45,835 nucleotides of DNA, taken from Candidatus Methanoperedens sp. (GTDB lineage Archaea > Halobacteriota > Methanosarcinia > Methanosarcinales > Methanoperedenaceae). Below, one piece after another: positions 1 through 45,835 of this stretch. The translations under genes were made by a program, and so were the position numbers. The stretch is from positions 1 through 45,835 of the forward strand of contig JAHFDG010000028.1 in NCBI GenBank assembly GCA_023249105.1, given 5' to 3'. The notes under the pieces are model-generated. The model searched no databases, had not been told where the DNA came from, and saw nothing but the letters and a program-made list of their open reading frames with translations. The stretch's first letter is position 1; the number at the start of each line of letters is the position of its first letter.

Positions 1-11
1 TGCGCTAGCAG
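1..11. repeat. Left copy of 11-bp terminal direct repeat (candidate cohesive end)
   Basis: TGCGCTAGCAG opens the window and recurs as its last 11 bases (45825-45835). It lies 97 bp upstream of the small terminase start, where cos sites usually lie in phages with lambda-type gpA terminases. The sequence is nearly symmetric around GCTAGC. Other readings are a circular-assembly overlap or the direct repeat left by an att core. Confidence 0.6.
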
Positions 12-107
12 CCCGAAATTTTTTTAGTAACAGAATTTTTTTTAGTTTGCAAACCTGTTTAAAAAATATTGCGAACTTAGATTAACATTTGCAATAAATG
101 CAATTAT
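12..107 (+). promoter_or_regulatory. Leader region upstream of the late operon
   Basis: This short AT-rich gap precedes the terminase operon. It has T-runs at about 19-25 and 36-43 and an inverted repeat TTGCA-ATAAA-TGCAA at 89-103, just before the start codon. A near-match to the Bacteroidota -7 box (AACATTTG) lies at 84-91, but no well-spaced -33 box accompanies it. It may hold the late promoter and cos flanking sites; no gene is seen here. Confidence 0.35.
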
Positions 108-752
108 ATGAAACAAAAGGAATCCAACGATATTGAAGCAGCTGAAAATATGGTGTCTATAAGGGAATTCGCCCGATGCGCTGGTGTTTCAGATACTGCA
201 ATTCGGAAACGGATTGAGAAAGGACATATTTCTGCTGACAGCGTACACGTCAATGAATACAATGGAAGGCCGGAGTTGTATTATGAACGTGCATTGAAGG
301 AGTGGATATCGCTTGGTAACACGATGACACGCACGCCAAAATTTTTAAATGAAACTATTGTACCTCTGCGTATGCCGGAATCATTGGCGGTTGAGTCGAT
401 TGATAAAAATAATTTATTCAATCAGCCTCCTGCAGATATCAAAGATGCTACAAAAATAAAGGCCCAGGGAGTCGGTGAATATGCGATAGCCAACGCAAAG
501 CAGGCGGTTTTTAAGTCGCGAATGATGGAGATAGAACTGGCAGAGAAGGAAGGGATTTTGATAAGTAAAGAGAAAGTCTACAAGAAGCTCTTTGAGTTCG
601 GGCAAACGATGAGGACAAAAATCCTTTCAATCCCGGACAAACATATTGATGAAATATTTTCCTCAGAGGAACGGAACGAGGCTCATTTAAAACTTTACAA
701 AGCACTTAACGATGCGCTGGAGCAATTGTCCACTAATCCGGAGATCGGTTAA
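108..752 (+). CDS. Terminase small subunit (gpNu1-like DNA-binding protein)
   Basis: This 214-aa protein probably recognises the packaging site and recruits the large subunit. Residues about 16-70 form a MerR/Nu1-type winged helix-turn-helix (VSIREFARCAGVSDTAIRKR). The middle is variable and the C-terminal half is charged and helical, fitting oligomerisation and contact with the large subunit. It is the first gene of the late block, ends 3 nt before the large terminase start, and lies next to the possible cos repeat. That gpA partner and the position make the Nu1-like assignment firm, although small terminases diverge widely. Confidence 0.85.
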   Translation: MKQKESNDIEAAENMVSIREFARCAGVSDTAIRKRIEKGHISADSVHVNEYNGRPELYYERALKEWISLGNTMTRTPKFLNETIVPLRMPESLAVESIDKNNLFNQPPADIKDATKIKAQGVGEYAIANAKQAVFKSRMMEIELAEKEGILISKEKVYKKLFEFGQTMRTKILSIPDKHIDEIFSSEERNEAHLKLYKALNDALEQLSTNPEIG

Positions 753-755
753 CCA

Positions 756-2597
756 ATGGAGCAGCTTGAGTTAATATCAGGGTTCCTTGACGGTATAAAG
801 CCTGAACCAATTTTAACCGTGACGCAATGGGCGGACCAGCACCGGATACTAAGTTCCGTTTCATCGGCTGAACCAGGTCCGTATCGTTCCGATCGTACAC
901 CGTACCTGAAGGAGATCCAGGACAATCTTTCCGCTCACAACATAATTGAAACCGTAGTATTCATGAAGGCCGCGCAGATCGGTGCAACTGAAGCGGGAAA
1001 CAACTGGTGTGGATACGTGGCCAGCATGGTTCCTGCTCCGATGCTGATGGTTATGCCAACGGATGAAACTGTGAAGCGTAACAGCAAGACCAGGATAGAT
1101 CCGATGATCGAGTCCACACCTATTCTCCGGAAAAAAATTGCTCCGCACAGATCCCGCGATGCGAATAATACCACAACACAAAAATCATTTCCCGGAGGAG
1201 TACTGGTAATGACCGGAGCGAACAGCGCGGTAGCTTTACGTTCCATGCCTATCCGTTTTTTATTCCTGGATGAGATTGATGGTTACCCTGCTAACCTGGA
1301 CGGAGAAGGATCACCGATAGACCTTGCTGTTGCGCGGACAAATACTTTTTCTCGTAGAAAAATTTTCAAAACTTCCACTCCAACTATCGATGGAGCTTCG
1401 GCTATCCAACGCGAATTTATGGCAACTGATCAGCGGTATTTTCATGTTCCCTGCGTCCATTGTGGTGTTTTACAAAAATTGATTTTTTCTCAGTTAAAGT
1501 GGGAAAAAGGCGACCCATACTCTGCTAAATATCAGTGCGTGCATTGTGAAGAATTGATCGAAGAAAGATATAAGCCGGTGATGTTGGCTGAAGGAAAGTG
1601 GATCCCGGAGAAGCCTGAGAATGCGGATCCTAAAAAAGTTGGGTACCATTTGAATTCGTTGTATTCCCCGCTTGGTTGGTTTTCTTGGGGAGATATCGTA
1701 AAGAAAAACGAAGAGGCAGAAACCGATGTGAATAAAATGCGCACGTTCGTAAATACGTTGCTGGGTGAGTGTTGGACTGAAAAGGGTGACGCTCCGGAAT
1801 GGCGCAGGCTTTACGATAAGCGTGAAACTTACGAGATAAATAAACCGAATAAAGAAGTTTGTTTTCTTACTGCAGGTGTTGATATTCAGCTGGACCGGAT
1901 AGAGCTTGAGATTGTTGGATGGTGTAAAGGAAAAAAATCCTATTCCATTGATTACCGCGTGCTTGTTGGTGATACCGGTGGCACTAAAGTGTGGGACCAG
2001 TTGGCAGAGGTTATGAATGAAACCTGGATCACTGAGGACGGAGTGCAAATGCGGCTTTCAAAAGTTGCGATTGACACCGGATATAACACTTCTCATGTGT
2101 ATGCTTTTTGCAGACGGTTTGATTTGAGTAGAGTGATACCGATAAAAGGACAGGATAAGCAGCAGTTAATTATTTCATCGCCAAAAGCTGTGGACACGAT
2201 GGCTTCAGGAAAAAAAACCGGCAGCATGAAAGTTTGGAATGCCGGTGTTTCTGTAATTAAATCCGAGTTGTACGGGTGGTTGAAACAGGAAATAGCGGAA
2301 GACGGAACCAAACCAAATGGATACTGTAGCTTTCCGCAATACAATCCGGAATACTTCCGTGGCATAACAGCTGAGCATCTTGAATCAGTTATGTTTATGG
2401 GCTTTAAAAAATACCGGTGGGTAAAAAAATATCACTTCAACGAGCCATTAGATGCGCGCGTGTATGCAAGAGCTGCGGCTGCTGTTGTAGGTATAGATCG
2501 TTTTCAACCACATCATTACGATATCATTCGTGGAACTACCCCTGGAATAAAAAATGATCCTCAAGTTAAAAAACCACGTTCAAGTTTTTGGGATTAA
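756..2597 (+). CDS. Terminase large subunit, lambda gpA family
   Basis: This 613-aa ATPase-nuclease should cut concatemers and pump DNA into the prohead. The ATPase P-loop region is KAAQIGATE (residues 71-79) and Walker B is FLFLDEID (about 168-175). A zinc-binding pair CVHC...CVHC (Cys 233, 236, 261, 264) follows, as in gpA-type terminases. The nuclease domain starts with LTAGVDIQLD (371-380), whose aspartates fit the RNase H-like metal site. Length is close to lambda gpA (641 aa). gpA-type enzymes normally cut at cos, which supports reading the 11-bp terminal repeat as a cohesive end. Confidence 0.96.
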   Translation: MEQLELISGFLDGIKPEPILTVTQWADQHRILSSVSSAEPGPYRSDRTPYLKEIQDNLSAHNIIETVVFMKAAQIGATEAGNNWCGYVASMVPAPMLMVMPTDETVKRNSKTRIDPMIESTPILRKKIAPHRSRDANNTTTQKSFPGGVLVMTGANSAVALRSMPIRFLFLDEIDGYPANLDGEGSPIDLAVARTNTFSRRKIFKTSTPTIDGASAIQREFMATDQRYFHVPCVHCGVLQKLIFSQLKWEKGDPYSAKYQCVHCEELIEERYKPVMLAEGKWIPEKPENADPKKVGYHLNSLYSPLGWFSWGDIVKKNEEAETDVNKMRTFVNTLLGECWTEKGDAPEWRRLYDKRETYEINKPNKEVCFLTAGVDIQLDRIELEIVGWCKGKKSYSIDYRVLVGDTGGTKVWDQLAEVMNETWITEDGVQMRLSKVAIDTGYNTSHVYAFCRRFDLSRVIPIKGQDKQQLIISSPKAVDTMASGKKTGSMKVWNAGVSVIKSELYGWLKQEIAEDGTKPNGYCSFPQYNPEYFRGITAEHLESVMFMGFKKYRWVKKYHFNEPLDARVYARAAAAVVGIDRFQPHHYDIIRGTTPGIKNDPQVKKPRSSFWD

Positions 2598-2634
2598 AAT
2601 TTCTCTTGCATCAAATAATTTCTAATTTGGTGTT

Positions 2635-2841
2635 ATGGCATACACACAAGATCAATTAAATTTACTCGATGCAGCTATTGCACAGGGTGCATTAAAAGTG
2701 GAATTTGCAGATAAGAAAGTCGAGTACCGTTCCCTCGAAGATATGCTAACCACGCGCAGATTGATGGCCCAGGAACTAGGTTTAACAACACCAAACTCAG
2801 GAAGGAAATTTGCAGAGTACCACTCAGGATTAGATGAGTGA
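2635..2841 (+). CDS. gpW-like head-tail joining protein
   Basis: The 68-aa product matches the size and pattern of lambda gpW. It has an N-terminal helix beginning YTQDQLNLLDAAIAQGA, a short beta hairpin (KVEFADKKVEYRSL), and a second helix starting DMLTTRRLMAQELGL. gpW binds the portal ring after packaging and stabilises packaged DNA. Its place between large terminase and portal is the same as in lambda (A-W-B). Confidence 0.88.
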   Translation: MAYTQDQLNLLDAAIAQGALKVEFADKKVEYRSLEDMLTTRRLMAQELGLTTPNSGRKFAEYHSGLDE

Positions 2842-2879
2842 TATTGATGCACGTATTGAGTTTTTGATTAATATATCCG

Positions 2880-4322
2880 ATGACATTCATAGATAAGGCA
2901 ATTGGTTTTTTTAGTCCCGAAAGAGAATTAAAAAGAATTCGTGTTCGTTTAGCAGTAAACGAAATGCGAAAGTATGACGCAGCTTCTTCAGGAAGAAGAA
3001 CAAAAGGCTGGCAATCATTGTCCTCCTCTGCTAATACCGAAAACGGTCCCGCACTTGTTGCGTTAAGAAATCGCTCCCGGGACCTGGTCCGTAATAATCC
3101 TTATGCAAAAAAAGCGATCGATGTAATTACAACTAACACTGTTGGTACCGGCATCCGTCTTACAATCAATGCTAAGGATGAAGCAACGCAGAAAAAATAT
3201 GAAGAGGCATGGGTTGGTTGGGCTGAATCAACGCAGTGTGATTTCACCGGGATGCTTAATTTTTACGGTATGCAGGCGCTTATTATGCGAACGATTGCGG
3301 AAAGCGGATCCTGCCTTATCAGAAAAAGAGTTGTAAGAAACGCAGATACTAAAGTTGCATATCAAATGCAGGTTTTAGAACCGGAATATTTGGCAACAGA
3401 AGCAGACAAGCCAACGTTAGATGGTGGCGGCTATATAATGCAAGGAGTTGAATTTGATAAGAACGGATCCCGTGTTGCGTATCATATTCATGAGCGCCAT
3501 CCAAACGAGCAGTTCCAGGCAAAGTATAATAGAATTCCTGCAGCTGATGTTATGCACGTTTACAAGATCGATCGTCCAGGACAAATAAGTGGCATTCCTT
3601 TTGGAACCAGCGCGGCCCTAAAACTGCATGATTTTGCAGACTATGAAGATGCGCAGCTGATGCGACAAAAAGTTGCTGCGTGTTTTGCTGCATTTATTCA
3701 GGACCAAAGTCCTGATGCAATAAATGGAACAGGTGCTGCAGTAAGTACATTGCCTGAGCGTGTTGAACCAGGTATGATCGAACATTTGCCCGCAGGAAAA
3801 ACGGTAACATTCGGAACACCACCAGCTGCTGAAGGTTATGAAAGTTATGCTAAAAAAATTCTTCAAGGTGTTGCATCCGGATACGGTATTACTTATGAGG
3901 CTTTAACAGGAGATCTTGGTAACGTAAATTTTTCTTCCGGACGAATGGGTTGGCTGGAGTTTCATAAAATGGTAGAAGATTGGCAATACAACATGATGAT
4001 CCCGCGCTTTTGCGCTGTTGCATGGGAGTGGTTTGTTGCCGGTGCAAAAATAGGTTCTGCATTACCTGGTAAAGAAGTTACTGCAGAATGGACCGCGCCA
4101 AGACGAGAGATGATTGATCCTGTAAAAGAAAGTAAAGGTTTGTCATTGCAGATCCGTAACGGATTGACCAGCTGGAGTGAAACGATACGTTCTTTAGGAA
4201 GTGATCCTAAAAAATTAGCCAAAGAAATTTCAGAGGACTTTAAGTTATTTGAAAATCTTTCCTTGATATTAGATTGTGACCCCCGAAATAAAATAGTTGA
4301 TACTTCTTCAAAGGCTGAATAA
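2880..4322 (+). CDS. Portal protein, lambda gpB family
   Basis: This 480-aa protein should form the dodecameric portal through which DNA enters and leaves. The N-terminal segment RNRSRDLVRNNPYAKKAIDV followed by TNTVGTGIRL is characteristic of lambda-type portals, as is the late GMITYEAL-like stretch GYGITYEALTGDLGNVNFSS. It is slightly shorter than lambda gpB (533 aa) and has no trailing protease, because that activity is supplied by the next gene. A 20-codon ORF (2834-2896) overlaps its start but shows nothing recognisable. Confidence 0.95.
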   Translation: MTFIDKAIGFFSPERELKRIRVRLAVNEMRKYDAASSGRRTKGWQSLSSSANTENGPALVALRNRSRDLVRNNPYAKKAIDVITTNTVGTGIRLTINAKDEATQKKYEEAWVGWAESTQCDFTGMLNFYGMQALIMRTIAESGSCLIRKRVVRNADTKVAYQMQVLEPEYLATEADKPTLDGGGYIMQGVEFDKNGSRVAYHIHERHPNEQFQAKYNRIPAADVMHVYKIDRPGQISGIPFGTSAALKLHDFADYEDAQLMRQKVAACFAAFIQDQSPDAINGTGAAVSTLPERVEPGMIEHLPAGKTVTFGTPPAAEGYESYAKKILQGVASGYGITYEALTGDLGNVNFSSGRMGWLEFHKMVEDWQYNMMIPRFCAVAWEWFVAGAKIGSALPGKEVTAEWTAPRREMIDPVKESKGLSLQIRNGLTSWSETIRSLGSDPKKLAKEISEDFKLFENLSLILDCDPRNKIVDTSSKAE

Positions 4323-4430
4323 GTTTTTTATTCAGCCATTCAATTTTATTTTCAAACAAGTAATTTTTTGATTGAAGCAGATAAATTTATTTTGTCCTTC
4401 AGCTATTCTTACGCCATAATTGTATCCATT

Positions 4431-6413
4431 ATGTCGAAAGAAAAATCCAAACCAGCAAAAACCGAAAATTTACATACTCGAGCCCTTTTCGATCCGGCCA
4501 CTTTTAACGAAGCTGAAAGAACCGTTGATGTAATTTTTGCCACTGAAACCACTGAAGTAAAAAGATATGACTGGAACAATGATGTAATATTCATTGAGCA
4601 GTTAGTGTGTACTCCTGAAGCTGTAAGATTAGGCCGTTTGAATGCAGGCGCGCCTCTTTTAGACAATCACAAGCAGTGGGATGGTGTAAAAGGTGTGCTT
4701 GGTGTGGTTGAAAAGGCCGTTATTTCCGGTGGACAAGGCCGCGCAACTATCCGTTTCTCTCAACGAGATGATGTAAAACCAATCATGAATGACGTTAAAG
4801 ACGGCATTCTTCGCTCTATTTCTGTTGGCTATAATGTAAAAAAGTACGAAAAGCAACCTGTTATTGAAGGTGAAACACCTATTTACAGGGCTATTGATTG
4901 GGAACCGGCAGAAATTTCTTTAGCTGTTATCCCTGCCGATATCGATTCAGGTGTTAGATCTGCTGAGTCGAAATTAAAAGCAATAAATGAAATTGAAATT
5001 ATTGAAATCGAAAATAAAAATTTAAACACAACCACAAATAACAGAGAAATGGAAACTGAAAAACATGAAAACAAAGAAAAAAAAGTAACCACTCCTGTGG
5101 TTGATGAAAAAGCAATCCGTGCGGCTGCAGATGCTGCTGTATCAGAAGAGCGTACGCGCACTTCGGAAATTAATCTTGCAGTTCGTGCTGCAGGTTTGGA
5201 TTCTGCATTCTCAGAAAAACATATTGCTGAAGGCACGTCTGTTGACGAGGTGCGTAAGTTGGTAATTGCTGAAATGGGCAAAAAAGAAAAGCCAACAGTT
5301 GCCACTGATGCCAGTGTTTTGGCAGATGCGTCAGATAAACGCGTTGCAGGAATGGAAATTGCAATTTTGCACCGCGCGAATCCTTCTGCATTGACAGAAA
5401 AAGAAACGCCAGGTGAATTCCGTGGTATGTCCTTGTTGGATATGGCAAAAGAATGCTTGACCGCACAAGGCGTGTCTGTGCGTGGAATGAGTGCTCGTGA
5501 AATTGCTTCCGGAGCTCTAAATGGTGTGCGTGGTGCGCATTCAATAAGTGATTTCCCTTACATTTTAGGAAATACGGTTAACAGATCTTTGCGTGCAGCA
5601 TACGCTTTGGCCCCAAAAACTTTTGAGCCATTCACACGCAAAACAACTGCGAAAGATTTCCGTCCGATGACTCGTACTCAACTGGGAGATATCAGCGCAT
5701 TCAAAAAAGTTAAAGAAGGCGGAGAATATAAATACGCTACAATGGGCGAAGCTAAAGAAGCATACGCTGTAGAAAAGTATGGTGAGATCATCGCACTTAC
5801 CTGGGAAGCAATTGTAAATGATGATTTAAACGCCTTTGCACGCATCCCTCAATCGATAGCAGAACAAGCTGTTCAAAAACAATCTGACCTTGTTTGGGCG
5901 ATCATGACCGGTAACCCGGCAATGAATGATGCAGTTGCTCTTTTCCATTCAACTCACGCGAATTTAACAGGTACAGGAACTGTGATCAATGTTGCGAATC
6001 TTGGAATCGGACGAAAATTAATGCGTAAACAAAAATCAATCGGAGATTCTTTCCTTAACCTTGAGCCGGCTTACTTAATTGTAGCACCTGAATTGGAAGA
6101 TGTTGCAAATCAATACACATCTACAAGTTTCGTTGCAAGTGAGTCTTCTAAAATCAACAGCAAAAACAACACTTCGTTGAAAGTGATCGTTGAGCCGCGC
6201 TTATCCGATTTAAACACCGGTTTAAGTTGGTTCTTAGCTTCTGAGCCATCAAGAATTGATACTCTCGAGTATGCATTCTTAGAAGGAGAAGGCGAATTGT
6301 TCACAGAGCAACGTGCGGGATTTGGTGTTGATGGAATTGAAATAAAAGCGCGTATGGTGTTTGGTGCAGCCCCAATTGATTTCCGCGGCTTGTACAAAAA
6401 CGTTGGTGCGTAA
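4431..6413 (+). CDS. Prohead protease fused to major capsid protein
   Basis: This 660-aa polyprotein joins two head functions. Residues about 10-185 resemble HK97-type prohead proteases, with candidate catalytic His in LLDNHKQWD and Ser in ILRSISVGYN. Residues about 190-310 are charged and helical (KHENKEKKV, ERTRTSEINL) and fit a scaffold or delta domain. From about 370 onward it resembles Mu gpT-type major capsid proteins (TFEPFTRKTTAKDFRPM ... AVALFHSTHANLTG). The protease would have to cut itself from the capsid subunit during maturation. The reading frame extends upstream to a TTG at 4368, but ATG at 4431 gives the natural protease start. Similar fusions are known in other phages. Confidence 0.93.
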   Translation: MSKEKSKPAKTENLHTRALFDPATFNEAERTVDVIFATETTEVKRYDWNNDVIFIEQLVCTPEAVRLGRLNAGAPLLDNHKQWDGVKGVLGVVEKAVISGGQGRATIRFSQRDDVKPIMNDVKDGILRSISVGYNVKKYEKQPVIEGETPIYRAIDWEPAEISLAVIPADIDSGVRSAESKLKAINEIEIIEIENKNLNTTTNNREMETEKHENKEKKVTTPVVDEKAIRAAADAAVSEERTRTSEINLAVRAAGLDSAFSEKHIAEGTSVDEVRKLVIAEMGKKEKPTVATDASVLADASDKRVAGMEIAILHRANPSALTEKETPGEFRGMSLLDMAKECLTAQGVSVRGMSAREIASGALNGVRGAHSISDFPYILGNTVNRSLRAAYALAPKTFEPFTRKTTAKDFRPMTRTQLGDISAFKKVKEGGEYKYATMGEAKEAYAVEKYGEIIALTWEAIVNDDLNAFARIPQSIAEQAVQKQSDLVWAIMTGNPAMNDAVALFHSTHANLTGTGTVINVANLGIGRKLMRKQKSIGDSFLNLEPAYLIVAPELEDVANQYTSTSFVASESSKINSKNNTSLKVIVEPRLSDLNTGLSWFLASEPSRIDTLEYAFLEGEGELFTEQRAGFGVDGIEIKARMVFGAAPIDFRGLYKNVGA

Positions 6414-6441
6414 TAACTGACTGTAAAAAATAATATAAACC

Positions 6442-6465
6442 AAATAGCCCCTTCGGGGGTTATTT
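6442..6465 (+). promoter_or_regulatory. Hairpin with UUCG tetraloop between capsid and cement genes
   Basis: AAATAGCCCC pairs with GGGGTTATTT (one G-U pair) across a TTCG loop, giving a very stable C(UUCG)G hairpin. It ends 15 nt before the next ATG. It is followed by A-rich sequence rather than a T-run, so it fits an mRNA processing or stability element between two genes of different demand better than a terminator. Confidence 0.65.
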
Positions 6466-6480
6466 AAAAATAAAAAAAGG

Positions 6481-7059
6481 ATGAAAAATTTTGTTCAAAA
6501 AGGTAATAAAATGCAATACGCCAACGCAGGTTCTGCAATAGCTTCAGGCGATGTTGTTATTGTTGGTAAAGTTATCGGTATCGCTGAAACGGATATCGCA
6601 GCCACAACCGGTGTCGGAACATTGGTACTTGGAGGTGTTTTTGCTCTTGCTTTAACAGCTTCTTTAGCTATTACACAAGGCGATAAATTGTACTGGAATA
6701 CCAGCACAAAGAAAATTACAAAAACATCAACAGATGTGCCAATCGGAACCGCATTTGCAGATGCTGCAGCAAACGATGCCACAGTGGATGTAAATGTTTA
6801 TGAAAACACACCTGAAGGTGTTGCTCAGGCAGCATTGGTTGCTCAGGTGGCCGGCACATTAACAGGTACTACTGACGGAACGCTTGCGAACGTTGCTAAT
6901 ATTGCTTGTGCAGGTGGATCTACTCCAACTGCAGCACAAGTAGATACTGCTGTGAATGGGGCAATCCTTGATGTTAACCTTCAATTAAAAGAATTACAAA
7001 CTGCATTAAATGCAGCATTAACTGCATTGAAAAATGCAGGTATAATGGCAACAGCTTAA
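6481..7059 (+). CDS. DUF2190-type capsid cement/decoration protein
   Basis: The 192-aa product starts MKNFVQKGNKMQY and continues with GSAIASGDVVIVGKVIGIA, the pattern of DUF2190 capsid-associated proteins. A small beta domain with QGDKLYWN...TDVPIGTAF follows. About 60 extra C-terminal residues (TDGTLANVANIACAGG, then helical LKELQTALNAALTALKNAG) go beyond the usual domain. The first ATG (6481) matches the family start; an internal ATG at 6511 is less likely. It probably decorates the capsid surface. Confidence 0.75.
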   Translation: MKNFVQKGNKMQYANAGSAIASGDVVIVGKVIGIAETDIAATTGVGTLVLGGVFALALTASLAITQGDKLYWNTSTKKITKTSTDVPIGTAFADAAANDATVDVNVYENTPEGVAQAALVAQVAGTLTGTTDGTLANVANIACAGGSTPTAAQVDTAVNGAILDVNLQLKELQTALNAALTALKNAGIMATA

Positions 7060-7066
7060 TCTGCCC

Positions 7067-7414
7067 ATGGTTGACAATCTATTTGATGGAGCTCAGGCAG
7101 CAGCGGGAAAAGTAGTTTCAAACACTATGGGAAACGTTGCTGTTTGGGTTCCATCTGATGGTAGCCACCCGGCAGGATATACAGTAAGGGTTTTATTTAA
7201 AAACCCTACTGAAAACAAAGAATTAGCAGGTGTAAATTATGATCCGGACCATTATCAGATGGAATATTTTGAAGGTGAATTTCCGGGATTAAGAGAGTTA
7301 GTTGGTGAGAATAATGGAGGAGAAACGGTGGTGATTAAGAGTGTTACATACAATATTCAACACGTCAGCACTAAACACGATGGAAAAACAATAATCGCAG
7401 ACTTATATCCATAA
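7067..7414 (+). CDS. FII-like head-tail connector protein
   Basis: This 115-aa protein begins VDNLFDGAQAAAGKVV, close in pattern to the lambda gpFII start (DNLFDAAIARADETI), and has a similar length (117 aa). A beta-rich body follows, including NYDPDHYQMEYFEGEFPGL. gpFII joins the completed head to the tail. The position between cement protein and tail terminator fits. The call rests on N-terminal similarity, size and order. Confidence 0.65.
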   Translation: MVDNLFDGAQAAAGKVVSNTMGNVAVWVPSDGSHPAGYTVRVLFKNPTENKELAGVNYDPDHYQMEYFEGEFPGLRELVGENNGGETVVIKSVTYNIQHVSTKHDGKTIIADLYP

Positions 7415-7415
7415 C

Positions 7416-7898
7416 ATGGGACTTGCTGAAGTACAGGAGGAAGAAATAAAAGCGAGGATTGCTACAAAGCTTGGAAATACGGTTGAATGTGAAGTGGTAC
7501 CGGAGAAAACAGTTGATTTTAAAAGATCAGTAACCACAAAACCAATAATAACAGTAGCATACAGCGGTGCGGATTACCCGGCACTAAAAAGCACAAATGA
7601 AGTTTCGCAAACGAGCGAAGAAACGTTTGAAATAATGATCAGAGCAAAATTACTCCGCGGTACAAACGGAGTTTATGATCTGAAAGATAAGATCCGAAAA
7701 GCAGTAGTTGGATTTACTCCTTCTTCCTGCGGAAAGATCTACTTAAAGAGTTTTAAACTTGAAAATTTTGAGGAGAATCTTTGGATGCACTCATTTAGAA
7801 TAGCCTGCACTTCGTTAAATGTCGAAGATTTTTCAGAAGAGCCAGGTGTACCGATTACAGAGTCGAAAGCAACTTTTACAAACAGTACTTACAACTAA
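7416..7898 (+). CDS. Mu gp37-like tail terminator protein
   Basis: The 160-aa protein starts MGLAEVQEEEIKARIATKLG and has a mixed alpha/beta pattern (ITVAYSGADYP ... EETFEIMIRAKLL ... YDLKDKIRKAV). This is the style of Mu gp37 (PF09646-type) proteins, which cap or terminate the tail tube. In Mu-like phages it sits just before a tiny gene and the tail sheath, exactly as here. Another, gpZ-like candidate for tail termination lies at 44996. Confidence 0.65.
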   Translation: MGLAEVQEEEIKARIATKLGNTVECEVVPEKTVDFKRSVTTKPIITVAYSGADYPALKSTNEVSQTSEETFEIMIRAKLLRGTNGVYDLKDKIRKAVVGFTPSSCGKIYLKSFKLENFEENLWMHSFRIACTSLNVEDFSEEPGVPITESKATFTNSTYN

Positions 7899-8083
7899 TG
7901 AAAAAATATTTATACACCGGGCAAATAAGTTATGTAACCATTGCGCGCGTTGATCATTGTTTGCAGGATGGAAACGAGTACTCCTTACCTGCAGATTCAT
8001 CTCATGTTAAAACACTAGTAGCTACAGGTGCCCTGAAGCTAGTTGAAGAAAAAAAAGAAACCCAATCTAAAAAAAATAACTAA
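7898..8083 (+). CDS. Small protein ahead of the sheath gene (DUF2635-like position)
   Basis: The 61-aa protein (MKKYLYTGQISYVTIARV..., ending in a lysine-rich tail) overlaps both neighbours at stop/start junctions, indicating translational coupling. Mu-like phages carry a small DUF2635-type protein at this same position, between gp37 and the sheath. Sequence alone does not prove membership of that family. Confidence 0.55.
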   Translation: MKKYLYTGQISYVTIARVDHCLQDGNEYSLPADSSHVKTLVATGALKLVEEKKETQSKKNN

Positions 8084-9504
8084 TGGCAGCAAATTATCTA
8101 CATGGTGTTGAAACCATCGAATTATTAAATGGAACAGTGCCTATTTCAGTTGTAAAATCAGCTGTTATCGGGTTGGTTGGTATTTCACCTTCAGGTCCTA
8201 AACAAACATTAACGCTTGTAAACAATGCCCAGGATGCGGCACAATTCGGACCTCCTTTAACAGGATTAAATATTCCGCAAGCCCTGGATGCGATATTTAA
8301 ACAAGGCGCAGGAACAGTACTGGTGGTAAATATTTGGGATGAAACGGCAATGGCGACTACTGTAACCGATGAGGTTTCGGCTGCAGTTGCAAGCCGTAAA
8401 GTAAAAACCGCATTCAATCCGGTTGGTGCAGCTGCAGTTGTGGTTAAAAATTCTGCGGGGTCTACCACTTACACAGTAGGTACAGATTACACTATTGATG
8501 TGTACGGGAACCTGGTTATCCTGAATGCTGCAATCACTGATGGATTGACATTGAAATTTACTTATAAAAAACTGAATGCAGCAGGTGTTATTGCTGCGCT
8601 GGTTATCGGAACGGTTGACGGGTCAACTGAAGCAAGAACCGGCTTTAAATGTTTTGTTGATTCATACAACTTGTTTGGATTTAAACCGAAAATATTTATT
8701 GCACCTGGTTACTCATCATTAAATACAGTTGCTGTAGAAATGATCGCCCAGGCAGATCTTCATAAAGCATTTGCATATTTAGATGCTCCTGCAGGCACAA
8801 CTGTAGCAGGTGCAATTGCCGGTCGCGGACCTGCAAGCACGATCAATTTTATTACTGCAAGTAAACGTGCGAGATTATTTTTCCCAATGCTGAAGGCTTA
8901 TGATATTGCAACGGATACGATCATCGATACACCTTATTCACAATGGGCTGCAGGAGTTCGCGCAGCTGTTGATAGTAATGAAGGGTATTGGATATCCGCT
9001 TCGAACCATGAGATCAAAGGTATTTTAGGAACTGAACGAAAAATAAGCGCTGCAATAAATGATGCAACAACTGATGCAAATTTATTGAACGAAAAAGGTA
9101 TTACCACTGTTTTTAATTCTTTTGGAACAGGCTTGAGATTGTGGGGTAACAGATCTGCTTCTTTCCCGGCAAGTACTGCTCCTTCAAATTTTGAAAACGT
9201 GCAACGTACAGCTGATATTATGCATGAGTCAATTGAACTGGCGATGTTGCAATTTGTTGATAAGCCAATTACACAAGCAGTTATTGATAGTGTACGTGCG
9301 AGTGTAAATGCATTCATTCGCTCACTGATATCTCGCGGAGCGATCGTTGATGGAAAATGTACTTACAATCCGGCGCTAAACTCAGCGCCTGAATTAGCTG
9401 CAGGACATGTTCTTTTCAGCTTAGACTTTATGCCTCCAACACCGATGGAAAGAATCACATTTAACAGCTTTATTGATATTAATTTATTAGCATCCATAAA
9501 GTAA
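8083..9504 (+). CDS. Tail sheath protein (contractile tail)
   Basis: This 473-aa sheath protein would polymerise around the tube and contract during infection. It opens with YLHGVETIELLNGTVPISVV followed by KSAVIGLVG, a hallmark of P2 FI/Mu gpL-type sheaths. The C-terminal third has the conserved folding core GIKGILGTE...FGTGLRLWGNR and ends with LDFMPPTPMERITFNSFIDI. Residues about 95-165 (VTDEVSAAVASRK...) look like an inserted surface domain. The length is typical of compact sheaths. Confidence 0.95.
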   Translation: MAANYLHGVETIELLNGTVPISVVKSAVIGLVGISPSGPKQTLTLVNNAQDAAQFGPPLTGLNIPQALDAIFKQGAGTVLVVNIWDETAMATTVTDEVSAAVASRKVKTAFNPVGAAAVVVKNSAGSTTYTVGTDYTIDVYGNLVILNAAITDGLTLKFTYKKLNAAGVIAALVIGTVDGSTEARTGFKCFVDSYNLFGFKPKIFIAPGYSSLNTVAVEMIAQADLHKAFAYLDAPAGTTVAGAIAGRGPASTINFITASKRARLFFPMLKAYDIATDTIIDTPYSQWAAGVRAAVDSNEGYWISASNHEIKGILGTERKISAAINDATTDANLLNEKGITTVFNSFGTGLRLWGNRSASFPASTAPSNFENVQRTADIMHESIELAMLQFVDKPITQAVIDSVRASVNAFIRSLISRGAIVDGKCTYNPALNSAPELAAGHVLFSLDFMPPTPMERITFNSFIDINLLASIK

Positions 9505-9517
9505 TTTGAAAATAAAA

Positions 9518-9534
9518 GTTTAACCCAATTAAAC
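9518..9534 (+). promoter_or_regulatory. Small hairpin before the tail tube gene
   Basis: GTTTAA pairs with TTAAAC across a CCCAA loop, 13 nt before the tail tube ATG. It is AT-rich and weak alone, but it lies in the same position relative to the downstream start as the stronger hairpins at 6442, 34295 and 37580. Confidence 0.4.
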
Positions 9535-9547
9535 ACCTTTAAAAATC

Positions 9548-10066
9548 ATGTCACAAGAAATAAAAAGAGTAACAAACGCAAACATTTATATGAATGGAAA
9601 TTCATTATTAGGACGTGCGGAAGAGGTGATGGCTCCAACGATCAAACACAAGATGGCTGAACATAAGGCCCTTGGAATGATTGGCGCAGTTGAGTTTTTC
9701 TCCGGAATAGAAAAGATGGAGGCAAAAATTAAATGGAATAGTTTTTATAAGGATGTTTTGGATAAAGTTGGAAATCCGATACTGCCTTTGAACCTGCAGG
9801 TGCGCTCTTCGTTGGAAACGTATTCTTCCGGTGGCCGTTCAGCTGAGGTTCCTGTTGTTATTTATATGACAGCAACTGCAAAGGATTTCCCTACAGGAAA
9901 TTTCAAACAGAATGACAACGTTGAGTTAGAAACAAACCTTTCTGTAACGTACTGCAAGATGGAAATTGATGGTGTTGAAACTCTTGAGATAGATCTGTTG
10001 GCTAATATTTACAAAGTGAAGGGTGTTGATATTTTAGCGCAATACCGCGCCAATTTAGGCATCTAA
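9548..10066 (+). CDS. Major tail tube protein (P2 FII-like)
   Basis: The 172-aa protein forms the inner tube of the contractile tail. It begins with KRVTNANIYMNGNSLLGRAEEV, typical of P2 FII tubes, and the middle has MEAKIKWNSFYKDVLDKVGNP. Length matches P2 FII (172 aa). It follows the sheath gene, as in P2 and Mu relatives. Confidence 0.93.
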   Translation: MSQEIKRVTNANIYMNGNSLLGRAEEVMAPTIKHKMAEHKALGMIGAVEFFSGIEKMEAKIKWNSFYKDVLDKVGNPILPLNLQVRSSLETYSSGGRSAEVPVVIYMTATAKDFPTGNFKQNDNVELETNLSVTYCKMEIDGVETLEIDLLANIYKVKGVDILAQYRANLGI

Positions 10067-10071
10067 TAATA

Positions 10072-10103
10072 TTGCGGGAAGGGTTCGAATCCCTATCCCG
10101 CAA
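10072..10103 (+). ncRNA. tRNA-like minihelix (acceptor plus T-arm) in the tube-chaperone gap
   Basis: TTGCGGGA pairs perfectly with TCCCGCAA. Inside it AGGG pairs with CCCT around TTCGAAT, the standard 7-nt T-loop. The result looks like the acceptor and T-arms of a tRNA joined directly, with one bulged A (10095) and no D-arm or anticodon arm. It ends 25 nt before the next ATG. It is either a tRNA remnant or an RNA element that imitates the end of a tRNA. It is not a functional tRNA gene. Confidence 0.65.
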
Positions 10104-10128
10104 CTAATTTTAATATGAAAAAAAACAC

Positions 10129-10473
10129 ATGGAAACAAACACACCAGGAGAAACTCCTAATTCACCAGCACCTGAAATCACAGCGGTACAAAAAGAAACA
10201 GCGCCTGCTGCAGAAGTAGTTCCTGCACCTTTAGCTCCTGTTAATGAAATCATTTTATCGGATGGCAGAAAAGCCCTGATATTATCAGGTAAGGGTAAGC
10301 ATGCCCAGGAAGCAATGGATCAATCAGAAGGGAAATCAAAGTTGTATATGGCTACGCTGATGGCACAGCTTGTTACTATTGATAATAAGGATATTGTTCC
10401 TGAAGATCTCGCAGAACTTAGCATGCAGGATTACAATAAGATCTTTGCAAGATTCGCTGCAATAAATTTTTAG
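10129..10473 (+). CDS. Tail assembly chaperone, short form (P2 gpE-like)
   Basis: The 114-aa zero-frame product has a Pro/Ala-rich start (ETNTPGETPNSPAPEI) and a conserved core. That core runs from ILSDGRKALILSGKGKHAQE to LYMATLMAQLVTIDNKDIV and ends in ELSMQDYNKIFARFAAINF. This is the usual layout of gpE-type chaperones, which coat the tape measure during tail assembly. It lies directly before the tape measure gene and ends at a -1 slippery heptamer, so a longer form is also expected. Confidence 0.85.
   Translation: METNTPGETPNSPAPEITAVQKETAPAAEVVPAPLAPVNEIILSDGRKALILSGKGKHAQEAMDQSEGKSKLYMATLMAQLVTIDNKDIVPEDLAELSMQDYNKIFARFAAINF
10464..10470 (+). promoter_or_regulatory. -1 ribosomal frameshift heptamer A AAT TTT
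   Basis: The zero frame reads ATA AAT TTT TAG, so AAATTTT fits the X XXY YYZ slippery rule and is followed directly by the stop. A -1 slip moves the ribosome onto an open frame that runs to 10613. The GC-rich GTCCGGGCGGGAG just downstream may help stall ribosomes. Confidence 0.85.
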
Positions 10474-10613
10474 TCCGGGCGGGAGATATAATGTTCCTAG
10501 CCCATTTCTCGCATACACCATTAAATATATTGCTTGAGTGGAGTTTGGTGGATTTGGATTTTTGGTATAAAGAGGCGTTAAAATCACACGATAAATTAAA
10601 CCCTAAACAATGA
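10470..10613 (+). CDS. Frameshift extension of the tail assembly chaperone
   Basis: After a -1 slip the frame encodes 47 further residues starting LVRAGDIMFLAHFSHTPLNI and continuing LLEWSLVDLDFWYKEALK, giving a fusion of about 161 aa. A short hydrophobic LL-W-L-x-W-A segment is typical of the second half of tail chaperones in P2, Mu and lambda-like phages. The extension stops at TGA 10611-10613, overlapping the tape measure ATG at 10610. It is unlikely to be translated alone: its only ATG lies after the slip site. Confidence 0.85.
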   Translation, partial: LVRAGDIMFLAHFSHTPLNILLEWSLVDLDFWYKEALKSHDKLNPKQ

Positions 10614-12307
10614 ATAAGGCCCTTGAAGTAGCGTTGGTTTTGACTGCCGTAGATCAGATGAGCGGGGTTATTAATAGTGCTTTTGCAAAGGCTAATACGC
10701 ATTTAGATGGTATAAACCGAGCCGGTACTAAAATGGCTATTACCGGGGGAGCCATGACGGCTTTTTTCGGAGCCACAGTTGATGCAGCTGAAGAAAATGA
10801 AGTTTCTGTAAAACGACTTCAGCAGGTTTATAAATCGATGGGTGAAACTACCAACCAAGCATTACTTGCAAATCAAAAATACGCAGATCAGTTAGCAGCG
10901 CAAATCGGAATTGAAGATGAAGAAATTTTAGCTGTACAAGCTAAACTTGCTACGTTTAAAAGTGTAAGTGATGCGGTCGCGCGTACAACAGGAATAATGG
11001 ACCGCGCTACTCAGGCCGCGTTTGATATGGCTTCTACTGGGTTTGGTGAAGCATCCGGAAATGCAGTACAATTAGGTAAGGCGCTTCAGGATCCTATCAG
11101 GGGAATAGTTGCTTTACGAAAATCCGGGATCACTTTCAGTGAAGCTGAGCGTCTTAAAATTAAAACCTTAGTAGAATCAAATCAGAAGCTGAAAGCCCAG
11201 GAACTGATCATGAAAGCTGTTGAAAAACAAGTAGGAGGTGTTGCCAAAGCTACCGCTACAGAAGCCTCTAAAATGAAAGTGAGTTGGAGTGAAGTGGTGG
11301 AAACAGTGGGTAAAGTTTTATTGCCTGCAGTAAATTCAGTTATGAAAGATATTCAAAAACATTTACCAGCCATTCAAGCTTGGGTAGAAAATAATAAATC
11401 GCTCATAAAAGTAGTTGCCGGTGTGGGTGTAGGTTTGCTGGCGCTTGGCACTACATTAAAAATTGTAACAATGGGTGTCAGCACTGTGATGAGCGTGGTC
11501 AATGGGTTGAGTGTGGTATTTAATTTTTTAGCAGCAAACCCAATCGTGTTAATTATTGCGGGAATAGCTGCAGCAATATTTTTGATTGTAAAGTATTGGG
11601 ATCCGATAGTTAAATGGATAAAAAGTGTGTGGCAAAGTATTAAGGATTTCTTTGTGAACTTATGGGCCGGCATAAAAAATATGTTTTGGAAAGTTGTTTC
11701 CTGGGTAAAAGAATGGGGAATATTATTTATAGGACCAGTTGGATTCATTATAAAATTTTGGCCGCAAATAGTTGCCTTCTTCAAAGGGTTGTGGGAAAAG
11801 GTTAAAAATGTCTTTTCGTCATTTTGGGAATGGATGAAAGGCTTGGGCCCACGCTTCTATAATGCAGGGGCTAATATAGTAAAATCAATATGGAATGGAA
11901 TAAAAGCTTTTGTTAATAGTCCTGTTGAGGCTATAAAAAATATGGTTGGTAAGATCCGGGATTATCTTCCTTTCTCACCAGCAAAAGTTGGTCCTTTAAA
12001 AGATCTTCACAGGGTTAGAATTATTGAAACTATTGCGGATACAATGAAACCGCAACCAATGATGAAAGCAATGAGAAGGGTTGCTGCCACAACGCTTATA
12101 GCTTCCTCAGCTATGGGAGGAAGTGCTGCACCAGGGAAGCGTTCTCCAGGGAATGCAGGTGGAATAACAATTACTTACGCACCGGTGATCCACATGGGTG
12201 GCGGTGGAAGTAAAGAAGATTTTAGAGCGATGCTAAAAACGCATCAGGGAGAGCTGGTGAAAATGATAGATGAAGCAAACCGAAAAAACAACAGAGGTAA
12301 ATATTAA
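10610..12307 (+). CDS. Tape measure protein
   Basis: This 565-aa protein should set tail length and be ejected at infection. The N-terminal part is helical and Ala-rich (SGVINSAFAKANTHLDGINR, then AITGGAMTAFFGATVDAAEE). A hydrophobic segment follows at about 265-325 (VVAGVGVGLLALG ... NPIVLIIAGIAAAIFLIV), then a Trp-rich stretch (WDPIVKWIKSVWQSIKDFF). For a tape measure it is short, implying a short tail of roughly 80-90 nm by the usual 1.5 angstrom per residue rule. Its ATG overlaps the chaperone frameshift stop. Confidence 0.92.
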   Translation: MNKALEVALVLTAVDQMSGVINSAFAKANTHLDGINRAGTKMAITGGAMTAFFGATVDAAEENEVSVKRLQQVYKSMGETTNQALLANQKYADQLAAQIGIEDEEILAVQAKLATFKSVSDAVARTTGIMDRATQAAFDMASTGFGEASGNAVQLGKALQDPIRGIVALRKSGITFSEAERLKIKTLVESNQKLKAQELIMKAVEKQVGGVAKATATEASKMKVSWSEVVETVGKVLLPAVNSVMKDIQKHLPAIQAWVENNKSLIKVVAGVGVGLLALGTTLKIVTMGVSTVMSVVNGLSVVFNFLAANPIVLIIAGIAAAIFLIVKYWDPIVKWIKSVWQSIKDFFVNLWAGIKNMFWKVVSWVKEWGILFIGPVGFIIKFWPQIVAFFKGLWEKVKNVFSSFWEWMKGLGPRFYNAGANIVKSIWNGIKAFVNSPVEAIKNMVGKIRDYLPFSPAKVGPLKDLHRVRIIETIADTMKPQPMMKAMRRVAATTLIASSAMGGSAAPGKRSPGNAGGITITYAPVIHMGGGGSKEDFRAMLKTHQGELVKMIDEANRKNNRGKY

Positions 12308-13260
12308 TGTACGCCCAGCTAGGTGAAATAAAATTTGAAGCTCTGAAAGGTTTTTCATCTATGTCTGATAAAAAGGAAGCGGTGTATGCTGAGCATACAT
12401 TGATAGATGGCAAGCCGCGTCTGCAACGTACCGGTAATGCATTGGATGAATTCTCCATCAGTGTAAAATTTCATATTGCTTTTTGTAATCCGGAAGTTGA
12501 ATACGATGCATTAAACAGGTACCGGGACGATGGTGAAATTTTACCATTGATTTACGGCACCGGTTACTTTGAAGGAACGTTTGTGATCACCACCCTGGAG
12601 CGAATAGTGAACGATACGGATAAGGATGGAGCTTACACCGATATTGATGTGAACATTGGATTGCGGGAATTTTATGAAGCAGATAAAATGAAGTCTGCAC
12701 AAAAAAGAGCTCTGCTCAATGCGTTTGCAGTTAATCCTAATCGCCCTACTCCAACCAGTGTTCCTGTGCCTCCGTTAACTCCTGATGCAATGATATTGAT
12801 GGCAATGCGTGAAGCTAACCTGGCAGTGAACTCAATTAATAATGAAATAAACAGAGTAAAAAATTTAATCACAGCGCCTGTAACTCTTTTATTAAGAGGC
12901 CAGGCATTTGCAGCTGAAGCTGTAAATACAACTGCTTTCTTAACTAAAAATGCGCTATCGATCGGTACAAGTTTGTCGCGTGTGACCGGACTTGTAACTA
13001 CGTTTCCGCAGATCCTTACTTTCTCTCCGGATATCCAAACATCGTTGAACGGTGTGTTAGCAGCTAAAACAAATTTTGATAATTCAATACTGTCGTTTTT
13101 GGGATTGCCAACAGTAGCAACTGATTTAGACGCGCAGTACTCACTTGATATTTTTAACAATACAACAAACTTTAATTTATTGCTGGTGAATGCGATGAAA
13201 GAGTTTACAAAAAAGTGTTCACCGCTGATCGCTTTAAAATCATCAAGAAAACAATTATAA
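12307..13260 (+). CDS. P2 gpU-like tail protein with long C-terminal extension
   Basis: Residues 1-130 fit P2 gpU: MYAQLGEIKFEALKGF, the LQRTGNALDEFSISVKFHI segment, and ILPLIYGTGYFEGTFVI. P2 gpU is about 159 aa, whereas this protein is 317 aa. The extra part (about 145-317) is Ala/Asn-rich and helical (NLAVNSINNEINRVKNLI ... FAAEAVNTTAFL) and has no family I recognise. gpU acts in tail completion near the tape measure. The ATG overlaps the tape measure stop. Confidence 0.75.
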   Translation: MYAQLGEIKFEALKGFSSMSDKKEAVYAEHTLIDGKPRLQRTGNALDEFSISVKFHIAFCNPEVEYDALNRYRDDGEILPLIYGTGYFEGTFVITTLERIVNDTDKDGAYTDIDVNIGLREFYEADKMKSAQKRALLNAFAVNPNRPTPTSVPVPPLTPDAMILMAMREANLAVNSINNEINRVKNLITAPVTLLLRGQAFAAEAVNTTAFLTKNALSIGTSLSRVTGLVTTFPQILTFSPDIQTSLNGVLAAKTNFDNSILSFLGLPTVATDLDAQYSLDIFNNTTNFNLLLVNAMKEFTKKCSPLIALKSSRKQL

Positions 13261-13263
13261 GTA

Positions 13264-13575
13264 ATGTTTACTGAATACATAGCAACACAAGGGGACAGAT
13301 GGGACAGTATCGCATACAAAGCGTATGGTGATGCGTCAAAAATGAATCCGATAATAGAAGCGAACCCTTCGATATCGCTTTCTACATCCTTTGTTGGAGG
13401 TGAGCGTTTGTTGGTTCCAATAATTGAAATAAAAAATGAAACAGACAAGAGTTTGCTGCCACCGTGGAAACGCGTGCCGAGCGATTTGGAAAAACAAGCT
13501 GCAGCAACAGCGCCATTACTTTTAGATATAAAAACAACGGGTGGCCTTGGTTCATTCGATCAATCTTTCGACTAG
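13264..13575 (+). CDS. P2 gpX-like LysM tail protein
   Basis: The 103-aa product has a LysM-type fold typical of gpX: YIATQGDRWDSIAYKAYGD, then MNPIIEANPSI and GGERLLVPIIE. gpX-like proteins connect tube and baseplate hub. P2 gpX is 67 aa; the extra C-terminal tail (LPPWKRVPSDLEKQAA...) overlaps the spurious upstream part of the next reading frame. It sits next to gpU, as in many P2/Mu-type tails. Confidence 0.88.
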   Translation: MFTEYIATQGDRWDSIAYKAYGDASKMNPIIEANPSISLSTSFVGGERLLVPIIEIKNETDKSLLPPWKRVPSDLEKQAAATAPLLLDIKTTGGLGSFDQSFD

Positions 13576-13577
13576 CG

Positions 13578-16500
13578 ATGACAGCAATTTTAAATAAAAC
13601 AGAATTAAAAAAGGATATCACAGATCACGTATATACTAACATAAAACGTGAGATAAAAGGCAACACCGTTCGTGACAGAATGCTTAATATGGAGGCAAGT
13701 CTGTTAAACAGGATTGATGATGCTGATCTCCTTGGTCTAGGTGAATACAATCCTGATCCTGATCACATATATAATCCAAATGTATGCTGCCTAAAGGATG
13801 GTATTATATATCAGGCTTTGGTGCAAACATTCGGGACCTTTAATTCCCTTCACTGGAAAGTTATTTATGATGGGAATAAAGAAATATCAGTAGCTGATAT
13901 CACCGCGCGTGACTTGTATGATGTTACTGCATTACCGTTAAATATTTTTGTTGTGGACGATAGCGATGGTCGCTGGGCTCTTTACAGGGCAACTACAACC
14001 GGTGTTGGTGCGACATTTGTAAAAATATCGGATCCGGATTTATTAAACGCTGTAATGACTGCATCGCAGATCAAAATATCTTATGAAAGTAATGCTAATA
14101 CGAATTGCTTTACAGATGCTTTGTTAGCAAAATTAAATGCTATTTCCGGCACAAATACCGGTGATGAGACAAATGGAACTATTTTAACTAAAATAGGTTA
14201 CACTCCTGAAAATGTTGCAAACAAAGATACAGACGGAACATTAGCAGCGAACAGTGATACAAAATATGCATCACAAAAAGCAACTAAGACTTATGTTGAT
14301 ACTGCTGTTGCCGGAGCAACAATAGCTGATGCATCGCCAACTGTAAAAGGTAAAGCTAAACTGTACAGTGATGTTACAAATAATAACACTGATGGGGCTC
14401 CGGATCAAAATTCTGTGAAGGTTGCATTAGCAGCGACACTTGCTTCTGCTGCATCCTATTCTGATGGTTTGGTTGTTGGTTTATGGGATGACCGTGGTAG
14501 TTTTGATGCGAGTGGTGGAGCTTATCCATCAACCGGAGGATCAGGAGCCAGTGGAGCAATTTTAAAAGGTGATATATGGACTATATCAGTTGCCGGAACA
14601 TTGCCAACTGGACAAGTTGTGGAAATTGGAGACATTGTACGTGCGTTAATAAATACGCCCGGGAACACACAAGCGAATTGGTCAATAACACAAAATAACA
14701 TCGGTTATACTGCTGAAAATTCTACTAACAAATCAACCAACGTAAATACAGATCAGGCAAGCAATACAAAATATCCAAGTGTAAAATCTGTGTATGATTG
14801 GGCGGTTGGTCTATTTCAAACATTAGCCAATAAATTAAGTGTTGCAGAAATAAACACAGGAACTGATGATGGTAAGTTTGCAACGGCATTAGGATTAGAA
14901 GGCTCAAAATATTTAACTCAAAATGGGGCTAAAATATCTGCAACCGCAGCCGGAACTGATACCTATACTGCAACCATAGCACCTGCAATAACAGCTTACT
15001 TAAATACACATCGTTTTTTTATAAAATTTACGAATGCGAATACAGGTGCAGCCACATTAAATCTGAATAGTTTAGGTGCAATAGCAATCAAAAAAAATGT
15101 TTCAGAAGCATTGACTTCGGGTGATATTAAAGCCGGGCAAATAATTCCGCTTGCTTACGATGGTACTAACTTTCAGATCATTGGAGGCGGTGGTGCCAAT
15201 CTTGTTGCTAATGGAACTGCTTTTTGGCTGGATCCTGTAATTTCCAATAGTGTAACTGCGCAGCCTGGTTCCCCGGTTTTGAACGACAGATATTTATTAC
15301 CTGGTGCAGGATTAAGCGGAGCCTCGTGGCCAGGGAATGAAAATAAAGTTGCTACCTGGGATGGGGCGGCCTGGGTTTATACAACACCGGTGGCCGGGAA
15401 TGTTATTGTTGTAAATAGCTTAACAGCGCCCAATAATCAATTTACTTACACAGGAACATATAATACAGGAGCTTGGACAGCATCATCGGTTGTAAATGCA
15501 TTTACTCAAGGCGGTAATGCTTTTGGAGGAACTGCCAACACCGGGACTACTGATAATCAGGATTACGCTGTTCGTACTAATAATATAGTTAGAATAATTT
15601 GGGATAAAGCAGGTACTTGGTTTGCATCAACTGAACTTAGTATTGGTATAACAAAATCAGCTGCTGCTATAACAGCTGCTGCGAAATCATGGATTTCTTT
15701 AGCGGCTTCCACAACAACTAAGGCTCATTTGTTTTTTACTGCCGGAGTTGATGTTACTTCCGGGTTTGTGAATGGTATGATGTGGTATAATGGAAGTAAT
15801 TTAAAATTCAGGGATGCCGCAATAAGCAAAAGTGTTGTATTTGATAATGATTCAAGAGGCATAGCAAAATCCGCTTCGTTTACTGTGGCTGCCACAGAGA
15901 ATGGAGTTACTTATAACGTAACCACTTCGACAAGTACTATTATTGCTACGTATCCAACAGGTGTGGCAGGCTTTACTTTTTATGTAAGGAAAGTTGATTC
16001 GGGAAGTGGTGTTATAATAACTTCTGTGGCTTCTATTACAATGGTAAGAATAAATCAGGTGGCAATGTTTGCTTACAACGGCACAACGTGGGACGCTACT
16101 ATACTTGATGAAGGGACTGTTGCAAATAATACTGTAATGGGCAATCTATCAGGAGCAGCAGATTATGCTTATGAAATAACAGCACTAGATATTCACGATG
16201 CTACTCAAAGATCCTATAATTATGATCAAAACGGTTTTACAAAAGATTGGTTGAGTGGCGTGTTTTTTAGGCAGTATCGTGCAAAAACAGTTACTACTAC
16301 CACATTAGCAAGTTTAATCTCAACGACAGCCGGTGATTATGCCGGAGCTGCTGCTACCCCTTTAACGGTTCCAGCTAATAGTATTGTATCCGGTAAATCG
16401 TTAAGATTAAAAATAAAAGGTAAATACACTTCTACAAATATTGCTGACACTTTATTGATTGAAATAAAAATAGGAAGTGTTACGCTTACTCATGCCACCC

Positions 16501-16775
16501 CTTTTACTGTAGGTACTGTTTATACAGATAATTATTTTGACCTAGAATACGAAATACATTTTTTAGATACAGGTGCTTCGGGAAGTGTGCTCGGATTAGG
16601 AGTACTAAAAGTAATTACTGGTGCTTTTGTCACTACTCAATTTCCTATGGTGGCTTCTTTTACAGCTCAGACCTTAGATACAACAATAGCTAATGCCATA
16701 GTGGTAAATGCTCAGCATAGTAACGCATCAGGATCTATTACAAGTAGTATGGTAACATTTGAAAGATTAGCATAA
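13578..16775 (+). CDS. Long tail fibre/adhesin-like protein
   Basis: A 1065-aa protein with the low-complexity Thr/Ala/Gly/Asn composition of phage fibres. It starts MTAILNKTELKKDITDHVYT at 13578. An upstream in-frame ATG at 13464 would add 38 residues inside gpX and is rejected. Two diverged copies of a fibre repeat lie at about 14191-14310 (IGYTPENVANKDTDGT) and 14696-14815 (IGYTAENSTNKSTNVN), each followed by a TKY-S-K-x-VYDW/TYVD motif. The C-terminus from about 16280 is beta-rich (SLRLKIKGKYTSTNIADTLL). It probably contacts the host surface. Its position between gpX and gpD is unusual. Confidence 0.75.
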   Translation: MTAILNKTELKKDITDHVYTNIKREIKGNTVRDRMLNMEASLLNRIDDADLLGLGEYNPDPDHIYNPNVCCLKDGIIYQALVQTFGTFNSLHWKVIYDGNKEISVADITARDLYDVTALPLNIFVVDDSDGRWALYRATTTGVGATFVKISDPDLLNAVMTASQIKISYESNANTNCFTDALLAKLNAISGTNTGDETNGTILTKIGYTPENVANKDTDGTLAANSDTKYASQKATKTYVDTAVAGATIADASPTVKGKAKLYSDVTNNNTDGAPDQNSVKVALAATLASAASYSDGLVVGLWDDRGSFDASGGAYPSTGGSGASGAILKGDIWTISVAGTLPTGQVVEIGDIVRALINTPGNTQANWSITQNNIGYTAENSTNKSTNVNTDQASNTKYPSVKSVYDWAVGLFQTLANKLSVAEINTGTDDGKFATALGLEGSKYLTQNGAKISATAAGTDTYTATIAPAITAYLNTHRFFIKFTNANTGAATLNLNSLGAIAIKKNVSEALTSGDIKAGQIIPLAYDGTNFQIIGGGGANLVANGTAFWLDPVISNSVTAQPGSPVLNDRYLLPGAGLSGASWPGNENKVATWDGAAWVYTTPVAGNVIVVNSLTAPNNQFTYTGTYNTGAWTASSVVNAFTQGGNAFGGTANTGTTDNQDYAVRTNNIVRIIWDKAGTWFASTELSIGITKSAAAITAAAKSWISLAASTTTKAHLFFTAGVDVTSGFVNGMMWYNGSNLKFRDAAISKSVVFDNDSRGIAKSASFTVAATENGVTYNVTTSTSTIIATYPTGVAGFTFYVRKVDSGSGVIITSVASITMVRINQVAMFAYNGTTWDATILDEGTVANNTVMGNLSGAADYAYEITALDIHDATQRSYNYDQNGFTKDWLSGVFFRQYRAKTVTTTTLASLISTTAGDYAGAAATPLTVPANSIVSGKSLRLKIKGKYTSTNIADTLLIEIKIGSVTLTHATPFTVGTVYTDNYFDLEYEIHFLDTGASGSVLGLGVLKVITGAFVTTQFPMVASFTAQTLDTTIANAIVVNAQHSNASGSITSSMVTFERLA

Positions 16776-17494
16776 TGGGAGCAATAGGTTCAATACTTCC
16801 GAATAAAATAAGTGGCCTATCAGGCTGGTGGGATGCGAGTGATTATAAAAACTTGGCAATAGGAACAGCAGTGGCTACATGGAATGATAAAACCGGAAAT
16901 AATAATTTAACTAAGGCAGGATCGGGCGCAGGTTTGACGGCATTAGACCCCGGAGGATTTCCGTGCATCACTACTGGGCAAGACACAAATTATTATAGAA
17001 AAACAGGTATAACAACTTTTACCGGAGCAGCTGGATTTACAATATTTTCTGTCTTTTCTAGACCGACATACACAGGTTCAACTGCTGATGCTCAGTTTGG
17101 ACATAAGATGCTGTATGATGGGGCTAGTGAGTGTGCATCTGCCATAATACAAGGCAATACTGGTAAAGGAGTTTTTGTAAAAACTTTTGGGAATGGTAGG
17201 GGTGGAAATGGAACATACACGGTCAATAGGAGGATTATCGGTATGTCAAAAGCCTCTACAAGCGGTTTCGGCACCTATACTTATGAAAATCAAAATGTTC
17301 CGGGGGTACTGCAAAGTCAAGTTGCCTGCGCTGCATTTACCAATTCTTGTGTGCTGACTATTGCACAGGGAGAAAATCCGAGTGGTTCATTGGGGTATCA
17401 TTTTGAAACTATCATATACAACAGAGTGCTAACCGAAGCTGAATATCGGGATGTCCTTTATTATTTACGAACTAAATACAGTACCCCAGCATAA
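16775..17494 (+). CDS. Lectin-like (LamG/ConA-fold) virion protein, copy 1
   Basis: The 239-aa protein opens LPNKISGLSGWWDASD, followed by TWNDKTGNNNLTKAG. It ends with IIYNRVLTEAEYRDVLYYLR. That layout (W-x-DA-D, W-D-K-G, final YN-R-L-AE-L) is typical of LamG-type concanavalin-like domains in phage adhesins. The next gene is a paralogue. It follows the fibre with a TAATG stop/start overlap, so it is probably a carbohydrate-binding part of the adsorption apparatus. Confidence 0.65.
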   Translation: MGAIGSILPNKISGLSGWWDASDYKNLAIGTAVATWNDKTGNNNLTKAGSGAGLTALDPGGFPCITTGQDTNYYRKTGITTFTGAAGFTIFSVFSRPTYTGSTADAQFGHKMLYDGASECASAIIQGNTGKGVFVKTFGNGRGGNGTYTVNRRIIGMSKASTSGFGTYTYENQNVPGVLQSQVACAAFTNSCVLTIAQGENPSGSLGYHFETIIYNRVLTEAEYRDVLYYLRTKYSTPA

Positions 17495-18243
17495 TGCCAG
17501 TATATACAACAGCCAGTAAAATAATAGTTCCAACCATACTGCCGAATAAAATATCCGGCTTAGGAATGTGGCTTGATGCTGATGATATGTCCACGGTAAA
17601 CAGTGGAGGAATCATTACTGATGGAACTACCGCTTCTACCATAAAATGCAAAGTAAGCGGTGTTGTATTTAATAAGTTGGCAGGCGGTGCTGCCACTTTT
17701 AAAGTAGGAGTTGCAGCAACTGGTAGGAATAGTATTTTAATTGTAAACGGTGTTATGACTGGTTTTAATGTGCCGGGATTGGCAGGTACTAGCCGTACAA
17801 CGTTTTTTGTTTTCAAATATGTATCGTTATCCGGCACTGCTTATAACTTTTCAGTAAGAGCTTCTGCAATTGCCGAAGCGACTAACGCAAACATAGCAAT
17901 AACTCGCTTTGGGGCATCAGGTATGAGGTATTATGAAACTAGTACTGGAAGTATAGCTATTTCTTGGACTACAGGGGTTGATACTACAAATATACATTTG
18001 ATTTCTTGTAGAGGAGTTTTGGCCAGCGGACTAAAAAAACTGGGCTTTGATGCCTTAAAAAATCATTTAACCGGGGCAACGAGTGATATAGGTGCTACAA
18101 ACAGTATCAATCTGGGAAGTGAAACTCAAGCGCTTGGAAATTCCAATTGTCATTTTTGTGAGGCCTTGTATTTCAACACTGTTCTATCCGATGCTAATTA
18201 CAATGCAGTAAGAAGATACTTATTTAATAAATGGGGAGTATAA
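17494..18243 (+). CDS. Lectin-like (LamG/ConA-fold) virion protein, copy 2
   Basis: The 249-aa paralogue of the preceding gene shares ILPNKISGL.MWLDADD near the start and FNTVLSDANYNAVRRYL at the end, with a diverged middle. Its ATG overlaps the preceding stop. Two adjacent, diverged lectin-like proteins suggest duplication and specialisation of receptor binding; that role is inferred from fold pattern and context. Confidence 0.62.
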   Translation: MPVYTTASKIIVPTILPNKISGLGMWLDADDMSTVNSGGIITDGTTASTIKCKVSGVVFNKLAGGAATFKVGVAATGRNSILIVNGVMTGFNVPGLAGTSRTTFFVFKYVSLSGTAYNFSVRASAIAEATNANIAITRFGASGMRYYETSTGSIAISWTTGVDTTNIHLISCRGVLASGLKKLGFDALKNHLTGATSDIGATNSINLGSETQALGNSNCHFCEALYFNTVLSDANYNAVRRYLFNKWGV

Positions 18244-18603
18244 ATGGGGATTCTGCTACATATTATTGCGCGACTTCTGCTGAATATTTTAAAACCTGTT
18301 GGTGAAATATTTGCGATCGCATATTGTTTGTTCACTTTAAAATTTAAAAAGATATCGCATTACTATATGGAGGTTGCATTAGTAGAGGATGTATATGGAA
18401 ACGTGTGTATGCAGTATTTGTTTAATATAACACTTATCAAAAAGGATGGATACAAATTCGGAAATGGAGAAGAAAAAATTTCATCAGTAATTGGAAAAAA
18501 TAAAGTTGCAAAAAAGTTGACCAGGTTAGGAAGCCTTATTGATAAAAGTTTAAATAAACTGGATCCGAATCATTCAATTAAATCAATCGACAATAACGTT
18601 TAA
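18244..18603 (+). CDS. Unknown protein with N-terminal hydrophobic segment
   Basis: This 119-aa product has a hydrophobic stretch at about 3-33 (LLHIIARLLLNILKPVGEIF, then AIAYCLFTL), followed by a basic C-terminus (KKISHYYMEV ... KNKVAKKLTRLGSLIDKSL). I recognise no family. It immediately follows the lectin pair and may belong to the adhesin block, or be a membrane-acting accessory protein. Confidence 0.55.
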   Translation: MGILLHIIARLLLNILKPVGEIFAIAYCLFTLKFKKISHYYMEVALVEDVYGNVCMQYLFNITLIKKDGYKFGNGEEKISSVIGKNKVAKKLTRLGSLIDKSLNKLDPNHSIKSIDNNV

Positions 18604-18614
18604 AATTATTTTTC

Positions 18615-18995
18615 ATGCCACTAAATATTCTAATACCCATTTCTAATTGCCCTGTTAGCGGGCTGAAGCGGAAAGCAAAACATTTATCGTTTACTCAGGA
18701 TGATGAAAGTTATTCGGTAACGCATAAAATTCAAGTTTCTTATTTCAACCAGGATAATACTCCTGTAATCGGGACCACCCGGTACAATCCTTATACTGTT
18801 GTATTAACAGCGGATAACGATACTAAAGTGAATCCTGCAACAGGAGCTATTTTAGATCCGGGTGATGAAGGATATGAAAACGGAGTGGGCCAGGAAGCCT
18901 TTTTTATTTTGGTTAATGATGGCGGCTTACCTGTGAGAGGTTTGTTAGAAGGTTCTATTGTTACCGGTGATGCACGTAATAAATTTGATATCTAA
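18615..18995 (+). CDS. Unknown beta-rich protein upstream of gpD
   Basis: This 126-aa protein is beta-rich and polar (YSVTHKIQVSYFNQDNTPV ... YNPYTVVLTADNDTKVNPAT). It has no signal peptide or membrane segment. It lies 2 nt before the gpD-like gene, so a structural role near the tail hub is plausible. No known family is recognised. Confidence 0.55.
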   Translation: MPLNILIPISNCPVSGLKRKAKHLSFTQDDESYSVTHKIQVSYFNQDNTPVIGTTRYNPYTVVLTADNDTKVNPATGAILDPGDEGYENGVGQEAFFILVNDGGLPVRGLLEGSIVTGDARNKFDI

Positions 18996-18997
18996 CA

Positions 18998-20533
18998 ATG
19001 AGTGTTGCACCAAAATATTATGTCCAGGTTTTATACAATGGTGTAAATATCTCCAATGATATTTCAAATCATTTATTGAACCTGAGTTATACTGACCAGG
19101 TTCATGGCCAAAGTGATGAGATTGAAATATCGTTGGAGGATGGTGATGCGAAGTGGCGCAACGAATGGTATCCTAAAAAAAAGGATCTGTTAACAGTTTC
19201 AATGGGGCCTGATCAGGATAGCGCTTTTGATTGCGGAGTGTTTTGGATAGATGAGATCGAAGCCAGCGGTCCTCCGGATGTTTTAATTATTCGCGGACTG
19301 GCCACCGGGGCAAAAGGTGTTTTAAACACAAAAAAAAGTTCAGCACACGAAGGGAAATCATTAAAAGACATTGCCACTACCATCGCGAAAAACAATGGGT
19401 TAACCATTGATGATGGCGGTTTTAATAATACTTCCCGGACACCATATAATTTAAAAATGGAAGCAGCTTTGCTTCGACTTAATGCCAGGGTTTTAACAAA
19501 CCTGGTTCCGTTAAGCGATCTTGCTGTTCAGCATGGGCTTGTTGGAGTACAGCAGGATCTTGATAAAATACGGACCTCGCTAACTACAAAAAAAGCAGAC
19601 AAGCAATTAGCTGAAGTAAAAAAATTAATGAATTCACTTATGAATCTGTATGCCGGATTAAGCATTAGTGATGGTAGCAGCAAAGGAAAACGTGATATCG
19701 CTTTGTATAATGAATCGGCTTATACATCCAGGTTAGCAACTGAATTTTATAATGCTTCAGGAATTACTGTGCAAACAAATATTAAGTCGGGTGTGTTGGA
19801 TGGAATAGTGATCAACAGATCTACGCAAAATCATGAAACAGATCTTGGCTTCTTAAAACGTTTGTGCAATGAATATGGAATTATTTTCAGCGTCCGGAAT
19901 GCTACTTTATTTTTCACAACAGTTTTTAAATTGGAGGATGCACCTTCTGCATTTACACTGAACAGAAATCAGTTAAAATCTTATTCATTTAAAGATAAAG
20001 TTCAGAGAGTTTATTCTAAGGCAACAGTAAAGCATCATAACCCTGCAAAGAAGGAAGTTATTGAAGCCGAATATAGTACACCTGAAAAAACAAATGCGGA
20101 CGGAGAAACATTTACACAGGAAACATCGGACGATGTTCTTGTGATTCATAGCAAAGCCGAAACAAAAGAACAGGCAGATATAAAAGCACAAGCTGCATTG
20201 CACAGTAAAAACAGTAAAGCAAAAGAAGGGTCCTTTACAGTTAATGGTACTCCGGAAACCGTATTAACATTAGCAGGCAACAATTTTGACTTGGAAGGGA
20301 TGGGAGGTTTGTCCGGTAAGTATCATGTGATCACTTCTACTCATACTATAAATAAATCGAGCGGATACGAAATTTCGGCTGATGTAAAATCAGTTGGCAC
20401 GGTATTAAAATCAAAAAATAAATCAGAAGCCATTGCAAAAACTTTAGCACCTTCAATTAACAGAGGCGGCAAGGTTAAGAATGTTGGTTTTGCTGATGGT
20501 TTAGGATTAGGACAAAATGGAATTACCATATAA
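18998..20533 (+). CDS. Tail hub protein, P2 gpD-like, with inserted helical segment
   Basis: This 511-aa protein should form the tail hub between tube and spike. The N-terminal gpD pattern is YVQVLYNGVNISNDISNHLL, then SDEIEISLEDGDAKW and WIDEIEASGPPDVLIIRG. The later part has TDLGFLKRLCNEYGIIFSV, standard for gpD/gp27-type hubs. About 90 residues (roughly 145-240) are an insertion, including the helical VGVQQDLDKIRTSLTTKKAD. P2 gpD is 387 aa, so the insertion explains most of the extra length. Confidence 0.88.
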   Translation: MSVAPKYYVQVLYNGVNISNDISNHLLNLSYTDQVHGQSDEIEISLEDGDAKWRNEWYPKKKDLLTVSMGPDQDSAFDCGVFWIDEIEASGPPDVLIIRGLATGAKGVLNTKKSSAHEGKSLKDIATTIAKNNGLTIDDGGFNNTSRTPYNLKMEAALLRLNARVLTNLVPLSDLAVQHGLVGVQQDLDKIRTSLTTKKADKQLAEVKKLMNSLMNLYAGLSISDGSSKGKRDIALYNESAYTSRLATEFYNASGITVQTNIKSGVLDGIVINRSTQNHETDLGFLKRLCNEYGIIFSVRNATLFFTTVFKLEDAPSAFTLNRNQLKSYSFKDKVQRVYSKATVKHHNPAKKEVIEAEYSTPEKTNADGETFTQETSDDVLVIHSKAETKEQADIKAQAALHSKNSKAKEGSFTVNGTPETVLTLAGNNFDLEGMGGLSGKYHVITSTHTINKSSGYEISADVKSVGTVLKSKNKSEAIAKTLAPSINRGGKVKNVGFADGLGLGQNGITI

Positions 20534-20551
20534 GAAAATTTACATTTGAGT

Positions 20552-21121
20552 ATGTTAAAGTTTGGAGTCATATCGGAAGTTGATGAACAAAAAGGCCTTA
20601 GCCGGGTTAAATTTTTGGACCAGGATATTGTTTCCGGATGGTTACCGGTGCTACAGAAAAACACTTTAAAAAATCAGGATGAGTGCTGGATGGATGTGAA
20701 TGAACACGTTGTTTGTTTGATGGATGAGAACCTGGAGCATGGTGTGATCCTCGGAGCAATTTACAGTGATGGAGAGTTGCCGATTGTAAAAGATAAAAAC
20801 GTTCGTGCTGTTACATTCGAAGATGGAACCTTTATAAAGTTTAACAGGACCACGAAAGCTCTTACAGTTAGTTGTGAAGGTGATGTGGAAATAGTGAAAG
20901 CCACAAACGTAACCATTGTAGCATCAACAAAAATAACATTGGATTCAGATGTTGAAATCACCGGAGAGTTAACGGTAAATAAAGATATCGAATCCGAAAC
21001 CGGAGAAATAAAAGCAACCGTTGGAGATGTGAAAGCGGGACCAACATCAGTAAGTTTATTAACACACGTACACGCTGGAGTAACTTCCGGAATGGCATCT
21101 ACTTCTCCTCCAACACCATAA
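20552..21121 (+). CDS. Baseplate spike protein, P2 gpV-like
   Basis: The 189-aa protein has an OB-fold start (LKFGVISEVDEQKGLSRVKF). A beta-helix follows from about residue 90 (KALTVSCEGDVEIVKATNVT). A terminal HVHAG provides the HxH metal site seen at gpV spike tips. It should be the membrane-piercing tip of the contractile tail. A TTG two codons upstream (20546) is possible, but ATG at 20552 is preferred. Confidence 0.92.
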   Translation: MLKFGVISEVDEQKGLSRVKFLDQDIVSGWLPVLQKNTLKNQDECWMDVNEHVVCLMDENLEHGVILGAIYSDGELPIVKDKNVRAVTFEDGTFIKFNRTTKALTVSCEGDVEIVKATNVTIVASTKITLDSDVEITGELTVNKDIESETGEIKATVGDVKAGPTSVSLLTHVHAGVTSGMASTSPPTP

Positions 21122-21125
21122 TAAA

Positions 21126-21497
21126 ATGAATGTAAAAGATATACGATCAAGTGAGTGGGGACTTTCAATGGCTGAATTGGGAGCTGTTGTAGAGGGTATA
21201 AATGATATCAAGCAGTGCTTAAATATTATCATGTACACCCGCAAAGGAACAGATCCTTTGCGTCCGGAGTTTGGTTGTGGAGCAATTGACCGAATAGATC
21301 AACCGGTGAATGTTGCTATACCGGGAATGATAAAGGATATTATTGAAGCGGTTACATTGTTTGAGCCGCGCATTGATATGGTAAAATCAAAAATAACAAG
21401 TGAGCTGAGTGGATCCCAGGTAACATTCACTTTAAATTTTAAAATAAAAAATTCCGTTGAAACCGGACAACAAAATATAACCTATGGCTTTAACTAA
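21126..21497 (+). CDS. Baseplate wedge protein, gpW/gp25-like
   Basis: The 123-aa protein shows the gp25 lysozyme-like wedge pattern. The core is GINDIKQCLNIIMYTRKGTD, followed by PLRPEFGC and IKDIIEAVTLFEPRIDM. gp25-like wedges start baseplate polymerisation and sheath nucleation. It overlaps the following gpJ gene by 14 nt. Confidence 0.93.
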   Translation: MNVKDIRSSEWGLSMAELGAVVEGINDIKQCLNIIMYTRKGTDPLRPEFGCGAIDRIDQPVNVAIPGMIKDIIEAVTLFEPRIDMVKSKITSELSGSQVTFTLNFKIKNSVETGQQNITYGFN

Positions 21498-22590
21498 ACC
21501 CAACTTAATTGATAGAGATGCCAGCGCGATCGTTCAGGAGATGATCGCATTTTATGAAGCGGCCACCGGAAAAACATTGCAGCCGGGACAGCCTGAGCGG
21601 TTACTGATCAATGCATTTGCATATCGCGAAGTATTATTGCGTAATGCAATACAAAGTGCTGCAGAACAAAATTTAGTTTCATTCGCGGTGTTCCCAATGC
21701 TTGACAAATTGGGTGAACTCTTAGGTGTTGAGCGGCTTGCAGCATCTGCTGCTGAAGTGGCAATTACTTTTTCATTAATTGCCGGGCATGGCGCACTGGT
21801 GTTACCGCAAGGAACCAGGGTGGCCAGTACTGATGGTAAAGTGATTTTTGAAACAAAAGAATCCTTCTCCATTTTAATCAGCGATTCGGATGTTGATGTG
21901 GATTGTATATGTCAGCAAAGTGGCGTGGTTGGTAATGGTTATATTGCCGGTACGATCACAAATATTTTAGATCCGCAGGCCTATATCACCGGTGCGTCAA
22001 ATGCAGACACTTCAGGTGGTGGTGCAGATGAAGAATCGGATGATCAGTTGCGTGAGCGCATTAAACTAGCTCCGTCTGCATTCAGCAGTGCCGGCAGTGT
22101 AGGTGCTTATAAATATCATGCTTTTTCTGCAAACCCTTCTATAATTGATGTTGCTGTTGTAAGTAATGTTCCGGGGACGGTACAGATCTATCCTTTAGTT
22201 GAAGGAGGAATTGTAACGCCTGCACCAATTTTAGCAGCGGTACTGGTTGCGTGTTCTGCCGAAAAAGTGAGGCCGCTTACAGATACGGTTACATCTGCAT
22301 CGCCTACTGCAGTTAATTATGCAATAGAAGTGGAATTACTTTTATATACCGATGCTGAAGAAGCAGATATTTTATCTGCAGTGGGAACAGCTTTAACCGA
22401 TTATGTGGCCAACCAGGGAACTAAACTTGGAAAAGATATCGTGGTAAATCAGATCATTGGTTTGTGCCAGGTACCGGGAGTTTATAAAGTTACCGTGGTG
22501 CAGCCTGCTGTGGATGTAGTGATTAATGAAACAAGTTTTGGAAAAAATACAGGTATAACAGTTACGCCGACAGGATTTACAAATGGATAA
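21484..22590 (+). CDS. Baseplate protein J-like
   Basis: This 368-aa product matches P2 gpJ-type wedge proteins. Signature stretches are LINAFAYREVLLRNAIQSAA and GVERLAASAAEVAITFSL, then GTRVASTDGKVIFET and DEESDDQLRERIKLAP. It joins the gp25-like wedge to gpI and completes the baseplate arms. Length is close to other gpJ proteins. Confidence 0.93.
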   Translation: MALTKPNLIDRDASAIVQEMIAFYEAATGKTLQPGQPERLLINAFAYREVLLRNAIQSAAEQNLVSFAVFPMLDKLGELLGVERLAASAAEVAITFSLIAGHGALVLPQGTRVASTDGKVIFETKESFSILISDSDVDVDCICQQSGVVGNGYIAGTITNILDPQAYITGASNADTSGGGADEESDDQLRERIKLAPSAFSSAGSVGAYKYHAFSANPSIIDVAVVSNVPGTVQIYPLVEGGIVTPAPILAAVLVACSAEKVRPLTDTVTSASPTAVNYAIEVELLLYTDAEEADILSAVGTALTDYVANQGTKLGKDIVVNQIIGLCQVPGVYKVTVVQPAVDVVINETSFGKNTGITVTPTGFTNG

Positions 22591-23275
22591 TTTGATTGCA
22601 GATAGTATAAAGAATGTTCCGCACCTGGCGGCCTTCGATGAGTTGGCCGCGAATCGCCTGGACGGAATAGATATTTCACCGGTGCTGATCAATTTAATTG
22701 ATACGGTACCGGCTTCGGCTTTACCTGCTTTGGCTGAACAGTTTGATGTGCTGGGTTTTAAAGGATATAAGTTTGCTAATACTGAAAGTGATAAACGTGA
22801 TCTGATAAAAAGAGCGGTAGAGCTGCACCGGTATAAAGGTACTCCCTGGGCGATCAAAGAATCTTTGAAATCAATAAACATTATGGATGCTACCATCCTT
22901 GAAGGGATTTTTCATTTTGTCTATAATGGTTTGTATGTATATGACGGATCAGCATCTTATGGAGAGGTTCAGTGGCCGCAATTCCGGGTGTTAGTTGATG
23001 CGTCATCTCTTAGTTTGGTTAACATGGCATTATACCGTGATATTATCATTCTTGTGGAGGAATACAAAAATGTACGGTCCCACCTGGTTGATATATCATT
23101 CAAAATAAATTTAAACGACAGCTCACTGGTCAGCGAATATTTCCTTTCAAACAATCCGATCGAAGCTGAATTACTTGGTACCGGTGGAACATATTATTCC
23201 GCTAACTCCATATACAATGGGTTTTATAAATACAACAAAGTACAGGATGAATTAATCATAAATATTTTACCATAA
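22583..23275 (+). CDS. Tail protein I-like (baseplate)
   Basis: This 230-aa protein has the gpI pattern: PALAEQFDVLGFKGYKF, the stretch KRDLIKRAVELHRYKGTPWA, then IKESLKSINI. gpI connects the baseplate to the tail fibres. It overlaps gpJ by 8 nt, and its stop overlaps the start of the next gene. The C-terminal 80 residues diverge. Confidence 0.9.
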   Translation: MDNLIADSIKNVPHLAAFDELAANRLDGIDISPVLINLIDTVPASALPALAEQFDVLGFKGYKFANTESDKRDLIKRAVELHRYKGTPWAIKESLKSINIMDATILEGIFHFVYNGLYVYDGSASYGEVQWPQFRVLVDASSLSLVNMALYRDIIILVEEYKNVRSHLVDISFKINLNDSSLVSEYFLSNNPIEAELLGTGGTYYSANSIYNGFYKYNKVQDELIINILP

Positions 23276-23709
23276 TGAAAACAGAGAACTTAAAAGTAAA
23301 AGGAAGGTTTGAAATGCGCACGTTTAAAGACGGTGTATTGATCGATACATACATCGATAACAATTTAGTAGTTGCTGCAGGCCGTAATGCTGTTGCTGAA
23401 TTATTAGGCAATACATCGCCGAATAAATTTATTACTGAAATAAAATTTGGGGAGGAAGGCACACCGCCTTCATCACTTGACACCGGAGTTTTAAATCCAT
23501 TTACAAAAGCTGTTACTGCAGTTTCTTATCCGGCAATAGGAGAAGTGAAATTCGACTGGACCCTGGAGCTTGCAGAAAACAATGGTGTAACAATAAAAGA
23601 GTATGGACTGTTTTGCAGCGATGGTACCATGTTCGCCCGCAAGACCGGCACTGATGTAGTAAAAACAAATTTGATCCGCTTAGAGGGATCCTGGACAATA
23701 TTATTTTAA
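23275..23709 (+). CDS. Unknown tail-associated protein downstream of gpI
   Basis: This 144-aa protein is beta-rich (LKVKGRFEMRTFKDGVLIDT ... GVTIKEYGLFCSDGTMFARK). The GLFCSDGTMFARK phrase recalls N-terminal domains of tail fibre proteins that attach to gpI. It lies between gpI and a collar-domain fibre, so a fibre-baseplate adaptor is a reasonable inference. No family is firmly recognised. Confidence 0.6.
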   Translation: MKTENLKVKGRFEMRTFKDGVLIDTYIDNNLVVAAGRNAVAELLGNTSPNKFITEIKFGEEGTPPSSLDTGVLNPFTKAVTAVSYPAIGEVKFDWTLELAENNGVTIKEYGLFCSDGTMFARKTGTDVVKTNLIRLEGSWTILF

Positions 23710-23730
23710 ACTTAAAAACACAAAAACAAA

Positions 23731-24648
23731 ATGGCAAATTTAACTGAAGACGGATCATCTTATGAAGTCGGTATCTATCAATTAGAACGCGCTGATCCAA
23801 TAGATGCCGGTATCGGTGGTAATGGCATCGCTAACCTGCAGGCTCTAAAACTGGCAAACAGGACCGCGTATTTAAAAATACACGTAGATGCACTCGAAGT
23901 GCTGAGAGATCGCGGACCTGTAGTGCGGGAGGTGGTAACGCTAAGTGCTGATACTACACTGGTTCGTGCAACGCACATGGGAAAATTAATTGAGTGCAGC
24001 GGTTTTATTTTGACGCTTCCTCTTACTGCAGGAATGGTTGAAGGTGATCTTTTCGCATTCAGAGCGGCATTGACTGCATCTGTTACGATCAGAAAAAATA
24101 CAGCACAAACAATACCTGATGCTGTATTGTACGGTTACGCAGCTGATGATATCGTTTTGCAACCTGGTGAACAAGTTGTGTTGATTTGGAAAGCCGGTGT
24201 CTGGAAAATTTTGTCTTTTTCTCAGTTTACAATTTCATCGCCTGTAGGAACAGTGGCTGCTTTTGCATCTGCGAATGTTCCAACCGGCTGGGTTAAATGT
24301 AACGGAGCATCATTGGATAGAACAACTTATGCAAGGTTGTTTGCAAACATAGGAATATTGTATGGAACAGCGGATGGATCACATTTTAATGTTCCGGATC
24401 TACGTGGTGAGTTTGTTCGTGGATGGGATGATGGCCGTGGTGTGGACACTGGCCGTGCAATTGCAACCGCACAAAGTGATTTGTTTAAGGCGCATTCGCA
24501 TACCTGGTTTAACTTCTTTATGTCAGGCGGTGGAGCCACCGGTTTCCCCGGAGGAAGTGCTCATGCTGGAATAGACACAACAAGTTCTACCGGTGGAGCA
24601 GAAACACGTCCGCGTAACGTGGCCATGATGTATTGTATTAAATATTAA
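23731..24648 (+). CDS. Tail fibre protein with phage tail collar domain
   Basis: The 305-aa protein has an N-terminal adaptor region (YEVGIYQLERADPIDAG ... GIANLQALKLANRTAYLK). A C-terminal collar domain includes VPTGWVKCNGASLDRTTYA, then FNVPDLRGEFVRGWDDGRG and ending RPRNVAMMYCIKY. The HSH at about 254-256 (KAHSHTW) is a metal-binding motif common in fibre tips. It probably forms a short tail fibre at the baseplate. Confidence 0.85.
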   Translation: MANLTEDGSSYEVGIYQLERADPIDAGIGGNGIANLQALKLANRTAYLKIHVDALEVLRDRGPVVREVVTLSADTTLVRATHMGKLIECSGFILTLPLTAGMVEGDLFAFRAALTASVTIRKNTAQTIPDAVLYGYAADDIVLQPGEQVVLIWKAGVWKILSFSQFTISSPVGTVAAFASANVPTGWVKCNGASLDRTTYARLFANIGILYGTADGSHFNVPDLRGEFVRGWDDGRGVDTGRAIATAQSDLFKAHSHTWFNFFMSGGGATGFPGGSAHAGIDTTSSTGGAETRPRNVAMMYCIKY

Positions 24649-24652
24649 AAGT

Positions 24653-25099
24653 ATGAGCAATAAAAAAGTTTTGCTGCATGAAGGTCGGCTCGTAGTTTAC
24701 TGCTACGATGCCGACTCTTTTGAATACACCGGGAAGGATATCGCAGATACTTCTCCGCTGGATCCTGATGAGTTTTTAATACCGGCAAATTCAACTGCAG
24801 TAAAACCACCTGAAGTAAAAAAAGGAAAGGTGCTTGTGTTTAATGGTAAGAAATGGGGCTATACTGAATTAAAAAAATCAAAACAATACAACGTGCTTTC
24901 TATTCATGCCAGGGAACACAGAAATACTTTGCTGGCACAAAGCGATTGGACTCAGGGCCTTGATGTTCCTGAATATGTTGATCGTAAAGCATGGAGAAGA
25001 TATCGGCAGGAGTTGCGTGATATCACAACGCATCCGGAATTCCCTTTAAATTTCACTTTCCCCGATCAACCAAAAAATAAAAAGAATGGCAAGAATTGA
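24653..25099 (+). CDS. Tail fibre-associated/assembly chaperone-like protein
   Basis: This 148-aa product begins VLLHEGRLVVYCYDADSFEY and ends with a helical segment RNTLLAQSDWTQGLDVPEYV plus WRRYRQELRDIT and FPLNFTFPDQP. The LAQSDWTQ...WRRYRQ.LR.IT...FP phrase is common in proteins encoded just after tail fibres and annotated as phage tail assembly chaperones. It overlaps the endolysin gene by 14 nt. Confidence 0.72.
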   Translation: MSNKKVLLHEGRLVVYCYDADSFEYTGKDIADTSPLDPDEFLIPANSTAVKPPEVKKGKVLVFNGKKWGYTELKKSKQYNVLSIHAREHRNTLLAQSDWTQGLDVPEYVDRKAWRRYRQELRDITTHPEFPLNFTFPDQPKNKKNGKN

Positions 25100-25661
25100 A
25101 AATTATTTTCCGAAAGTAATTGTATATGCCGGTGGATATGTAAATGATCCAACAGACAGAGGTGGTGCAACTAAATACGATGTAACGTTGGAAACCTGGA
25201 GAAACATGGGTCACGATAAAGATGGCGATGGCGATATCGATGCAAATGATATCAAGCTACTAACACCCGATGATGCAATGATGGTTATGAAGGTAGGATA
25301 TTGGGACCGGTGGAGAGCTGATGCTATAAAAAACCAATCTATCGCAGAGAGCCTGGTTGAATGGGTTTGGGGCTCAGGTAAGTGGGGAGTTGTAATTCCA
25401 CAAAGAGTGCTTGGTGTAAGTGATGATGGCCGTGTTGGAATGCAAACAATTACTGCAGTTAATAATTCTGATCCAAAGGATCTGCATGAAAAAATAAGGT
25501 TGGCAAAATTAAAATTTATCAATGATCTTGTGGGCAAGTCGATTGCTGATTATAAATTTTCTCATCCACAAGCAACAGAAGCAGATCTATTGAAATACAC
25601 ACAGAAAAGATTTTTAAAGGGCTGGACCAGGCGCATTAATGAATTTGTTTTTATAGCATAA
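25086..25661 (+). CDS. GH108-type endolysin (N-acetylmuramidase fold) lacking the usual catalytic Glu
   Basis: This 191-aa protein has the GH108 layout plus a PG-binding C-terminus. Segments include GYVNDPTDRGGATKYDV and YWDRWRADAIKNQSIAESL, then VEWVWGSGKWGVVIPQRVLG. A dockerin/EF-hand-like calcium loop DKDGDGDIDAND spans 44-55. In typical GH108 enzymes the catalytic Glu lies in an EGGY motif; here the codon at 25128-25130 is GCC (Ala15), giving AGGY. It may be an inactive or altered lysin, or a peptidoglycan-binding protein. Its position as last late gene before a terminator fits lysis. The holin candidate is far away at 41772. Confidence 0.82.
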   Translation: MARIENYFPKVIVYAGGYVNDPTDRGGATKYDVTLETWRNMGHDKDGDGDIDANDIKLLTPDDAMMVMKVGYWDRWRADAIKNQSIAESLVEWVWGSGKWGVVIPQRVLGVSDDGRVGMQTITAVNNSDPKDLHEKIRLAKLKFINDLVGKSIADYKFSHPQATEADLLKYTQKRFLKGWTRRINEFVFIA

Positions 25662-25750
25662 AGCATTATCGTGTAAAGCAGCGATTACAAGGGCTGTGTG
25701 CCTTCATAGCGTAGCGGTTCTACGTGTATTAGCGAACCACATGATAAACA

Positions 25751-25774
25751 AAAAGGCGGTGTAAACCGCCTTTT
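25751..25774. terminator. Bidirectional intrinsic terminator ending the late operon
   Basis: AAAAGGCGGT pairs perfectly with ACCGCCTTTT across a GTAA loop. The A-run on one side and T-run on the other allow termination on both strands. It ends the forward late operon and the small reverse-strand gene at 25786-25932. Confidence 0.85.
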
Positions 25775-25785
25775 CTGTTAGCATC

Positions 25786-25932
25786 TCAGTTGGGACTGAA
25801 ATATATTTTAATCTGCTGCTGCTTTTCCAGTTGTGTTAAAGCATCCCGTTGTTTTTTAATTGTTTCTTTGTGGCTCTTCAATTCGTTTTTTAATGCATTC
25901 ACCACTATGCACTTTTTACAAATCACATTCAT
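25786..25932 (-). CDS. Small reverse-strand protein with CxxC and coiled coil (48 aa)
   Basis: Reading right to left, the frame starts MNVICKKCIVVNALKNELKS and continues HKETIKKQRDALTQLEKQQQ, ending FSPN. The CKKC pair could bind a metal, and the rest is a strongly charged coiled coil. It is short but composition-wise convincing; the overlapping forward frame is a hydrophobic shadow. It ends 11 nt before the bidirectional terminator and may be co-transcribed with the reverse-strand repressor. Function unknown. Confidence 0.6.
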   Translation of the reverse strand: MNVICKKCIVVNALKNELKSHKETIKKQRDALTQLEKQQQIKIYFSPN

Positions 25933-25949
25933 GACGGTTTTAAAATATC

Positions 25950-26062
25950 AGCGTGGGCTCCCAGCTATACCCACGCTTGTTGACGTACCGCGAAGCACGT
26001 ACTGCACATGAATAAGCCTGCCCACGCCTTTGACGTGAGCGTTCGACTTATTCTTGCGCAGT
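25950..26062. other. Structured non-coding segment with two hairpins and a diverged direct repeat
   Basis: AGCGTGGG (25950-25957) pairs with CCCACGCT (25970-25977). A longer imperfect stem joins 26001-26016 (ACTGCACATGAATAAG) to 26047-26062 (CTTATTCTTGCGCAGT), with two mismatches in 16 bp. CCCACGC...TGACGT occurs twice (25970-25986 and 26021-26036) as an imperfect direct repeat. A 19-codon forward frame (26008-26067, MNKPAHAFDVSVRLILAQY) lies across the stem but shows no gene signals. It is more GC-rich than its surroundings. Confidence 0.5.
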
Positions 26063-26155
26063 ATTAAATTCGCGGTTTTCAACAAACAAGAATTAGCTAA
26101 CGCTATTTTTATATCATTAAATCAAAAAGCCCTTCTGCTTTAAGCAATTCTTCGT

Positions 26156-26174
26156 TCCTGGCTCCTCGCCAGGA
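26156..26174. other. Hairpin in the repressor downstream region
   Basis: TCCTGGC pairs perfectly with GCCAGGA across a TCCTC loop. It lies 18 nt before the forward-strand terminator at 26192, so both may belong to the 3' part of one small forward RNA or to the 3' end of the repressor transcript. Confidence 0.5.
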
Positions 26175-26191
26175 CACCTTTCTTGCAATAC

Positions 26192-26211
26192 AATGCTATA
26201 GCATTTTTTTT
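26192..26211 (+). terminator. Forward-strand intrinsic terminator without an obvious gene
   Basis: AATGCTATAGCATT is a perfect 14-bp palindrome followed by eight T residues on the forward strand. On the reverse strand no T-run follows, so it works only rightward. No forward protein gene precedes it within about 530 bp, so it may end a small RNA from 25940-26190, or stop read-through from the late operon toward the repressor. The rest of 25933-26255 holds only the hairpins noted separately. Confidence 0.6.
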
Positions 26212-26255
26212 GAATTACAATGGACAAAGGTGTTGCGGAATTCGACCCGAAGGGA

Positions 26256-26681
26256 TCACTTATCCTTATTGACTTTTTTTGCTTTTACTGTATCTTTTGC
26301 CTCTACTTTCAGCTGAGGCTCCAACTGCCTTTGAAGGCTTTTTATCGCTAAAGCCTGCGCTCTGATAGTTTCTTTTTGTGCTTTTATGGTTCCTCTCAAC
26401 GACTCAATCAATGCTTTTGATTTCACTAATTCGTTCTCGGTTGTAGGCTCCTCAATTTTTATTTCACCCTTACCATCAAACAAATAGGCCCTGGGAATAC
26501 GAAATATATCATGGATCCTTTGCTTTAATTCATTAGTTACGGCACGTTTTCCTAGCCGCATTTTCGACAAAGAGGACTTATCATAGTCTAATTTGTGGGC
26601 AAAATCGGTGTCATTTTTAACCTTTCCGGCATAAATTAGAAAAGTTATTACCTGCTCAATCCTTTGTCTTTCGGGTATCAT
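26256..26681 (-). CDS. HTH transcriptional repressor (CI-like)
   Basis: This 141-aa reverse-strand protein has an N-terminal HTH (residues about 8-65: VITFLIYAGKVKNDTDFAHK, then KSSLSKMRLGKRAVTNELKQ) of the XRE type. A C-terminal coiled coil (LRGTIKAQKETIRAQALAIK) fits dimerisation. There is no peptidase domain, so induction must work differently from lambda CI. It is divergent from a forward HTH gene with palindromes between them. It is probably the lysogeny repressor, although a general regulator cannot be excluded. Confidence 0.78.
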   Translation of the reverse strand: MIPERQRIEQVITFLIYAGKVKNDTDFAHKLDYDKSSLSKMRLGKRAVTNELKQRIHDIFRIPRAYLFDGKGEIKIEEPTTENELVKSKALIESLRGTIKAQKETIRAQALAIKSLQRQLEPQLKVEAKDTVKAKKVNKDK

Positions 26682-26688
26682 AGCGTAA

Positions 26689-26706
26689 TTAACAATTTAT
26701 TGTTAA
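26689..26706. promoter_or_regulatory. Operator-like palindrome next to the repressor start
   Basis: TTAACAA and TTGTTAA form an inverted repeat around TTTA, ending 8 bp from the repressor ATG (26681). The position suits autoregulation by the repressor or by the forward HTH protein. Confidence 0.5.
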
Positions 26707-26727
26707 TAATTGAATGAAATACACGTG

Positions 26728-26751
26728 TGGACATTTGCCCACAAATGTCCA
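26728..26751. promoter_or_regulatory. Operator-like 10-bp-arm palindrome in the divergent promoter region
   Basis: TGGACATTTG and CAAATGTCCA are perfect inverted arms around CCCA. A partial copy, GGACAAA, follows at 26759-26765. It lies between divergent HTH genes, the classic arrangement of a CI/Cro-type switch. A TATATTTG box on the reverse strand near 26775 could start the repressor transcript, with both palindromes downstream of it. Confidence 0.65.
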
Positions 26752-26797
26752 TTTTTGTCGGACAAATCTGTCTATCAAATATAACTATAAATATAAA

Positions 26798-27028
26798 ATG
26801 GCACCAATAACAACTGAATTAACTCTGACTCCTGAAGCGGTAGAAGCTATAAAAGAAAGTCAGGATTGCAGAAATCGTTTGGCTTTTAAAATGAAACGTT
26901 CTTCCAGGACCATTGACCGGTACCTGGCTGAGTCACCGGTGAATATTTTTTTAACTACTGCTCAAGCGTTGGAAATTATATCAGAAGAAACCGGAATTGC
27001 AAAATCAAAACTTTTAACAAAACAATAG
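26798..27028 (+). CDS. Cro-like HTH protein
   Basis: This 76-aa protein starts MAPITTELTLTPEAVEAIKE at 26798. The upstream in-frame ATG at 26714 would add 28 residues spanning the operator palindrome, so it is rejected. The core RNRLAFKMKRSSRTIDRYLAE followed by LTTAQALEIISEETGI is a compact HTH often found at the head of Bacteroidota prophage early operons. It is divergent from the repressor and first in the early operon. A Cro or early regulator role is inferred. Confidence 0.65.
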   Translation: MAPITTELTLTPEAVEAIKESQDCRNRLAFKMKRSSRTIDRYLAESPVNIFLTTAQALEIISEETGIAKSKLLTKQ

Positions 27029-27031
27029 AAC

Positions 27032-27241
27032 ATGAATTTATCCTACTTGAAAATGTGCCGGGCAAAAATTGAAACGGAAAAAGCCAAGCAGAAAAAAGCA
27101 GTAATCCGTGACAGTAAAATGCGCCTGAAGTTTATTCGGGCAAAAATGGCCGGAGGTCTATTCGATATTCATTCGATGTCATACACTTTCACTACTTGTC
27201 CAGGACGTGTGTATTTGGCTAACAAATTCTATAAAAACTAA
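27032..27241 (+). CDS. Unknown basic early protein
   Basis: This 69-aa product is Lys/Arg-rich in its first half (KMCRAKIETEKAKQKKAVIR) and ends with an uncharged segment (SMSYTFTTCPGRVYLANKF). No family recognised. It is 3 nt after the HTH gene and 3 nt before the KTSC gene, so it belongs to the early operon. Confidence 0.5.
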   Translation: MNLSYLKMCRAKIETEKAKQKKAVIRDSKMRLKFIRAKMAGGLFDIHSMSYTFTTCPGRVYLANKFYKN

Positions 27242-27244
27242 CAC

Positions 27245-27463
27245 ATGGCATCACAGGGACTCAACTCGCCTTTCTTACTGAATGTTTCATATCGTAACAG
27301 TGAATTGACTGTTGAATTCAAAGGTGGTAAACGATATCGCTACAACCATGTTCCGCCATCGGAATATACTAAGATGATCATGTCATCTACACCAGGTACT
27401 TACTATACTCAAAATATAAAAGGAAAATATCAAGGTAAACCACTAATGAAAAATCAAGCATGA
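27245..27463 (+). CDS. KTSC-domain protein
   Basis: This 72-aa protein matches the KTSC pattern: VSYRNSELTVEFKGGKRYRY, then VPPSEYTKMIMS and GTYYTQNIKGKYQG. KTSC domains are small beta-rich modules, some at the ends of lysyl-tRNA synthetases and many in phages; their role is unclear. Its TGA overlaps the next ATG. Confidence 0.72.
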   Translation: MASQGLNSPFLLNVSYRNSELTVEFKGGKRYRYNHVPPSEYTKMIMSSTPGTYYTQNIKGKYQGKPLMKNQA

Positions 27464-27636
27464 GAAAATTTTTAGCGATCTGTTCAGGACTTAGAAGTAC
27501 TGGCCGATTAAATTGTAAAACAGTTAACGGATATCTTTCTTATATGCGCTTCGAAAGCAATCCGGATAAGTACTATCCAATAGAGTTAGTAAAGTTTCCT
27601 GAACAATTAATTCCTGCTGTACTTATTCAATTTTAA
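27460..27636 (+). CDS. Small unknown early protein (58 aa)
   Basis: The frame starts MRKFLAICSGLRSTGRLNCK with an ATGA overlap with the KTSC gene and ends YPIELVKFPEQL...VLIQF. It fills an otherwise empty gap between two genes with normal early-operon spacing, so it is likely real. No family recognised. Confidence 0.55.
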   Translation: MRKFLAICSGLRSTGRLNCKTVNGYLSYMRFESNPDKYYPIELVKFPEQLIPAVLIQF

Positions 27637-27647
27637 TAAAATCCAAT

Positions 27648-27830
27648 ATGATAGATCACAAAACAGATTACTGTAAAATCGTTACCACGGATGCCGCTAC
27701 AAAAAAAGCATCCTTTGACACGATAGCCTGGATGGGTCTGCAGTGCGCTGAACGGCTAGTGAATGAGCCGATTCTTGAAGTAAGGAAATATAAAGCGGAA
27801 CTCCCGGAATGCAGGATTGTGCAGTTGTGA
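27648..27830 (+). CDS. Unknown early protein (60 aa)
   Basis: The 60-aa protein (MIDHKTDYCKIVTTDAATKK..., ending AELPECRIVQL) has no recognised domain. It lies in the string of short genes before the primase, and its stop overlaps a possible 25-codon frame. Confidence 0.45.
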   Translation: MIDHKTDYCKIVTTDAATKKASFDTIAWMGLQCAERLVNEPILEVRKYKAELPECRIVQL

Positions 27831-27907
27831 TGTGCAGCAGGAGAGTTTTGTTTAGCATTCCCCGCAAAATTTTAGAACCTGTAAAAGCCCCTGTACACAA
27901 ATGGTAG
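27830..27907 (+). CDS. Possible very short frame (25 aa)
   Basis: A 25-codon frame, MCSRRVLFSIPRKILEPVKA..., follows by TGATG overlap. It is basic, and only the operon-like overlap supports it. It overlaps the start of the next small gene by 7 nt. Confidence 0.25.
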   Translation: MCSRRVLFSIPRKILEPVKAPVHKW

Positions 27908-28029
27908 AAATGTTTTTAGCACTTGGAGCAATCTGCGCAGGGCTGTGTCTTATGGAAGCCCTGGGACGAATTCTTAAATATTTATTCAAAAATGACAATC
28001 CTAGAAATCGCAATCGCAGAGTTAATTAA
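27901..28029 (+). CDS. Small membrane protein (42 aa)
   Basis: The frame MVEMFLALGAICAGLCLMEA continues LGRILKYLFK and ends with a basic Asn/Arg tail (NDNPRNRNRRVN). One transmembrane helix (about residues 3-20) followed by positive charge predicts insertion with the C-terminus inside. It overlaps the next gene by 38 nt. Small membrane proteins of this sort are common in phage early regions; function unknown. Confidence 0.5.
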   Translation: MVEMFLALGAICAGLCLMEALGRILKYLFKNDNPRNRNRRVN

Positions 28030-28264
28030 AAGAGGAATGGATGAAACTTTTGCAGCTGAGTTTGCAAAGGATCTGTTCATTGGTTTTCCATTGGAGGTAG
28101 CAGAATTGTACGCACGCCAAAAGTGGAAAGAAGGGTGTGTGGCGCAACGTGATGTTTGCCATAACACCAAGATACTGTTGAAGTATGATAACCTGGGACT
28201 GGAGCTTACAAAAGCGATTCGTACGGAAGTTAAAAACGCACATACACCATCTTTCAAATGCTAA
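27992..28264 (+). CDS. Unknown early protein (90 aa)
   Basis: The product starts MTILEIAIAELIKRGMDETF at ATG 27992; an upstream TTG at 27923 would extend it inside the membrane-protein gene. It is mostly helical (AAEFAKDLFIGFPLEVAELY). No family recognised. It overlaps the zinc-ribbon gene by 7 nt. Confidence 0.5.
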   Translation: MTILEIAIAELIKRGMDETFAAEFAKDLFIGFPLEVAELYARQKWKEGCVAQRDVCHNTKILLKYDNLGLELTKAIRTEVKNAHTPSFKC

Positions 28265-28521
28265 CATTCGGACGGCTCATAACAGTTAATTCAGATAAAA
28301 AGCCAAAGCAATTTATTAAAGGAGATCAGTTGACTCCGCAGTATTTATTTGAATTGGGAATGTGTTTGTGTAATCGTTGTGGAAAGCTGCATTGTGTTGA
28401 TTACGCTTATTGCAATGACTGCTGCAGGGAGATTATAATTTTTTTAATACCGGGTGAAAAACCTGATGATGCAAAGATCAATGATTTAGTGACTGACTGG
28501 AGAAAGAGAACAGGGAAGTAA
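28258..28521 (+). CDS. Small zinc-ribbon protein
   Basis: The 87-aa protein contains CLCNRCGKLHCVDYAYCNDCC, a cluster of cysteines in CxxC-type spacing that probably binds zinc. The C-terminal part (PGEKPDDAKINDLVTDWRK) is helical. It sits 18 nt before the primase gene, so a DNA- or protein-binding helper role in replication is possible but unproven. Confidence 0.55.
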   Translation: MLTFGRLITVNSDKKPKQFIKGDQLTPQYLFELGMCLCNRCGKLHCVDYAYCNDCCREIIIFLIPGEKPDDAKINDLVTDWRKRTGK

Positions 28522-28539
28522 TATTTATGAAACACACTT

Positions 28540-31365
28540 ATGAGTAAAAAGATTGATTTTGCTACAATAAAAAACAATGCTGATATCGTTGAGGTAATTG
28601 GGCGGTTCGTGAAGTTGGCCCAAGTCGGTCCTCACTTTATAGGCATTTGTCCATTCCATAATGAAGATACAGGTTCATTCAAAGTAACACCGAAGAAAAA
28701 TATTTTTAAATGCTTCGGTTGTGGTAAGGGTGGCGATGTGTTTGATTTCATGGAGTTGCGCGGAATGACAAAGAAAGAAGCCACATTGTATATCGGTGAT
28801 CCAAACAACACAGCAGCTGTTCCGCATGGTGGTGAGAAAGAAACGAAAGTAAAAAAAGAGAAAGCGGAATCGAAGTGGAAACAAGTACTGCCAGCTGTTA
28901 AAGTTGATGGTATGTATAAACACCGGTATCACGGAGAGCCGAATGCAACCTGGGATTATTTTGATAGGAACGGTGTATTGATGGGCTGTGTGTGCCGGTT
29001 TGATCTTCCAAAGAAAAAAGAAGTACTGCCACTGATCTATGCAACTGATGGGAAAATAAAAAAATGGCAATACCTGGGCTTTGATAAACCACGCCCGCTT
29101 TACAATTTACATCTGTTAGAAAAAGAGCCGACAAAATCTGTGATTGTTGTTGAAGGAGAAAAGACAGCTGAAGCAGCAATGAAGCTGTATCCAAAAACAA
29201 ATGTAACAACATGGATGGGTGGAGCTCAGGGAGTGAAACATACTGACTGGCTTCCTTTGCTGGGACGAATTGTTGTGCTGTGGCCGGACAATGACGGGCC
29301 TGGCTTTGATGCAATGCAGGATGTTTATGATATCGTTAAAACATTAGCTGAAGTAAAGTGGGTAGTTAATCCTGCAGATGCTGAAAAAGGGTGGGACGTT
29401 GCAGATTCTTCCTGGACTCCGGAAGAAGCAAAAAAATATTCATCAAAAAATATTATACCGGTACCACCGCGTGAATCAAAAGCGTTGTATATCCCTGCTG
29501 ATGTAATTAAGCCAGCGCAGAGTGTTTTAAGCGCAGAGGATATCGCAGAGATACAACAAGAAGAGGCAGTGATAAGATCTGTTCTTGATGTTGTGAATAA
29601 TCCTCCAACACCTCCGAATGAAGATGATCCGGATGGATTTCCGTTGATGGGTACAGAGCACTTCAGAATGCTTGGTGCAAGGAAAGAAGGCAACGGCATG
29701 ATGTTTAATTTTTATGCCTACAGTTCAAAAACTGTTATCGGCCTCACTCCTTCCTCGATGACAAAAAACAATTTGATGCAGCTGGCACCATTTAACTGGT
29801 GGAAGAATTCTTTTGGTGATGGCAAAGGATCCATTTCGGTTGATCGCGCAGCAAATTACCTGATCAACAAAAGTGCTGAGATGGGAACATTCAGCGATAA
29901 GTGGTTGCGTGGCCGTGGAGCATGGGTAGATGAAAAACGTGTAGTGATCCATGCCGGGGATAAATTATTTATCAATGGAAAAGAAACTGCGCTTTCAAAA
30001 TATCAATCAAAATATATTTATGAAGTTGGTGAGCCGATGGGCTTTTCGGTTGAAGATCCTTTGATTGAAAAAGATGCATCTCAACTGTTGGATCTGTTGA
30101 AATTACTTAATTGGGAGCGATCAATTAGTGCATACTTATTAGCCGGCTGGTGCATTGTTGCACCTATTTGCGGAGCGTTGAACTGGAGGCCGCATATATG
30201 GTTAACCGGTTCTGCCGGTACCGGGAAGACCTGGGTATTCCAAAAAATACTTCAGCTGCTATTAGGTGAAACCGGATTGAAAGTGGAAGGTGAAACATCG
30301 GAAGCAGGGTTGCGACAAATGCTTGGCCACGATTCATTACCGGTTGTGTTTGATGAAGCAGAGGGTGAAGATAGAAAAGCGCAGGACCGTATGCAATCGG
30401 TACTCGCATTGATGCGTGCCGCTTCTGCAAGCAATGGTGGAGTAATTGCAAAAGGTAGTGCAGGCGGATCTGCTAAAACATATCGTATCAGATCCTGTTT
30501 TGCTTTCGCATCGATATCCGTTCAAGTCGCACAGCAGTCCGACCGCACACGCGTTACAGTATTGGGTTTAATAAAAGCGCGTGGAACGGATGTCGATAAG
30601 AAATGGCAACACCTTCAGGCTTGTTATAATGATCTGATCACTGAAGACTACTGCATTAAATTACGATCGCGCACCATCGCATTGTTACCTACTATCCTAA
30701 CTAATATAAAAACATTTAGCAATGCAGCAGCTGCTGTGATCGGAGAACAACGTGCAGGTGACCAGGTGGGTGTATTGCTTGCCGGCGCTTACAGTTTGGT
30801 GAGCGATAAAGTAATTGATTATCAATCAGCTGTTAGATGGGTTGCTGATAAAGACTGGAGCGAAGAAAAAGGACACGGTGCAACGAGCGATGAAATTGCA
30901 TTGGTACATCATTTATTTGATCAGATGATCAGAATTGAAACTCAATACGCAACACGTGAACGCACACTTGGTGAACTTGTATCGACCGCTTTGTTATTGA
31001 GAATGGAATGGGATATCGGTTGTGATCACGCAAATGAAAGAATAAAACGAAACGGTATTAAGGTTGAAGGGGAATTCATTTACATCAGCAACAGCGCTGA
31101 TTGGATTAAAAAAACATTAGCCGGCACCGCATGGGCCAGGAACCATAATAAAATACTTATGCGTTTGCCAACTGCTGAAAGTGTTGATTCCGCACGCTTC
31201 TCATCCGTTACAACACGGGCCGTAAAATTTCACAAGGATCTGATGTTTAAAGATGTGATACCGGATACGAAGCCTCCGGACCCGCCTCCGGAAAATGCAA
31301 TCGTTGCTAATTCGAACCTCATAGGACAAGATACACAGTCGCAAATTGATTATAACAATCCTTAA
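28540..31365 (+). CDS. Primase-helicase: CHC2 zinc finger, Toprim, DUF927-type helicase
   Basis: This 941-aa protein combines primer synthesis and unwinding. The CHC2 zinc site uses Cys37, His40, Cys58 and Cys61. The Toprim core has VVEGEKTA at 203-210 and WPDND at 248-252. A P-loop ATPase follows with GSAGTGKT at 557-564 and VVFDEAE at about 602-608, in a DUF927-type context (GWCIVAPICGALNWRPHIWL). It is the largest early gene and the probable replication initiator-helicase. No separate polymerase is seen, so host polymerase must be used. Confidence 0.93.
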   Translation: MSKKIDFATIKNNADIVEVIGRFVKLAQVGPHFIGICPFHNEDTGSFKVTPKKNIFKCFGCGKGGDVFDFMELRGMTKKEATLYIGDPNNTAAVPHGGEKETKVKKEKAESKWKQVLPAVKVDGMYKHRYHGEPNATWDYFDRNGVLMGCVCRFDLPKKKEVLPLIYATDGKIKKWQYLGFDKPRPLYNLHLLEKEPTKSVIVVEGEKTAEAAMKLYPKTNVTTWMGGAQGVKHTDWLPLLGRIVVLWPDNDGPGFDAMQDVYDIVKTLAEVKWVVNPADAEKGWDVADSSWTPEEAKKYSSKNIIPVPPRESKALYIPADVIKPAQSVLSAEDIAEIQQEEAVIRSVLDVVNNPPTPPNEDDPDGFPLMGTEHFRMLGARKEGNGMMFNFYAYSSKTVIGLTPSSMTKNNLMQLAPFNWWKNSFGDGKGSISVDRAANYLINKSAEMGTFSDKWLRGRGAWVDEKRVVIHAGDKLFINGKETALSKYQSKYIYEVGEPMGFSVEDPLIEKDASQLLDLLKLLNWERSISAYLLAGWCIVAPICGALNWRPHIWLTGSAGTGKTWVFQKILQLLLGETGLKVEGETSEAGLRQMLGHDSLPVVFDEAEGEDRKAQDRMQSVLALMRAASASNGGVIAKGSAGGSAKTYRIRSCFAFASISVQVAQQSDRTRVTVLGLIKARGTDVDKKWQHLQACYNDLITEDYCIKLRSRTIALLPTILTNIKTFSNAAAAVIGEQRAGDQVGVLLAGAYSLVSDKVIDYQSAVRWVADKDWSEEKGHGATSDEIALVHHLFDQMIRIETQYATRERTLGELVSTALLLRMEWDIGCDHANERIKRNGIKVEGEFIYISNSADWIKKTLAGTAWARNHNKILMRLPTAESVDSARFSSVTTRAVKFHKDLMFKDVIPDTKPPDPPPENAIVANSNLIGQDTQSQIDYNNP

Positions 31366-31377
31366 AACAAAACAAAT

Positions 31378-31761
31378 ATGAAATTAAAAAAAATGGAATT
31401 CACGGTGGCTCACATGAAAAAGGGTGCAGCACCAGCTATCAGAGTAACAAAAGGAGGCGTATTCTCTTTTAATAAAGGTTTATCCGAACACCTAAAACTT
31501 AATGCCGGTACCGGTGTTGATTTCTTCCAGGATGAAGAAGTACCACGCGACTGGTACATTAAGCTGAGCGAGAAATCGCAAAATAAAGTAAGAAGAAAAG
31601 AACCTTCAAAAGGATATCTGTTCAACAACGCAGGCCTTGCAGGAGCATTCCTTACAAGCATTGATGCTATTGATGATTCAAAATCATTTAAGGTGGCCAC
31701 AGTTCCGGAGAAAGTAGGAAAGGAATTTTACTACGCAATATTAATCGGTTTACCTGAATAA
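31378..31761 (+). CDS. Unknown protein downstream of primase
   Basis: This 127-aa protein starts MKLKKMEFTVAHMKKGAAPA and is basic with beta-rich stretches (IRVTKGGVFSFNKGLSEHL ... YAILIGLPE). No family recognised. It is inside the replication block between the primase and a DUF4406 protein. Confidence 0.5.
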   Translation: MKLKKMEFTVAHMKKGAAPAIRVTKGGVFSFNKGLSEHLKLNAGTGVDFFQDEEVPRDWYIKLSEKSQNKVRRKEPSKGYLFNNAGLAGAFLTSIDAIDDSKSFKVATVPEKVGKEFYYAILIGLPE

Positions 31762-31763
31762 CT

Positions 31764-32072
31764 ATGCTGATATACATCGCAGGAAAAGTGACGGATCTTC
31801 CGGAACACATCTACAAAAGAAAATTTGATAATGCAGAACATGGATTGCTGTTATTGAAATTCAGAGTTGTTAATCCATTGAAGTTACCACACAACCATGA
31901 TAAATCGTGGAAGGAATATTTGAGAGAGGATCTGAAGGCTCTGAAAAAATGTGATGGCGCGTTCATGCTATACAACTGGAAAGACAGTCGCGGAGCCTTA
32001 ATTGAGCATTGGTTCGCCAAGCGTTACAACAAGACAATTATTTATCAACCCAATTATATATCATACAAATGA
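31764..32072 (+). CDS. DUF4406-type (deoxyribosyltransferase-like) protein
   Basis: The 102-aa protein opens MLIYIAGKVTDLPEHIYKRK and has KKCDGAFMLYNWKDSRGALIE in the second half, the standard DUF4406 pattern. Such proteins have a Rossmann-like fold related to nucleoside 2-deoxyribosyltransferases, with a Glu near the C-terminus (IEHWFAKRYNK) as possible active residue. It could modify phage or host nucleotides. Its TGA overlaps the SSB ATG. Confidence 0.7.
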   Translation: MLIYIAGKVTDLPEHIYKRKFDNAEHGLLLLKFRVVNPLKLPHNHDKSWKEYLREDLKALKKCDGAFMLYNWKDSRGALIEHWFAKRYNKTIIYQPNYISYK

Positions 32073-32500
32073 AAGTAAAAATAACTGCAGTAGGACACCT
32101 GGGCCGTGAGTGTTCAGTTAAAATAATCAACGGTGTAAATGCGATCAGCTTTTCGATGGCTGTAACGGAAAAGTATAAAAACAAAGAAGGTGTACTGATC
32201 GATAACACCACCTGGTTAGAATGTACGCTATGGAGAAAGCCTGAGCATAGCACCGTAGCACAATACTTAAAGAAAGGTCAGCTGGTAATGGTTGAAGGCC
32301 GTCCGGAAGTTAAAGCCTATAAAAGCAGAGAAGGTGAAGCACGCGCTTCCTTAACGATTCGCATTGATGAATTGTTATTGCTAGGCGGTTCTAAATCTGC
32401 TGCACCTGGTGCGGAAGGTTTAGCAACTGCGGCAGATAATCCAGGAGGCGCTGACTTTGTACCAAAAACAAATACACCGGAAGAAGATCTTCCATTCTAA
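32069..32500 (+). CDS. ssb: Single-stranded DNA-binding protein
   Basis: The 143-aa SSB starts MKVKITAVGHLGRECSVKII at 32069, overlapping the preceding stop; the in-frame 32009 start is rejected. The OB-fold has ISFSMAVTEKYKNKEGVL, then TTWLECTLWR and VEGRPEVKAY. The acidic tip EEDLPF is the typical partner-recruiting tail. It protects single strands during replication. Confidence 0.94.
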   Translation: MKVKITAVGHLGRECSVKIINGVNAISFSMAVTEKYKNKEGVLIDNTTWLECTLWRKPEHSTVAQYLKKGQLVMVEGRPEVKAYKSREGEARASLTIRIDELLLLGGSKSAAPGAEGLATAADNPGGADFVPKTNTPEEDLPF

Positions 32501-32519
32501 ATAACATTTTAAAAACTAT

Positions 32520-33395
32520 ATGAAACACATGGAAAAAGAAACACGAGAAATATTGCTTCAATGCAAGTTAGGTAAGAACAGCATAGCTGCTCCCCAAATT
32601 GATAAAGTGGAATTACGCACAGCGGTATTCGAAAAACTTGAATCGATCGGTGGTACCTGGAAAGGCGGCCGTTCAAATGAATTTGATTTTAAAGAAGATC
32701 CTGCAGCTGCTTGGAGAAAATTAATTGCGGACCATTCCGATATCGCGGATGAAACTTTATGTACAAAGTGCAAAGATAAATTAACTACTGCAGAGAAAAT
32801 GACCGTGTTCCCTTATACGGAAGATGAAGTGATCTGCGATGCGTGTAATGCTGCGTTGGTTAAAAGTGAAACTGCTGCAGAAGCTCCATTTGAATCAACA
32901 CCGGATCTGCTTGCTGATAAAATGGTAAAGCTGGCAGAGATTGATATGAGCAATACTGTTGCTGATCCATGTGCAGGAAAAGGGAATATTGCAAAGGCAA
33001 TTAATCGAATTAAAAAAGTTGATACAGTTTTCTGTTATGAACTAGATCCGGCAAACCACAAGCGTTTAAAGAAGGTTCCGAATGTAGGTTTTGTACGCGC
33101 TGATTTTTTGGATCCTTCTTATCCCTGGGAGCATTTTGATAAGATCATTGCACACCCTCCTCTTTCAGAGAATCATGATATCTATCTAATCCATGAAATG
33201 TATCAGCGTTTAGAAAAAGGCGGACGCATTGTTACGCTTGCCGGTAAGGATTGGCAAACAGCTAAAAGTTATCCGGCTGCTCACTTCCGGGTGTGGTTGG
33301 TAGAAATAGGAGCCAAGGTGATCGAAGTGCCTGCAGAGGAGTTGGTAGAGATCGAATGCACTACACCATTTGTAATCATTGTAATCAATAAATAA
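32520..33395 (+). CDS. SAM-dependent methyltransferase with zinc finger and variant motif IV
   Basis: The 291-aa protein has a zinc pair CTKC...CDAC (Cys81, 84, 106, 109). A class I methyltransferase core follows with motif I ADPCAGKGN at 148-156, an acidic SAM-ribose residue in CYELDP, and AHPPLS at 211-216 where N6-adenine enzymes carry (N/D)PP(Y/F). His212 replaces the expected Asn or Asp. It may have altered activity, or act on another substrate. ATG at 32529 (Met4) is an equally possible start. Confidence 0.75.
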   Translation: MKHMEKETREILLQCKLGKNSIAAPQIDKVELRTAVFEKLESIGGTWKGGRSNEFDFKEDPAAAWRKLIADHSDIADETLCTKCKDKLTTAEKMTVFPYTEDEVICDACNAALVKSETAAEAPFESTPDLLADKMVKLAEIDMSNTVADPCAGKGNIAKAINRIKKVDTVFCYELDPANHKRLKKVPNVGFVRADFLDPSYPWEHFDKIIAHPPLSENHDIYLIHEMYQRLEKGGRIVTLAGKDWQTAKSYPAAHFRVWLVEIGAKVIEVPAEELVEIECTTPFVIIVINK

Positions 33396-33397
33396 TT

Positions 33398-33706
33398 ATG
33401 GAAATAAAAGAGATAATAAAATTAGTGGTTGACACTTTAGAAGTGAACAGCCCTGCTGACTTGGAGTTATTGGTCCTTCCTCACGGACGTATTGAACACA
33501 TGGATGCCCGGAGTATCATTTTAAAAATTACAGAGATTGATGAGCACCATATATATGATGTCTGTAAGGAGTTTGGGTGTACAATAGATATGGGTATTTA
33601 CGCATTGGATCGCTTTCATAAGCAGATTCATACACATAGGCAGTTGAACAGCAAGTTTGAAGAGTGCCTGAATAAATATTTAGAACAGGAAAACATAACA
33701 ATTTAA
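33398..33706 (+). CDS. Unknown early protein (102 aa)
   Basis: The 102-aa protein (MEIKEIIKLVVDTLEVNSPA..., with DEHHIYDVCKEFGCTIDMGI) is acidic and helical. No family recognised. It is the last gene before the first copy of the repeated leader hairpin. Confidence 0.5.
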   Translation: MEIKEIIKLVVDTLEVNSPADLELLVLPHGRIEHMDARSIILKITEIDEHHIYDVCKEFGCTIDMGIYALDRFHKQIHTHRQLNSKFEECLNKYLEQENITI

Positions 33707-33707
33707 A

Positions 33708-33730
33708 AACAGCTGCAGACTGAATTCTGC
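33708..33730 (+). repeat. Repeated leader hairpin, copy 1
   Basis: The 23-bp unit begins AACAGCT and ends with GCAGACTGAATTCTGC, in which GCAGA pairs with TCTGC around CTGAAT. It ends 23 nt before the ATG at 33754. Identical or near-identical copies lie at 33974 and 35674, always in the gap before a gene. Confidence 0.8.
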
Positions 33731-33753
33731 GATAAATAAAAAAATAAAATAAA

Positions 33754-33972
33754 ATGGATGTAACACTTCAATTAAACACAAATGCTTTTACGATAATGCT
33801 TATCGTGATTATTTATCTCTTATCGGTACTCTTCACTCGACTTATAGAAAAGAAAAGTACTGTGAAAATTTGGTGGGAATGGGTTCCTGTGCTAAATACA
33901 ATTGCTTCTACTTTCATTGCTATTGTAGCATTGGTATTATGGATTATTGATTTGGTTAAAAAGAAAAATTAA
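33754..33972 (+). CDS. Small membrane protein with two hydrophobic segments (72 aa)
   Basis: Two hydrophobic segments lie at about 11-31 (FTIMLIVIIYLLSVLFTRLI) and 45-66 (WVPVLNTIASTFIAIVALVL), followed by a short Lys tail (KKKN). It probably spans the inner membrane twice. No family recognised. A repeated leader hairpin sits before it. Confidence 0.55.
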   Translation: MDVTLQLNTNAFTIMLIVIIYLLSVLFTRLIEKKSTVKIWWEWVPVLNTIASTFIAIVALVLWIIDLVKKKN

Positions 33973-33973
33973 C

Positions 33974-33996
33974 AACAGCTGCAGACTGATTTCTGC
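33974..33996 (+). repeat. Repeated leader hairpin, copy 2
   Basis: This is the same 23-bp unit as at 33708, with one change in the loop (CTGATT instead of CTGAAT); the GCAGA/TCTGC stem is kept. It ends 20 nt before the ATG at 34017. Confidence 0.8.
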
Positions 33997-34016
33997 AATA
34001 ATAAAAACCTAAATAA

Positions 34017-34289
34017 ATGCCAAGAACAAAAGGAAGTACTAACAAAAATAAACCGGCTGCTCCGGTTAAATCGAAACATGATCCGGTTGATCATCCATCA
34101 CATTACACTGATGGTAAAATTGAAGTGATCGATTTTATTGAGGATAAGAAATTAGGATATCACCTGGGCTGTGTAGTTAAATACGTTGCACGTGCCGGTA
34201 AAAAAGATCCTGCAAAAACAATTGAGGATTTAAAAAAAGCAGCCTGGTACCTGGCTCGCCAAATTAAGAACCTGGAAAAAGTAAAGTAA
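34017..34289 (+). CDS. DUF3310 protein
   Basis: This 90-aa protein has a basic tail (PRTKGSTNKNKPAAPVK) and the DUF3310 core HYTDGKIEVIDFIED ... CVVKYVARAGKKDPAKTIED. DUF3310 proteins are widespread in phages near nucleotide metabolism genes; function is not established. It lies between two leader hairpins. Confidence 0.8.
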   Translation: MPRTKGSTNKNKPAAPVKSKHDPVDHPSHYTDGKIEVIDFIEDKKLGYHLGCVVKYVARAGKKDPAKTIEDLKKAAWYLARQIKNLEKVK

Positions 34290-34294
34290 TAATC

Positions 34295-34322
34295 AGCGGT
34301 CCCGCATAATTGCGGGGCTGCT
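34295..34322 (+). promoter_or_regulatory. GC-rich leader hairpin
   Basis: AGCGGTCCCGC pairs with GCGGGGCTGCT across ATAATT (11 bp with two wobble pairs). It ends 13 nt before the ATG at 34336 and has no T-run, so it does not look like a terminator. Confidence 0.65.
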
Positions 34323-34335
34323 TAATAAATTAACC

Positions 34336-34623
34336 ATGAGCGATATCATATTAACATTCGGGCCTGAAGAGTTTAAAGCAACCTCTGAATACATTGAAGG
34401 AATTAAGCAGACAATGATTGCACAGATTAAAATGATGCGTAAGGTAATGCCTTACTCTGTAGATCTGTGGTATTGTGGATCCTGCAAAATTGGTGATACC
34501 AGGTCATCTAACAATCTAAGTTTTCAATACGCAGGAAAGGATGATGCGAAGATGATGAAAGCGCGTGGCCAGGTGTATGTGGAAGTACAATTTGAAAAAG
34601 TAAAAAATGAAAAAACTAGATAA
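34336..34623 (+). CDS. Unknown early protein (95 aa)
   Basis: The 95-aa protein (MSDIILTFGPEEFKATSEYI..., with VDLWYCGSCKIGDTRSSNNL) has a CGSC motif in its middle and a basic C-terminus. No family recognised. It overlaps the next gene by 17 nt. Confidence 0.5.
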   Translation: MSDIILTFGPEEFKATSEYIEGIKQTMIAQIKMMRKVMPYSVDLWYCGSCKIGDTRSSNNLSFQYAGKDDAKMMKARGQVYVEVQFEKVKNEKTR

Positions 34624-34810
34624 AGAAATTAAAAGAAAGCTCATCCGGTATGTCCGCGCAGAGCATTCAATATGCACGCTGTCCAGGACTATTATGCTGG
34701 GGGGGGGGGTAAACCGCCTTAGTGATGTTGATGTGATCACACAGGACAGAATTCGCGTGCTGATGACAAAAGAAAATTACAGAGTGTATTCACAACCAAC
34801 ATTATTCTAA
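34607..34810 (+). CDS. Unknown small protein interrupted by an 11-G tract (67 aa)
   Basis: The frame starts MKKLDKEIKRKLIRYVRAEH and crosses an 11-G run encoding Gly residues (TIMLGGGVNRLSD). Losing one G would bring TAA directly after the run, and gaining one would reach TAG after four further codons. It is therefore intact only at this tract length modulo three. No family recognised. Confidence 0.5.
   Translation: MKKLDKEIKRKLIRYVRAEHSICTLSRTIMLGGGVNRLSDVDVITQDRIRVLMTKENYRVYSQPTLF
34699..34709. repeat. Eleven-G homopolymer inside a coding frame
   Basis: A run of 11 G residues in an AT-rich genome is out of character. Runs of this type slip during replication and act as on/off switches in some bacterial genes. 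A sequencing or assembly error in run length cannot be excluded. Confidence 0.8.
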
Positions 34811-34827
34811 CCCTTAAAAAATACAAT

Positions 34828-35664
34828 ATGAAAACAACACAACAACCATTGGAAATGACCATCAGGAACGGAACTCTTTTTATAAACGAAAATATTCAGA
34901 TTGAGTTTGCTGAAGCATTTTTGAAATTGCCTGAGCAGGCAAAAGATAGTTATGAATTTCATTCGGATAAAACACCGGTGAAAAAAGAAAAATTAGTATT
35001 GGCTGCTGCTGCTCCTGAAAAAAATAAAATAAAAAAAGCAGAAGAGAAAAAGGCGAAGAAAAACGAGCCTAAGAAAGCAAGAATTGCGCCCGTTGTAAAT
35101 GCCGGGCAGAATGCAGCGGTTAAACAAATGATCACTGAATACTTACAGAAAAATGGTCCGAAAGATATTTCCGATATCCTGGCACACGTGCAGGAAACAT
35201 ATCCGGAGATCACAAAAAGTTACATCAAAAATATTTTTTACAACGGCAAAAAAGATGGAAGCATTCTTAATCCGGACCGTGGAATGTATTCTGTTCCAAA
35301 AGGAAAATCTATTTCAAAAATAGTGGGTGTTGAAATTGTAAAAGGTGGTTTGCCGCCAATGAAAGCCCCTGCATCAGTGGTAGCTCCTGAAGTGGAAGAG
35401 GAAGAACCGCAATCGCAAAGAGTTTATCAAACATATAAAACCGGGGATAATATTCTTGAAGGCGATGAAATACAAATACTATCTCCGGATGCAAGAACGG
35501 ATGATGATATCCTGAATTTCCCTGAAGATGTTGCTGAGCAATTTGGAACAATCACTCGTTGTGATGAAGGCAGCAGCATGGTGAATGTAAGGATCAACAG
35601 AACCGGAAGTGAAATACTTGTGTATCCGCATTGGATCCGCCTGGCACAAAGAGGAAGTTTATAA
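34828..35664 (+). CDS. Unknown protein with Lys-rich linker and winged-helix-like domain
   Basis: The 278-aa protein has a short N-terminal domain (MTIRNGTLFINENIQIEFAE) and a Lys/Glu/Ala-rich linker (about 60-85: KKAEEKKAKKNEPKKARI). A winged-helix-like segment follows (about 97-150: AAVKQMITEYLQKNGPKDIS ... YNGKKDGSILNPD), then an acidic region (PEVEEEEPQ) and a C-terminal beta domain (VNVRINRTGSEILVYPHW). It probably binds DNA. It precedes the ParB-like gene, separated only by a leader hairpin. Confidence 0.5.
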   Translation: MKTTQQPLEMTIRNGTLFINENIQIEFAEAFLKLPEQAKDSYEFHSDKTPVKKEKLVLAAAAPEKNKIKKAEEKKAKKNEPKKARIAPVVNAGQNAAVKQMITEYLQKNGPKDISDILAHVQETYPEITKSYIKNIFYNGKKDGSILNPDRGMYSVPKGKSISKIVGVEIVKGGLPPMKAPASVVAPEVEEEEPQSQRVYQTYKTGDNILEGDEIQILSPDARTDDDILNFPEDVAEQFGTITRCDEGSSMVNVRINRTGSEILVYPHWIRLAQRGSL

Positions 35665-35673
35665 TAATTATTT

Positions 35674-35696
35674 AACAGCTGCAGACTGAATTCTGC
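35674..35696 (+). repeat. Repeated leader hairpin, copy 3
   Basis: This is identical over 23 bp to the copy at 33708. It ends 19 nt before the ParB-like ATG at 35716. It lies 1.7 kb from copy 2, with two unrelated hairpin-led genes between. Confidence 0.8.
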
Positions 35697-35715
35697 AATA
35701 TGAAAAAACACTAAT

Positions 35716-37572
35716 ATGAAAACGACACCAAAATTACAACAGATTAACATTGCCGATATCACGACACGTGATCAGGTGAGAACAATCTTTGATGAAGACA
35801 GCCATGATGAGCTGACAAATTCAATTAAAGAAAAAGGAGTACTGCAGCCGATCGGTGTGCGAAAGGTTAAAGATAAAATTGTATTGATTTACGGTGAGAG
35901 AAGATATCGCGCTGCAAAAGCAGTACTTACAGCACATAAGGACCGCACAACCATTCCTGCAGTTGTATTTGAAGAGATGACGGATGAAGAAGCTCTGGAG
36001 CTTCAGATCATAGAAAACCTGCAGCGCAAAGATGTGCATCCGGTAGAAGAAGCGATCGCTTTTAAAAATTTATTGGGAGTAAAAGGTTTTGATATCCTGG
36101 AGATATCAAAGCGTGTTGCTAAAGGGGTCGCTTATGTGGGTTCCAGGTTAAAGCTGAATGATCTGGTCCCTGAGTTTCAAAAAGCATTTTACAAGGACCG
36201 TATGAATTTAACAACGGCTTTGAAACTTTGCAAGATAGCAGCTGCTGATCAGAAAGAGTTGTGGAAGGAGAGGTTTTCTCAGAATGAAAATAACATTGAT
36301 GTCAATACCTGGACACTTAATAAATACATGAATGATTTAGTGAAGGCCCCCTTTGATACGAAAGATCCTTTGTTAAATAAAAAAATCGGAGCGTGCAGTA
36401 CTTGCCCATTTAATACCGCTTCCAACACATTGTTATTTCCGGATGAGAGTGGAAGATCTATTTGTACTAATAGTAGTTGTTATCGTGAAAAGTGCGATAC
36501 GTCTTACAAAATTAAACTGAAGGAAGCAGTTGATAGTCCGGAAATGATTCTTGTTAGGGGTTCGTATGGCCACTTAGAAAAGGATGCGCAGGCGTTAATT
36601 AGTAAGGGTCATAAAGTTTATTTGTCAAATGGTTATACTTCAGTAAATATGCCTGATGCTGTGGAGAGGTCAGAATTTGAAGAGGATTTGGAAAATGAAA
36701 ACTATGATTCGAAAAAAGAAATGGAAGCAGCGTATGCAGATGCGCTGAAGGACTACAAAGAGGATATGAAAAAGTATGAAGCTGATATCGCTTCCGGGAA
36801 ATATGTGAAAGCATTCGTTGTGGAAGGAAATGATAAAGGTCAAACAATATTTGTAAAAATAAATAAGAATACATCAGGATCTTCTTCCTCCGGAAAGTCA
36901 ACTGCAAAAGGTGTGCAAGAAAAACTGAAAGAAGGTAAAGCGACAGCTGCTGATATCAGAAATGAAATTGATCGAATGAATACAGCTGAAGTGCGAAAGA
37001 GGGAATTAGATGAAGAGAAGATCTGGCCAAAGGTGTATGAGTTTGTTGATGAGCATAAACCGTTCTTGACAAACACGAAGGATCTTTCCATTGCTGAAAA
37101 AGTAGCGCTTATCATTACTTTGGAAAATAAATTATTTCATAATGATATCGATGAAATTTTTGAAAAAGCGGGTTATAAAGAAGGTAAAAATGATGTGCCA
37201 TTGTTTACCTGGTTGATCAACAATCACAAAAAATTAGACGGTTTTATAAATCAGTTCAGCAGATTTTTAATACTTGATGGTGTAAGTAGTTCTATGGGCA
37301 ATGCTGCTAAACGCGAACGTGATGCAGCTATTCAGTGTGTAGCAAAAGAATATGGTGCTAATCATATAAAAGTGATTAGGGATACACAAATGGCAGAACG
37401 CGAAAAAAGAGCTGAGAGATTGAAAGCTGCTATCGATAAGTTGAACGCACAGCTGAAGCCGGCAAAAGTAAAGGGAGATAAATTAAGCCCTAATGTAGTA
37501 GCTGCTTTTAAAACTAAAGGAAAAGGATTGTCCGCACTGCTTCCTGATGCGAAAAAGAAATCAAAGAAATAA
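35716..37572 (+). CDS. ParB-like partition/nuclease-family protein
   Basis: This 618-aa protein has a ParB N-terminal domain: the CTP-binding-type motif GERRYRA at 60-66, and ENLQRKDVHPVEEA starting at 100. The HTH region (ILEISKRVAKGVAYVGSRLK) follows. Residues 227-260 hold five cysteines (GACSTCPF ... SICTNSSCYREKC) that may bind metal. The C-terminal half is highly charged. No ParA is encoded. Length is about twice that of chromosomal ParB. It may maintain the prophage as a plasmid-like form, or regulate genes by binding palindromes such as the one right after its stop. Confidence 0.85.
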   Translation: MKTTPKLQQINIADITTRDQVRTIFDEDSHDELTNSIKEKGVLQPIGVRKVKDKIVLIYGERRYRAAKAVLTAHKDRTTIPAVVFEEMTDEEALELQIIENLQRKDVHPVEEAIAFKNLLGVKGFDILEISKRVAKGVAYVGSRLKLNDLVPEFQKAFYKDRMNLTTALKLCKIAAADQKELWKERFSQNENNIDVNTWTLNKYMNDLVKAPFDTKDPLLNKKIGACSTCPFNTASNTLLFPDESGRSICTNSSCYREKCDTSYKIKLKEAVDSPEMILVRGSYGHLEKDAQALISKGHKVYLSNGYTSVNMPDAVERSEFEEDLENENYDSKKEMEAAYADALKDYKEDMKKYEADIASGKYVKAFVVEGNDKGQTIFVKINKNTSGSSSSGKSTAKGVQEKLKEGKATAADIRNEIDRMNTAEVRKRELDEEKIWPKVYEFVDEHKPFLTNTKDLSIAEKVALIITLENKLFHNDIDEIFEKAGYKEGKNDVPLFTWLINNHKKLDGFINQFSRFLILDGVSSSMGNAAKRERDAAIQCVAKEYGANHIKVIRDTQMAEREKRAERLKAAIDKLNAQLKPAKVKGDKLSPNVVAAFKTKGKGLSALLPDAKKKSKK

Positions 37573-37579
37573 TTAACCA

Positions 37580-37603
37580 GGCCACCGGTGATCACCGGTG
37601 GCC
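37580..37603. promoter_or_regulatory. Perfect 24-bp TGATCA-centred palindrome after the ParB-like gene
   Basis: GGCCACCGGTGA is followed by its exact reverse complement, so the centre is TGATCA and contains a Dam GATC site. It starts 7 nt after the ParB-like stop and ends 14 nt before the ATG at 37618. It could act as a DNA site (parS-like), as an RNA hairpin leader, or both. Confidence 0.7.
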
Positions 37604-37617
37604 ATAAAATTATTGAT

Positions 37618-37974
37618 ATGAAAACAGAAATAAAAACAGAAGACGTGTTACACTTGTACTTAGGGTGTGACCTACAATATAAAGCGCAAACAGTAAAGAA
37701 TGCAGGTGTGAAAAATCACACTCCCTGGAGCAAGCAAACATCTGTATGTATCGGTAATGTTTGGACTTATCATTACGAAGTTAAACCAATTCTTCGCCCG
37801 TTATCCGATATCACATTGGAGGAGCAAGTAGCTATTGAGAAAATAAGAGATGATAATTTCACTTCTCCAGCACTTCAAACTTATGCTGAAGTAACAGCAT
37901 TCTGTTTAAAAGCGGGCTTGGATGTATTTGGACATATTAAATCCGGACTGGCGGTAGATAAAACGAAAATGTAA
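37618..37974 (+). CDS. Unknown early protein (118 aa)
   Basis: The product starts MKTEIKTEDVLHLYLGCDLQ at 37618. A GTG at 37588 lies inside the palindrome and is rejected. The protein has YKAQTVKNAG and a helical C-terminus (TYAEVTAFCLKAGLDVFGHI). No family recognised. It is flanked by two related hairpins. Confidence 0.55.
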   Translation: MKTEIKTEDVLHLYLGCDLQYKAQTVKNAGVKNHTPWSKQTSVCIGNVWTYHYEVKPILRPLSDITLEEQVAIEKIRDDNFTSPALQTYAEVTAFCLKAGLDVFGHIKSGLAVDKTKM

Positions 37975-37980
37975 TTAACC

Positions 37981-38004
37981 TGGTGCCGGTGATCACCGGT
38001 GTCG
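37981..38004 (+). promoter_or_regulatory. Second TGATCA-centred hairpin, maintained by wobble pairs
   Basis: This unit shares CCGGTGATCACCGG with the one at 37580 and is preceded by the same AATTAACC flank. Outside the core, the arms pair through four G-U wobbles, so the RNA stem is kept although the DNA is not a perfect palindrome. It ends 16 nt before the ATG at 38021. Confidence 0.65.
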
Positions 38005-38020
38005 CAAAAAAAATAATGAT

Positions 38021-38767
38021 ATGAAAATATACGTAGCAAGCTCATGGAGAAATGAGCAACAAGGTGGTGTGGTAAAAGCATTGAGAGCAGCTGGCCATGA
38101 AGTGTATGATTTTAAAAATCCATCTGAAACAGATAAGGGTTTCTCCTGGGCGGATATAGATCCGAATTGGCAGCAATGGACGAATGAAGAATATCAGAAA
38201 GCGTTGGAGCATCCGCTTGCAGAGAAAGGATTTATGAATGATTTTAATGCTATGCAATGGGCCGATGCTTGTGTGATGGTTATGCCATGCGGAAGATCTG
38301 CACACGTTGAGGCCGGTTATATACAAGGTGCCGGTAAACCTACAATTGTATTGATGGAAAAAGAAGCGGAACCGGAACTGATGTATAAAATGTTTGAATT
38401 GGTTTGTAACACGTTGGATCAGGTTCTTGAGCACGTAGCTGCTTTACAACTTGCAATGGAAAGTATAGAGAGGGATCGGGATCCAAATGCTGAAGAGGAT
38501 CTTTTAAAAGATTTCTTACAGTTTGTTGAAGGTCGCACTTATTTCTTCGAGGATAAGGATGTTACGGCTAAGCAGGTTATTCGTGCATACTTAAATCAGA
38601 CAGGCAAATCATTGAAGCCAACCTTGGCTGATAAATTTCTTCCTGTTTTTGCTGGCTTTCATATTATTGTTCAAGCAAATCCGGTGCTGCGGGATGGTAA
38701 AGGCTATATGTATTTAAGTTCAAATGATTACAAAAATTATAGTGATAAAGTTAAAAAGCATGGCTAA
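38021..38767 (+). CDS. Nucleoside 2-deoxyribosyltransferase-like protein with extra C-terminal domain
   Basis: The 248-aa protein has an N-terminal Rossmann-like domain (MKIYVASSWRNEQQGGVVKA ... WADACVMVMPCGRSAHVEAGY). Glu97 in HVEAGY is in the expected place of the catalytic nucleophile of nucleoside 2-deoxyribosyltransferases. The C-terminal 120 residues form an unrelated helical domain. It is a larger relative of the DUF4406 protein at 31764. Confidence 0.7.
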   Translation: MKIYVASSWRNEQQGGVVKALRAAGHEVYDFKNPSETDKGFSWADIDPNWQQWTNEEYQKALEHPLAEKGFMNDFNAMQWADACVMVMPCGRSAHVEAGYIQGAGKPTIVLMEKEAEPELMYKMFELVCNTLDQVLEHVAALQLAMESIERDRDPNAEEDLLKDFLQFVEGRTYFFEDKDVTAKQVIRAYLNQTGKSLKPTLADKFLPVFAGFHIIVQANPVLRDGKGYMYLSSNDYKNYSDKVKKHG

Positions 38768-38975
38768 GAAAATACTAATAATTCCATCAGGAACGCCTGC
38801 AGTTACAAAAATTGGTAAGATACCCGGGATAATTTCAGCGTGTAGTATTCGTGGGTGCAGAATATCTTATGAGTTCTCCTACTTTAATAATGGAGATTAT
38901 AAACAACCTTGGATGGATGAGAATGAGCTTGAAATTGATGAAGTAGAAAAAACAAAAATTGGGTATAAACAATAA
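38760..38975 (+). CDS. Unknown small protein (71 aa)
   Basis: The frame starts MAKKILIIPSGTPAVTKIGK at 38760, overlapping the preceding stop; an upstream in-frame start at 38724 lies within the previous gene. It contains a Cys pair (ACSIRGCRI). No family recognised. Confidence 0.5.
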   Translation: MAKKILIIPSGTPAVTKIGKIPGIISACSIRGCRISYEFSYFNNGDYKQPWMDENELEIDEVEKTKIGYKQ

Positions 38976-38991
38976 TTTAATAATTAAAAAA

Positions 38992-39270
38992 ATGGCAGAA
39001 GAAAAATACACACTTGGAGATCTGAAACAATTTCTCTCCGCATTAACGGAAGAGCAATTAAAGCAACCAGTAAGAGCTTGGGATGAAGATACGTGCCATA
39101 TTATACATGGTGAACATATTGTCGATGAAGCTGTTTACATGGATAAACACAATGATGAAAATCGCGGCACTTTGGAAGAGTTAAAGGAATTGGAAGGTGA
39201 AGATTTCAAGGCAGAAGATTTTGAAATGTGTACACCAGTTGGAACAATAGCACTGTTAATAGAATTTTAA
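38992..39270 (+). CDS. Unknown acidic protein (92 aa)
   Basis: The protein starts MAEEKYTLGDLKQFLSALTE at 38992, not at the upstream 38959 codon. It is highly acidic (ELEGEDFKAEDFEMC), and its opening LGDLKQFLSALTEEQLKQPV recalls small phage-accessory proteins of unknown function. An anti-defence or DNA-mimic role is possible from charge alone, but that is speculation. Confidence 0.5.
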   Translation: MAEEKYTLGDLKQFLSALTEEQLKQPVRAWDEDTCHIIHGEHIVDEAVYMDKHNDENRGTLEELKELEGEDFKAEDFEMCTPVGTIALLIEF

Positions 39271-39271
39271 T

Positions 39272-39610
39272 ATGGAAGAGTCACTTGCATTTACCCTTCT
39301 GCGGCTTAATGCCCAAAACGAATTTTTAAAACGAGCAGGAGTAATAAAAGATTATAAGGTAGAACTTACTACCGGTAATTATTCTATGTCTAAAGATGGT
39401 AGAGTAAAACATGATTTTATAATTAATCAAATGATTGTTCCGGTGACACCAGTTTTAGAGTTAAATTTTTCGTTTACAATTAATAAGGAAAAAGTGGGAG
39501 TGTACGATGATTTGAAGAAGGTATATAAAAGTGAATGCTCCCGGCGCGGAAGTAGATCCGGTTTGTCATTCGCTAAAACACAGTATGAATATAACGGTAA
39601 ATATGAATAG
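39272..39610 (+). CDS. Unknown early protein (112 aa)
   Basis: The 112-aa protein (MEESLAFTLLRLNAQNEFLK..., ending SFAKTQYEYNGKYE) is mixed alpha/beta and basic near the end (CSRRGSRS). No family recognised. It is 1 nt after the acidic gene. Confidence 0.5.
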   Translation: MEESLAFTLLRLNAQNEFLKRAGVIKDYKVELTTGNYSMSKDGRVKHDFIINQMIVPVTPVLELNFSFTINKEKVGVYDDLKKVYKSECSRRGSRSGLSFAKTQYEYNGKYE

Positions 39611-39613
39611 TTA

Positions 39614-39772
39614 ATGAAAGTTATTCATACACATATACGCGATGAAAAACACCTCCAGGGCTTGACTGAAGAGGAGAAGGTTTTTATTCGTAGATTCGCT
39701 AAACTAACAGCGAATATCATTTTAAAGGACCATGAAAAAAGCATTCGCCTATCTCCGGATATCAAACGATGA
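39614..39772 (+). CDS. Small basic protein overlapping the integrase start (52 aa)
   Basis: The frame MKVIHTHIRDEKHLQGLTEE continues EKVFIRRFAKLTANIILKDH and ends IRLSPDIKR. It begins 3 nt after the preceding stop and overlaps the integrase start by 41 nt. The composition is protein-like and helical, and the spacing suggests coupling with the integrase. Such short genes next to large serine integrases can encode directionality factors, but nothing here proves it. Confidence 0.5.
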   Translation: MKVIHTHIRDEKHLQGLTEEEKVFIRRFAKLTANIILKDHEKSIRLSPDIKR

Positions 39773-41354
39773 TCAAAGTAAGTTCTCTATTTCGGGCCAG
39801 CTGCTTTGTATTGAGGAGTATTGTAAAAGAAATAATATTACACTCATCAAAATATTTACTGATGACGGTTATTCTGCAAAGGATTTTAACCGGCCAGCCT
39901 GGAAGGATCTGCAATCTGTTTTAAAAAAGAATACTGTTGATTTTGTGATCGTATGGAAGTACGATCGCTTAATCCGGAATGCAGTTGAAGGATTGGTATT
40001 TGTTGAGCATCTTGAAAATAAATTGAACACTGTCCTGGTGTCGGTTATGGAAAATTATTCCATTGATCCTTCAGATCCTTATTTTTTTAAGCACCGGGCA
40101 GATATGTTTGTAGATGCTGAATTTGAACGGAGAAGAATTTCCGATCGCACTAAAATGGGATTGTGGTCAGGGAAGTCACAAGGTCGATATCTGCGTAAAG
40201 CTCCTTATGGTTATAAGAATGTTCGCGTTAAAGCGGACGGGCAAATTACTACTGAGCTGAGAAAGAAAGGTGTTGCTAATATGGATACAGCTCACATTGT
40301 TCCTGATCCGGAACAGGCTAAAATAGTACAGAATATTTTTAATGATTTCCTTGCTGGCCATACTTATGCTATGATACTAAATAGGGCTGTGTCAGCTGGT
40401 TTCCCGCTTACTGCAAAAGAAGTGATTAAACGTTTGCTTACGAATGAAGTTTATGCCGGGCTGATTAAAGTACCGGCATATAAAACAGCTGGTAAAAAAA
40501 CTATACCTGGTGTTCATGAAGCGATTGTTCCGGTGGATGTGTTTTGGAAAGCATATTATAAGGTTCAGGAGATCACTCGCCCTTCAGGACCAAAAATTAT
40601 GGATGAGAATTTACCGCTGCGCGGATTTATTCAATGTGAGAATTGTGGGGCTGGCCACACCGGAACTAAATGCAAGGGCAGATCTGCTTATTACTATTAT
40701 TACTGGTGCAATGTCTGCAGAGGAAAAAATTATCCTTCAGTAAGAGTTCAAAAGGATATCCAAAATATACTTTCCGGATTGTCATTGTCGCCTCGATTGT
40801 TAGAAGCATACAAAGGTGAATTAAAACTTATAGTATCCGAATCGTTGGAAGATAGTCAGTTAAGAATTGATCGAGAAAAGGGCGAAATGGAAACACTGGA
40901 GAAGAAACTTAAATCGATTGAGGAAAAGTTTATCGATGACCGTATCGATCAAAAAATGTTTCAAAAATGGTCCGTTCAGCTTAATACAGAATTGGCAAAA
41001 AAACGGATCTTGGTTTCTGATTTACAAGTGACCGGTGATGTTGATTTTATAATAGAAAAATATTTACCCTACCTAACAGATCTTAATGCCATTTACAACC
41101 AGGCCTCTATTCCGGATAAAATTGAGTTAATGAGATCGATCTTTCCGGGCGGTTTGAGTGTAAATCCTACCGGTTATCGAACCGCTTTGCTCGCTGATGT
41201 GTTTGCGCCAAATGCCTCGTCTTTATTGGGCTTATTGGAGGTAAAACAAAGCGGGGAACACTCTTTTTTAGGAGTATCCCCCGCGAAGGGTCGTTCATGG
41301 GGCTCAACTCGAACCATTTTAGAAGTAATTGAGAAAATATTAAAGGCTGCATAA
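39732..41354 (+). CDS. Large serine recombinase (integrase)
   Basis: This 540-aa enzyme should integrate and excise the phage. Catalytic Ser11 lies in YLRISNDDQ, and further active-site residues are in WKYDRLIRN and ERRRISDRTKMGL. The recombinase domain follows (APYGYKN ... TYAMILNRAVSAGFPLTAKE). A zinc ribbon (CENCGAG ... YYWCNVCRG) and a coiled coil (about 370-430) come next. No tyrosine integrase is present. The attP site should be within a few hundred bases but cannot be located from sequence alone. Confidence 0.95.
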   Translation: MKKAFAYLRISNDDQSKFSISGQLLCIEEYCKRNNITLIKIFTDDGYSAKDFNRPAWKDLQSVLKKNTVDFVIVWKYDRLIRNAVEGLVFVEHLENKLNTVLVSVMENYSIDPSDPYFFKHRADMFVDAEFERRRISDRTKMGLWSGKSQGRYLRKAPYGYKNVRVKADGQITTELRKKGVANMDTAHIVPDPEQAKIVQNIFNDFLAGHTYAMILNRAVSAGFPLTAKEVIKRLLTNEVYAGLIKVPAYKTAGKKTIPGVHEAIVPVDVFWKAYYKVQEITRPSGPKIMDENLPLRGFIQCENCGAGHTGTKCKGRSAYYYYYWCNVCRGKNYPSVRVQKDIQNILSGLSLSPRLLEAYKGELKLIVSESLEDSQLRIDREKGEMETLEKKLKSIEEKFIDDRIDQKMFQKWSVQLNTELAKKRILVSDLQVTGDVDFIIEKYLPYLTDLNAIYNQASIPDKIELMRSIFPGGLSVNPTGYRTALLADVFAPNASSLLGLLEVKQSGEHSFLGVSPAKGRSWGSTRTILEVIEKILKAA

Positions 41355-41494
41355 GTGCTTTTAGTTAAGTTTTTGCACATCCTTTTAAGTTTTTTTACCA
41401 GTTTATTGAATATAATGTAAAGGTATAAAAATTATTTAGTCCATTTTCCCTCATTCCGGATCTATAAAATACATTTGTCCTAAACAATGTAGAT
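41355..41494 (+). promoter_or_regulatory. Integrase downstream gap with TACATTTG promoter box
   Basis: No gene is seen in this 140-bp AT-rich gap. It has two similar TTTTA..AAGTTTTT stretches just after the integrase stop and a perfect -7 box TACATTTG at 41470-41477, 17 nt before the next ATG. No canonical TTTG -33 box is at the best spacing. The gap is a candidate for attP, but no symmetric core is obvious. Confidence 0.45.
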
Positions 41495-41770
41495 ATGTCC
41501 ACGGAGCCAACTTCAAAGCCTGTATTCTCATTTAAGGAGCTAGTCTATATTATGGCTCTGATATCAGGTTATCTCATGCAGCAATCTACAATGAAACAGG
41601 AAATTAATGCTGCTGTGGCCTCAATAAAAGCTGATAAGGAAATAGTGAATTTGCAGCTTGCTGTGATCAAGAAAGATATCGATGTTTTAAATGGCCGATA
41701 TGATTTTCTTGTACGAAGAGATCTGCAGGTGGCCACTAAACCAAAGGAAATAAAAATCGAAACAGAATAA
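41495..41770 (+). CDS. Small membrane-anchored coiled-coil protein
   Basis: The 91-aa product has a hydrophobic segment at about 12-26 (LVYIMALISGYLMQQ), then a long helix (AAVASIKADKEIVNLQLAVI) likely to be a coiled coil. It is directly upstream of the holin-like gene, so a lysis-accessory role (spanin- or antiholin-like) is plausible. Confidence 0.5.
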   Translation: MSTEPTSKPVFSFKELVYIMALISGYLMQQSTMKQEINAAVASIKADKEIVNLQLAVIKKDIDVLNGRYDFLVRRDLQVATKPKEIKIETE

Positions 41771-41771
41771 T

Positions 41772-42284
41772 ATGGTACCAGGATTATTTGACAGTATAGC
41801 GGGAGCTGTAAAGGGCTTATTCGGGAATGATGGAATTTCCGGATTGATAGATAATGTTACAACAACCAAAGAAGAGAAGTTGGAGCTGCAGGCAAAGCTC
41901 GCTGGAATTCAAAATACTTTTGAAACCAGGCTTCAGGAACTAGTGCTCGAAAGAGAGAAGTTAAGAGTTCAGGAGAATGAGGCGTATTTAAAAGATATGG
42001 CCGATGCCAGGAACCGTGAAATACAAATCGCTACTTCAGACAAAGCTCCTTTGATCAATAAGATTATTCAACCAATTTTGGCTTTACTATTATTAGGTAG
42101 CTGCTTTACCATGTGGTACACCATTTTATTTAAAGATATCCCGCATGAAAAGGAAATGCTGGTTGCTGGTATAGTTGGATCCTTAACTACTATTGCAATG
42201 GGTGTGGTAAGTTATTATTTCGGGAGTTCTTCCGGAAGTAAAACAAAGTCTGATCAATTTGACAAATTAATGAATAAGAGTTAA
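41772..42284 (+). CDS. Holin-like membrane protein
   Basis: This 170-aa protein has a helical N-terminus (KEEKLELQAKLAGIQNTFET). Two membrane helices follow at about 97-116 (IIQPILALLLLGSCFTMWYT) and 131-150 (AGIVGSLTTIAMGVVSYYFG), ending with SSSGSKTKS. The two-helix plus YYFGSSSGSK ending is common in phage 3TM-type holins. It should make the inner-membrane lesion for lysis. It is far from the endolysin and follows the integrase, an unusual place. Confidence 0.72.
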   Translation: MVPGLFDSIAGAVKGLFGNDGISGLIDNVTTTKEEKLELQAKLAGIQNTFETRLQELVLEREKLRVQENEAYLKDMADARNREIQIATSDKAPLINKIIQPILALLLLGSCFTMWYTILFKDIPHEKEMLVAGIVGSLTTIAMGVVSYYFGSSSGSKTKSDQFDKLMNKS

Positions 42285-42289
42285 CTTTG
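42258..42289 (+). promoter_or_regulatory. Bacteroidota-type promoter TTTG-N20-TAACTTTG
   Basis: A perfect -33 TTTG (42258-42261) and -7 TAACTTTG (42282-42289) are separated by 20 nt, matching the known Bacteroidota primary-sigma consensus. It lies inside the end of the holin gene. Only four bases separate it from ATG 42294, so the transcript should be leaderless. Confidence 0.75.
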
Positions 42290-42293
42290 TGGT

Positions 42294-42692
42294 ATGAACC
42301 ACACAGAAACCACCGCGCCATCCCTTGACACTCTTATTGGAGGAATGTCATCCTACGAAAGATTTTCATTGAGTAAAGAGTTGAAGCAAATAACAGGTAT
42401 TTTAAAGCCTAATGAAACTCCAATTCAGACACTAAAAGTATATTGCAAAAAGAAATTCGGATTATTAATTGTAACTGCTGATGCATTGCATTTTATTAGT
42501 TGCGGATTATTTTGGGGAACACAAATTCAATCCTTCGCTTATTCAAGCATAGTAAACGTTTACAGCCGTACAGATTTATTGAATGGATCTGTTACTATTA
42601 ATTTAAAAAATAGTGAGTCTGTTTCTTTTACTCAAATTCAAAACGCTAAGATCCCGGAGTTAAAAAATTTCATCACTGGCCACCTGGCGTAG
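42294..42692 (+). CDS. Bacterial PH-domain-like accessory protein
   Basis: The 132-aa protein has a middle region typical of bacterial PH domains: IQTLKVYCKKKFGLLIVTAD, then ALHFISCGLFWGTQIQSF and SIVNVYSRTD. Its own promoter and location after the holin suggest expression in the lysogen. Bacterial PH domains often occur in membrane stress proteins; the role here is unknown. Confidence 0.6.
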   Translation: MNHTETTAPSLDTLIGGMSSYERFSLSKELKQITGILKPNETPIQTLKVYCKKKFGLLIVTADALHFISCGLFWGTQIQSFAYSSIVNVYSRTDLLNGSVTINLKNSESVSFTQIQNAKIPELKNFITGHLA

Positions 42693-42719
42693 GTAATTTT
42701 ATTTTATAGATTTATCACC

Positions 42720-43097
42720 ATGAAATCTATGAAATCAAGATTGCTCATTTTCTCCTTAGTAGGATTATTTGCGCACGTTGCCTTCAGCTTTATCTCTGAT
42801 CCGGTACCGAAAACAAGTGACGCTGTGAGCGTTGAAAAAGCCGTGCTTACAACTGATGGTATTGCTGTTGTAAGTTATGAAACCATTGCGCCTGTGACCG
42901 CAGGTTATGAATGTTTTTATGCTGCAGGCCAACCTATCCATTTAGAAAACACTTTTGTACCGGTAGCGGAAATTGATACGCGATTGTGTATCCCCTGGGA
43001 CCACGGAGTTTATATTACCAAGGTTGAACCATCCTACAAATCGCCTTATGTTGATGACAGCTATATTTGGAAATATTCAGTCCAGTATAACTGTTAG
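42720..43097 (+). CDS. Secreted accessory protein with signal peptide
   Basis: The 125-aa protein has a clear signal peptide (MKSMKSRLLIFSLVGLFAHV, then AFSFIS) and a beta-rich mature part (VSYETIAPVTAGYECFYAAG) ending in Cys. It probably acts in the periplasm. A degenerate box TAGATTTA lies 5 nt before the ATG. It is the last gene before a strong terminator and looks like a cargo (moron) gene. Confidence 0.6.
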   Translation: MKSMKSRLLIFSLVGLFAHVAFSFISDPVPKTSDAVSVEKAVLTTDGIAVVSYETIAPVTAGYECFYAAGQPIHLENTFVPVAEIDTRLCIPWDHGVYITKVEPSYKSPYVDDSYIWKYSVQYNC

Positions 43098-43116
43098 AAA
43101 ATAAAAATACATTATG

Positions 43117-43146
43117 AAAAAAGCCTCCTGATCAGGAGGCTTTTTT
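43117..43146. terminator. Perfect 30-bp bidirectional terminator centred on TGATCA
   Basis: AAAAAAGCCTCCTGA is followed by its exact reverse complement ending TTTTTT. The GC-rich 9-bp core plus A/T-runs would stop transcription in both directions. Like the palindrome at 37580, it is centred on TGATCA and contains a GATC. Confidence 0.92.
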
Positions 43147-43170
43147 GTGGTGATCCCGGAGAGATAAGTA

Positions 43171-43286
43171 TGTCCTCCAGGATTAAAAAAACTCTGACAT
43201 CTTTTTAAAATAGAACACGATAGCATTCACTGGAGGACAATGTCTTTCAGAAAGCTATCGTGTTTTTTTTATTGTAAATGTCAGAG
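43171..43286 (+). ncRNA. Interleaved-stem structured RNA element upstream of dam
   Basis: Three perfect complementary pairs interleave. A: TGTCCTCCAG (43171-43180) with CTGGAGGACA (43230-43239). B: CTCTGACAT (43192-43200) with ATGTCAGAG (43278-43286). C: AACACGATAGC (43214-43224) with GCTATCGTGTT (43254-43264). A and C form an H-type pseudoknot or two exclusive hairpins. Eight Ts follow C on the forward strand, and seven Ts follow B on the reverse strand. Stem A covers a GGAGG and can hide it. It looks like an RNA switch or small RNA rather than chance. Confidence 0.75.
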
Positions 43287-43317
43287 GATCCAAATGTACA
43301 AAACTTATTATATATAA
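43240..43317 (+). CDS. Possible leader peptide ahead of dam (25 aa)
   Basis: The frame MSFRKLSCFFYCKCQRIQMY, ending KTYYI, starts 3 nt after GGAGG and stops 2 nt before the dam ATG. The GGAGG is unusual here, since most starts lack an SD, and it is inside the arm that pairs with 43171-43180. The frame could couple translation to dam. It is short, and no other evidence supports it. Confidence 0.4.
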   Translation: MSFRKLSCFFYCKCQRIQMYKTYYI

Positions 43318-43319
43318 AA

Positions 43320-44126
43320 ATGAAAACTCCTATTTCTTATTATGGTGGAAAGCAAAAGCTGGCCACTGCTATACTAAAATTGATACCTAAGCATACGCTT
43401 TATTGTGAACCTTTTATTGGAGGTGCGGCAATATTTTTTGCAAAGCATCCATCACCGGTAGAAGTGATCAATGATGTAAATAAAGAGATGATAAACTTTT
43501 ACCGGACCGTACAGAATGATTTTGTTTCCCTGGAAAAAGAAATTAGGATCACGTTGCACAGTAGAGATCTGCACCGTAAAGCAAATGTAATTTATCAGAA
43601 CCCGGATATGTTTTCGGAAATAAAGCGCGCCTGGGCTGTGTGGGTTTTATCGACACAGAGTTTCGCTTCGATGTTGGATGGCAGCTGGGGCTATGATGTA
43701 GGAGCTAATACAACAACAAAAAAGATAAGTAATAAACGCGATTCATTCACAGAGGATTACGCGATACGGTTGCAGAATGTACAGATTGAGTGTGCTGATG
43801 CATTAAGAATTATTCGGGCCAGGGATACTCCGGAATCATTCTTTTATTGCGATCCTCCGTACTACAATTCTGATATGGGTCATTACGATGGTTATTCAAT
43901 AGAAGATTATGAGGCGCTGCTTAAAACACTTTCTACAATAAAAGGAAAATTCTTATTAAGCTCATATCCTTCTGCAATACTTGCTAAGTATGCTACAGAG
44001 TTTGGGTGGCATCAAAAAGAGTTTGAGCAATCGGTTTCTGTTGCAAATAATAATGGGCCACAAAAGAAGAAAACAGAGGTATTAACGGCAAATTATTTTA
44101 TTGATTATTCGCTGCAGTTTGAATAA
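43320..44126 (+). CDS. dam: DNA adenine methylase (Dam family)
   Basis: The 268-aa protein starts MKTPISYYGGKQKL at 43320; a longer frame from 43278 would start inside the RNA stem and is less likely. Motif I is ISYYGGK followed by EPFIGGAAIFFAKH. Catalytic motif IV is DPPY at 178-181 (FFYCDPPYYNS). It should methylate adenine, probably in GATC or a related site. It may protect phage DNA from host restriction or regulate the TGATCA-centred palindromes in this genome. Confidence 0.92.
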   Translation: MKTPISYYGGKQKLATAILKLIPKHTLYCEPFIGGAAIFFAKHPSPVEVINDVNKEMINFYRTVQNDFVSLEKEIRITLHSRDLHRKANVIYQNPDMFSEIKRAWAVWVLSTQSFASMLDGSWGYDVGANTTTKKISNKRDSFTEDYAIRLQNVQIECADALRIIRARDTPESFFYCDPPYYNSDMGHYDGYSIEDYEALLKTLSTIKGKFLLSSYPSAILAKYATEFGWHQKEFEQSVSVANNNGPQKKKTEVLTANYFIDYSLQFE

Positions 44127-44131
44127 GTAAA

Positions 44132-44539
44132 TTAATTCAGGAGATTGTTTGTTTCACGTTCTGCTTCAACTGCGGTAGCTGTTGAAGCAGTGCATCTTTC
44201 CTGACACACCCGGTTAATGGATTGTAATTTCATTTCTATAATCGATAGCTGCTCTTTTGTAATAATGTATTTAGGATCACTCAAAACTTTCCCGATCAGA
44301 TCGAACGCCTGGCCATGATCCCCGGTGTCAAGTATTGATTTTTTTTGCGCCCACACTTCCCTATATACACCGTGAACCCCTCGCACGGATATTTTGATTT
44401 TACTTGTTTTGTTATATTTTGATACTAACATTCTGAAGTAAGACATTGATGAATCAGGCACTTCCACCTGTTTACTGCATCCTTTTTTCAGTGCTTCATC
44501 AATTAATTGATGAACAACCTTCGTAGTTATTTTTCCCAT
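44132..44539 (-). CDS. Unknown reverse-strand protein (135 aa)
   Basis: The 135-aa protein starts MGKITTKVVHQLIDEALKKG and has a basic first half (KYNKTSKIKISVRGVHGVYR) with a helical C-terminus (SIIEMKLQSINRVCQERC). No family recognised. It is convergent with dam and divergent from the gpZ-like gene. A TATATTTG box lies four bases before its ATG. Confidence 0.6.
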   Translation of the reverse strand: MGKITTKVVHQLIDEALKKGCSKQVEVPDSSMSYFRMLVSKYNKTSKIKISVRGVHGVYREVWAQKKSILDTGDHGQAFDLIGKVLSDPKYIITKEQLSIIEMKLQSINRVCQERCTASTATAVEAERETNNLLN

Positions 44540-44543
44540 GCTC

Positions 44544-44551
44544 CAAATATA
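44544..44551 (-). promoter_or_regulatory. Reverse-strand TATATTTG box four bases before ATG
   Basis: On the reverse strand, TATATTTG is followed by GAGC and the ATG at 44539. It matches the Bacteroidota -7 consensus. No TTTG lies at the ideal -33 spacing. If used, it would produce a leaderless mRNA. Confidence 0.55.
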
Positions 44552-44679
44552 TATAATGTTATTATAAAATATCTTACCTTTTATAATATAATTATATAAT
44601 AAAATGACACAAAAAAAGATAACAATATTATACTTTTTGTCGGTTGCCTTTCACTGAAATATAATCGGTTTTCGTTGAC

Positions 44680-44956
44680 GTTTACGGATGTGTTTACATT
44701 TTTGTTTGCGCTAAAGGTGCCGTAAACATTAACTTGTATCAGTTTTGTAAACAAAATTTTGATTCAGAAAAAAATTATAAAAGAGGGTTATGTATGTGTG
44801 TGCGTATGCGCGCGCGTGTGCGTATGCGTGTGTATATATATCTATTTATAAAATTATTATTATTATGTTGATAAAGTCGAAAATCTTTAATAAAATAAAG
44901 GCTTTTAGCGTAAACAAAAACGTAAACAAAGTGTAAACTAAAATTATTCTGTTTAC
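44680..44956. other. Eight GTAAAC motifs in two blocks (iteron- or operator-like)
   Basis: GTTTAC occurs at 44680 and 44692, then GTAAAC at 44722, 44747, 44910, 44922 and 44933, and GTTTAC again at 44951. The extended form is YGTAAACA. Spacing within clusters is 11-12 bp in three cases, close to one DNA turn. The 44552-44995 gap has no gene and is AT-rich apart from the alternating tract between the blocks. The array may be a replication origin or a binding site for a regulator of the gpZ-like gene. Confidence 0.65.
44789..44841. other. 53-bp alternating pyrimidine-purine tract (Z-DNA-prone)
   Basis: Every base from 44789 to 44841 alternates pyrimidine and purine, with TG/CG steps in the centre (including GCGCGCGCG) and TA steps at the end. 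A 13-bp unit GTGTGCGTATGCG repeats at 44798 and 44816. Such tracts can flip to Z-DNA or melt under supercoiling. It lies exactly between two GTAAAC blocks. Confidence 0.8.
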
Positions 44957-44983
44957 GCTGAAACCATTGTTAATAAAAGCCGT

Positions 44984-44991
44984 TACATTTG
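44984..44991 (+). promoter_or_regulatory. TACATTTG box four bases before the gpZ-like ATG
   Basis: TACATTTG is followed by TACC and ATG 44996. The last GTTTAC (44951-44956) lies where the -33 region would be, so a protein bound there could block or aid RNA polymerase. The transcript would be leaderless. Confidence 0.6.
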
Positions 44992-44995
44992 TACC

Positions 44996-45685
44996 ATGTC
45001 CTCCAATACACTAAGAATTGATGTTAGTAAGGCAACTAAAGAGCTTCAGAAAATAGCTAAAGATCTTACAGCTGCGAAGGTGAATCAATCTATATCTCGT
45101 GCCATCAACCACACGCTTGGTAAGGCTAAAACATCAGCAAACAAGATGGTTCGGGACGCTTACAAAATGCCTGCAGATGAAGTGCGTAACAGGATATTTA
45201 TAAATCAATCCTCCTCCTCCTCGCTTACAGGCAAGTTGATAGCAGTGAAAGCTCCGCTGCCGATATCGGCATTTAATCCGAAAGCCGTGATAGGTAACAT
45301 TGTCACCAAAAGAGTAGGCTCATATCGTAATGCTAATAACAAAAAGGTGGCTACTTATGGCAGCAGTAAGACTAGGTCCGGTGTTGTTGGGGTTACTGTT
45401 GAAATCGTAAAAGGTCAAACTAAGACAATAAAATCAGCCTTCCTGGCCATAGGTAGAACATCAGCAGGCAGTGTTAAGGCAGCTGGTAAGTATGCTGATA
45501 ACGGCTTTGAGTTCAGCGATGATGGGAAGGGGAAAAGAACAACGATGAATACTAAGTCTGTATTTTGGGCAATACAAAGCCAAACTGTGGGCACTGATTT
45601 AACTAATCAGGTAAGGGACGACTACAGAGCCCGTGTGCAACACGAGTTGGTTAAAGGGCTTAAATATGCCCAAAAGAAGGCATAG
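44996..45685 (+). CDS. gpZ-like minor tail protein (orphan)
   Basis: The 229-aa protein has the pattern of lambda minor tail protein gpZ: ATKELQKIAKDLTAAKVNQS, then AINHTLGKAKTSANKMVRDA and YKMPADEVRNRIFI, with a Ser-rich linker and ISAFNPKAVIGNI. gpZ helps complete the tail near the head-tail joint. It is separated from all other tail genes, has its own promoter and terminator, and is adjacent (through circularisation) to terminase. Length is similar to gpZ (192 aa). Confidence 0.75.
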   Translation: MSSNTLRIDVSKATKELQKIAKDLTAAKVNQSISRAINHTLGKAKTSANKMVRDAYKMPADEVRNRIFINQSSSSSLTGKLIAVKAPLPISAFNPKAVIGNIVTKRVGSYRNANNKKVATYGSSKTRSGVVGVTVEIVKGQTKTIKSAFLAIGRTSAGSVKAAGKYADNGFEFSDDGKGKRTTMNTKSVFWAIQSQTVGTDLTNQVRDDYRARVQHELVKGLKYAQKKA

Positions 45686-45751
45686 TTTGAGATACGTTGC
45701 AACCGTATTGCATACCATTCAAAACACCTATATTTATTGAGTTACAAACCT

Positions 45752-45789
45752 TATACACGCCACGTTACCAAAGTAATGAGGCGTGTATA
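45752..45789 (+). terminator. Strong intrinsic terminator after the gpZ-like gene
   Basis: TATACACGCC pairs with GGCGTGTATA, and inside it CGTTAC pairs with GTAATG across a CAAA loop (one mismatch between the two stems). G and five Ts follow. It ends the gpZ-like transcript and isolates it from the late operon across the junction. Confidence 0.88.
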
Positions 45790-45824
45790 GTTTTTGGGTC
45801 CTCCTACGCCCGAATACAATGCGA

Positions 45825-45835
45825 TGCGCTAGCAG
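45825..45835. repeat. Right copy of 11-bp terminal direct repeat
   Basis: TGCGCTAGCAG matches bases 1-11 exactly. With the left copy it brackets the whole window and would overlap if the molecule circularised. See the left copy for readings. Confidence 0.6.

Follow-up and report, generated by a model that had tools for sequence, protein, structure and literature searches.

A predicted pseudoknotted RNA gene on the minus strand beside a DNA-modification gene in Bacteroidota phages

The window, which is the whole stretch of 45,835 nucleotides that was analysed, looks like either a closed circle or the cos-type ends of a complete phage: both contig ends (positions 1-11 and 45825-45835) carry TGCGCTAGCAG, and a small and a gpA-type large terminase subunit are encoded at 108 and 756, respectively. 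Toward its right end, a D12-class adenine methyltransferase gene (dam) occupies positions 43320-44126 of the plus strand (PF02086, 1.3e-26; phrog_56, 2e-64). The region upstream of dam contains a perfect palindrome at 43117-43146 that reads as an intrinsic terminator in both directions, a GGAGG at 43232-43236, a 25-codon frame at 43240-43317 and several T runs, all of them listed in a preliminary description of this DNA and all confirmed as present. That description had also reported three exact complementary pairs, and these were verified: pair A (10 bp, 43171-43180/43230-43239), pair B (9 bp, 43192-43200/43278-43286) and pair C (11 bp, 43214-43224/43254-43264), which interleave across 43171-43286 in the order A-B-C-A'-C'-B'. 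Their combined 30 bp of interleaved perfect pairing compares with at most 24 bp in 2000 dinucleotide shuffles and with 23 in the highest-scoring 160-nt stretch found elsewhere in the window. Fold z-scores against shuffles were -7.7 for the plus strand and -6.7 for the minus strand. Taken as one unit, pairs B and C make up an imperfect inverted repeat of 37 nt (43192-43228/43250-43286). Two features had been overlooked, namely a weak fourth stem, D (43183-43190/43202-43209), that flanks an arm of B, and a minus-strand TAnnTTTG at 43298-43291.

Relatives of the element were sought in viral contigs at loci that encode relatives of the methylase. The same A-B-C-A'-C'-B' layout was found in about 90 of them, in sequence that is almost unrelated and with compensatory changes. 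An alignment of 16 elements in minus-strand orientation showed changes on both sides in 21 of the 26 pairs of C and A (13/17 model pairs in C, 8/9 in A); such changes filled 78 cells, as opposed to 23.7 in shuffles, a level reached by none of 500 shuffles. Pairing cells made up 93.3% of the total in these elements, compared with 74.9% in shuffles and 39-47% in slid controls. A covariance model, R1, recovered more than 40 minus-strand loci among 100 searched, and the conserved core of the present element (43164-43298) matches it at 86.8 bits. After further loci were added, A, B and C could all be assigned in 79 elements, and each arm was then paired with the partner region of another element. 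An arm's own partner was better than swapped ones in 77/79 elements for C, 59/79 for B, 30/79 for A and 29/67 for D, counts that are not independent events, since many elements are related to one another. The low value for A is explained by its conserved sequence, with which swapped partners pair as well. Otherwise it is mainly the stems, the promoter box and a short loop of AAGGC type that are conserved. Covariation in related phages was the check proposed at the outset, and compensatory change supports all three stems. R1 gave no match in 393 other Bacteroidota genomes under strict filters, so the element is patchy and mostly phage-borne.

The type of wobble, G.U or A.C, shows the strand of the RNA; helices were located with a score that treats the two alike. 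Read on the minus strand, helix A contained 101 G.U and 16 A.C cells, and A is thus predicted to pair as a minus-strand RNA. Stem D was similarly biased (35 G.U, 9 A.C), and there was little strand bias in stems B (34:23) and C (43:36). The reverse bias was observed for hairpin E, which lies within the loop of C and comprises A1, the loop arm of helix A, and the preceding AAGGC part; it holds 22 G.U and 83 A.C cells on the minus strand, the latter becoming G.U when the plus strand is read, and lacks covariation support. Hairpin E was also considered as a switch partner of A and exceeded shuffles in complementarity, yet its own partner won in only 10/79 swaps and the candidate was dropped.

TAnnTTTG is the -7 box consensus of Bacteroidota (PMC7366714). 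The box of the window (TACATTTG, 43291-43298, minus strand) lies about 4 nt before the first arm of stem B, and a strict match was found at the same place in 83 of 90 related elements. Because R1 itself contains the box, the test was repeated on loci recovered by the A1...A2 pattern alone: all 30 loci with a strong C hairpin (score of at least 15) had a box 20-51 nt upstream of C1, and 12 of 17 weaker candidates, mostly chance matches, had none. Upstream of the box, at a distance of 19-22 nt, TTG is over-represented. On the plus strand the motif is rare near the element, with four sites within -80 to +170 in 87 contexts, and no conserved plus-strand promoter was found there. At the other end, T makes up three or more of the five minus-strand bases that follow A2 in 62/79 elements. 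This run is missing from the window, and the bidirectional terminator at 43117-43146 stands in its place, the likely 3' end in this phage; a downstream partner for A2, that is, a second terminator arm, is in mild excess (7.7 versus 5.9 in shuffles). The minus-strand promoter, the wobble use and this terminator together point to an RNA gene of about 170 nt, running from approximately 43286 to 43117, that faces away from dam and is not its leader.

Judged from sequence, a structured RNA gene on the minus strand is very probably present. In 5' to 3' order its predicted arms would be B1 (43278-43286, at the 5' end), C1 (43254-43264, with imperfect pairing extending outward), A1 (43230-43239), C2 (43214-43224), D1 (43202-43209), B2 (43192-43200), D2 (43183-43190) and A2 (43171-43180). 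The long C hairpin would sit inside stem B, B2 in the loop of D, and A1, the loop of C, would pair with the 3' tail A2, so that both RNA ends would be tied into pseudoknots. The structured, pseudoknotted RNA proposed in the preliminary description therefore stands, with compensation in three stems; its assignment to a plus-strand dam leader does not, given the wobble of helix A and the minus-strand promoter.

No family in Rfam 15 reached its gathering score in the window, at the element of any of 18 relatives or in additional scans with relaxed settings, in agreement with the earlier remark that no known riboswitch class could be recognized. The best weak match across the full element, on the minus strand, was the Bacteroidota sRNA BTnc231 (RF04180), at 27.6 bits against a gathering score of 80.4. 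This match is largely driven by the terminator, BTnc231 differs in having no pseudoknot, and it matched in 0 of 100 related genomes and at none of the relatives. Phe_leader and similar weak matches covered only the terminator, and DNA similarity to phage records fell mostly in the terminator region, with nothing covering the element. A retron or DGR RNA was rejected, as no reverse transcriptase occurs among the window proteins scanned, which were the larger ones; the DGR of hankyphage has an RT-3 RNA of its own, located elsewhere. Rfam RT-17 and RT-3 RNAs, which are associated with reverse transcriptases, were seen in two relatives (L081, 924-1017; L379, 2552-2701), separate from the element. 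A literature search of open-access main text found no description of this RNA, and no paper was found under the name D12-methyl RNA. A palindromic, phage-linked candidate of a 2021 microbiome RNA survey (PMC8040213) might be the same RNA.

Further elements were obtained from two pattern searches that ignored the methylase and from one search of named genomes. In the first methylase-blind set, whose pattern was derived from methylase-linked elements and is not fully independent, 23 of 24 informative elements adjoin a DNA-modification gene; in the second set 25 of 28 do, and its three exceptions are all chromosomal. Several methylases of the second lineage were recognized by N-terminal sequence only. 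The adjoining genes are unrelated to one another: two lineages of D12 methylase, Mom (PF25680), ABC-GNAT and a thymidylate-synthase-like gene, often accompanied by a small protein weakly like Mor. The element is thus not confined to dam. Most elements end directly after the preceding gene and start 0-60 nt before the modification or Mor-like gene. Gene order varies between phages; the methylase gene lies on the element's other side at L240, L285, L299 and L189, and lysis genes take the place of the modification gene at L148. In the window, a large serine integrase (39732-41354) lies close to the RNA-dam cassette, and hankyphage and other relatives belong to the Mu-like, transposable phages; apparently the cassette of RNA and modification gene moves from one type of phage to another.

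Four further phages contain the element without annotation: hankyphage p00 (BK010646, 40548-40693, 85.2 bits), Winogradskyella phage Peternella_1 (77.6 bits), BKO1-TP1 and BX-TP1. For B. thetaiotaomicron jmh43, which is lysogenic for hankyphage, stranded RNA-seq is public (PMC12135933). As a forward test of the association with Mom, Mom-bearing phages were fetched by protein alone. An unannotated element was located on the minus strand directly before mom in both of the P. gingivalis phages that were inspected (83.6 bits) and in an Elizabethkingia phage (49.3 bits); it was absent from a Lactococcus Mom phage.

Alistipes-like genomes contain divergent copies that share the box, the stems and the T run. 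They are co-directional with, and directly before, comF (4 of 30 loci examined), comEC, and exonuclease/endonuclease-family, DUF2851, VWA and WG-repeat genes, and the RNA could be a leader of the following gene in these chromosomes. In the present window there is no gene downstream of the RNA on the strand from which it would be read, which excludes a leader role here. Chromosomal copies were recorded at L314 (2612-2738 and 3609-3751), L385, L386, L391-L393 and L395-L400; many, not all, are co-directional with the next gene, and several Alistipes-like chromosomes hold two to five copies each.

Comparative evidence shows the predicted promoter, strand, fold and conservation. What the RNA does is a matter of interpretation, and the account judged slightly more probable than not is that a small non-coding minus-strand RNA gene, divergent from the methylase gene, controls the neighbouring modification module. 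That this control is exerted by an antisense mechanism is more tentative, plausible rather than probable. A housekeeping-type Bacteroidota promoter (43298-43291) would start the RNA, which would be made in the lysogen and would repress the neighbouring DNA-modification gene. A plus-strand read-through mRNA into that gene would carry the exact complement of the RNA in its leader, the probable basis of repression, and modification would rise only once late transcription outran the RNA. An antisense RNA was among the options originally offered, and this one agrees with the minus-strand promoter and the wobble; the attenuator and Shine-Dalgarno (SD) switch offered with it do not. Against an antisense role, the partner gene would not be the same in every phage, as the four loci with the methylase on the other side illustrate, and a fold this elaborate would not be required. 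The lysis genes at L148 and the small strand bias of stems B and C also count against this account.

The main rival to antisense control, possible though rather unlikely, is that the minus-strand RNA has its target in the host, in trans, and not in the neighbouring gene, as a stable decoy or anti-defence RNA carried in one cassette with the modification genes; it may mimic the same-shaped chromosomal leaders before comF, comEC and other genes. A constitutive-type promoter, ends protected by pseudoknots, the occurrence beside modification enzymes that are unrelated and may lie on either side, and the architecture shared with 5' leaders in Alistipes-like genomes all speak for this. Cis control, however, needs an element that abuts a gene start, as this one nearly always does, and no conserved single-stranded target-binding sequence was found except the AAGGC-like loop. 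In a broader version, which we consider doubtful to a slightly greater degree, the element would represent an undescribed, multiply pseudoknotted class of Bacteroidota RNA that serves in chromosomes as the leader of DNA-uptake-type genes (comF, comEC, nuclease), and the free phage copies would be trans-acting mimics tied to modification cassettes for defence evasion.

Use of both strands, with a minus-strand regulatory RNA and a structured plus-strand leader as a co-evolving antisense pair, would account for a wobble bias that favours the minus strand in A and the plus strand in E, but it is improbable, as E has no covariation support and no conserved plus-strand promoter lies near the element. 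Still less probable is the plus-strand dam leader, an attenuator or SD-sequestering switch, favoured in the preliminary description. The wobble of hairpin E fits it, as do the eight Ts after C in this window, but a T run follows C in only 26/77 relatives, and E did no better than swapped partners. The stem A that was to mask the SD sequence would hold 101 A.C mismatches on the plus strand, and the promoter faces the other way. If dam were regulated in cis by a riboswitch or attenuator, the RNA would lie on the same strand as the gene, and a riboswitch would have conserved ligand-binding nucleotides; promoter and wobble place the RNA on the other strand, and what is conserved is mainly stems, A1/A2, the AAGGC-like loop and the box. 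The 25-codon frame overlies arms whose sequence varies freely among relatives, and the terminator proposed on the other strand, B/C with seven Ts, is not borne out in relatives, whose minus-strand T run follows A2. That the structure works as DNA (a cruciform, a recombination or packaging site) or only as back-to-back terminators is scarcely credible: the inverted repeats are strong and B and C nearly symmetric in wobble use, but the G.U bias of A and D and the fixed promoter box are strand-specific, and compensatory change is seen in a pseudoknot, a structure not open to a cruciform.

The predicted RNA can be set beside three known systems. Lambda OOP and P22 sar are phage antisense RNAs that form simple hairpins. 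The present RNA resembles them in being short, in having its own promoter on the strand opposite to a neighbouring phage operon and in ending at a terminator beside the previous gene, all features of an OOP-like cis-antisense RNA that the sequence contains; it differs in its crossing helices, its spread over many Bacteroidota phages and its place with DNA-modification genes. The antisense RNAs of EcoRI-type restriction-modification loci likewise involve antisense transcription beside a DNA-modification gene, as predicted here, but are intragenic reverse transcripts that are not known to have a conserved fold. Control of DNA-modification enzymes in time is necessary, and the RNA is a compact candidate for it, common to enzymes without common ancestry. 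If so, it would be an RNA gene tied to the marking of phage DNA against restriction, missed by current annotation in common gut and oral phages that include hankyphage and the P. gingivalis prophages. In phage Mu, mom is controlled by the Com protein and by an RNA stem over the mom start. Here too an RNA structure and a DNA-modification gene of a phage are neighbours at the right end of the genome, and the gene is Mom itself at L166 and in the P. gingivalis phages; the Mu stem is on the mom mRNA, whereas the RNA predicted here lies on the opposite strand and has a separate promoter. The annotated start of Mom in the P. gingivalis phages (L434, L435) reaches into the RNA element at 2339-2500 and is probably wrong, because homology begins only at 2501.
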